Of a DNA stretch of 51,526 nt, positions 1-51,526 are shown one piece after another (the first letter of the stretch is position 1; each line of letters starts with the position of its first letter). Source of the DNA: Polymyxa betae (Eukaryota > Endomyxa > Phytomyxea > Plasmodiophorida > Plasmodiophoridae). The notes below the pieces were generated by a model. The model was given only the letters and a program-made list of their open reading frames with translations. It was not told where the DNA came from and ran no database searches. Location: NCBI GenBank assembly GCA_003693705.1, contig RBZT01000316.1, positions 1-51,526 of the forward strand. Reading direction: 5' to 3'. Made by a program: the position numbers and the translations under genes.

Positions 1-34
1 CGATTTCTGGGACGATTTCTGGGACGATTTCTGG
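1..34. repeat. 12-bp tandem repeat at window edge
   Basis: The unit CGATTTCTGGGA is present almost three times in a row and runs off the left edge. On the minus strand it encodes a repeating QKSS motif in the partial membrane protein. The total copy number is unknown because the array is cut. Confidence 0.8.
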
Positions 35-174
35 AAAGCCGCAGCACCAATAAACCAAGCCAGAAGGACGGCGCCGATCCCCGAGACGATCTTGAAAACG
101 AGCGGCCAGTTTATCTGCGGCAGCGTCGACGTGGACTTCTTAAGGGTCTTGGATTTCTTGGATTTAGAGGCCAT
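1..174 (-). CDS. N-terminal fragment of a small single-pass membrane protein (truncated by window edge)
   Basis: An ATG at 174-172 opens a frame that stays open to base 1 (58 codons seen). The first 20 residues are rich in Lys, Ser and Thr. A hydrophobic stretch follows, about residues 25-47 (LVFKIV...GAAAF), which fits a signal anchor. The reading then enters a tandem QKSS repeat encoded by a 12-bp DNA repeat at 1-34. A positively charged N-terminus followed by one membrane helix suggests type II topology, but the C-terminal domain is outside the window, so no function can be given. The gene could continue by splicing. Confidence 0.5.
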   Translation of the reverse strand, partial: MASKSKKSKTLKKSTSTLPQINWPLVFKIVSGIGAVLLAWFIGAAAFQKSSQKSSQKS

Positions 175-184
175 GGCTGATTTG

Positions 185-1103
185 TGGAGAATTCAGGAAT
201 GAAGACGAAGGGTGAATGATTGGTACGATAAACATCCCCAACGATTGATCAATCATAATGGATTGCTGCCATCTTCGAACAACTTCCGCTGGCGGCATGA
301 AGTCATTCAGTGCGACTTCCGGCTGCTCAGGTGCTTTCCTATCAGCCGGAAGTTCAGGCAGAGAATCGCTTTGCACACGTCGGCAAGCAAAAGGCTTTTC
401 ACGGATATCATACGACTGCAATAGAAGCTTTCGTTGGAGAGCCGGTCAAAACAATGCTGGCGCTCTTCTGGGGTCTGGTTACTTCGGAATGAACATTGTA
501 ATGCCTGTCCTTCCAGCGCTACGGTCAATACGAAATCGAACAGATGAGTTGTTGCTGCCAGCGTGTCCTTCCTCGCTGCTGATGAAGGCATTGACATCCA
601 CCCGCTATTCACCGGGTCGTACAGGGTTTTAACACCATCAGAATGACTGACACTGCGTCTGCTTTCCTTCAAAGCCTGGTGCCTTGTCCAGTAATGTCGT
701 AGATTCTTGCCATCGACGTTGAGGCTACATGTCCAGATCGTCCTGGTCAATTCTTTATTCGCCGTCGTCAATGATGTAGTTCTTGACAGCTGTCAACTGT
801 AATTTGCGAATGGACTTGATCGATGTGATCCCATGTATTCCAGAGCCTATCAGTAATCTCGCAGGGTCCCAGCCTTTGAGAATTAAGCTGACTGTAGAAG
901 ATATAACATCAGCTTCCATGACCTCTCTGATCACTGCCATCGTGTTTAGGCAGAGCGGCACCTAATCGTTAGGTAATCGATTCAGAGACTGAAGACGTAT
1001 AAGAGGCTTAGATTCCCATCAGCCTTTCCATTGACTTCGGGGTAACGTGCGGTCTACTGGGATAAACTTCGTGCCAACCCGGTTGACGTCGTTTTGCAGA
1101 CAT
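185..1103 (-). other. Probable multi-exon gene, exon borders unresolved
   Basis: Several minus-strand stretches read like exons. A start-like frame begins at ATG 1103 (MSAKRRQPGW...). A block lies at about 775-970 (WDPARLLIGSGIHGITSIKS) behind a good branch site and acceptor (CTAACGATTAG, near 962-972). Another block lies at about 520-620 (SVRFRIDRSAGRTGITMFIP). A terminal frame lies at about 165-400 (PPAEVVRRWQQS). I could not join these with consensus donors in one frame, so the model is incomplete and part of it may be decayed. No domain was recognised. It is not safe to treat this as one certain gene. Confidence 0.3.
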
Positions 1104-1343
1104 GACCTGTGATGAATATTTTCAGATCGCGACGGCCTTTTTTCACGATACCATTCCTGTCAGTCGGAAATGCCTACAAACTCCAAGCAAATTATTCGAA
1201 CAAAGGGGATTTCAAGTAGCCGCCATTAGATAAGATTTTATTTCTTTTTAGGATTCAGTGTAGACCATGATGTAAATAATAAGAGAGGTCAGGCTCAGAC
1301 TGACCGTTAAATTTATTAAAAAAAGCGGATGTTTAAAGCAATT

Positions 1344-1786
1344 TTATAACAGGTCGAAGTTATAGCAGTTGGGAGGTGGGATGAAATTCATGATTTCCTC
1401 GCAATCACGATCTTCTGCCTCGTTCCGCATGGCTGGTCGTGGACGTTCCAGCACCGGTTTATTCTCGTAGTCGTTTAATATTAGAAACGAATCGGCAGTT
1501 GTCAGATCGTTGTCCTTCGAAAATGATGGGCCGCCATCAACGTCATCGTGCTGAACAGGTCCTAGATCTACCGAAGCTGCAATTCCAGACAGACTCGGAA
1601 TTGGATGATCTAAACGGCACGATCATTCAAAAAAAGTGAACCTTTTTTGTTATATCTACGTTTTTCTGACGATAGAGTTCGCGGTCGCTTTTTGGCTTCG
1701 GCAAGCAACTGTGGTTCCCTTAGAGGCTCCAAAGCCAATAGCTTTTCAGGTCGCTTGTGCTTGCGCTTTACCCTGAAGAAAGGCAT
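1344..1786 (-). CDS. Small basic-to-acidic protein, weakly Iwr1-like N-terminus
   Basis: Two exons (1786-1660 and 1609-1344) joined by a 50-nt intron (GTAGAT...TTTAG) give a 130-residue frame from ATG to TAA. The N-terminus RVKRKHKRPEKLLALEP resembles the conserved start of Iwr1/SLC7A6OS proteins, which escort RNA polymerase II into the nucleus. The C-terminal half is acidic and ends in an aromatic/proline segment (FIPPPNCYNFDLL). The usual Iwr1 acidic core is not evident, so the family call is tentative. Its start lies 31 bp past the stop of the next minus-strand gene upstream. An in-frame GTG further upstream (1807) was not chosen because the ATG at 1786 is available. Confidence 0.5.
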
Positions 1787-1817
1787 GACTGCTATCTCCT
1801 GATACACGCCCTAACCT

Positions 1818-2720
1818 TCAAATATCAATGCCAGGAACGCTTGCTTTCAATAACGAATATACTCTATTGTGTGTACTAACAACAATTTGTAGTTCCTGTT
1901 CAGTGGGGGCGTTGTTGTTTCTGCCGCTGTTCTCGCTATCGAGTCTTCGTAATATGGGCTCGCTAATAAGCAGAGTTAGGTTCCCTGACCACCAAGCATC
2001 ATGTTCAAGTCATTGCTGTGCTTTGAGCAGCGGTACCTGTGATGTCCACATCGAAGACTGATAAATGAGTAACGTCTGTGTCTTGATTGATTTCAGTCGT
2101 TGATCGTGTTAGATAACCTGCAAACACAGTTAGAATTTGTTGAAACGTTAGGGTGAAATATCACCTAGCCATTCACCTGTCGTTGCCTTCCTTAAACGGA
2201 AACGGGCCTTGAGATTAATAGGCTCAGGAGCGACATTGTCGACACGAACGTAAATGTAACGCTTCCCATCACATTTGTTATACGGACGGATCTCAATAAC
2301 CTTTCATCGGATTGAGCTTCATTCATTTGGTCTCATCAGGTGGAGTACCGGAATCTCGCCATTCAAGAAATCTGTCACCTCTTTCCACCGATGCTTCGTG
2401 ATCGTCAGTCGAAGGTTTCCAGTTTGTTTGTAGGCCTGGCCAACAGGACGTTCTGCGACCGCTCGCTGGAAGGAAGGACTTCCTCCTGAGATTGCTTCTC
2501 CATGATTGACATCAGATCAAAAACAAGACCAGCACAAGGGCTCACCAGAATCGGTCAATACTAAAGGCCCGCCCGTGAAGTTTAAAGGGGCCGGCGGTGC
2601 AATACAGTGATTGAAAGGCGAATGAAAATATGGGATCGGAGGCGTATGTGGACGTTGTATGGGTGTAGCAGGCGATCTGCTATCGTAATGCGAGGTCGAT
2701 TGTGATAATGAAGCAGCCAT
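1818..2720 (-). CDS. Orphan five-exon protein, about 227 aa
   Basis: Exons 2720-2546, 2485-2349, 2300-2177, 2117-2037 and 1984-1818 join in one frame through four introns of 48-60 nt, all GT-AG. One has a textbook TTCTAAC branch site. The protein starts with about 55 low-complexity Ser/Thr/Pro residues. It continues with a domain that alternates hydrophobic and polar residues like a beta fold (GNLRLTITKHRWKEV, then KRYIYVRVDNVAPEPINLKA). No family was recognised. A beta-sandwich DNA-binding fold is conceivable but unproven. It lies head-to-head with the glycosyltransferase at 3246, about 525 bp away. Confidence 0.6.
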
Positions 2721-3245
2721 GAGCTGCCTGGTCGTCTCCAGGTGATCAAAGGGGGTTGAGCCGAGGGCTTTCTAAGAGATGTCGATGCGGTTGATGGAGC
2801 GGGCCGCGCACCCCCACTGCCAAGGATAACGCTCAACGGCTAACGAATTAGGGCCGGTCGACAGGGCTCGAGTCTGAGCCCATCACTGCAATTATCCGTG
2901 CGTCAAGTTGTATCGACGCGCCATGCGATTCTGAGTTTCGGTCTTGTGAGGGATGATCGCTTCGTTTCTCTTTATCGCGCGCCCTAATCTAGCTTAGCGC
3001 GTTAAGTGCTGTTTTCGTATCATATGGGACCCCGTTAGCTATGAATCTTTCAGTATAGTAGAAAATCACTGAACTGTTTAAAGATAATCCCTGTTGTCGA
3101 GATCCAGTGTCATCAGTTTCTCCCTTCTTTTCGAACTGTTGTCTACGCATCGGAAATCGTGATCGTGAGTATTCTTATGTGATCATATTTTTTGGGTGCC
3201 TTCGGCGAGTTTCACAGACAGTCACTGAATTTTAACATCGAAGAG
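2721..3245. promoter_or_regulatory. Divergent spacer between the orphan gene and the glycosyltransferase
   Basis: No coding exon could be supported here. A GTGAGT-type donor near 3165 and a TTTCACAG acceptor near 3216 would make a plausible 5'-UTR intron for the downstream glycosyltransferase. The rest presumably holds two divergent promoters. No TATA box could be assigned with confidence. Confidence 0.35.
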
Positions 3246-4223
3246 ATGCTGGTGGAATACTTGCCATCAGCGGAAGCAGGAAGGCGGTCAAGCATTGGCT
3301 ATGCCTGCCTCCTAATAGCGAGCTTGATATTGTCGTTTTACTGGGGCCGCATATTCTCCAGATCGTTTCAAAACGCTATTGCAACTTTCGATCATTCGAG
3401 CGGCATCGAGTTGAACGTATTGCCAACCGACCCGCCAGCCACTCACACAGCTCTTCCAAGGAAGAAATCCAGTCGGGTGTTTTCGTTCGTATTTTATGGT
3501 GACGATCCGATGTTTGTGAAAGGCGCTATGAGAAATGCACAGATGATTCCCTTGCTGATGCCAGGATGGAATACTAGATTCTATATCGATGGAACAGTCT
3601 CCCAAGAGTTTATTGCTGAAGTGGAGCGGCAGGGAGGAGAGACAATTCGAGTTAGCGACGAGATGGCTGCGTGGAACGAAGTTCGCCGATTATGGCGATA
3701 TATGATTCTCGACGACCCCAATATCGAATATGCTGTATTTCGTGATATTGACTCTCGGGTTTCGATCAGGGAAATTTTGGCGATTCGTGCTTGGATCGAC
3801 AGCGGGATTCCATTCCATGCAATGCATGATCATCCTCATCATAGCACGGCGATACTTGGTGGCATGTGGGGAGCCTATGTTCCAGCATTTAGGAATATAA
3901 CGATAGCGACCCAGAGCATGCTGAATTTTGTTCGCGGCGGTATAGACCATAGCAAGATGGGCGACCAGACCTGGCTCGCCGCCTATGTATTCTCTTTGTT
4001 GCGAGATCATCTTTTATTGCATGATTCGTTTATATGTAATGCGTATGGTATCAAATCGCACCCGTTTCCATCACCAAGGTCAGATCATGGAGATTACGTT
4101 GGGAAGATTATCCACCCGAACTACGGTCCAACCGATCCCTATTACGTTTTTAGCTCCAAGCGCTTCAATGGAACAGAATCACCTCTGAAATGTCGATTGT
4201 TACCTGAATATGTGTTTGGTTGA
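3246..4223 (+). CDS. Type II membrane glycosyltransferase (Golgi-type, DxD motif)
   Basis: A single-exon 325-residue frame starting at ATG 3246. A short cytosolic tail is followed by a membrane helix at about residues 19-40, as in Golgi glycosyltransferases. The catalytic region has WRYMILDDP, then FRDIDSR (a metal-binding D-x-D for a nucleotide sugar), then FHAMHDHPHHSTAILGGMWG. This series is characteristic of a widespread family of putative nucleotide-diphospho-sugar transferases with an R-D-x-D-S-R signature. Sugar and acceptor are unknown. A TTG-started extension upstream was rejected as non-ATG and probably intronic. Confidence 0.8.
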   Translation: MLVEYLPSAEAGRRSSIGYACLLIASLILSFYWGRIFSRSFQNAIATFDHSSGIELNVLPTDPPATHTALPRKKSSRVFSFVFYGDDPMFVKGAMRNAQMIPLLMPGWNTRFYIDGTVSQEFIAEVERQGGETIRVSDEMAAWNEVRRLWRYMILDDPNIEYAVFRDIDSRVSIREILAIRAWIDSGIPFHAMHDHPHHSTAILGGMWGAYVPAFRNITIATQSMLNFVRGGIDHSKMGDQTWLAAYVFSLLRDHLLLHDSFICNAYGIKSHPFPSPRSDHGDYVGKIIHPNYGPTDPYYVFSSKRFNGTESPLKCRLLPEYVFG

Positions 4224-4343
4224 ACATATGCATGCATAAAAGGTCAGTTCAAACGTGGGCGTCACAAAAAAACCAGACAATTTGGGAGACTACAATCACA
4301 ACGGTTTCCAGTTCATACTTATCACAGACACATGAGAATTGAT

Positions 4344-4711
4344 TTATCGCTCAAATAAAGCTTCGTCATATATAGAGCACATCTTCGTCGGAAAGCTATT
4401 TGAGGCCCCCATCCAGTAGAATGCTAAAGTTCCGAAAAAAGCAAGAAAAATCGATGATCGTAATCCGAAACAGAAGAACTGCGTAGGCTGCGCAGAGGGC
4501 TTCTCGTGGCTTCTGTTTCTCATCTCGGTCGCAAGCAGGTCAGCGGAAATAAGCGGAGGCCGCCTGGATGATTCCCAGTCAGCTTTTTGGGGCGTGACCT
4601 CCAGTAACGCCGCAACTCCGTCACATAGTCGCCTTTCCGCACTTCTGTTTTTTCTTTCGAGGGACGTTGCTCTCGTCGCCAGGCCATTGCTTGAGAAAAC
4701 CGTCCAATCAT
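4344..4711 (-). CDS. Small single-pass membrane protein, head-to-head with Tudor-SN
   Basis: Exon 4711-4599 joins 4563-4344 through a 35-nt intron (GTCACG...ATCCAG) to give 110 residues. The N-terminal half is highly charged and basic (RREQRPSKEKTEVRKGDYV). A hydrophobic segment follows near residues 73-90 (IFLAFFGTLAFYWMG), then a short tail. The unspliced frame from 4751 is also open, so the splice is inferred from the gain in charged, coding-like sequence. The intron is shorter than usual here. The ATG at 4711-4709 shares two bases with the Tudor-SN ATG at 4710-4712. No family was recognised. Confidence 0.45.
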
Positions 4712-7700
4712 GGCAGCGCCTCGCCCGATTGACGTCATGCCTATTATTCATAATGGTCCTTCAGCTGCAGACATTGCCAGCCGCATCGCTTCCGCCGATC
4801 CCACAAAGCAAGCAGAAGCCCAGGCGAAGATTTCGTTTGCCTACCACCAAAAGCAAGGTGAGCGTAGAGTTTTCTCCAGGCTTGTAGAAGTCTAATATTA
4901 TCCAGTGTCCTCTAGTCTGCAATCTCAGCAGCAAGCTGATAATGCAAAAGAAGACGCCCCTCTGAGAGGCAACGTGAAAATTAGCGGTTATGCAATCGTC
5001 AAATCAGTTCCTCAAGCTGACACTCTGGTAATTCAGTTCATGGATTTATTTTCTATAATCCATTTACTTTGTACAGGTACTGGTCGGAAGTGGGCCAGCT
5101 GGGAAAGCTCCTCCCGAAAAAGTCTTGATTCTGTCCGGAATTGTTGTTCCTAGAATTGCCCGGCGCAAGGATGCTGTTGATGAACCTTATGCCTTCCACG
5201 CCAAGGAGTTCATGCGAAAGCTTGTCATTGGCAAACGTGTGAAGTTCACGGTCACTTATATCCATGGAGAATCTGGTCGCGAATACGGAACTGCAGAGCT
5301 TGAGAATGTTGGTGATTTGACCGAGAAATTGGTTGCGGAGGGATGGGGTATTTGAATGTCTTGCCTCTGTTTTGATTCACAGTAATATTTTTCCCTAGCC
5401 AAGCTTAAGCCTGCAAAAGAGCCTGCTAATAAAAGCAAGGACAAGGATGCGAAGGTTAAACCCGAGCAGGAAAAATATGAAATTTTATCTGCCAAGGAAG
5501 CTGCCGCTATTGAGGCCAAGATCGGACTTCACGCTGCGAAACCGGTTGCAAATGCTGTTCGCACTGTTGAACACCTTACTGCTGCTGACCAAATCAAAGA
5601 ATTTTTCAATGCTAACCGTGGCAAAAAGCTTAACTGTATCGTTGAACAAGTACGATAGTCTCCAATCGCCCCCCATGTACAACCTTAACGATGCCTTTGC
5701 AGGTTCGCGAGGGATCTTCTCTCAGATTGGAACTTCCTGAGAAGACCCACAAAGTTTTTGTTCTTCATCTTGCCGGTGTTCAGGCTCCTCGCATTCCTGT
5801 CCCTAAATCAGGTGTTTACATTTGCAAGCACTGGTTGGCTTGGTGTTTATTCACTGTGTTTGTAGGCTCGCCAAAGAATTCTGAGAAAGCCGAACCTTAC
5901 GCTCTTGACTCACAGAAGTTCACTGCCGATCGTCTGTTGAACCGCGATGTCAATGTTGTACTTCTTGGCTGTGACAAGCTCAACAACCTCTTCGGATCGG
6001 TCTCTGTTTCTCAAGGCGATATCGCTGTTGCACTTCTATCAAAGGGCTTGGCCAAGTACATTGATTGGTCTGCTTCCCTGACCCCTAACAAAGCCGAGCT
6101 TCAAGCTGCTGAAATTTCAGCGAAGACTCAGAAGCTTCGCCTATGGAGTAAGTTCGAAGCTCCTCAGCCAGCGGAGGATGTACGCGGCAAACAGTTTTCG
6201 GGCAAAGTTGTACAAGTTGTTTCTACCGATACTCTTGTCATTGAAGACGGTTTGAAGAAAGAGCATCGTATTTCTCTTTCTTCGGTCCGAGTACCACGTG
6301 TTGCCTACAAGGATCGTTCTGCCGAGCCATGGGCTGCTGAAGGCAAGGAGTTTATGCGGAAAAAATTGATTGGAAAGAAAGTTAGAATCTGTGTTGACTA
6401 TGTTCGATCTGCGCCGTCGGAGTCCAAGGAACAAGAAAGTCGCGTTTATGCTTCTGTCTTTCATGGCAAGGAAAACGTCGGTGAGACTCTCGTTGCCAAT
6501 GGCTATGCTTCCGTTGCTCGTCATCGTATGGATGAAGACCGCAGTGAGCATTACGAAGCTCTTCAAACTGCCGAAGAAAAGGCTTTAAAAGACAAGAAGG
6601 GTATTCACGGGGCGAATCCTCCAGCTTCTGTTCCGGTCGTTGACTTGTCTGAACGTGTTCGTGTTCCTTCCAAAGGAGCTAGTGAGGAGGTCATGCGGAA
6701 ACAGCGTGATTTGGTCATTAAGACCAAACAGTTCTTCTCGGCCATCCAACGTCTGGGTCGTGTCAAAGCTGTTGTAGAATATGTCTTCAACGGTGGCCGA
6801 ATCAAGGTCTATGTTCCTGCCGAAAACCATGTCTTTACTTTTATGCTGTCCTATATTCGTCTTCCAGGGGGAAAAGGAGAAGTTGACAAGTTGGGCGAAG
6901 AAGCAACTGAATTCATCAAAGGCCTGATTCTTCAGCACGATGTTGAGATTGAAATTGATTCAATGGATAAGGGCGACAATTATTTGGGTAGCCTGTTTAT
7001 CGATCGCAAGAATCTATCATTGCTGCTGCTTGAGCGTGGTCTTGCGCGTTTGGTTCCTCGCTCTTATGAGAAGAGCAAATATGCTCAAGAGCTTAACCTG
7101 TACCAACAGGCTGCTCAAAAAGCCCGCCTCGGTGTATGGCATGATTACGATATTGAAGCTGAAAAGAAGAAGGCTGAAGAGCGTTTTGCTGCTTTAAAAA
7201 AGCAGAGGGCTGAAGAAAAAGCTCAGGAATTGCTTGAAAAGCAGCAAGCGATGGAATTTGTGTGCACGATCAGTGAATGCTTCGATCCTTTAGACTTTTA
7301 CTATCAAAAAATCAACGATCCGAATTTACCCAAGATTGAAGCTGCTTTAAAGTCCCTCGCTCCTTACAAGGGCCCAGTTTTTGAGCCCAAGCGCGGAATG
7401 ACCTGCATTGCTCAATATGATGATGGTACTTGGTACCGCGCTAAAGTCGAAAAGAACATTCTAAAGGGTTTATACCTTGTGTTTTTCATTGACTACGGCA
7501 ACCGAGCTGAAGTTACCAGTGTACGACCTGTTCCTGATAATGTCCCTGCCCTCAAAAGCCCTGCCTGCTCGCACCATGCTCAGTTGTCCGGAATCAAATT
7601 GTCCCATGATTACATTGATTACTCTGTTGAGCTGTTTCAGGAACAGGTACGTGATGAACGGTATTTCCTATTCTCTTACCAAATTGTAATATTCGTTTTA

Positions 7701-8056
7701 ATAGACCTGGGAGAAGCAACTGCAATCTAATGTGGACGCTACCGATCGTGAAAGTCACAAGGCCCATGTTACTCTGACTGTCATTGATCAAGAATCTGGA
7801 GAACGTTCTAATATGTAATGCTTTGATTGCTATGATTCTTCTGCTTACAGTGATTAGGTCTATAAACGAATATCTGGTTCGCTCGGGTGCTGTTCGAGTC
7901 CTGAATCGGGGAACTCGTAATATTCGTCACATTGTCGATCCCCTCAAGCTTGCCGAAAATGCTGCCAAACAAGACCATCTCGGTATCTGGGAGTATGGTG
8001 ATGTTTCCAGTGACGAAGACGAAGAGAATGTGAAGTCCAAGGATAAACGATTTTAA
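4710..8056 (+). CDS. SND1: Tudor-SN / SND1 (p100 co-activator, staphylococcal-nuclease and Tudor repeats)
   Basis: Eight exons keep frame throughout: 4710-4857, 4906-5027, 5077-5347, 5399-5649, 5703-5811, 5866-7646, 7705-7814 and 7858-8056, for 996 residues. Successive staphylococcal-nuclease-like folds are visible through repeated blocks such as EPYAFHAKEFMRKLVIGK, EPYALDSQKFTADRLL and EPWAAEGKEFMRKKLIGK. A Tudor domain (GMTCIAQYDDGTWYRAKVEK, then FIDYGN) is followed by a split terminal SN fold (INEYLVRSGAVRV). The family binds and cleaves small or edited RNAs and acts in transcription, splicing and stress granules. The protein exceeds the roughly 900-residue norm because of an N-terminal extension of about 60 residues. 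The 54-nt intron 5812-5865 has no stop and keeps frame if retained. Confidence 0.93.
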
Positions 8057-8125
8057 ATTGTTCCAGTCCCAATATAAAGTGCAAGCCATTATTCTTATTT
8101 ATATGACTGCCTACATCCTTTGATC

Positions 8126-9673
8126 CTAGCGTATGGTAAACTTGCTGGGGAATGATTCGGGAACTGATCCCAAACGAGAAACATCTGTAAGATTTTTAGA
8201 CATTTTAAGCGTTGGCCACCTGACTCACTTGAATGTGGGAAAATATTCCAGAACCGCAAAGTTTCATCGCCTGCTCCAGTCACAATCGTTTGTCCATCAG
8301 GACTCATGGCAAGGTATAGAACTCGAAATGTGTGCCCTGTTAGGGTAGCAAGTTTCGTCATTGTGGGGTATGACCAAAGAATAATCTGGTTCAGCGAATA
8401 TCCATGAGTGGATACCACCTGTTGACAGCACTCAATATTGCTCGTGATGCGTTTTGTACTCATCGACCTCATTGACGTTTTTTGACCACATTAGGTTGCA
8501 AACCTGGCTGCCAGTATCAACACTGTGCAATGGTGTGCAGGTTAATGTATTCCAGAAACGAATACAACGATCTGCTGTTCCTCCCCCGCTTGCCAAGAGC
8601 CCATGTTGATGCGGTGACCAAGCCAATGCTTTCACTGCTGCACTATGTTCAGCAAACCTAACCACTGGGTTGTTGGCCGAAGCGGCATTCCATATCAGAA
8701 GCTTATTGTCATTGCCACCGGATGCAAGATGGGTCTCATCAAATGACCAACGCAAACCACAAACCTATGCATCCTTAAATAGGAAATATGTGATTTAGAT
8801 AGCATGCTACCTCCTGTCTGTGCCCCTGCAATTTTGCAGTATATGCTTCCGATGCACGATGGTCTCTTAGGACTATAGATCTATCTCTACTTCCAGATGC
8901 AAGACAATGACCAGCCCATGCTAGGGTGCCCACTCTCATACTATGGCCACTCATAGTTCGAACCTGTCACAGTCATGATTGATGATTCACATCAGAGGCT
9001 GCGTTGTTGACGTTACCTTGATCTGTTGTATTGTGTCATAGAGATGAAGCTCGCCATTACGAGTTCCAACTGCTAGATAGTTAGGTCTAGTCGCCCAGCA
9101 AACCTATACCCAAGCTCATATCCAAATACGTCCGATGAATGACATAGGGACAGATGTTACGCTCGTAATCGTATTGCCTTCATCGGCCAGGTCGCAAAGC
9201 TTCGTCACTTTCGAAGTTGAAGCACTCCAGAGATAAATGCAGCTTCCCAGCCCAACCACAAGGACGTTATTTGATGACCAGTCTACTAGGTTTAAGTAGA
9301 AATCGTCCTGTAGCGCAGGGGCATCCAGAACCTGAATCATTTATTGGAGTGAAAGTTCGTGGAAGGACACAAGCATAGTTACCTTGAAAGGCGATGTGCA
9401 AATTTTACGGTTTGAGATTCGTTTCGCCTGAGTTAAAGGCTTCGATGATCTTGCAGACAGTTCCCTTTCAGGTGATCTGTATTGCAAGACAGATGAACCC
9501 TCTTTCTGCTCGCCCAGCACATATCGTCTCAGTAATTGTGTGTACACAGAGACATTCGGATCTTTCTTTTCGATTTGTTGTAAAACAAGAGGCAACTCAG
9601 CCGTGGCCCTCGCTGGTAAATGCCTGTCGCTAAATATCTCGTTTGATGTTCTTGTTTGGCGAATAGGAAGCAT
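8126..9673 (-). CDS. FZR1: Cdh1/Fizzy-related APC/C activator (WD40)
   Basis: Seven exons (9673-9383, 9331-9161, 9103-9017, 8963-8811, 8764-8468, 8418-8229, 8184-8126) give 415 residues in one frame. The N-terminus carries a C-box (DRHLPAR), which docks on the anaphase-promoting complex. The [19 protein letters not shown] block is typical of Cdh1 rather than Cdc20. WD40 blades follow (for example [14 protein letters not shown] and [17 protein letters not shown]), and the protein ends in the Ile-Arg tail that binds APC3. A D-box or KEN degron receptor role in late mitosis and G1 follows from the family. The gene is convergent with Tudor-SN, 69 bp away. It is short for Cdh1 because the regulatory N-terminus is reduced. 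Confidence 0.95.
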
Positions 9674-10079
9674 ACGAGGGCCCGGGCCAGCGATTTATCC
9701 AAAAGTCTGATAAAATATTGGATGATCGCTACGGCTCGACCCGATCAATTGATTAGAACGCTTAAAGGTACCGGCTAAGTAATGAGTTCGGATCGAAAAC
9801 TCCAGTACTTCCATATTGAAATTGACGTTATGTTGAAGAGAAGTTTTTTTGCTTCGATCCAGTTTAGGCAAATATGCGGCTTTTGGACTATTAAGATTTA
9901 TAAAACGCTTTTAGATCCTATGTAAACAAAATTTGAACACATTGAGTTCACCCCTCTTAATCAGTAAATTCAATCTGAACTTGTGATTAACAAAGAAATC
10001 ATCTTGCTTTTGGAGTCAATCGATCTTCCGAGGTTCCGCAAAAATTTCAGCGAGTTTTCTATGGTTTTTGTAAGATCCA
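9674..10079. promoter_or_regulatory. Divergent spacer between Cdh1 and GT2
   Basis: About 400 bp of AT-rich sequence with no supportable exon. It must contain the start regions of both flanking genes. No specific motif was assigned. Confidence 0.4.
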
Positions 10080-11287
10080 ATGGAGAATGAGCTCGTGGTT
10101 ATCATTATGCCTGTATTTAACGCTGAATCCACTCTCGAAGAAAGTGTGAATTCGCTCCTGAACCAAACCTGGAGCAATCTCCGCCTCGTCATTGTCAATG
10201 ATGGGTCAACTGATGACTCCCGAACTATCCTCGACAATCTTGCCAGAAAAGATAGTCGTCTCCTAATCATTCATAGAGCTACTAATATGGGGCCCGGGCC
10301 TGCTGCTAATACAGCATTAACTTCATCAGTCTGTAATGATGCTGATTTTATTGCTCGTGCTGATGCTGATGATATCAATGATCCAATGAGGATCGCAGAA
10401 CAGGTTTAATCACTTTCCCAAAGCAATGGTTTTTATCTTACAAATACAGAACTAAGCATAACATTTGTTTATGGATTTTTTGCATTTGATTTTCATCAAG
10501 ATAAATTTTTTTCAGGTGAAGTTTATGAATGCCAATCCTGATATTGATGTTTGTGGAACATCTGTAACCGTTGATGGACGTGTAATAATGATGCCATCTG
10601 ACCCATGTTTGACACGATTTCATATGCTGCTCTATTGCAGCCTTGCCAATCCCTCGATCATGTGTAGATCATCAGCCTTAAGGCTTAGATACAGTATTGC
10701 CCGGTCTCATCGTGTATGCGAAGACTATCGCTTATGGCTCGATCTTTTGCTTGTCAGAAAGCAATTTGTCAACATTCCTGGTCCACCATTAGTTCATCTG
10801 AAAAGGTTCTTCTCTTATGCCAATATTCGAATGTCATGGCTGATGGTTTTACAGAACGAAATCCTGCTTATCAGTAAAATCTGCAGAGGAGCAGCGTTAT
10901 TCAGCCATTGAAGCTGCTCGCGATGCTATCTCTGCTGTTGTTGGTGATCATGGTTTGACACTTCAACAAATTGAACACTGCCGAGAGCCAGCTTTAATTC
11001 GTACAAGTGCCCAAGCTCATAAAGCTTATGAGCTCATATCGTCAATGAGGTCTGCTTCGGTTTGCCAATGCTGTAAGTAAGTGGGCTCAGATCAGTTTGG
11101 CGAATCTTGTTCATCTGTGTTAGTATCTACATGCGAATCTGTGGAAGATGAGCTCACGAAGCGGTTAGGTGAAATCGCTGTGATTTCAATGCAGCTGGGA
11201 GATATGGAGCTCTTTCAAAAATGGTTAAGAGTATCGCCCATGTCAACTGTTGACTATTTACGAAAACTTCCAATCATAAAACAATAA
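10080..11287 (+). CDS. Family 2 glycosyltransferase, cytosolic, bacterial-like
   Basis: Four exons (10080-10403, 10516-10805, 10855-11072, 11124-11287) give 331 residues. The frame begins directly with the GT-A core: VVIIMPVFNAESTLEESVNS, the nucleotide-binding NDGSTDDS, and the metal-binding DADDIND. A VKFMNANPDIDVCG block follows, as in bacterial capsule or lipooligosaccharide GT2 enzymes. There is no signal peptide or membrane helix. The C-terminal part after about residue 210 is helical and not recognised. Similarity to bacterial GT2 enzymes suggests possible transfer, but the three spliceosomal introns show that it is now a resident eukaryotic gene. Donor and acceptor sugars are unknown. 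Confidence 0.8.
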
Positions 11288-11922
11288 ACTAATTTATGTA
11301 TAATTCCTTTCTATGGTAAGACGAAGTATCTGGTATTTTTTTCAATATTGTTCATTGAGCTGTACCTCTTCCGATCGCTATCGACTGCAGTCGATAACAT
11401 TGACCAATCCTGTTTGTCATTGTCATTCTTGTATTCATCAACAAATCTATCATTCTTCAATCTCAACCTTCAGCTGATTATACAATCAGGAAGAGCTGAA
11501 GCCGTGACCCTGGGTCGACCCGCACTTAAAAATTCATAAAGCTTGTGGAATAGCAAGCCTGATAAAAATAGAGAGGGTAGAGTAGAACAGAACCAGCCGG
11601 GGCTGCTTTCCTGGAACATATTTCACCAAGAAGGCTACCGGTAGTTCCTTTTTAGTACGGTTACGGGTCGGGGGTTCCATTAAGGAGGGATCGGGCCGGC
11701 ACTACTTTGACTTGATGGGTGCCTGCTCCTCCCAGTCGCAATAAATTTAGAAAATGATACAGGTGATTGCGTCGACCGAGCCTAACTTGTCCAGTTTCAT
11801 TTTGGACCCTTGCAAGCTTGATCTCTCGTCTTCCACTTCAGATCTCTCAATATTCCTGATCCAATTCTGCACGTACTTGATTATCTGCTAAAATATCCCG
11901 TCCTGGAGATTGTACTGTTGAA
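11288..11922. promoter_or_regulatory. Spacer upstream of the zinc-finger gene
   Basis: The stretch has no supportable coding exon. It includes a GC-richer part around 11590-11730 beside AT-rich flanks. This probably includes the promoter and 5' UTR of the C2H2 gene and the 3' end of the glycosyltransferase transcript. Confidence 0.35.
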
Positions 11923-12839
<917 letters not shown>

Positions 12840-12903
12840 CTCTGTCTTACCTATCGTCTACTTATAAAACACCAAAAAAGTTATATATCGCTGTCACGCT
12901 TCG

Positions 12904-14989
12904 ATGAAAAAATTTCCCTTTTCAGAAGATATTTGCCAGGAATATCTGACCGATAGTAATCATCTTGTCTGTATGAGTGTTTGCCAAGGATATCAACTCT
13001 TAAAGACCGGGCAATATCAGGAAGCCCGGCATGCATTTGATAAAGCGTTAACTGCTGACTCTGACAATATCGACTTGCTCTTTGCCAGAGCTGAATGCTG
13101 CCGGCAGTTGAAGATCTTCGACCAAGCTGAATCGGATCTGTGTCATATTCTTCATCTGAATCCCGACCATATAGAATCATATCGAGTGCGACTCCTAATT
13201 CTGTCTTAGAGCTCGGCAGCTGATTTGTTGTTGTTGCAGTTAAGAGCCATAGTACATAATAAGCAGAATGATTATGTCAGGGCCAGTGACGATCTTACTG
13301 AAGTTATTGAACGCGTTCCAGATGATTTTGAAGCATACCATATTCGTGGCATTACGTATGCTAAACTTGGCGATTATTATGTCGCTGTCGATGATATCAC
13401 ACAAGCTATACGAATAGGTAGAAACGAATGAGGCTGATGGCGTAGCACTAATTGCAAGCTGCTTTAGATCCTAGCTCAGCAACTGCATATAGAAGTAGAG
13501 GACTGGCATATGGACATCTGAAGAAATATGCAATGGCATTATCGGATTTTAATCGTGCTCTTGAGTTGGATCCCGACGTAATATATTGTGTTAAATCTCC
13601 CATCATATATATAGTAACTGTATTAGGAGCCTTATCCTGCTATACGAGATCGGGGATGTATCCAAGTTCATTTGCATGCCTTTCAGGCAGCTATTGATGA
13701 TTTAACAAAAGCGATACAGGTTTCATAGCAAACTGTTTGTTGTTTGGGACTAACAAAGCATTAGATAGAGCCAAGTGACGTCGAGGCATATCGCAATAGA
13801 GCTTTGGCATATTACTGCCTTAGGCAGTATCAAAACTGTATAGATGACTCAATGACTGCTTTGAGACATAACAGCCACGATTCGCAGGCCTGTTTGGATA
13901 TCGCAAAAGCGAACTTCAAGCTGAACAGGTTCGCTCGTATTTGAGCACTTGAGGTTTCATTTTTTACAATTTCAGGCTTTCAGATGCAGTATCGTACTTA
14001 ATCGATGCTGTCGTAATCGATTCCAGCCATGCTAATGCTGTCAAGAAACTCTTGCAAAAATTGCTAGTTAGTGCCCAGATAGAACAAAAGCGCCCGATCC
14101 CAGATGATTCCCATCGAAAGCAGTCTTTGAGTACAACGGTTCCTTTTCCGCCAATGCCAGAGCCACCGGAAAACTCCCGAATTAGCAGGTAACCATTGCA
14201 CTGGACCGTGTAGAGTGATTAATTGTAATAAAATAGGAATGGGAATCAATCCAGCAATTTTAGCGATAAAGAAGCGCACGATTCAGACGAAAGCGGAGAT
14301 GATGCTGCCGCTCGTAAGAGGAAAGCGATGCTAAAACATCTGCTGGCGACGAAAAGGCTTGCAGAATTTCGGCGCCAAGGCCAGGAGAAGAGCGAATTAA
14401 AGAAGAAAGTCGAAGAACGTCAAGCATTGACAGCAAAAGAGGTCGAAAGGAGAGCAGAGCAGGCAATCAAGGTAAGGGTCCTAAAGCTTCTATTGGCGAT
14501 CTGGTTTTAAATGCGTGATGGCAGTTGAAACGAGAAATTGAACTCCAATTTTCTAGAAGTCAGAAAGAAAAAGAAGAGATAAATGAAGGTTTGTTTAACG
14601 CTTTTTTGCCATAGTTGGTTGATAAGGGAACAGATGTCGATAAAGAGATTGACTCCTGGATGAAATCTTTGAGAATTAGACCTGATGCTGACAATTTCCA
14701 AACTTTGGTTATGAATTTGCCCAAGTTACTGAATTCTCATATGTTCTCTGAGCTGGGTCCAGTATGCGCTTCATTCACCAACAATTTCTCGCGCCATAAA
14801 GCATATCGTGAATTAGCCAGACTAATACGTAGGATAATGCAACGTTGCACCGATTTTGAAATTAACAAAATTTATGACTGTACAGATCCAGATAAACTGA
14901 AGTCGGATACATCGGCAAGAGATGCATGCCTAGCAACTGCAGCATGGTGTGCGATATCCAATGCCTATTCTCAAAATTCTGCCACATAA
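12904..14989 (+). CDS. TPR-repeat protein with charged coiled-coil and C-terminal helical domain
   Basis: Nine exons (12904-13185, 13240-13417, 13459-13577, 13627-13719, 13765-13928, 13976-14188, 14237-14471, 14525-14588, 14634-14989) give 567 residues in one frame. Five or six tetratricopeptide repeats occupy roughly residues 20-290, for example GYQLLKTGQYQEARHAFDKA and RGITYAKLGDYYVAVDDI. A Pro-rich linker, a Lys/Glu-rich coiled coil (about 380-450) and a helical domain of about 110 residues ending the protein follow. TPRs bind peptide partners. The partner and pathway are unknown. The gene starts only 64 bp after the zinc-finger stop. Some exon borders, notably 14588/14634, were chosen for frame. 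Confidence 0.8.
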
Positions 14990-15024
14990 ACTAGAATATA
15001 CATTTAAAGATTGCAATCATGTAA

Positions 15025-15731
15025 TTAGTCAAATCTCTCTTTGAAATGACGCCGGTCGCTTTCTGATGGCGACAAAGCCAAGTTAACTTGCGTCTTAGAT
15101 ATCAAATATATCGTCCAGACAAAAGATATAACGTTAGCAAACGCAACACGAAATTGTTCTGGAACGAAGCTGAAATTGATTAACGTTGCAATTGGCCAAA
15201 TTTGGTAGTTTGTCTGCAAAATTTGAAGATAACTCTTCTGCGAATTCAAGTTAGAATCGGTTTTAATACATGATGAGGTAATTACCTTCAGATAAAGCTT
15301 TATTTCTGTCAGTGAACGATGATTGAGGAAGCCAGTTACAACGAGATATAGAAATGTCAGCGACTTCAACATAATTAGGCTAATTTAGAATCAACAATTT
15401 ACACTCACCGGAGCGAAAACGACTTGATCAATAAACATCATCAAAAGTGCAGCTATGACGAATTCGACTTCCGCTTCGCACCAATAATTACAGCCACAAT
15501 ACGATTCAAAAGGCGGTGCCAGAAATGCACCAGTGTTCCGCGCAGCAGGAATCCAATTGCAGCTTCGTTTCGGATTTGGCTCCAATTCAGACGAGGATGT
15601 TTATGCTGGGCAACGACCGAAGCCATCATCGAAAGAACAGCAGACGTCGTAGATTTGGTCATGACTGGTCGCCGCTCCAAGGCCTGCAGATAGACTCGAA
15701 ACCAGCAAAGACTCCATGCTGAACGAGACAT
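15025..15731 (-). CDS. Mpv17/PMP22-family membrane protein
   Basis: Four exons (15731-15503, 15452-15409, 15363-15286, 15237-15025) give 187 residues, the usual length of the family. Landmarks are the N-terminal WFRVYLQALERRPVMTKS, the central FIDQVVFAP, and the signature WPIATLINFSFVPEQFRVAF followed by FVWTIYLISKTQ. Family members are four-helix proteins of the inner mitochondrial or peroxisomal membrane, linked to nucleotide supply and channel activity. The exact organelle is not shown by the sequence. Phases at all junctions agree. Confidence 0.92.
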
Positions 15732-16624
15732 TGCCAAAGAACAAAGGAGGTAAACGCAGCAGCCTCTCGTCTGTATACCCGGTATGTCTGTAAACAACAA
15801 AGAGTACAGTACTAATCGGTTGTTTATTATGATAGCAATCTACGCAACCACCCATCCCTTCTGTACTTATTCAGTTATTCTTGAATGATATCGTAATGAG
15901 TTGTCTATGAGCAAGTGTTAGGGATGTCACTCAGGTTTCAACACGCTGCCTTCTAGCATACTGAGTTAATCCCAAATGCCTTCTCGATAAAACATACACT
16001 CGCCGATGATAACCAGGACCAAACGAGCATATGGCAGCTGAAATCAACATAGGTTAGTCGTTAGCTTGGCGATCAGCGGTGAGAAGCGAAAAGCCTATCC
16101 CGAAGACGACAGTAACTAGCTAGAAAAGGCTGAAATAACAGATATTGAGCTCATGATCTCGTACTATCCAAAGTCTAATTGTCCGATGAAAATGTGGAGG
16201 TTATGGTGAGCCTGATTACAAGCCGGTTCAAGTGCAGCGAGCGCGTCAGATGGTTGTATTCATTGTCAAAACGCTCTGGGTATTGCTTCTAGACCTGACA
16301 AGCATCTCTTTCGCTCATGCATGCGACAGGTCCTACATCTGTGTTGCTGAAAAATAATATCAAAAGGATGCACGACATCGTCGCTCAAGCTCAATGGATT
16401 GTTTACTGTGGCTGGGCATCCAGTTTGTGGTCTACAGGCTCTGTTCTGACCTGCACCTTCATCTTGAAATTTCTATGACAGGGATTATCGGATAGGCTGG
16501 TTTCAAATACTTTGAAGACGCTATCGTATTTGACAGTTCATTGAGTTGAATGGACTCATTTTGAACATTTTTATGGACATAAATGTGGGGCCTCTATTTA
16601 GGGCCATGGTGGATTCAATCTCTT
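15732..16624. other. Gap with possible unresolved small membrane gene (minus strand)
   Basis: No complete gene could be built. On the minus strand around 16170-15990 there are two hydrophobic exon-like pieces (LVTVVFGIGFSLLTADRQ and LPYARLVLVIIG). They are separated by a plausible branch site and acceptor (CTAACC...TTTCAG) and followed by a GTATGT donor. This may be a short multi-pass membrane gene or a decayed one. The remainder shows nothing supportable. Confidence 0.25.
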
Positions 16625-17053
16625 TTATACCTCCGAAGCGCCTGTCTCTTTACTGGGTGCCATTATGCTCTCAACTAGCCTTGCTCGCAATCTGATAGCA
16701 TACGGACGTAGAAATAGCATCAGACCGGTGGCAGCGATAATGGCTATCAAGCCACAGACCAGCATGAGAAGCTGAGGTTGAAAACACCATTCTTGTCCAT
16801 GTTCTGTTTTGATCGTGAGTCCGTCTTCGGTCAGTCTTCGCTTGACTTCTTCCTTGAAATCGCGGATCGTGCCGCTATGGGCTTTTTCTGAAATTTCCAA
16901 TTCGGTGTCTGCAGATTGAGATTGATTGCCATCATCGAAGTGTTTAAGCGATGCTGAAGAAGAACCACTGGGTTTGGATGTTGTTGCCGTGCAGTCAATC
17001 TGCTGCGAAAGCAAACAGAAGACAAACGATGCAAAAAGCACTTTGGATATCAT
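16625..17053 (-). CDS. Orphan type I membrane protein with signal peptide
   Basis: A single-exon frame of 142 residues. Residues 1-22 form a classic cleavable signal peptide (VLFASFVFCLLSQQIDC). A Ser/Thr/acidic extracellular stretch of about 65 residues follows. Residues about 94-115 form a membrane helix (LLMLVCGLIAIIAATGLMLFL), with a short basic tail (RPYAIRLRARL). This layout predicts an ER-routed protein with a small lumenal or extracellular domain and two luminal Cys. No family was recognised. It is divergent from the mL59/mL64 gene, 287 bp away. Confidence 0.7.
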   Translation of the reverse strand: MISKVLFASFVFCLLSQQIDCTATTSKPSGSSSASLKHFDDGNQSQSADTELEISEKAHSGTIRDFKEEVKRRLTEDGLTIKTEHGQEWCFQPQLLMLVCGLIAIIAATGLMLFLRPYAIRLRARLVESIMAPSKETGASEV

Positions 17054-17340
17054 AATATTTAGGTTAATATGAGAATGGAGCTCTTCCGGAATCGGAAGCT
17101 AGGCGACTATGGAATAATCGCGACATTGGTCGTGATAATCGTCTGGGCTTGTCTTATGAATAATCGCATTGATTGAAGGGGAATAGGATTCTGTCAATTT
17201 ACTCACCGATAATACATGGAGACTAAGCTAAACGCGAAAGCAAAGAGAGATGATGATGAGATTTTAAAATCAATTACCTGTAGATATGATGTGATGGTGT
17301 CTACTGAATGCCGTCACCTTCATACTAACTCGTCATTATC

Positions 17341-17894
17341 ATGCTCTCCATGCTTCGACGTGTTCTCTATCGACCATTATCGACATGGTCATCACCTTCC
17401 GGTCGCTTACACAATATGCCTGAAGATCTGGTAGTGACGTGGAAGACCGCCTATATCGATATCCTCAATTTCAATTAGTTGCCTCAGCTTGTTAATGGAC
17501 GCTGGCAGCCGCCACGACTCTCCAAACGGCATGCAGCTAAACTTCGCAAGGAGGTGCTTCTGGCCAAACAAGAATGGCCTTTCGAAAATATAACAAATCC
17601 TCCGTCAAAGTCGTCCACAGCTTCTCCTCGTCAACCCAAGGGACGCCGTCGTCATTATCTCATAGAGAAGAGGTATGTATATATTCAGCTGTTTAACGTT
17701 TATAATGTTAAGCCATTACAGAAAGGAGATGATTGCCGAAGCTATGAAAGAGATGCCAGCTCGCGAAAAGGAATACAAAGCGGTCATTTACAAATGAAAG
17801 TGCCTGATTTCTGCTAACTGTTTAATAGTGGCTGAAAGCTCGACGACCTGATCTGACGACTATGCGAGGACAATTGGAAAACGCCAGTTTCTAG
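17341..17894 (+). CDS. Mitochondrial large-subunit ribosomal protein mL59/mL64-type
   Basis: Exons 17341-17430, 17479-17672, 17722-17782 and 17829-17894 encode 136 residues. The Arg-rich, acidic-poor start (MLSMLRRVLYRPLSTWSSPS) is a mitochondrial targeting peptide. The core NGRWQPPRLSKRHAAKLRKE, then PKGRRRH and KEMIAEAMKEMPAREKEY, matches the pattern of fungal MRPL25 (mL59) and animal CRIF1 (mL64), which share a long helix on the mitochondrial large subunit. The choice between the two names is not resolved. All introns are 46-49 nt. Confidence 0.75.
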
Positions 17895-18042
17895 TTAAAT
17901 ACACATTATGGCTTCACAATTCTACAATGTGTTTTTGTTGGAAGTTGTCGTTAATATTTAGACTTAATTTAGCGAATGTTATCTCCAAGACGATGGCGCT
18001 GGATACAATCGAGATCTGGCAGGAGATCGGGTCTGTGATCGC

Positions 18043-20175
18043 TTAGCGGATTTCTTCGGCGCTGCTGGCTTCCTGATTGGCTTCGTTTTGGATGAACTTG
18101 ATGAACATATTGACGTTCGAATCGGCTCTATCGATTTTCGGCCTGTGGTAGATTGTTTTTGTCCTTATAAGATGATCAGCCGATTTCTGACATGAAAAGC
18201 CCATATAGACCTGGTTGTGAAAGTTGAGGCATATGTGGAGGCAGATCAACACCTAATTCGGCTGCTCTTTGCAAATGATGGGCGAGCTGCTGTCGTGCGG
18301 TAATCTCGTTTGAAACTAGAATTCAATTAAACAATGATAATAACTGAAAATAGGAAGTCTACTTGAAGATCTGGGACCATTATCAATAGATTCAACCATC
18401 GATGGCTTGTTCTTGACGTCTGTCTCCATCAACCTAAACCTGCTTTCCAAATCCGCCTAAATCATACATTTGAAAGTTAATTCATCTACAAAAGAATGCA
18501 TCCAACCATCTGCTGTTGAATATTGGCCTGTTTTTCATTGTTTTGCTGTAATTCATGCTTCACCGATACAAAATGTTCGGCGATCTGTTTCAGCTGCTGT
18601 TTGACCTGGTTGAATTCATTAGAGAGCAGAATACGCTCGTCTTGAACAGCCTGAGGATAGTTGAAACAGTATTAATATATGATAAGCAATAGAAGCATGC
18701 CTGTGTAGATTGTGTTAAATCTGTTTGAGTCTGTGTCTGGATTTCTTTCAGCTCAAGCAACAGAGACGTCTCAGGTGATCTTTCAGTCTTGCTGCGATAT
18801 TGATCGAGCAATTCTGTATTGAATTCATGCAAGTTTACAGGATGAGGAATGGTCTAAGAACTCACCTTGCAATCTGGTAGCCTGCTCGGCAAGACGTTCA
18901 TTGTCTTTCTGTTGCTGTTCCAACAATCTCTGCTGTTCAGCAATATGGATATTAAGCTGCGCGATCTGAATATCACGATCTCGAATTGAAGCATCAGCAG
19001 GACGTAATCCAACAGTCTGCTACTCAATAGTTGATAAATGCAAATCTCTGCAGAAAACGAACGCTTATTATACCGAAGCTTCTTGTTTGAGGCGCTGAAT
19101 CAGCTGCTCATTACGAAGAGCTTCAGCACTAGCCCAATTCTCCTTCTCTCTTTGTATGCACAGTTCAGTCTCATTCGCCGCCTCCTAAGTTGATATAAGA
19201 ACAGAGCGAGCAGATCATTCGGGGTCCAATACGGCCCAACCTGCAGCGCAGATCTGAGTCGTGCTGTCTCTTCGGTGGCATCGCGAACCAGGTTTTTCTG
19301 CCGAACAATTTCAGATTCTAATCTGGAACGAATTCGTTCATCTTTTCTGAGCTGAGAGCTTGTCTTAGCTTCTAACAGAGCTCTCTCTTCAACAAGGCTC
19401 TACAGCACACCAGCACTCAGCAATGATTGAGCTTCAGGATCAGTTTCTCATGTTCACCTGATTGATTCGTCTCTGTTCACGAATCGTCTCATTGCATTTT
19501 GTCAGATCATCTTGAGCGGATTGCTCTCCTAACCAATAAAACTTTAGTATGATCTGCAACAAGACCCAGCATGACACGAACGGGTTTTCGCTGTGTTTAG
19601 AGCCTGCTGAAGTTCGGTTTTGATTGATTGAGCCGATTGTAGTTCGAGCTCTAATTCATGTATACGACGTTGTAGAACGATATTCTCCTGCAGTAATTGC
19701 TGATCGGGCGACTGGCCTGCATGTCGTCGTTCCAGCGATGGAGGCGGTTCGGTTGGTCCAGAAGTCTAATAAAGGTGAGAAGAAACAAAATGATAGATTC
19801 GAAATATTATACAAGTTGATGCGATAATCTCCAAGGTCTTTCACCAATTAGATCACATTTACTTGCAACAAAATCTGTGCTTAATTTTGATAAGCTGTAT
19901 TCGGAATCGATCGGATCCGATTTGAAATTTGAACTGGAGCACAGCATGAACATAGATTGTTTTCAAAGCAAATCATAATAAACTAACGAGAGATCGGGAG
20001 GCGGCTTCAACCAATGATCCTGTTTCCAGGAGGTCGGTGTTAGCACCAAATTTGATGGCGTTGCATTTTCATCGGGTATCGAAGGCCCGCCCCGGTGCTG
20101 TTGGTCGTGCCGGTCCAGTAAACTGGCGATGTATTCGAGATCTGGGCCAGAAGTGCCACTGGAACCACCCTGCAT
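18043..20175 (-). CDS. Long coiled-coil protein, multi-exon
   Basis: The first exon starts at ATG 20175 (MQGGSSGTSGPDLEYIASLL) and ends at 19988. The second begins at 19933. Many further exons down to the stop at 18043 carry Leu/Gln/Glu heptad-like text, for example QLLQENIVLQRRIHELELEL and LLLELKEIQTQTQTDLTQST, separated by short introns. The protein is predicted to be a mostly helical rod of about 450-500 residues with an unstructured Ser/Gly/Pro head. No globular domain is seen. A structural or centrosomal role is possible but is not shown. Internal exon borders were not fully resolved. Confidence 0.65.
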
Positions 20176-20632
20176 CGTCTTGATCTGGTTCAGGAGACAC
20201 AGGACCCGTACCGGCCCGCGATGTAAGGTAGCCCCCCAACTGTGTTCGTTACCCTGCTCTGATATAGAGATAGCTTCTGCTGCTGCTTGCTTGGTTTTTG
20301 TTACTGTATCATCAATGACGTATGATGCAGATGAGAACTAGTATGGAAGTAATTGACTGGGAAATAAAATGGATTACTGTTGAAAAATTTATATACAAAA
20401 GCTAGCGGATGGCACATTAGTTATTTATTTAAAAACTATCAAATAAATACACTGTTTATTGTAAAACAACTTATTAGATGGCAGAATTTGTCAGTTGCAG
20501 TAAATATTTGATATTTGTTGATGTCTGCATATCACTGTAATTGCGTGTATATTATTGGGCTGTTGTAGTACAGTATGTGTGTATTTAGATCTCGGCCATT
20601 CTATCATACTGATTGATAGTCAGTTGCTGTCA
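20176..20632. promoter_or_regulatory. Divergent AT-rich spacer between coiled-coil gene and CstF-64
   Basis: The 457 bp contain no supportable exon. The part 20340-20560 is strongly AT-rich. It should carry both divergent promoters. Confidence 0.4.
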
Positions 20633-21896
20633 ATGACTTCCAGAGAGGATAGCCGGGTCGTATTCGTTGGCAACATCCCGTATGATGGCACCGAGCAGCA
20701 GCTTGCTGAACAATTTAGTGAGGTCGGTACCGTTGTTAGCTTCCGCCTTGTGAACGATCGTGAGACTGGCAAGCCTAAAGGATTCGGATTCTGTGAATAC
20801 AAAGACGCAGGTTAAGTCCTTTATTACGTTTTTGCCCAAGATTTGAAAATTTTAGTTTGGCTGTGACTTTGCTAAATATAATTCAGAAACTGCAAGAAGT
20901 GCTATTCGAAATTTGAATGGGATTTTGTTTCATGGCCGAGCTTTGCGTGTGGATACAGCCGACGATGATCAGGCATCCACTCCTGCTGGTAATTTAGTAA
21001 CGACGTCTTTACAACATAAATTTTATCATTTTCAGTTCGCCCGGCTGCTACATCTGGTGCTAATGGAGTTCCGAAAGAGAAGCTTGGAATCGATGCCATT
21101 GGTCAAGTTGTCGACAGTTTGCCAAACGAGCAGCAAGTAGAGATTCTCGCTCAGATGAAGCAGCTGATTGAATCCGATCCGGATGGCGCTCGTCGTCTCC
21201 TTCAGGAGAATCAGCAGCTGGCCCAGGCTATGCTCAGATTACTGATTATATTCGATGCAGTTAAACCTGAAGACATTCAAAGTCTCAGTGCTGTACCTAT
21301 GCCTATGGTTCAACCTCAAGCCCAGCCAACGTCTCAGGTGTTACATAGATTTTATCATTTTATTGTCATTGTGCAGATGGCACCTGGTTTTTGTTCTTTG
21401 GTTTCTTGCCTAACCTGGGTGGTTCTGTGTGCATTGTGTTCTATTTGTTCTGAGAAAGGATTAGTTTGTTGAGGCACCAATGCCAATGCCATACGAATCT
21501 GGACCACATCAATCAGCATCAACAGCAGCAGCTAATTATCATATGATGCATCGGGGCCCAGCACCTGCAATGATGCAGCCTGCAGCAATGCCTCAGGTCC
21601 CTCCTCATGTTCTATCCCATGGCGCTCCCGCTTCTGGACCAAGACCAAGGCGTCCGGTCACATCATTACCTCCTCAGAAAGCTCAGCTTCTTCAGGTTAG
21701 TCTGTAATGTCTTGCAAGAATACGTTGTGAATGTTCTCTGTAGACAATTATGTCCATGACTCCGGAGCAGTTCGCGGCGCTCTCTCCAGAAATGCAACAA
21801 AAGGTCGCCATATTACGTTCAAGGATAGGAGCCAGAAGTGGTGGTATGATGCCAAGACCTCCTATGGGTGGACCACCTCCTAGACCTTATCAATAA
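20633..21896 (+). CDS. CSTF2: Cleavage stimulation factor 64-kDa subunit (RRM, hinge, C-terminal domain)
   Basis: Exons 20633-20810, 20887-20988, 21036-21337, 21474-21695 and 21744-21896 encode 318 residues. Residues about 9-85 form an RRM with RNP2 [20 protein letters not shown] and RNP1 KGFGFCEY. The hinge segment ([20 protein letters not shown]) binds CstF-77. A Pro/Met-rich linker leads to the compact C-terminal domain ([20 protein letters not shown]) that binds Pcf11. The protein recognises the GU-rich element in pre-mRNA 3'-end processing. It is shorter than the animal protein because the linker is short. The last intron-like gap (21338-21473) is longer than usual. The stop codon overlaps an AATAAA. 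Confidence 0.95.
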
Positions 21897-21957
21897 AATC
21901 AGTCCCAAGAAAGCTATTTTATCCGATTTATGCCGCATTGTATCAATTTAGCTTCGG

Positions 21958-22055
21958 TTGACTCATTCGACATTTGATTTGTTGCATGGCATTCACAAGC
22001 TTTACTTTGTTGAATCATTCGACATTTTGATTTTTTGCATGGCATTCCACGCTTC
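21958..22055. repeat. Imperfect direct duplication spanning the start of the His/Asp-rich gene
   Basis: A block TTGACTCATTCGACATTTGA...GCATGGCATTC is repeated about 53 bp later as TTGAATCATTCGACATTTTGA...GCATGGCATTC. Both copies contain an ATG followed by GCATTC. Only the second leads into the long signal-peptide frame. Confidence 0.75.
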
Positions 22056-22670
22056 ATCACAATATTCTGCGAGTTTGCTTCTGCTGCTGCTTCTTACATC
22101 AGCGTGTATAAAAGTTGAATGTAAGAAGCATCGTATTAAGAGTGATTTCCATATGGGAGATCATCACGACCATCATCATCACGTATGCCCATCATTTTTT
22201 TTGTATTCAAACGTATCAATTCTGTTTAGGACGACGACGACCATGATGATGTCAGTAAACTGTATTCTCAAAGCATGTCTATCTAATGTAAGCTAGGATG
22301 AGGAGGAGGAGAACGACGACGACGACGATGACGACGATCATGATGATGACAGGCACCATTCTGTAACAATGAGATAACGTTGTCGAGAAATAAAGTTAAT
22401 TTTTGTCAGAGGAAGCATCATCATAATCACGAACATGACCGCCATCACCATGATCACGATGATGAAGACGTAAGTAAAATATCAGCGATTCTTTGTTAGC
22501 TTACGAGCTTGTTTCAGGATGATGAAGAACATGATACGCGAGATGGTGACGAGCTAGAAGGTCGTGATATACATGTACGATTCAGAAAATTATCTCTTGA
22601 TAATTATTGAGATGTTTAATAGTTTAATAAGGATGACGAGCAAAGAGGTTTGCCCCAAGATGCTTGGTAG
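22039..22670 (+). CDS. Secreted His/Asp/Glu-rich protein encoded by tiny modular exons
   Basis: Six exons (22039-22182, 22230-22250, 22297-22362, 22410-22469, 22518-22574, 22623-22670) encode 131 residues, and every intron is phase 0 and 40-53 nt. Residues 1-28 are a strong signal peptide (SLLLLLLLTSACIKVEC). The mature part is almost entirely His, Asp and Glu, such as HHDHHHHDDDD, a run of nine Asp, and HHHNHEHDRHHHDHDDED. Clustered His and acidic residues imply binding of Zn, Ni, Cu or Ca outside the cell or in the secretory path. No known family was recognised. The second exon is only 21 nt. Confidence 0.75.
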
Positions 22671-22806
22671 TATTGAAGCTGTGATCTTTTAGAAGCTTGT
22701 AATCCCTAAAGACGCCCTGGTAGTTATAGTGCGAAATTGACCGATCACCTCAATCTAACCACAGAAAAGCGGATACCCTAACATCTGTCACTTTATAAAT
22801 ATATCT

Positions 22807-23398
22807 ATGATATTTACTGCACCCATATCTATTGTTCTCTACATTACTGGCTCTGCCCTGTTATGTACTGGCGTCGCTAGGCGATTTAGGCAGCTACTCA
22901 GGCGCAGACCTGCTCAGCTACAGTCACCAAGCAATTATGTCGAGTTTTCAGGTTCAGGCAGTTTTATTTTGATATTAATATTAACAGTCCTTAATAGATG
23001 GGTCGTTGTATGGATTAGAACGAGTCGATTCATCACCTAGTACATTTATTTCATATGTATCGAGCAGGATGACGGTTGTCTCATTAACCCTCTGTAATTC
23101 TCACAATCTGAAATATTTGTTTTAGGATAGTGAATATGAAGAGGAGCACCCGGGATTAGAATGGCTGACCCCATCACCACCACCTATATCTATCTCAGCA
23201 TCGCTGCCAGCTGATGTCAACACTGTAGGTGGACCAAACATTTCTTCCTATCACATTAGTCACAAATGTGACATTTGCGAAATGTGTCCTGTTGCCTCCG
23301 TTATCGAAATAGTGAAAGATGTCAGCGTATGTGGTGGGATTGGAAATGTCTCCAGTATGATTTATGATAGCTTTGATAGGTGCATGACTGTTTGTTAA
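22807..23398 (+). CDS. Orphan small membrane-anchored protein with Cys-rich tail
   Basis: Exons 22807-22951, 22998-23056 and 23126-23398 (introns 46 and 69 nt) encode 158 residues. Residues about 3-24 are hydrophobic (signal peptide or anchor), followed by a basic patch (RRFRQLLRRRP). The middle is acidic then Pro/Ser-rich (EWLTPSPPPISISASLPAD). The C-terminal 60 residues contain six Cys, including CDICEMC, which could bind metal or form disulfides. No family was recognised. It follows the His/Asp-rich gene by about 140 bp, so the two might be co-expressed, but that is inference. Confidence 0.55.
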
Positions 23399-23447
23399 AA
23401 GTCAGAAAATAATCAATTTAACAATATCAGCTAGACGAAACCCTAAA

Positions 23448-24250
23448 TAAATCCATCGATTGCAATGGCGTTTTCGGATAGTTTGTGATGGTAATTTTAC
23501 ATTTGTTTAACATAGCAGAGCAAACAGCACATTCCCACTTTATACTCTCTTCCTTCAAGTTCAATATAACACCTGACATCGTAATCACTGCCGACAGATT
23601 AAGATGTCATCGCGTGCATCTCGTCTTCCTAACCAATGCCAGCCAGCATCTCAGGCGCAAATCAAGAACGTCTGCATCACTGGAGCACCTGACAATATTA
23701 CCTACAAAAGCTCTGAATCAATTTGCAAATAGAGATGTTCATGTACGCAGTCAATCTCGTTAGAAATTTCCGATTCGTTAATGTTTGACAGGTTGTGGTC
23801 GTTGGAAATCCTGCCAACACCAATGCGTTGCTTGCCATACTGTAAGTGATGCTTTATTTTCTATTTTGCCAAAATCGATTACTTTTATAAGGATTGCACC
23901 TAATATTTCAAAGAAAAATATTACTGCATTGACGCGATTAGATCAGAATCGTGCTGGTAAGCTTTCCAGACGTAGTCGCTCAAGTTTCTTAAAAGCAGGA
24001 TGTATCAATACCTGTTGCTAACTTTGTGACAAAGATTGGTGTTGAGCGATAATGGCCTTATTGAATTCCAATAGGGAAGGCAAAGGATGCAACAAGTGGG
24101 TTGAAACAACGTTCTGCACAACAGTCCAAGACAGGTCCTATACGATGTGATGTTACAATATCTATGTTCAATCTGATTCATGGTCCTGATCCGCGGCTAT
24201 CATTGGGGTGATCCATTCTTGTAAGGACATTATGCTGTTTTACAGTTGTT
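23448..24250 (+). pseudogene. Decayed partial copy of cytosolic malate dehydrogenase
   Basis: This segment is an obvious duplicate of 25997-27286, including about 155 bp of 5' flank, first exon, and later exons and introns. Relative to the parent it lacks about 400 bp (end of exon 1 to most of exon 3) and about 80 bp coding for the active-site His region. It also has frame-breaking changes and an early stop after about 40 codons. The NAD-binding glycine loop is altered (GAAGN to GAPDN). It cannot encode an active enzyme. Introns are retained, so it arose by DNA duplication and not by retrotransposition. Confidence 0.92.
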
Positions 24251-24664
24251 CCGATGCAAATGGCAGCGCAAAGCCAAAAAAGCAATGCTAGATAGTAGCC
24301 ATCTCAGTAACATCTGTTTTGAAATTACTTTGACTGGGGACCCACGAGGCAAATATCGAAAGATAATGCTGCGGTTATGCAAGGGCCTTTGGGGTAAATA
24401 TTTCTTTCAACAACTCGCGAGCTTTAGACTCGCGCAACACCAAGCGTAGTTACCTGTCTCACAGTCGCGATACTTTGATAGTTTAGTACAGTAATTGAAT
24501 GGGTTAGTAGACGACCTCAGAGCTAGAAAACAACTTGTTCCCGTCCAGGAGCTCTTGCAATTGCGGCTGTTGTATCTCACGATATAGTGTACCGGTATCG
24601 GGTATTCTCTCATTTTTTGATGATTATTGTGAAAATACATTGCTTTTTGAATGTGAGCCGTATC
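24251..24664. other. Gap without a supportable gene
   Basis: The stretch just beyond the decayed dehydrogenase copy shows no exon that I can defend on either strand. Its right part leads into an unresolved candidate gene. Confidence 0.3.
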
Positions 24665-25852
24665 ATGAGCGCAACCCCAGACTGCAGCTCAGCAGCGCGG
24701 ACGCGGTGCGTGCTTGCATACAGTTTCCTACTGCTGAATGCCTGAATCGAACTGAGGGTAGCTCAATTCGATTAACGCCCGTTTTGGACTACAATTAACG
24801 TCCTTTACAGACGTGCCCATATTGAAGGTTTTATTGATATCACTTGTGACTCGATTCCATCATTTCGCGATAGGGTTTTGTTTTCGAATCCACGAAGAAA
24901 GTTCGAAGAAATTCTTCAAATCCAGCATCATCTCAACCATTTCCGTTGACAATTGTGCATTCGGAGCGCTGTCTTCAGTCTTTGGAGGCCTGCCTCGCTT
25001 CTCAGTTGCAGGAACGCTTGCTGACATCGCAACGTCGACCGCTGAGGAACATGCAGGGAAGAGCTCGCTACAGTCAATTTCAGCACTTTTCGGATGTCAT
25101 ACCCGGTCTGCATTTTCTCAATTCTCCGCAATTTTTAGTGCAATTTTTCACTTGGAACAGCCGAACAGGATCTTACTGACGATTCATCTAATATTATTTG
25201 GAGTACATACGACGAATACATACATTTACTTTGGATTGCTTGCGAATCCCAACTCCGGTCCTAATGGATTAATTCATTTGGTGATTACGAATGGATTAAT
25301 TCATTTGGTGTGTCGATAATAGGCGCTTCAAATCCCGAACAACCTCCTGCCCAGAGCCCATCTACTGACAATGTGGCGAATGGGTCACATGATTTATCAC
25401 CAAGCCAAGCAGTCAGTATCGTCTCAGAATGGCTATTTTTTGAACAATCTGAACGAATTGATTTGTGAAACGAATTGCTGTTAACTGACGAAAACCCCAT
25501 CTTGGTCATTAAGCTGAACCCGGCCTGGATTCAACAGCACAACCAGGCGCGGGCAGACACAGTTTGTGATGCGATCGCCACATACAATATGCAAAACGGT
25601 GCACGACGCGATAATGGCGGAAGCCGTTGGTTATTTCACTTCAATCAGTCGTCAGATATCGACGCTTGTAAGCTTGCAATTGCAGCCGATTACCCAGCTG
25701 CATTTTCTTTGAGCCCTGCGGCGATTGCTGTTGCTACTGGTGCCGGTGCAGCTGGGTTGCAAGCCATTCCCATGGCCTTCACAGCGATTATCGACAAAGT
25801 CGGTGTTCATCAGGATGATGTTCAGCACTTCGAATTCTTCAACCTTTAACAA
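24665..25852 (+). other. Candidate orphan gene, exon structure unresolved
   Basis: A start-like exon at ATG 24665 joins through a GTGCGT...CTTTACAG intron to a coding-like block (IPSFRDRVLFSNPRRKFEEI). A second block lies in another frame (LEACLASQLQERLLTSQRR). The last exon, roughly 25515-25849, is convincing: NPAWIQQHNQARADTVCDAI, then an Ala-rich stretch (FSLSPAAIAVATGAGAAGLQ) and an acidic end. Intermediate junctions could not be matched in frame. No domain was recognised. The gene could be partly decayed, since it sits between the duplicated dehydrogenase copies. Confidence 0.35.
25263..25310. repeat. Direct repeat of 21 bp (two copies)
   Basis: AATGGATTAATTCATTTGGTG occurs twice, separated by only six bases. 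It lies inside the unresolved candidate gene. Confidence 0.85.
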
Positions 25853-25943
25853 TTGCTTTAACAGATTTGATACTCCAGAAACGAATTTTTCCAGAAAACA
25901 TCACGATAACAGATGTTATATTATATCATATAAACAATTATGA

Positions 25944-25996
25944 TTTTGAAACCAGGAATCTATGAAAAGTATTTGAAACCGGGAATCTATAAAATT
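25944..25996. repeat. Direct repeat bordering the malate dehydrogenase duplication
   Basis: TTTGAAACC(A/G)GGAATCTAT is present twice, 27 bp apart, and ends where similarity between the intact gene and its decayed copy begins. It may mark the junction of the duplication. Confidence 0.7.
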
Positions 25997-26154
25997 AAAT
26001 CCATCGATTGCAATGGCGTTTTTCGGATAGTTTTGTAATGTAATGTTACATTTGTTTAACATAAGCAGAGCAAGCAGCCCATTCCCACTTTATACTCTCT
26101 TCCTTCAAGTTCAATATAACACCTCACGTCGAAATCACTACCGACATATTGACG

Positions 26155-27677
26155 ATGTCATCGCGTGCATCTCGTCTTCTTAACCAATGCCAGCCAGCGT
26201 CTCAGTCGCAAATCAAGAACGTTTGCGTCACTGGAGCAGCTGGCAATATTGCCTACAGCATTTTGTTCCCAATTGGTGCTGGTCTCATGCTTGGCAATGA
26301 AACCAAAATCAACCTCATTCTGCTCGATATGTTCGTTTTTTTTTAAGAATGATAACGTTTGATAACTGTGTTGTAGTCCAGGGATGGAGCCCAAACTTAA
26401 TGGAGTTACAATGGAACTTCATGATTGTGCCTTTCCAAATGTTAATAAGGTTATTTGCACAACAGGTTACAAAACTGCATTTACTGATTGCCATTATGCA
26501 TTTCTAATTGGTATAGACTGAACTTACGACCAATATATTTACAAGTGAATCGTGTATTGTTTAGGTGCCAAACCCCGAGGACCTGGAATGCAACGGTCGG
26601 ATTTATTGAATGCCAATGCAAAGATTTTCGCCGGCCAGGGGAGAGCTCTAAATCAGTATGCAAATAGAGATGTTAAAGTAAGCAGTCAATCTCATTTGAA
26701 ATTTCGATTCGTTAATGTTTGACAGGTTGTGGTCGTTGGAAATCCTGCCAATACCAATGCATTGCTTGCCATATTGTAAGTAATGCTCTATTCTGCAATT
26801 TGCCGAAATCGATCCTGTTTATCAGGAATGCACCTAACATTCCTAAAGAAAATATTACTGCATTGACGCGATTAGATCAGAATCGTGCTGGTAAGCTTTT
26901 CGGTAGATGGAATTCCATTTCATAAATTTCGACGTAGTTGCTCAAGTTTCTCAAAAGCTGGGTGTACCTGTTACTAAGATTGCTGATTGTATTATCTGGG
27001 GAAACCACAGCAAAACACAATACCCTGATCTATCCCACGCCAAAATTGCTGACAAAGGTTGGCTGTTGAGCGCTTCATAATGGTTTTATTGAATCCCGGT
27101 AGGGAAGGCAAAGGATGCCATTAAAGACAACAAATGGGTTGAAACAACGTTCTGCACAACAGTCCAAGACAGGTATACGATGTGATTTTATAATATCTAT
27201 GTTCAAACTGATTCATGGTCCAGAGGCGCCGCTATCATTGAGGTGATCCATTCCTGTAAGGACATTATGATGTCTTACAGTTGTTAGGCTCGCGGGTTAT
27301 CCTCAGCTGCATCTGCTGCTTTCGCAGCAATTCAGCATATTCGTGATTGGGTAATGGGAACTCCTGAAGGCCAAGTTGTTAGCATGGCGGTATGGAGTGA
27401 TGGTACTCACTACAACATTCCAGAGGGCATTGTGTATGACCATCTCGTTTTGATTTCAACCTTGATTAACATTGAATTCAGGTATTCATTCCCAGTTGTT
27501 TGCAAGAACGGATTTTACAAGATAGTTGATGGTATTGTGCTCGAGCCTACTGGAAACTCTTCCTAACAGCAATTTTACTGAATAGGTTTACCAATTGATG
27601 GTTTCTCCCGCAAACAAATGGACGTCACTGCCAAAGAACTTCTTGAAGAAAAACAGATGGCGCTTGCTATGAAGTGA
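26155..27677 (+). CDS. MDH1: Malate dehydrogenase, cytosolic type
   Basis: Eleven exons (26155-26330, 26377-26510, 26565-26677, 26726-26775, 26826-26890, 26938-27057, 27103-27172, 27224-27242, 27288-27433, 27482-27531, 27586-27677) give 344 residues with consistent phases, one exon being only 19 nt. The NAD site is [32 protein letters not shown] follows, then [14 protein letters not shown], substrate Arg in LTRLDQNRA, and the catalytic His in [13 protein letters not shown]. This is the cytosolic/plastid-like class, interconverting malate and oxaloacetate with NAD(H). There is no targeting peptide, which supports a cytosolic site. A decayed copy lies 2.5 kb upstream. Confidence 0.95.
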
Positions 27678-27798
27678 TTTTTTTTTAGCATTCCTTCTAA
27701 ACATATGACATTTTGAGGATTATTTATTAATGACGCGGTTCAACAAATAATAGGATAAAGCTCATTGCGACTTCCTAAATCGGAAATTGGGATCAACT

Positions 27799-30700
27799 TT
27801 ATGTATAAATGCGGTTTGATTGCTCATACCTTCTGGACTGTTTCCGGGCTCGCTTCGCTGGACTGGACCTAGGCTTTGATTTAGGAGCTGTAGTTCGCTT
27901 TCTCGGTCTAGACTCTATTCTTAATGGGGAAAGTTTACTATCACGAACGCAAACCTCTTAGCTGTTGGAGAATTTTTCCCAGAAACTGTGCATATCGTTC
28001 CCGTTTCGGCGATAATACGTTCAGTCAGCCAGAATTTCAGTGGCTGCACACGACGACGACCACTGTGAGAGAAGGTGACACCTTCCACCTTTTCAGATGA
28101 AATCAGGCACAATGCATGCTCAGAGTAACGATTTGCAATACCGCATCTAGTGGCAATTCGAGGAGCATATTGCAGTCTTGCAGAAGGCTTCCGCTATGAT
28201 CTCTCGGGACTGTACCTATAAAGAAGTGTTAATTAATCTAAGTACTAATTCAAATCGAACGTACTTGGTTCCTTTTTCGGCCGTGCACGAGCAGTTGGGG
28301 TATGCTTTTTTGCGTCTGCGGTTATGGTTGATGTAGCAACAGTTGATCGATCGGATTTTGCTGTTGTGTCAGAACTTGTCCTTATGGCACGTGCAGAGCG
28401 CGATTTGCGATTATCTGATGTTTCGACGGGTTCGGTGCCTACAGGAGTGACTGCAGAACCTCTATTTACGTCACATTTTTTCCTCAAAGTTTTCATGGAA
28501 GAATCGCCAGAAATTCGGCGGACTCTCGCCTCGGACCGCACCACACGTTTAGCTTGAGTATTGGAAGCTGAGTTCTGTTTTATGAGGGATGTGTCATCCT
28601 TGCTTGACGTGTGCGGTGACTGCAAATTGTCAGGGTTGATCAAATCCAACCACTTTTCAGGAAATCCACCAGCAAAAGACTGAATTGCTTGATCCCCAAA
28701 GCTAGCTTTCATTGCAAAGATGTCCATCTTACCGAGAAGAACTATCGGAAAAAGTTTGAAACTGCAACCATCAGAGCGACTGGTCTACCTTTCTTGCCGC
28801 CAGCAATTACGATCGACGACTGATCATTTCTACAAACAATTCTGCCTCCAGCCTTTTGTTGATTTTTGGCGTCCGCGCCAAATATGGAGACTGATTTGCC
28901 TAAATTACGTTTAGATGAATCAGGTTTGACTAGATAATGCTCTTAACCTTGATGATCAATGTACCAATTATCGAGACAAATGTAGTCATCAACTTCATCT
29001 GAGCCAAGTTAATTTTGGTTCCTAAGGAAATCAGAAATATCTAGAAACCTGTTTTCGCGCTACTCCCTCGTTGACATTCTGATACTGAGCGATTCGATGA
29101 GCTACCGTCAACAGAACGAACAGAATCGTCAGGCGAATTGAATCGAGATTCTCGAGGACGAAGCGATTGTGACCCTTTGGTTGATGAAGAACTTCGGTCA
29201 CGAGTCCTTTTGTTGGAGTCAACTTCTTGATGGTTTGAAACATCTTCATTTCTGGGCTTTTGCTTTCTGGATGAACGCACAGGAGAAGTCGATTTCCGAA
29301 GTGAAATGGACCTCTTGGGTGTAATGATACGGCGACCAACATCATCGCTTACGATATTTGTGGCACGATATAATTCAATTCCGGCCGAAGCCGTGTTGAC
29401 AGAGAGGCCCGAATGTTGATTAGCAGGACTCACATCGTGATCTACCACCATTTGGTCCCCTTCAAGATTGACCGGACGAGATGAACCGAATTCAGCAGAT
29501 TGGAACTTAGGCAATCCCACATCGGATCCACAACCAGTAGAAGAAGCTTCTTGCATTACTGTTAATGCGTTGTTGGAGATATGAACCTGACTGAAATGTC
29601 ACGAAAGACAATCACACATCAAGATACTTACTGTATCAGATGCATTAGATACACAGATCTCATCTGCTTCAAGAGCATCATTAACGAAATCAGGTCCGGG
29701 CAGTTCAATTACAGGAGGCCCTCTAAGCTGCTCTGAAAAGTCCGATTTCTGAGAAGCATTTTTGGGCGAGCTATGTGCAGCGTTCTCATCGCAAACAGTA
29801 TCCTGCAACGTCTTGGGAACTTCCATATTCCTGAAACAGAGCAAATTGTCGACTTTAGAACTATCTGGTTTGGTGGCAATTGTCGTCAAATCAGAATGTT
29901 CGGGACCTGATACAATTTTGTTCTTTGACTTCGAATCATCATTTTCAATAACACTGAGGGCATTATCAGCAATCAACCGCGTCGGAGTCTGGACAGTGCC
30001 AGATTTTGAACCAATAATGTCCATTAGAGCTTGAAGAGAAGAATTGGAAGCGGAATCCACTAATGGGTGCAGAGCCTGAACGACGCGAGAAGTACGACCA
30101 GTTGGAAGCAGATGCTGAGTGGGTGTAGACTCGAGTGTTTCAGCAAATCTTTCAGGGACAAATTCGGGATCGGAAGGAATATCCAGAAGAGGAGATCCTT
30201 GTGGAATGGGACTTAATAGCTGAGGCTCGTTCAGCGATGTTGAGATGACCGGCGATGAGACAACAGCCTGTGATGACAGACGACCAAGCTTTGGAGATGA
30301 ACCTCGTGGTGCTGATAAGGGAGATCGTAAAGCAATAGGCTGTTCATCAAAAGAAGACGCTGGATCTAATCTGTTGTTCGAAATCGTTTTAGAATGGCGC
30401 CAATCAGAACGCATTGGAGTAAAACATTTTGGTAATGGCGAAGTCTTGTCGGAAGAATTCAGTAAAGGAGAAGTATTTTTGGAAATATTCCCAGCTGGAA
30501 GTAACTTCAAAGCATTGTTCGATATATTTGCCGGGTAAAACGAGAGCGAAGGAGAATTCGATCTGGATGTTGGTTTTGATGAGAATGGTGAATTAGAACG
30601 AGATTCTTGTAAAACCATAGTAGCGACTTTGGTAGCTGCTAAAATCTGCTCACGATCTCGTTGTTTCTGTAGTATAACGCTCTCAAGAGAAATCCCTTTA

Positions 30701-31158
30701 CTGGCTGATAAAGGCGGCCGCTGACGATGATCGATTCCTGAACTTTCAAGAGTTGGGGTCTTAAGAGTTGGGGTCTTAATCTGAGCAGGACGTCTAACAC
30801 TATATTTGGGATCTTTAAGAGTGTTTGTTTGTGGGCTTGCTACAGGCGTCTGTGAAGTCAAACTGAGAATGATGCTGCATGATTAATTCATGAATCTAAC
30901 CGATGTGTTCAATTGTTCTGATGCTGATTGCACTGGATCTAACGTCTGGTATGTTTTTGGGAGGTCAGATGGTCGAGCGAACTGTCCTGCTGATAATCGC
31001 GAGAGAAGATTCTTGGGCGTCGGGCTCTGACGGCGAAACTTTTCCAGTCTGGCCTCGATCTGCATCCGACGAGCAGCGTCTGGGTCGACACCAAACTGGG
31101 CATGTTGTACGCTGGGCTTTAGGATGGCGGCCGTCGCCGATGGTGGTGGTTGATTCAT
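27799..31158 (-). CDS. KNL2: KNL2/MIS18BP1-type centromere protein (SANTA domain plus CENPC-k motif)
   Basis: Exons 31158-30901, 30849-29632, 29586-29049, 28998-28948, 28899-28789, 28741 to about 28265, about 28193-27955 and 27919-27799 give about 1000 residues. The first 650 or so are disordered, rich in Ser, Pro and Asn. The SANTA domain follows, split by introns: DYICLDNWYIDHQGKSVSIF, then VLLGKMDIFAMKA and GGFPEKWLDLINPDN, which matches the family's G-F-P-E-K-W signature. Near the end lies a CENPC-k motif, GRRRVQPLKFWLTERI, which binds CENP-A nucleosomes. KNL2 licenses CENP-A loading at centromeres. There is no cupin domain, so this is not CENP-C. One junction (28265/28193) is not resolved in frame. 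Confidence 0.85.
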
Positions 31159-31296
31159 CAATCACAAAGACAGATGAAAGATGAGAATCGGTCAATAATC
31201 AATCTCTGACGACATTGAATTTGACTGCGCTCTCTTTTACTACAAACATACTCTCAAATGTATTATGTTCATTCTTCTTATTATTACTTTCCATTT

Positions 31297-33257
31297 TCAT
31301 CTTCGAACGCCGTGGTCACGACGTCGTCCAGCAGGACTTCGAGAACGACCATATTCACGATAATCATGACGCGCATATGCCCTGCGATCGTCTAATTGGC
31401 GGCGCCTACTGTCGTCTATTCGACGTCGCTCCAATTCATATCGCCGTTCATCGTATCGTCTTCGTTCTTCGTCGCGATGCCGCTCCTGAGCACGTCGATA
31501 TTCTTCATGTCGTCGTCGCTCCGCTTCATGTAGACAGAATTCTTCCTCTTTTCGTCGCCTGTCGTCCTCTCGACGTCGGTCTTCATCTCGTCGCCTTTCT
31601 TCTTCATGCCTCCTTTCTTCGTCTCGTCGCCATTCTTCTTCACGCTGCCTTTCAGCTTCGCGGCGCTTTTCTTCCTCGTGACGCTTTTCCTCTTCGATAC
31701 GACGCTTTTCCTTTTCCTGATAGTCGTTGTCGATATTTCGACGAATTTTGTACACGTCTTGAGAGTCGTCTATAATATGGCGTTGTTTTACTTCAACGGG
31801 TCTGACAATACGCTCCTCTGTTGTTGCAATTGGCATCGCTTGTTGTGGGCGACGTTGATGATATCTCGGCGTAGACTGAAATATTGGAATTGGAGCACGT
31901 TGTTGAGGTTGTTGTTGTTTTGGTTGAGGCTGCGGCTGTACGTTTGGCGATGACGTTCGGGTTAGGCCCTGCGACTTCATAAACTCTTCGACGCGCTGAG
32001 CTAAAGCTGGGTTCCGATTCAGTTCGTCGATATCTTCAATCGGCTCTTGGCATATCGGACACGTCTAGTAGATACTTAATATCACTCATAAAAATGGTTT
32101 AAATGTGACCATACTGGATTCGATATAATACAAGCTCTGCAGAATGTTGTATAGCAACAGTTTGTAACTGTTGGATCGTCGTATAATTTCTTACATATCT
32201 GACATGTGAGATCTTCAGCAGATGCTAACGCACGTTCCATAGCGATCTTCTGTTCAGCTCGATCATGAGCAGAAAACGCTTCAGCAAATGCGCGATGGTT
32301 TGGTTCAATGTTGGCATAAGTTCTAGAACACTGATAAGACTCAGAATATAAGAACATAAGAGAACGAACCCGTCTTCAAGACGATAAGCACCTTGACCAG
32401 ATTCGACAGGTTTCAACATTGATAGAGGAATACCCGTACCAGGTTTAGGTCGCTGGAAGTTGTATTCAGTATTTCCATTTGTAGGACAATCTTGTATGAA
32501 ATGTCCTAATCCAAGTTTCGTAACCAATCCTAGAAATAGGTCGGTGGTGGGTAGTACCTGGCATTTGACATCGATGACAAATATATCCAGGACGAGGTCG
32601 GCCAGTACGAGCAAATTGTGGTCTTTTGGTATGGCCAGATCCAGCAATACTTGCAGCTAAAGCTGGAGCAGGAGCTTCAAAAGCCGATGCCAAATCTGCT
32701 AATAATCCTGGACGGCTATGTCGAACGCCTAGATTGCTATTAGAAAAATGAGTAGTTTATAATGTTGATAACCTGTTGTATAGCTAGACTGATTGAGAAC
32801 TTCTTCAAGACGTCGCATTTCATCATCTGCACCAGAAGCAGCATCGGGATTGGTACTGGTGACGGTAGATGCTACCCTTGTTTGTGATAGGATCGTTACG
32901 ACAGTTGGTTCATGTATACGAGCGATAACTTCAGCAGATCCTGGAACCTTACGAACATCTACTGATGTATTCTTCGGGATAAGAAAATTCTCAGCAACGT
33001 ATCCTAATCATGGGATATTATTTATCCGGCAGCATTTAGAGCAGAAAAATAAAAATGAGCGCTTTCTGCATTGCGATCTTACTCTCTCCAGTCTGGGCAT
33101 TAGTAAAGATCATATTTGTATTTGTATCTTCATCGGGCTGCAACTCTTTCAGCTGTTGGACGATAGCGCGTTTTAAGTCCAAGACCGAGATGACTGCCGA
33201 GTCGAAAGCGACCGTTTTCCAGCGTTTGTCGTCCTTGAACTTGTACCTGACTGACAT
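31297..33257 (-). CDS. RBBP6: RBBP6/Mpe1-type subunit of the cleavage and polyadenylation factor (DWNN, zinc knuckle, RING)
   Basis: Start ATG 33257. The DWNN ubiquitin-like domain opens the protein (SVRYKFKDDKRWKTVAFDS, then YVAENFLIPKNTSVDVRKVP). A CCHC zinc knuckle, CHRCQMPGHFIQDC, forms only after splicing a 51-nt intron. A RING/U-box-like domain follows (CQICKKLYDDPTVTNCCYTT, then CPICQEPIEDIDELNRN). The tail is about 200 residues of Arg/Glu-rich, RS-like sequence. The order DWNN-knuckle-RING is diagnostic for RBBP6/Mpe1, which activates the mRNA 3' endonuclease. The stop is at 31297, 138 bp before the KNL2 start. About six exons; inner borders given only where tested. Confidence 0.93.
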
Positions 33258-33738
33258 TGGACCAACAAGTTTTAATAAAACACAAGAATGAAGATGTCGG
33301 ACAATAACAGATAGAAAGACCGGGAGGGTCATATTACCTATATACGGCGCCACTTCTCTACTATTTCGTATCTATTACGTTACATATCCTAAATCTTCTT
33401 ACTGTATTTATAATACAGCAATATAGTTGATCATTTCCACAATCAGATCTCCATATCAACAGATATACGCTTAGCTAACATTATTGATCCAAAAATCCCC
33501 TTCATTATTCCTTGATCCTTGATTACTTGGTTCTTGGTTAAATAAAGGCAAAAACATGATTTTGACAATGCCTATCAAAAGCTTCAGAAAATCTGAACGA
33601 TTAATGAAAGAATTGCTCTATATATGTATGGTGATAATATGAAGTTGATTATGCTGGGTGATGATGAGTCCATGACGTAATGACAGTTGTTAGGGTTTAA
33701 CATTGCGTCATTTGATTAACATCATTATAATGTTGGCA
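33258..33738. promoter_or_regulatory. Divergent promoter region of RBBP6 and mitochondrial uS2
   Basis: The 481-bp spacer has no exon. Within it, 33672-33682 reads ATGACGTAATG and 33701-33711 reads CATTGCGTCAT, an inverted pair with one mismatch and CRE/ATF-like cores. Between them lies TTAGGGTTTAA (33690-33700), a telo-box (AAACCCTAA on the other strand). Telo-boxes are known in promoters of translation genes in plants and some other eukaryotes. The use here is inference. Confidence 0.5.
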
Positions 33739-35093
33739 ATGATATCATGTAGGAGGGCGTTATCTACAGCTGCTGCCATTCAACGAGGGCATATACCTGT
33801 TAGTCATCAGTTATGCTAACATCATCTCTATCATTATCTCAGTTAAATATAGACTCCATGGTTCACCCCTGATGCGGTCAAGCCTCTGTCGCCCGATCAA
33901 TCGCCATATGTCCCCTTAAAAGTACATTGATTGCAAACCACTCAGTTCATGTTTACCAAGCTGATACCAGGATTATCTGAATCCTGCTTATCCTAACAAA
34001 CATGATACTGTATCCGATCTGATAGATAGATTAACTCCTGCCGAGCAGCTCGTCACTTTCCAACAACTATTTGCTGCTCAATGTCATCATGGTATCCATT
34101 AGTTTAATCCATATAGTCATATTGCTTATCTATGTAAAGGTCATGCTCGACGTATTTGGCATCCACGAATGTCAAGATTTATCATTGGACATCGTGCTGA
34201 TGCTCATATCATCGATCTTGAAGAAACTTCGGCCTGTATGATTAGGGCGATGAAACTTGCACAGGTATCATCTGTTCAATTTACATTGACATGCTTTACT
34301 GAAATTTCACCTTGAACTGGTCCACTTAATGCTGTCTCAATCTCTCTCTCTCTCTCAGGGTATTATTGTCTCTGGAGGAACTATTCTATTTGTTAGCACA
34401 CGCCGAATGATGATGCCATTAACTGTTCAGGTATGAGAATGACTCTGCTTGGAAATGTCATGATCATGTATATTGGTAATAGTGTGCAATTGTATGTGGA
34501 CAGCCATATATTGTTGATAAATGGGTTCCTGGACTTATCTCCAATTTCAATACTGTCTATAGATCAACCCAGAAACATGTTCAATCAATGAACCAGAATC
34601 CCACTAAGTTTATTCGATCAAAAGGGCGCCTCGGTATTTCATTCTGCCTGTTAATCAGCAGATATTGATATTGTTGTAGCGCGTCGTGCTGGAGGAACTC
34701 ATTCACTGGCCCAACCTCCTGATGCAATCTTTATGTTGAATATTAAAGAGAATCAGGGCGTACGAATCGGTTGGACAATTTCAGATTTGCATAATGATTG
34801 CTGTTAGGCGATACGCGAGGCTCAAAACGCCAATATTCCAATTATTGGAATCTGTGATACCGATTGCAGTCCCGAGGACATTGCTTATCCTATTCCGGCC
34901 AATGACGATAATCTTGCCTCTGTTGGTTTTATTGCCCAAACGGTCAGAACTATCTATTCGTGTTTTTGTGAATCGCTGATTCAGTTTGTATACGTAGATG
35001 GCAAATGTGATACGGGAAGCAATGGAAATTAAAGGCAGAGATATCGATCTGACATTCCTATCGTCAGATCAGAACATGAAACTATCTATCTGA
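33739..35093 (+). CDS. MRPS2: Mitochondrial small-subunit ribosomal protein uS2m
   Basis: Nine exons (33739-33798, 33853-33921, 33971-34091, 34140-34264, 34359-34430, 34483-34633, 34680-34759, 34808-34942, 34998-35093) give 302 residues, all phases agreeing. The start MISCRRALSTAAAIQRGHIP is a mitochondrial presequence. The uS2 core is HPRMSRFIIGHRADAHIIDL, GGTILFVSTRR, FMLNIKENQGAIREAQNANI and PIIGICDTDCSPEDIAYPIP with ANDD, the bacterial/organellar signature. It belongs to the mitochondrial ribosome small subunit and not to cytosolic RPSA. A (CT)n run at about 34339-34356 forms the polypyrimidine tract of intron 4. Confidence 0.93.
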
Positions 35094-35328
35094 TTGATCA
35101 TTGTCCATGTATAAAAATTCCAATCACTTATCTTTATATCTCTTTCAGATCTCATATGAACAACTTTATGTTTATTACAGACTTTCGAAGCACTCAGGTA
35201 AAAACTTGTCATTTAAAACAGTGCTGTTTAATTTCACGATGGTATCATCAATGAGTCGGGGGCTTTCCGAGTCTTCAACATTTCCTACAGTTTTTAAGTA
35301 TATGTATGATGCCATATTTTAGAGTTGA

Positions 35329-35645
35329 TCACAAAATTACCCTCAACTGACTCTGCCCGCTCCAACGTTCATCTTCTATTCGGTAATTTACCGACCATGT
35401 AGAATCTGCAACTTCTGCAATGTAATGACCTAGATAGGCACCGGCAACTGTGGCAGCAATATGCTCAAGTTTGACTATTTCATTTTCTCAGTAGACCTTA
35501 TAATTGAGTGGACGTTGTTGAAAGTAAAACCTTTGCCAAGCAGAGTTCCTTTAAGGAACACTTGACCAGCAGTCTCACCAGTAAATAACCAAGCAGTTCC
35601 AGCCCAGAATGATAGACCTGCTAATCCTCCAGAAGACCAGCTCAT
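35329..35645 (-). CDS. Small orphan membrane protein, 86 aa
   Basis: Exons 35645-35531 and 35474-35329 (56-nt intron, phase 1) keep one frame. Residues 1-24 are hydrophobic with glycines (GGLAGLSFWAGTAWLFTG), and a second hydrophobic helix-like stretch (HIAATVAGAYLGHYIAE) follows. The C-terminus is polar (SVNYRIEDERWSGQS). Two short glycine-rich helices of this kind are common in mitochondrial inner-membrane accessory proteins, but no family was recognised. The gene starts 51 bp after the stop of the small secreted-protein gene on the same strand. Confidence 0.55.
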
Positions 35646-35696
35646 GAAGACAGACAACAGCAGCAGGGTTTTATTACTTGACAAATGAACAATTAG

Positions 35697-35919
35697 TTAT
35701 TTATATGCGTGTAAATTGGGACCAGCGACGTATTGACCAGGTTCAACACATGATTGAGTTTGTTGACTCCAGATACTAAATAACATGTTAAATCATTCAG
35801 GTAGCAATACAATGAGAGATACAATACAATCCATATGGGCAAGGATCTGATCCGCCTAATACCATAACCATTATGCTCAGCATTATCACCAATAACGAAG
35901 ACCACGATAGCATTGCCAT
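35697..35919 (-). CDS. Very small secreted protein with a CPxG...C motif, 56 aa
   Basis: Exons 35919-35828 and 35775-35697 (52-nt intron, phase 2) encode 56 residues. Residues 1-23 are a signal peptide (LLVIMLSIMVMVLGG). The mature peptide starts DPCPYGFIWSQQTQSCVEPG, a pattern recalling the last half of a chitin-binding (peritrophin-like) Cys motif, but it has only two usable Cys after the signal. The gene is easily missed because neither exon makes a long frame. Function is unknown. A longer upstream exon cannot be excluded, since the region 35920-36250 also has coding-like fragments. Confidence 0.45.
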
Positions 35920-36293
35920 AATCTAATGATATTTTGTTGCTGTAGGTCGATCTACGCATCCTGATCTCCAGATATTTGAACAATCTAGTTTGGTGCATCA
36001 TGTACTTAGTACAGTTTGATTTGCATTTCATCTCTGTAGCTATACAGGAAAGGGAACATTTCTCCATCATTACTTGTAGTTGCTCAATTTGACATCGTAA
36101 TTCTTGTGGCGAAATGATTCTGAAACATTTGAATCTGTATTCTAAAAACAGCAGCAAATCTGAAAATGTTGAAGGGATAACGGCTTTGAAAGTGTAATTG
36201 CCGAGTGACACCTAAAATGCTTTCATGCTGTCTCGGTAGATAGCGCCCATATTAGCAGAATGATATTAATCTTTTATTTTTGGAATGAAAAAT
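35920..36293. other. Gap between small secreted-protein gene and RING ligase
   Basis: On the minus strand a frame carries ISPQELRCQIEQLQ and further fragments that look coding. They may be upstream exons of the small secreted-protein gene, but I could not join them. Nothing else is supported here. Confidence 0.25.
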
Positions 36294-37490
36294 TTAAACT
36301 GGCGATGCAGCTTCAGCACCATCATCAGCAGGCCCAGCTTGACCTTTGATAGGTTCACGACATAGTGGACCTGAGCAAATCTACTAAGCATACGATATAT
36401 ACAATATCAGTGAATTACATGTGGCTTTTAAACTGAGCCATTGGTCTAAACATTCCGAATGGAATTCATGATTACAATGGAGATTCTTTAGTTTATCACC
36501 ATCCTGAAAATCAACCTGACAGATGACACACGTGGCTGGGTTCGATGCCTATAAAACATCAACATCAATTACCCATCATATCAATAGTGTATCTTTAAAA
36601 CTATTGGCAGAACGTCATTTCAACACAATCAAACAATTCGGTTTGTTTGCATCCAATCACGTGAAATCCGAGTTGAAAACGAAGATGATGAGTGCAATAG
36701 ACCTGTCGATGTTCATCTGATTTATAGATTCTCTCTGGAATGGTCTCTAATGTTGTATTATCGAGACCTTGATTCGGTTGAAGATTCCTATTGACACTGT
36801 AAGAAATTCTTTAGCCGAATCCGAGATTATAGTTGCATACTGTAATATTAATATAACACATGGTAGACATAGACATAACATTGTGAACATTACGACAGAT
36901 GAGAACGTAATTGTTAGATGAAATGAGATTAGTCCCAATGTAAACCCTTTCAGTACTGTTAGAGCATGATGATCTTTAGGAAGACAATCTCCTGTCTCTG
37001 TTCTTCCAGCGATCAGATACAGCCCCTGATTGAATAGATCATTATGTGAATATCATGATAGATGGATACTAACCATGGCCACAGCTCCAACAAATACATA
37101 CAACCTCAATGTATCAAGCTCTCGAGACCTGGCCATAGCCATCTGATCCCGATTCATCTGTGCTTTACATCTATACATCTCATGTGGTATTGTTATCATA
37201 TGACGAAATAAGAATACAGACAGCCAGGTCTGAATATTGGTGAAATATGAACATGGAGTCCCTGCAACTTCTGTTGCCTGTAATATGATGGCACCAGCCA
37301 CAAATTCGATAATGCTGTACGCAACGACAATGGCCACGAAACGAGGCGATGCACGAATGGAATTGGCGATTTCATTGGTCTGCTGTACGACTTGTTCACG
37401 ACGTGCTTGGGCGGCATCATGAGCGGCAAGCTCTTCTTGTTGTAAACGTCTGGCTAGATCCTCATCAGCTAATACGTCAACATCTGCCAT
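36294..37490 (-). CDS. Membrane-bound RING-H2 E3 ubiquitin ligase
   Basis: Start ATG 37490. The N-terminus is a charged helix (DVLADEDLARRLQQEELAAH). Four or so membrane segments follow, for example FVAIVVAYSIIEFVAGAIIL and MFTMLCLCLPCVILIL. A cytosolic stretch with ETIPERIYKSDEH leads to a C-terminal RING-H2: CVICQVDFQDGDKLKNLHC, H-x2-H in NHEFHSECLDQWL, and CPLCREPI. The last is split by an intron ending TTGCTCAG. The order matches plant- and protist-type multi-pass RING ligases that act on membrane proteins. The C-terminus is a short Ala/Gly/Asp tail. Inner exon borders are only partly resolved. Confidence 0.85.
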
Positions 37491-37676
37491 TATGGTGATT
37501 GACGTCAAATGTTGATTGTAAAGGGACAAATACACAGAGGACGTGCGATCGTAAATTCGGCAACTTGATCGACATTGACTCATTCAAACGTGATTCATGG
37601 CCCACAATAACATCATTATATTCCAGAACGATTATAGATAGAGATACGAGAATTCAATCTGACATATATAGGTTTA

Positions 37677-39000
37677 TCATGTCCTGCTCATATCCCGATC
37701 AAATAGATCTAGTCGGGCATCTGCATACTCCCGATATCCGAATTGAATCGCCGTACTGGACCAGGTCTTGGCGGCCGCCCATGAAGCCCATAATATATGG
37801 CTAACAGGTTGGAATAGGCGAACTTCCTGGATTGGGAATAAATATATTCGTGATGCAGCGATATTATCAGTGCAGTATAACCTTAATGAGTTCAGATATC
37901 TGACTTGGAGTGGGTCTGCATCCATTTATTCGACTGAGATAAGCGGCCGCCATCTGTTCCTGTTTTATATAGTCAATTATGGATGAAATCATTAAATCCT
38001 ATTAAATAGGAGTATTATCAACCAGAGCATGCTGTGTAGGTTGAAGATCAGGACGGATCTGAAATCCGGCAACTTGATTTGGGCAATTATTATCAATTAT
38101 ACATTCACATACGACATTAGCTAGATCGTATCTGCACACAAATTCTCAGCGAAAGTTCACATTATTCCCCAAGAATCGAGATGGTTTTTAATCCTGAAAA
38201 CTGAAACCGTGAAATAAACATTACCCTCGATAGTTCCAGCTAGCATATTCGTAGTCTCTGAAATAATGAATAAGCTATGTAATAAATATTGCTATATGAC
38301 ATTACATAAGAGCATATTGTCCATCTGGATTAAACAGCACATTTCCTTCTTGTGCATCATTATGGCAGAATACAATAGGACATGACATCATACATAATAA
38401 AGGACGTAATCCATTATCGAATTCATCTTTAGCTGTCTGAAGGCGACGTCCGAGCTGGTCACCATCAGGACACAGCTGCATGGCTACCTGGACCCATCTA
38501 TCTACAAGATCCAGTATGGTCCTTGATTTATCTTCAGCTACAGACGCTGGTGGGGACAACGAATGGAATCGAGCTAACAGATCGGCAACTTCAGAGAGAT
38601 TGTTAGGCTGACTTAATTGTGATACATGGAGAGGATTGCCAGGCAAATATTGTTCAGCCCTCCAGATCCCATCTGTTCCATAGACTTGTGGACCAAATCC
38701 ACTCTCACTCAGAAATGCGAATACACGTTGTTCATACGCACGATCTATTAGATCGCTGGACATACAGAATAGTCCTGTGTTGATGATAACACGTCAATAG
38801 AACCATCGAATAGATACCGCCACGGCCATACTCATGATGCATAAATGAGGTGAATCTGGATCTATGGAGTTGAGGTCGTGAACTTGAACAAGGAACAGCT
38901 TATTAGATAATCCTCCATGTAGAGGGGTTACATTAAGCTGAGCTTTAGTCCATCCAGGTACGAGACGTCTACTAGCAGATATACATTGTGTCTCTGTCAT
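37677..39000 (-). CDS. Choline/ethanolamine kinase
   Basis: Start ATG 39000. The N-lobe has VTPLHGGLSNKLFLVQV, the nucleotide-binding Gly loop. The central part includes AYEQRVFAFLSESGFGPQVYG. The catalytic Brenner motif is VFCHNDAQEGNVLF, with D as the base. The metal-binding DYEYASWNYR follows at about 38240, then DLANVVCECIIDNN. The end FQPVSHILWASWAAAKTWSS with FGYREYADARLDLF matches the C-terminal helices of the family. The enzyme starts the Kennedy pathway by phosphorylating choline or ethanolamine with ATP. Choline and ethanolamine preference cannot be told apart here. Multi-exon; inner borders not all checked. Confidence 0.92.
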
Positions 39001-39288
39001 TAGGTAATAGAGTTATAGAGAACCCTAGTAGGTAGAATAGGCCACTCCTCTCTCACACTCAATAAACACACTAAACATCCGCATTACTCCACCTGCATTA
39101 CAACACATGAAAAACGCGTCCATTCAACGTCAGCACCAATTGTAAACCCTCTCAACAAATGATATGCTGCAATGTTCAACAAATCCGATAAGTCTACTTA
39201 ACAACAGATTGAGTTTTAATCATTCAACGGCAGAAAGAGACGGTGAGTAATGAATAATGACCGTTTACAGAAATGATTTCAATCAAAG

Positions 39289-41551
39289 CTATCGTAGCAC
39301 TGGACGGATGAATATGTCTTGGCAAGACATACTCAGGAATGTCAACACCACAAAATCTGGATTAACCAAGGCAATCTTCTTTAACCATTCTGAAACCAAA
39401 GTTCAGAAGTAATGAACAATTCATCTGCATTGATCACCTTTACAAGCTCCACACCTAAACTCTGGTCAGTCTTATTTTGATTGTGACAATAGAATGTATA
39501 CGGATTAATAGGGTTTTGAGCCCTGAGACGCGATGGAATCTGTTTTGCTGTTGAATGTCTCATAGTTTGAGATCTTGTAGGTCGATCTTGAAATCTCAGA
39601 TCATCCCATGCATCTGCAACTGTTGTAGGTTCTGCTGATGAAATCGATATTGATTGTGTTGTCACTGCTCAATAATTAATGTCAGTCTGTACGAAGGTGA
39701 TAACAGAACCTTGATCCCAGGACAACTCACTATCAGTATAATCCAGAGATAACGACAGAACTGCAATGGCTTTCATATCGAACCGTCGGATCGTCTTTCC
39801 ATAACGTGTGAATAACCCAGGTAAACATGATATTAAGAGTAGTTATTACTGGGTCATACGCCAGGGCGTTGCCGATAGCATTACGTTCTGCACATAAACT
39901 CCCAGTTGGCATTGACACCTAATCAGTGTCTGAATTGTGATTCTCAATAAGATGATGTTGTACCTCGATGTTGATTCCAGAATAATACACGGGGATACCA
40001 TCTGATTTGATAACTTGAAGAACGCTCAGTACAGGTTGAAACGATTTTCTCATCCAAAATTTCTTCAGTTCATTACCACCAGAGCGACATGTATTCCAGA
40101 ACTGTATCCATCACTAAAGCGTAGACGAAACTGATCGAATTACCTCTTGCTTCCTTTCGATCATTTTCTCTACTAAATCACTCAGAAGAAAAGATTGGAT
40201 ATCTGATACTGGAACAGACGGATTCGACTCGACATCGTCGAATGCCAAAAATTCGATGTCTCCAGACCAAAGCTTATTGATATTTGGCCACCCATACCTA
40301 CAGCGAATTTCCGATTAGCTTTTACCACATACTTCAAAACAGAACATACCAAAACGTTTTCACTTCGGATATGTGCAAATAATCAGGTCGAAACTGTCTG
40401 AGACTTTTGGTCTAATCAGGGACTGCTCTAAAAGAAGTCTTGTTACAGCAAACCTTGACATGAGGGCTGTAGTCCGAGCTACAGTTCCAGGTTTCAAAGC
40501 GACCATTAATGAGAAACGAGCTGGCCAATCTTCACCCAGGACCTGGGCTAGCTCGCTACGTTTAACATTGATTAAAGGTGCCAATGACTACGTTCAAGTA
40601 AATTTTGATTATGAATGCAGTGTTGCATTTCCTGCCTTTTGGATAAAATTAACATTGGCGCCAAATACAAATAAACCTGGACCAGAATCCACAACCAGAG
40701 TTTGAATACCCCTTGAAAAGTAAGCAATGCTGTCATAATTGATTACCAAATAAATCATTTAACAAGGCATTGACATGACCGACCTCATAATAAATAATCT
40801 AATGAGCTCACCTAATGCAGCAGTAGAATTCCCTCTCCAATCGTGCTCAGGTGTTCTTTTAAGTATTATAAATCGAAAACTGACTATCAATTGAAGCAAA
40901 TCCAAGTTAGTTACCTAGCAGTTCCCGATCCAGACACCAGATACAGAAATTTCTTCCTTTTGATACAGTCTGTTTCAGTAATTGCTGAGAAATGCAACCA
41001 TGCAGGTAATACTAGATAGCTGTCAATGTATAACAGCGCCGACCGAAAATATGATACTTATAGCAATTAGAGGGAAATAAACAGCGATAACTGAGACTTC
41101 AATGTTGTCCAAATCCTGCCACAATCCGCTAAAAAATTCAGCATTGAAATGGCATTACGCTTTACTTTGGACAATTCTTCGTCACGACTACGAAGCCTCC
41201 AATCCTTTAATTCACCACCAGGAATTGCTGGCGTAAACTCTATTCCGATCGGTGCAGATTCACATACCGAAGACTCGGGATGAGGTACCGACAGAATCTT
41301 ATGCTGGGACTACGAACATATAAGATCTTCCTACAACTGCTTGGAATTTTGATTTCCGAGCCAACCTGGAGAAAATGAGATTGTAATCTGGAACAGATGG
41401 AATCGAAGCTGGAATAATGGGGCCTTGCTAGGACTTTGGCCTGGTTTGATAGCTGCAGACAGACGTTGATGTCGGCATGGGTGACAACATAAGATAGGAG
41501 GGTGTATAGTGGATGGTGGAATGGTTCATAGGTCTCTAATCCTGTCACCAT
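39289..41551 (-). CDS. Large cytidine/dCMP deaminase-family protein
   Basis: Start ATG 41551 (MVTGLETYEPFHHPLYTLLS), stop at 39289. The zinc site is complete after splicing. MPTGSLCAERNAIGNALA supplies C-A-E, and NPINPCGACKEWLKKIALVN supplies P-C-x2-C. The second Cys pair only appears once the intron ending TTTAG near 39456 is removed; unspliced text wrongly suggests a lost Cys. The roughly 400 upstream residues (KRKKFLYLVSGSG, later ELAQVLGEDWPARFSLMVAL) match the extra N-terminal region seen in plant and protist proteins of this type. The substrate of this long class is not established. Ten or so exons, not all resolved. Confidence 0.8.
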
Positions 41552-41954
41552 TGCTGATTACAGTACCCTGACATGAATGATAGGGACTCGCAGGCACTTA
41601 CATAAAGTATTAGATACAGTAATCACTATCACTATTCTCTATATCAACGTATTCTAGATATTGATCTCCGATATATTCTATGTATATTATGATTAATGAT
41701 GCTAAACGTCTGCCTACGGCAATACAGATTTCATTTTGTTATCATGAGCATCTTGCCTTGTATCTGTATCCGGTTTCCCGGGTGTCGTTTTCACTGGCTG
41801 CGTTCCTGATAATTCTTTCGAGGCTATCCCTGCTTCTGTACTGGGAGCGACAACATTCCTTTTCCGAGTTAAATGTGATCTGAACGCTGTTAGTATTCGT
41901 TTCTTGGCTTGCTCTGCTTTTTCTATTCCTGAGATCCTTTGTCAGTACATTATT
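41552..41954. other. Spacer between two minus-strand genes
   Basis: The AT-rich 400 bp contain no exon I can support. The left part is the promoter side of the deaminase-family gene and the right part the 3' end of the channel gene. Confidence 0.35.
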
Positions 41955-44900
41955 TCAGTTTTTTTTAACGATACGTTTTTCTACGATGTCATTGATCCTA
42001 AGAAGGTCATCGGCATGATTTTCTGTCTCTGAATTAATTTTTCGGAACATCTCCTCAAATGTAATAGTCCCTCCAAGCAGTTTCACCATCCGAACTGTTT
42101 TCACAATAGACTGAATCTTGGGCCAACCCGTTAGTTTCGCCTGAACAAACGCATCAAACGCAGTCGTGGGACTTCAATAAATTCTATGATTACTCTTCCA
42201 AGAGAATATTTCTGCATGGAAGCAGCGAAATCTGGGTAATGTTTCAACAGATGCTTAATCTGATTCTTATGCAACAATAATAATTCGCAATGTGTTAGGG
42301 CTTGCACTGAGTACTGTCTTCTGCTATTATCCAGCATACTTTTCTCACCGAAAAACCCTCCCTCTAAAACGACTTTCGGTTCAAAGAAAATCACTATTAA
42401 ACTTAATACCCTTCAGAATGAGCCGATTAGTTTTAGATCTCCCTTCGATTAAAACTTCAACGCGCCCTCGCTGAATGAAAATCATTTCTGTCCCTCTTTC
42501 TCCTTTTATGCAGATAAATTCCTTTGGAAGGTAAATCTGAGTGAAAATCAGTCATGGCAGTTACAAACGAATATTTTAAACCTTGGGTTCTAATCTACTA
42601 ATGATGGAAAGGATGCAATGTCTGCTGAGATCTTTGAACATCGGTACATTATTAATGAGTTTTTTGTTTAACGCCAAATCCAGTTTCACTTTCAAAGCTG
42701 TGTGTAGATCCTGTTGGTCATGATTGGTGATATGAAACATCTAGATGCAATCCATTTTGAAACCTCCATGAGTGGGTTGCCAGATAACGAATGTGAATAA
42801 GCGTATTCATAGTAATCAAGAATACGAGTCTGTAGACTTTTATCAACTTCCCGCTGCTGGAGAAACTGATAAATTGTCTAAAAGCAACGATGAGCTTTCT
42901 TCTCTATAATCGGCTAAGACATTACTTCTAGTTTGGCTCTTTTTTCAGCAGTTGCAGCATCTAGATTTGCCAATGCGCTTGTGGCACTACCGACGATAAA
43001 GGCATACATCAAGACTCCAGTTGCGATCACCAAAATTGTGAAAGCAGTTTGCAGGATAGTTTGGGGATTAATATCACGCCCAACACCCGATGTGGCACTC
43101 ACAGCCCAGAAGTACGCCTAAACCATTTTAACAAAATTTGGATTGAAAGATATCATTGTATACTTGGGCATATTGTGAGCTGAAATCAGCGTACTGAAAA
43201 TCAGGATCGGGAGTCCAACCATCCTTTTCAAATCCCTAAATAACTCTTTGAGTTGCTTTGTCGTAATACTACCAAACCAGTGTATACATCAACGTTACAG
43301 ACAATCCAGTAGCAGCATCCCATCCAATGCCACATTACAATTAACGCTCCGAAGTATTTACATAAACGAATCAGAGCGGGATTGCTAGCAGATGCCTAAT
43401 ACAGCCTTGAAATAGGTGTCCAAGTCAGATAACTGTCTATACCTGCATTAGGCGCTTGAAAATTCTGGACATCTTCAATACTCTGATGAGCTTAAACCCT
43501 CTCATCAGTCGTGCCATCTTATTGAAAGAGGCGGTCATTTGAAACCCAAACAAGCTCATAACTTGATCCAAAGGAACTGTGGCGATCGCATCAATCCAGA
43601 ACCATCGTTTCAAATATGCCTAAACCAATGATGTCAATTACGATATAGAACTCAGAAGCTCAGAATGTGCCTTTGCTATTGCTGTAAATCGGACTTCCAT
43701 TTGACCTTTATCATGTCCTTCCTCGATACGAAATGCAGTAAAAAAATTGAGTAGAATATCAAATCCAAACAAGCAATTGAAAGCAGTATCGACATCAGGA
43801 TTGTGAATTTGATCACCAAAAGCCTGTTGATGTTATTTGAGTTATTGAGCATGACAATGGGCTGACATAGCATACGAGATTAATGGGCGTTAGAATGCCA
43901 TAATAAATAACTAGCAGCATGATTAACAAATCCCATTTCACTCTCCATGAATTAGTCGGCAACATAATCCAAGCAGCTTTTTGAATCTGTTCCAAAAAAA
44001 TGGTTGATAGTATCGGCGAAAACATTCAAGTATTAGACAGAAATCTGTCAGCCCATTACCTCTTCGGAATCATCGACATCTTCTTCTTCGTCACTGGAAT
44101 CTTCATCATTGTCTCCAGATATATTCGTATCGATGATACGAGAATTCCTCCTCATGTTGTTAAATCGTAGATCGGCTTTCACCTGTGCACAATTCTTCGT
44201 CATCGACAAAATCTTGAAACCTTCATAAAGACCTGCTGTGCGATTTCTTGTGCATTTAGATTGTGATTTTTTCCAAGAACCTCATACCAATGTACACGTC
44301 TTTTCTCAGCTTTTTTCTATCGGAATCTTGGTGATCAACAAAGGTCTGAATGACAATCTAACCTGCTGTAGCACTACAGAAAACATAGTAACATTCTCCG
44401 GTTGACGTTTAGCTGCCTCTTCAGCTTCTAATTTCTCCTGAACATTTCCATGAGACCTTTATAGAGTTCATATAAAACAATCTTTACAGCATATTTCTCT
44501 TGTTCATCATTCATCTTCAAACTAGTTTGCCTGATGGATTTCAAATGTTCAGCGGCAGTAGAAATCTGGGATATCCAGAGCAAAATGTTTTCATGGTCTG
44601 GACGAACTGTAGACGCGTTTTTCACAGCTGATTGCACTGAAGCTTTCTGAGTAAAACTGATAATGTCATAATTGAGCAGTATTTCATACCAATAGCAGGT
44701 AACTTTGCTTGAGATGACGCACCTCGAACATGTCTCCTTAGTTTTTGGATATTTGCCAGAACGGACTGCGATTTATTCTCTGAGAAGCTGTTACTCGATG
44801 CAAGTGATAGAGAATTCTCATCTTCAGATAGTGGTAAAGCGGTTGCTACAACAGCCGCCTGAGCAAGATTCGGTAAAACTATAGCAGATCCCTGAATTGG

Positions 44901-45330
44901 CTTCAGCTGCTGGATGCTGTTCAATAGCTTCTTTCTTCGGATGGGATCTTGCAGTCCTAAGCGATTAACTTTTAATTTCTTTTCGTTTGTTTGATTGATA
45001 TGTTCAACCTAGCGATATCAAATCACTCTCATTCAGATCTAACAATCGCTTGCCAGTAATCTTCTCTCTCCGAAACCTAAGTTTCATCAGAAAATGTTTT
45101 ACCAAGACACAATAACTATTACCTGTCTTTATACCGTTCAAAAGCAATTGACTGAAGCCAATCTTGGACATGTTCTGGGCGCCATGATTGTACATCGCTG
45201 GGCAAAGGTGTTCCCGCTCCTGTCATCAATCGTCTGGGCTCAACTCCTAGATCGTTAGATGCTAAAAAGGGGGTACAGGTTCACGACCAGTATTCATACT
45301 AGTATTTGAAAGGTTCGCATCTAAGTCCAT
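41955..45330 (-). CDS. Cyclic-nucleotide-gated channel with N-terminal SAM domain
   Basis: First exon 45330-45300, second from 45261 (39-nt intron); the frame ends at 41955. A SAM domain lies at about residues 25-90 (WRPEHVQDWLQSIAFERYKD, EKITGKRLLDLNESDLISLG). A long linker follows. The S1-S4 region includes DAIATVPLDQVMSLFGFQMT and the charged S4 RLMRGFKLIRVLKMSRIFKR. The pore is YFWAVSATSGVGRDINP, without a GYG filter, so non-selective cation flow is likely. A C-linker follows, then a cyclic-nucleotide-binding domain (ICIKGERGTEMIFIQRGRVE, VLEGGFFGEKSML). The Arg contact for the nucleotide phosphate is in DNSRRQYSVQAL. It is a plasma-membrane channel. Many short introns; not all were mapped. 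Confidence 0.88.
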
Positions 45331-45725
45331 TTTCTGAGTATGGCCATAAACCATGTGATTTCAATGTTGTTTCGAAAGAATGGCACTGGACATGTGCCGT
45401 GATCATGGATGAATTCAGTTAAGAAATGAATATAGAGATGGAATGAGGAATGTTTGGCATATAGGGCTGTGAGAATTTTGATGTATATTATACTAATTCC
45501 ACTCCCTACTCCAGAGAGAATAAGAACCGATACCCCAACTAAACATTCCTGATGCGAAAAGAATAGGAACAAAGCTTAGCTTTTGAATAAAACTGAGAGC
45601 ATGTGCTGTTCTAAATGCAATACAAGATGTGTGATAATGGCTGAACGTTGTTAGACAAGATTTTGATATGACGCAGACATTGAATAGAGCGTATCATAGA
45701 TGTGAGAGGAGTCTTCATATTAAAT
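45331..45725. promoter_or_regulatory. Divergent spacer between the channel and inositol 5-phosphatase genes
   Basis: About 395 bp with no convincing exon. A minus-strand open frame (45321-45572) looks like read-through of AT-rich sequence. The stretch should hold both promoters. Confidence 0.35.
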
Positions 45726-47044
45726 ATGCATAATAATGATGACATTACACAGTTTACCATATGGATAGGATCTTGGAATCTCAACAATAGACAGATATCA
45801 GACCCTCCTGCCAACCTCAAGACATGGATAGCTCCTGCCAATCGACAACCAGATATATATGTCATTGGACTTCAAGAGCTTCCCGATCTTGCTCTCAGCA
45901 CACTTTTTTCTGCTCCTGATGTTGACCGCTTATCACTTCAGTATCAAGAAAATATTGAGTCTGTCTTTACCACTCTCATTCCAGAAGGATATAGCCGTCT
46001 TATCGGTAATGAGTATGTACGCTTTTTCTGTTTATTGCATATCTGTAAATCATTCCGGTCAGATTTGGTGCGATGGCAGTTGATGTATTTGTGAAAGACG
46101 ATAAACGGAAATACATCAAAGAAGTGGCAACGAGAGCATATGGATTTGGAGTGCTTGGAGGATTAGGTCAGAAAGGTGCTGTTTCTGTACGATTCTCTGT
46201 ATTTGGCCATTCAATCTGTATTATATCGTGTCACCTAGCAGCTAACGAAGGCAACAAACAAACTAGAGACTGTGAGACCATATTGTTGTAATTCTGATAG
46301 GCTGAGTCGTTTTTCTAGCACAAATTGACGAGCTTTGGACCATGATGAAATATGCTGATGCCAAAGGAGAGCCGTTCTCAATATCTGGTCACGAGCATGT
46401 CGTCCTGATGGGGGATCTGAATTACCGAATGCAGGCCCCTTCTACTGTAATGATGGAGCTGCTTGAGAGAGGACAAGGCAAATTGAACTCATCTGATATT
46501 AGTCTCTATGATGAGCTTTCAGGAAGTCAAGATTCAGGACCACTTTCCAAAGGCATCATAGCTTTTTGTGTTCTGTATTATTGGTTACTGACTAGCTTTT
46601 CTCAGGATTCATTGAAATGCCTATTGAATTTCCTCCAACTTACAAATATACACCATTCTCTGATATTTTAATATTCAATGATCGTATTCCTTCATTTACA
46701 GACCGAATCCTTTTCCGGTTTGTCATATCGCCGAATGAAATGTGTCTCAACTCTGAATGCCATCCTTCAGACCTCCAGGGCCATCACTGAGATCTTCATC
46801 TGTACTTCGATGTATTTTATATGACAGTGCTCGATTATGTCAAAGTAGTGATCATAAGCCTGTAATGGCCCTGCTTGAATGGTGTATTGATCACCATGAT
46901 GCTGATCTACGACATGATGAAGAAATTCCAGAATGTTGGCCCGTTGATGTTGGCAATAGAGCTGCACAAGCTGTTATTCAGGGTGCTACTGCTGCTGTTC
47001 AGTACTCGCTGTCCTCAATTAGTCATTTTATTCAGGGATCATAG
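45726..47044 (+). CDS. Inositol polyphosphate 5-phosphatase
   Basis: ATG 45726 begins nine residues before the catalytic core (FTIWIGSWNLNNRQ). Further hallmarks in order: VIGLQELPD, the GLGQKGAVSVRFSVFGHSIC block with CHLAANEGNKQTRDCE, HVVLMGDLNYRM (catalytic Asp/Asn), FPPTYKY, RIPSFTDRILFR and SDHKPVMALLEW (catalytic His). These define the 5-phosphatase family, which removes the 5-phosphate from PI(4,5)P2, PIP3 or soluble inositol phosphates. There is no SAC, SH2, C2 or CAAX domain, so this is a catalytic-domain-only form. The short acidic/Ala tail ends at 47044. Four or five introns of 45-60 nt, not all exactly mapped. Confidence 0.92.
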
Positions 47045-47138
47045 ATATAAAACATAGGAATTTACACAAATTGATCTTGACGATAGTTTTGATGATTGAG
47101 ATCATGTTGCAGTGTACTTTGGGTTTATCAATATATCC

Positions 47139-48438
47139 ATGACCGAGGATGTCTGGCAAGTTGCAAGTCGAGGTGATATTCGCTCTTTGCGATTACTTAT
47201 TCGTAAAGGACGGATGGAAGACATCGATCCAAATGGTAATACACCTCTCATATTAGCTGCTAAACATAATCGTCTTCCTGCTGTTAATCTGCTTCTTGAT
47301 CGGAAAGCTAATGTCAATCATGCCAATGTAGATGGAGATACAGCTATGCATGTTGCTGCTGCTGAACGAGGTTCTATCCAATATTGATTACATATAGATT
47401 AGATATCAATCAGAGAATGTAGGCATTATGCATGTTAGCATCATTCGGCGATTATTTGAAGCTGGAGCTAACATATTCGCTGTCAATTCTCTTAGAGAGA
47501 CTCCAATTTCTCTCATCATCAAAAATGTTAAATTAGCTCGACATCCAAAATTATCAGCGATTCTAGAGAAGCGAGATTCGGTGAGATACAAAAAGAGGAA
47601 AATTATCAAATCAGATGTAAGCTGAAATTGACCGATCTCTCTATCATGTTGTGATAATGGTAATCAGGCAACCAAAGGTAAGTCGCCAGCAAGAAAGCAA
47701 TCACTAAAAGGCCCAGGAGCATCTGGACGATTAGCTCAGTTGAATGCTTATGATGTCAATGGTGAAGATGTGTCATCACTTCGTCAGATTTGGGATCTTC
47801 TAGCTGGGTTATGTCGCTCGTATTTTACACATGCATATGGGATTCTCATTTAATCTATAGAAATGGGAGTCGATTAGATCCTAGTAGATTAGCTCCCATA
47901 TTTCAATTACTGAATATTCGTATGACCACTGTAAGCAGATTTTGTATCGATAATGAAATGAACGATCATATGAGATAATAATAGACTGATTATACTGTAT
48001 TTATGGATCTGCTTGATGCTGATCAGAACGGTATTGTAGATTTCGACGACTTTTATGTCTCGGTTGTAAGTTACATTTGATATGTTTCCATACGTATACT
48101 AATAAGGAGGTTGCCATTAGATGTGGAGGAAGCTGTCTGATAATCAAGAGATGTATGCAATAGATGTTCCATTTGATGCATTAGATACATGTATGGGTTC
48201 CGAGCCTCCAACTGGCATGATCTCGAGATCAAGCTATAAAGCAGCTGAAAAGCTTCTTGGTCCGATATTGTTTGCTGATAACGATCGTGATGTGAATCGA
48301 ATCTTCACCACATTGATTCCCAACTTTGCAACCCTTATCAGGATGGATGCTAATTCTGGCATTGACCGGAAATTATTCGCTAAGATCATTAGTGGCAGGC
48401 ACGAGTTTCAGACAGCAAACTCTATGAACCGAAAATAA
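47139..48438 (+). CDS. Ankyrin-repeat protein with EF-hand-like domain
   Basis: Start ATG 47139. Residues 1-130 hold three or four ankyrin repeats: DVWQVASRGDIRSLRLLIRK, NGNTPLILAAKHNRLPAVNL, DGDTAMHVAAAE and VSIIRRLFEAGANIFAVNSL. A basic Lys-rich linker follows. The C-terminal half carries EF-hand-like helices with a convincing calcium loop, DADQNGIVDFDDF. The last about 105 residues form one long exon without a known domain. Protein binding by ankyrin repeats with calcium control is inferred. The gene begins less than 100 bp after the phosphatase stop on the same strand. Confidence 0.8.
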
Positions 48439-48540
48439 ACAAGTTGTATTCGAATGTTGGAATATGATTTCCGAATGAATTGTTATAGATAGTTTTTTGA
48501 TAGAAATGAGATGTGAATTGATTGTGTAATGTTACATGTA

Positions 48541-50009
48541 TTAAGCACGTGATCTAACAATAACTTTCTCATTATCAATATTACTCTCTCCATTAACACA
48601 ATACAATTGAATAGTATCTACAGGGGACGGAGCTTCAAAGGCCAGAAAATCACCATTCACTTCTGTCTTCACCCAAATCCCATATCCGATCGATACCAGA
48701 TTGTCACCCGCTCGACGTACTGGCCCGAGACCTTGTTGGATGGAAGTCAGTATAGACATGATGCAAACATGAACTGCAGCGGGATAACAATGAGGTGAAT
48801 AAACAATCATGACAATTAACTTGGCTCGTATAGAGAAATCTGTGATTGAATGGAGAATAACAGCCAGATGATCAGGAGATAATTGATACATATTCTTACG
48901 TACATAACTGATAAGAGTTAGCTCTAAGACAGTATTACGTTGTGATTTGGATGCAGGATGTGTAATCAATGTAATGAATACATCAGGTGATAGCTGTATA
49001 TATAACCTAATCAACCAATCGGATCTATGAACGATACAAGTGATTAACTGACCTGACAAAGATTATCACGAGGGAACATTTCAAAATGTTCAGCGACCAG
49101 GTTAACCAGAGAATCGTGACGAACATTGAGTGATAGGAAGAAAGCACCATCTTGAGGTGAGATCTGATGACGAGGATTATCTAATAATGATCGAACTAAT
49201 AGATCATGATGTTCACGTTCTGAACGATGTCGTTGAAGGTATAATGCAAGTTTTTCACTAACATAATTACCAGGAGCTAATAGACGCCTATACGAGACAT
49301 TTAAAATTGAATCTGAAACAATGGCAAAATAGGAAAATAAATTCTGGGGATTCTGAAAGATAAAGAACACTAACGGTGATCGTAATATTTCTGATAAGAA
49401 TTTGGGTGGCAAACGATCCCAGACATCATTATTGATAAATGTAAATCTACGAGCAATTCTTCGAGCACATATTTGAGCACATTCATCTGCAAGACCAAAA
49501 CACTGGGCATCGTTGAGAATATCAGCTATATTCTCAACTCCAACCATATCAGTAAGTGATGATTTGATCATATCTACTAATTGATGTAGACAGAGATAAT
49601 CAGCTAATCTCCATACAGGCATAATCAAATGCAGAGGTAATGGTGTAGAATCTGGACGAAAATACATATATGATAGAACTGATTCAGCAGCTTGTTGAAA
49701 TCTATCACGTAATTGTTCTATAGATAGACGTCGTCCTGGACATGTTGATTCTAAATCTATACTTGTACATTGATCTATTTGATCTGAGAATGATGTCGAT
49801 TGAAATATACGTGCAAGAACAGGAGATGATCGCGGACCTAGACCTAGAACATATCGATGAACATGGAATACAGCCCCAGATATCGATAATGTCCAATCCG
49901 AGAATATTCCATGCTTCCAGGGAACAGCTTCTTCAATGCAGAGATCAAACATTAAGATGTGATCTATATCGAGGTACTCAATTGAACTGATGCTTAGTAG
50001 ATATTTCAT
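48541..50009 (-). CDS. BTB/POZ-domain protein
   Basis: Exons 50009-49053 and 48993-48541 joined by a 59-nt intron (phase 0) give 469 residues. Residues about 35-150 fit a BTB domain (DWTLSISGAVFHVHRYVLGL, SVLSYMYFRPDSTPL), followed by BACK-like helices (LADYLCLHQLVDMIKSSL, LLDNPRHQISPQ). The C-terminal 150 residues form a separate domain ending VDTIQLYCVNGESNID. BTB proteins often act as adaptors for Cul3 ligases; that role is not shown here. Frames at 50257-50010 may be a 5' exon, but no donor in phase was found, so the start is tentative. Confidence 0.75.
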
Positions 50010-50261
50010 ATAATCCAGTATTGTACAGAGTATCTACAAGAGATCAGGCACAGCATTATATGTTCGAGATATTTCATTAGCAGGTAACAATATGCACTAA
50101 TCAACATAAAAAGACCAAAAGGTTTCAACATTTCTGACCCCAGAAAGACCCGTTCGTCATTTGCACACAAGCTTCCTCCGCATCTGTCCTGTCTGCTCAT
50201 AGCACTCCAAATCACGACTGATTTGCCGTCTAGTGCTGAATCACAGGACTGAGCCATGGTG

Positions 50262-50633
50262 TCACTAGGGGGTATCAAAGTTCCTGATTTTCCCGGATCG
50301 AGTTTCCGATACTCGATCCTCCTTGTAGCTAAGTTTACCCTGAGAGTAGGGGGTATCAAACATGCGCTTTCCGTAGCTTTTAACGTCTGCTTTTAAACTT
50401 TTTAAAAGTGCTTTTAACTTTGCTGTTGATGCTATAAGTCTGTGAAAAATAGGTATTTTCCGATTGTTTTTTCGCAAGTTTGCGTGGCCTCCACTTTAAA
50501 AGCGCTTTTAAAATTTAAAAGCATCTCCCGAGGTGCTTTTAAGATTAAAAAGCGCTTTTAAACCGATGCCACGTTAAATTTTAAAAGCGCTTTTAAAATT
50601 CTCCGGAACGCCAACTTTGATACCCCCTAGTGA
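50262..50633. mobile_element. Harbinger-type MITE with 21-bp terminal inverted repeats
   Basis: The left end TCACTAGGGGGTATCAAAGTT (50262-50282) is exactly matched in reverse at 50613-50633. A second left-end-like GGGGGTATCAAA lies inside at 50349. The body has no coding capacity. It is packed with copies of a TTTTAAAAGCGCTTTTAAAA-like palindrome between about 50385 and 50600. The GGGGGTATCAAA core is shared with the left end of the Harbinger element at 50724, which suggests that the same transposase can move it. The TIR starts five bases upstream of a minus-strand ATG at 50257. Confidence 0.8.
50385..50600. repeat. Array of TTTTAAAAGCGCTTTTAAAA-like palindromes
   Basis: At least five copies of GCTTTTAA or its complement occur, three of them as near-perfect AAAAGCGCTTTTAAA palindromes. 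They lie inside the MITE. They could form hairpins or serve as subterminal transposase-binding sites. Confidence 0.8.
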
Positions 50634-50723
50634 GGCCGTTGCAAAGAGAAGATTTTAAATGGCCAAACTTAGAAGAAATCAGAAGTGAACAAAATATGTG
50701 GCTCAATACAGAAGATTTTATTA

Positions 50724-51526
50724 GGGGGTATCAAAATTAAGCGGAGAATCGATTCTCCGGGGGTCCAGAAAGGTGCGGGAGAATCGTTTCTCTTGGCGGG
50801 GTTATCAAAATTAAAATGGTTCGTTACTCGGCAAGAGCTCATTTACTACGAGATATTGACCAAATCATTCGCCTCCTTGCTATCGAGCACTCCAGTCTTC
50901 GTTTTAGCTGCCGTGCCAGGGCCGATAAGGTCCAGAGTTCAATTAACCAGCTCGTCGAGTTAAAAATCATCCTCAATCAACATCGGAACATCAATCATCG
51001 GCGATTATTAGCCAAGAATCTTGGCGCGTTGCAACTGTTGCCAAACTTAGTAGTAGAAGAATTTAAACAAGAAGTTAGGGTCAGCCAGGAAACGTTCTGT
51101 TACATATTGAAGCAAATTGAAAGTAAATTCCGCAAGAAAGCGACTACGTTAGTTAGATAGATGATTTAACGTGCAAATTCAAAGGACATCCTGTATTCCA
51201 AAATGAATCTGCCCATCCCCAGCGAGCGGTTTGGATTCAGTTGGCGTGTGCGCTTCATCGCTTGGGACATTACGGAAGCGGCTCCGCAATTGGAATGGTG
51301 GCTCGTTCCAAAGGAGTTGGATACGGCAGTGTTGTCAAGTATACAGACCGCATTCTGGCTGCCTTGCTCTCTCTCCAGCATTCCTACATTTCATGGCCAG
51401 ATGATTTGGAACGTAAATCTCTAAGCTCTTACAATCACCGCCATTACGGGTTCGAAGGGTGCATTCTATCGACTGATGGGACACATGTGGTTCTCTGTCA
51501 TGCCCCATGGGCATGACAGTACTCGC
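50724..51526 (+). mobile_element. Left part of a PIF/Harbinger DNA transposon (right end outside window)
   Basis: A TTA trinucleotide (50721-50723), the usual Harbinger target site, is followed by GGGGGTATCAAAATTAAG. This shares 12 bases with the nearby MITE end. A short palindrome CGGAGAATCGATTCTCCG lies at 50741-50758. The transposase gene follows. The element is cut by the window edge, so the right inverted repeat and target duplication could not be checked. Confidence 0.75.
50816..51526 (+). CDS. PIF/Harbinger transposase (DDE_Tnp_4), partial
   Basis: The first block (50816-51157) encodes about 114 residues of helical sequence (RVSQETFCYILKQIESKFRK). The reading then changes frame across 51150-51180, by a short intron or a frameshift, into HPVFQNESAHPQRAVWIQLA and LACALHRLGHYGSGSAIGMV. 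SYNHRHYGFEGCILSTDGTH ends with the first catalytic Asp of the DDE triad. The remaining catalytic residues lie beyond the window. The Harbinger class normally also needs a Myb-like partner gene, which is not seen here. Confidence 0.8.

Follow-up and report, generated by a model that had tools for sequence, protein, structure and literature searches.

The window, as we call the whole 51,526-nucleotide stretch of the Polymyxa betae genome analysed here, carries on its minus strand a gene that is very probably the KNL2/M18BP1 of this plasmodiophorid rhizarian, with a proposed role in the marking of CENP-A chromatin. The spliced protein has a SANTA domain that scores above the curated cut-off and a CENPC-k motif C-terminal to it, and no cupin domain was detected; this combination bears out the identity (KNL2/MIS18BP1) that a preliminary description had assigned to the gene. 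As a criterion for KNL2 the CENPC-k motif is found in many, not all, members. CENP-C is encoded by a distinct gene, and one and the same genome contains a whole CENP-A-loading set: KNL2, CENP-A, a CENP-C with a cupin, and a true Mis18.

Gene model and genomic setting

In the spliced model a single gene on the minus strand extends from an ATG at 31158 to a stop at 27799, the two limits of the span previously given for it, and comprises nine exons and eight GT-AG introns of 45-53 nt encoding 989 amino acids (Table 1). The coding length is divisible by 3, there are no internal stops and an in-frame stop lies directly upstream of the first ATG. The intron sizes agree with those of six introns (45-51 nt) in the convergent malate dehydrogenase (MDH) gene, which are fixed by a well-conserved protein and serve to calibrate intron size. 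Over 241 residues the MDH is 72% identical to that of Plasmodiophora brassicae, the best of the 120 matches listed (7,999 candidates scored), and the suggestion that the host might be a protist is upheld by this closeness. A search of the genome (24.4 Mb in 541 contigs) revealed no second KNL2 copy, all six matches at E<=10 being the KNL2 gene itself. The GC content of the window, in 2-kb steps, ranges from 0.376 to 0.480; the published P. betae draft, as described in excerpts of its report, has a GC content of 45.1% over 27.1 Mb and 1,001 contigs (PMC6328671). Upstream of KNL2, also on the minus strand (31297-33371), lie frames that encode a DWNN domain (45.1 bits) and, towards the C-terminus, a highly charged part rich in Arg and Glu. 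Their stop and the start of KNL2 are some 140 bases apart, and we infer that these frames together form one RBBP6-like gene. Elsewhere in the window (5646-7730, plus strand) an uninterrupted 694-residue frame of Tudor-SN type, with SNase and TUDOR domains, stands within an otherwise intron-dense region.

Table 1. Features of the KNL2 gene and its convergent neighbour in the window
Feature	Position	Strand	Basis
KNL2/M18BP1 coding span	27799..31158	-	spliced model, 989 aa
Exon 1 (aa 1-86)	30901..31158	-	spliced model
Exon 2, Ser/Pro-rich region	29632..30849	-	spliced model, composition
Exon 3, Ser-rich region up to SANTA	29049..29586	-	spliced model, composition
SANTA domain, aa 678-758	28644..28981	-	PF09133 match; positions derived from exon table
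Exon 4, carries part of SANTA	28998-28948	-	spliced model
Exon 5, carries part of SANTA	28899-28789	-	spliced model
Exon 6, carries part of SANTA	28741-28265	-	spliced model
Exon 7, short linker, existence and boundaries uncertain	28142..28215	-	one of 26 open GT-AG paths
Exon 8, bears CENPC-k	28088-27955	-	spliced model
CENPC-k motif TFSHSGRRRVQPLKFW in exon 8	28029..28076	-	best window match to plant motif
Exon 9, most of basic C-terminal tail	27799..27907	-	spliced model, composition
Malate dehydrogenase (MDH), convergent neighbour, 3' part read	26566..27677	+	protein match, 6 introns

The stretch that precedes the SANTA domain is serine/proline-rich in composition. A disordered N-terminus of about 650 residues had been described for this protein; the long Ser/Pro-rich stretch is indeed there, its length is 677 residues, and disorder is judged from composition only. 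Within residues 1-675 there are 23 SP/TP sites, against 13.6 in shuffled sequences, a count reached by 0.24% of 5,000 shuffles; for the strict CDK form [ST]Px[KR] there is no enrichment (four sites, reached by 8% of shuffles). An [ND]AL motif occurs four times in the same region (residues 198, 382, 477 and 498), three of the copies reading by eye as I-x-[ND]-N-A-L and encoded by different synonymous codons. Four copies were reached by 0.04% of 20,000 shuffles, for a motif picked after inspection, and in a blind self-comparison of the N-terminal region the best pair was a different one, reached by 19.5% of 200 shuffles; the statistics are thus weak, and [ND]AL is a possible repeated binding motif. 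At the other end of the protein lies the C-terminal tail (residues 941-989), whose first residues are encoded in exon 8; it has a net charge of +15 and may bind DNA.

SANTA domain and CENPC-k motif

The residues that had been quoted for SANTA and CENPC-k were both found on the minus strand within the span of the gene, in the order W683-Y-I-D-H687-Q-G-K, then GGFPEKWLDLIN, then GRRRVQPLKFWLTERI. A profile search of the spliced protein, which had been proposed as a check, gave a PF09133 match of 26.3 bits (E 1.1e-5) against a curated cut-off of 21 bits, which spans residues 678-758 of the protein and positions 1-91 of the 92 in the profile; the domain alone scored 31.7 bits (E 2.1e-7). The introns had been chosen with the SANTA domain known, and hence a splice-variant test was run. 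If introns are limited to 40-55 nt, the flanking exons can be connected by 65 open GT-AG paths. Three introns are used in 15 of these, and ten of the 15, all sharing exon 6 and including the chosen model, were scored. SANTA was the top Pfam family in all ten versions (18.6-31.2 bits) and the SANTA call does not, therefore, depend on the splice choice; it was above the cut-off in five, with the chosen model highest. Exon 6 carries part of the signal; its unspliced frame alone matched no family other than SANTA at E<=10, and this match stayed below the cut-off at 16.4 bits (E 0.013). A whole-genome PF09133 search produced no match, the KNL2 gene itself included, because exons are scored one by one and the search is blind to this gene. 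The best PDB match to the domain was Mis18-binding protein 1 (9r6h), individually not significant at E 0.22 and followed by five unrelated chains (E 0.79-2.4). Searches with the SANTA part against 5.8 billion proteins, from sources that include nr, UniRef and EukProt and with a length filter applied, returned no relative at E<=10 (3,494 and 26 candidates).

The CENPC-k motif sits approximately 155 residues C-terminal to SANTA. Its 16 residues, TFSHSGRRRVQPLKFW, align without gaps to the plant CENPC-k consensus, as given in the part of PMC9210943 consulted, with nine identities. All 48,200 stop-free 16-residue peptides from the six frames of the window were ranked against this consensus, and the motif came first with a score of 44 (next 33, mean -15, sd 8.4), so that the CENPC-k claimed for the gene is the best match in the window to the published plant motif. 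Among 177,635 PDB sequences all three matches at E<=10 were of CENP-C type, namely CENP-C (4x23), MIF2 (6qld) and 7y7i_K, with E values of 0.64-1.3, each individually not significant. The last of these is deposited as a Myb-like protein, which we take to be chicken KNL2 on the CENP-A nucleosome. Arg920 and Trp929 of the Polymyxa protein align with the CENPC-k arginine and tryptophan reported as necessary for centromere targeting in Arabidopsis KNL2 (PMC9210943, in excerpt).

Neither a cupin nor a Myb domain was found in the spliced protein by Pfam at E<=1, in agreement with the earlier statement that the gene lacks a cupin; this covers the C-terminal cupin PF11699, the criterion for CENP-C.

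Partner genes and alternative explanations

The CENP-A gene (at C19) is an H3-like gene with a single uninterrupted frame. Its two top PDB matches were both chains of S. pombe Cnp1 (E 6.7e-42), with ordinary H3 following by a very narrow margin (E 1.1e-41), and its loop 1 has four residues more than the loop 1 of H3 from the same genome. The H3 frames that were read have a GERS end, the usual H3 ending being GERA. CENP-C is encoded at C193 by a 521-residue frame (3052-4617, plus strand) with a PF11699 cupin (51.1 bits) and, upstream of it, the CENP-C motif RRSQRARCKPVAFF, for which CENP-C accounted for four of the five PDB matches at E<=10 (best E 0.064). In this motif Phe-Phe replaces the usual Tyr-Trp, and the KNL2 motif keeps Phe-Trp. 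Mis18 (at C410) was joined by hand from four exons into 180 residues that match PF03226 at 76.4 bits; its first intron, of about 150 nt, is longer than the other introns observed, and its best PDB matches were human Mis18-alpha (E 4.6e-11) and then S. pombe Mis18 (E 1.3e-10). The genome search with PF03226 gave two matches, the stronger of them at C31. This candidate for a second Mis18 was rejected as a Yippee-like protein, with yippee-like 5 as its best PDB match (E 3.7e-14); in its frame (2888-3667, minus strand) the Yippee domain is preceded by an N-terminal extension of some 140 residues. HJURP/Scm3 and CENP-I were undetected by exon-by-exon genome searches, neither of which gave a match in any of its 14 control genomes, and this result is no proof that they are missing. 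A weak SHNi-TPR match lies at C277:45922-46002 (23.4 bits, E 0.0015), in a search that also matched two of 14 prokaryote controls; it is possibly a NASP-type histone chaperone, which could replace the undetected HJURP/Scm3.

The presence of a separate CENP-C gene, with the motif followed by a cupin, bears directly on whether the gene in the window might be a CENP-C paralogue that has lost its cupin and not KNL2. Its motif is of CENP-C type and the PDB matches do include CENP-C and MIF2 chains, but the protein carries SANTA above the cut-off as well as having no cupin at E<=1, and given the SANTA domain this very improbable reading is largely refuted. Even less credible is a recent acquisition from the host plant, or beet DNA within the assembly. 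Polymyxa betae lives in beet roots, plants possess KNL2 in which both features occur, and the spores from which the assembly was prepared came out of infected roots, according to excerpts of PMC6328671. Nevertheless, a recent transfer would closely resemble plant KNL2 and the protein searches, with their length filter, gave no match at E<=10; moreover, the intron sizes are those of the adjacent MDH gene, itself closest to Plasmodiophora. Recent transfer from a plant is unlikely because of this lack of a match together with the parasite-like introns.

A third alternative concerns the join between the SANTA and CENPC-k exons of the KNL2 model. The junction had been placed near 28193-28265; a single intron there was rejected, since the reading frame is lost, a donor at 28264 with a TAG acceptor ending at 28194 running into a stop. 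From 28289 to 28061, introns of 40-80 nt leave 26 open GT-AG paths, of which 20 have two introns and six have three. A single intron joins these points only at 84 nt or more (two of 46 paths with introns of up to 120 nt), and with introns of up to 200 nt five of 54 open paths are single-intron. The chosen model has introns of 49 and 53 nt around exon 7 (28265/28215 and 28142/28088), and no other part of the KNL2 model is as uncertain as this linker exon, to which one longer intron is the alternative. The core of the CENPC-k motif is outside this ambiguous stretch. If instead there were two neighbouring genes, one for a SANTA protein that ends near 28245 and a small one downstream with the CENPC-k motif, this would fit the continuation of the exon-6 frame to a stop at 28245, the need for either two introns of usual size or one of at least 84 nt, and the last acceptor, which among the 26 short-intron paths is AAG in 22, as against CAG/TAG in the six MDH introns. 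However, introns of 49 and 53 nt suit the sizes in the MDH gene (45-51 nt), longer introns are present in the genome, as in the Mis18 model (about 150 nt), and the order of SANTA followed by CENPC-k is that of published KNL2 (PMC9210943, in excerpt). Such a split is unlikely, although less so than the two preceding explanations; open frames and splice sites suggest that SANTA and CENPC-k belong to the same KNL2 transcript.

Relation to known KNL2 and proposed working

The Polymyxa protein resembles the M18BP1/KNL2 of chicken and Xenopus in having SANTA followed by CENPC-k, in an N-terminal region rich in SP/TP, and in being accompanied in its genome by Mis18 and CENP-C. Compared with non-mammalian vertebrates, however, no SANT/Myb domain was detected in the Polymyxa protein and one Mis18 was found in place of an alpha/beta pair. 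With CENP-C/Mif2 it shares a short motif of CENP-C type with an aromatic pair, but it has no cupin and its motif ends FW, whereas that of Polymyxa CENP-C has FF. Plant alpha-KNL2 (Arabidopsis) is alike in its SANTA domain, in its C-terminal CENPC-k (9/16 without gaps, the needed Arg and Trp kept) and in the absence of SANT/Myb. The SANTA domain of plant alpha-KNL2 lies in the N-terminus (PMC13294675, in excerpt), whereas that of Polymyxa is 677 residues from the N-terminus. In addition, the Polymyxa genome has a true Mis18, whereas in plants, which do have KNL2, none is identified in the parts consulted of PMC9210943 and PMC13294675.

In CENP-C structures an arginine contacts the acidic patch and an aromatic pair contacts the CENP-A tail. 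By analogy with animal and plant KNL2, the Polymyxa CENPC-k would hold existing CENP-A nucleosomes, its arginine contacting the acidic patch of H2A-H2B and its Phe-Trp pair the CENP-A tail, and SANTA would make a further contact, either with CENP-C or with a second KNL2. Mis18 would be carried by the long N-terminal region rich in SP/TP, which would be switched by CDK phosphorylation, and the resulting complex would mark old centromeric chromatin as the place where new CENP-A is to be loaded. The models for all of these binding steps and for the cell-cycle switch are the KNL2 of Xenopus, chicken and Arabidopsis for the roles of CENPC-k and SANTA, the N-terminal region of mammalian KNL2/M18BP1, which binds Mis18-alpha (both PMC9210943, in excerpt), and the control of the Mis18 complex by CDK1 in mammals (PMC13294675, in excerpt).

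The combination of SANTA and CENPC-k had been described as rarely reported outside plants and animals, which is too strong a statement. According to the part of PMC9210943 consulted, it is published not only for plants and many animals but also for chytrids and cryptomonads, so that plants and animals were not the only groups known to have this architecture. The Polymyxa KNL2 is real, correctly named and otherwise ordinary in kind. Among the open-licence papers listed there was no earlier report of KNL2 in Rhizaria and none of KNL2 and Mis18 together in one protist, and as far as this search extends both appear to be new. KNL2, which helps cells to keep track of centromere position, has been studied in animals and plants; it is absent from fission yeast, which does have Mis18, and from Drosophila, as stated in excerpts of PMC7618776.

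A rhizarian with KNL2, Mis18, CENP-A and CENP-C favours a very old joint Mis18-KNL2 module with later losses, in which case the partial sets of model organisms would be the result of loss. A bolder reading, which we hold only tentatively and consider rather doubtful as a whole, is that the full KNL2-Mis18-CENP-C-CENP-A set is older than the divergence of Rhizaria from animals and that, in Polymyxa, KNL2 (Phe-Trp) outranks CENP-C (Phe-Phe) as the reader of CENP-A. If true, the set would have been partitioned later, plants having kept KNL2, fission yeast Mis18 and Polymyxa both. The occurrence of KNL2 beside its partner genes outside plants and animals is useful for dating the CENP-A-loading machinery, and Polymyxa offers a compact set, with KNL2, CENP-C and CENP-A represented once each, in which the nucleosome-binding motifs of KNL2 and CENP-C differ.
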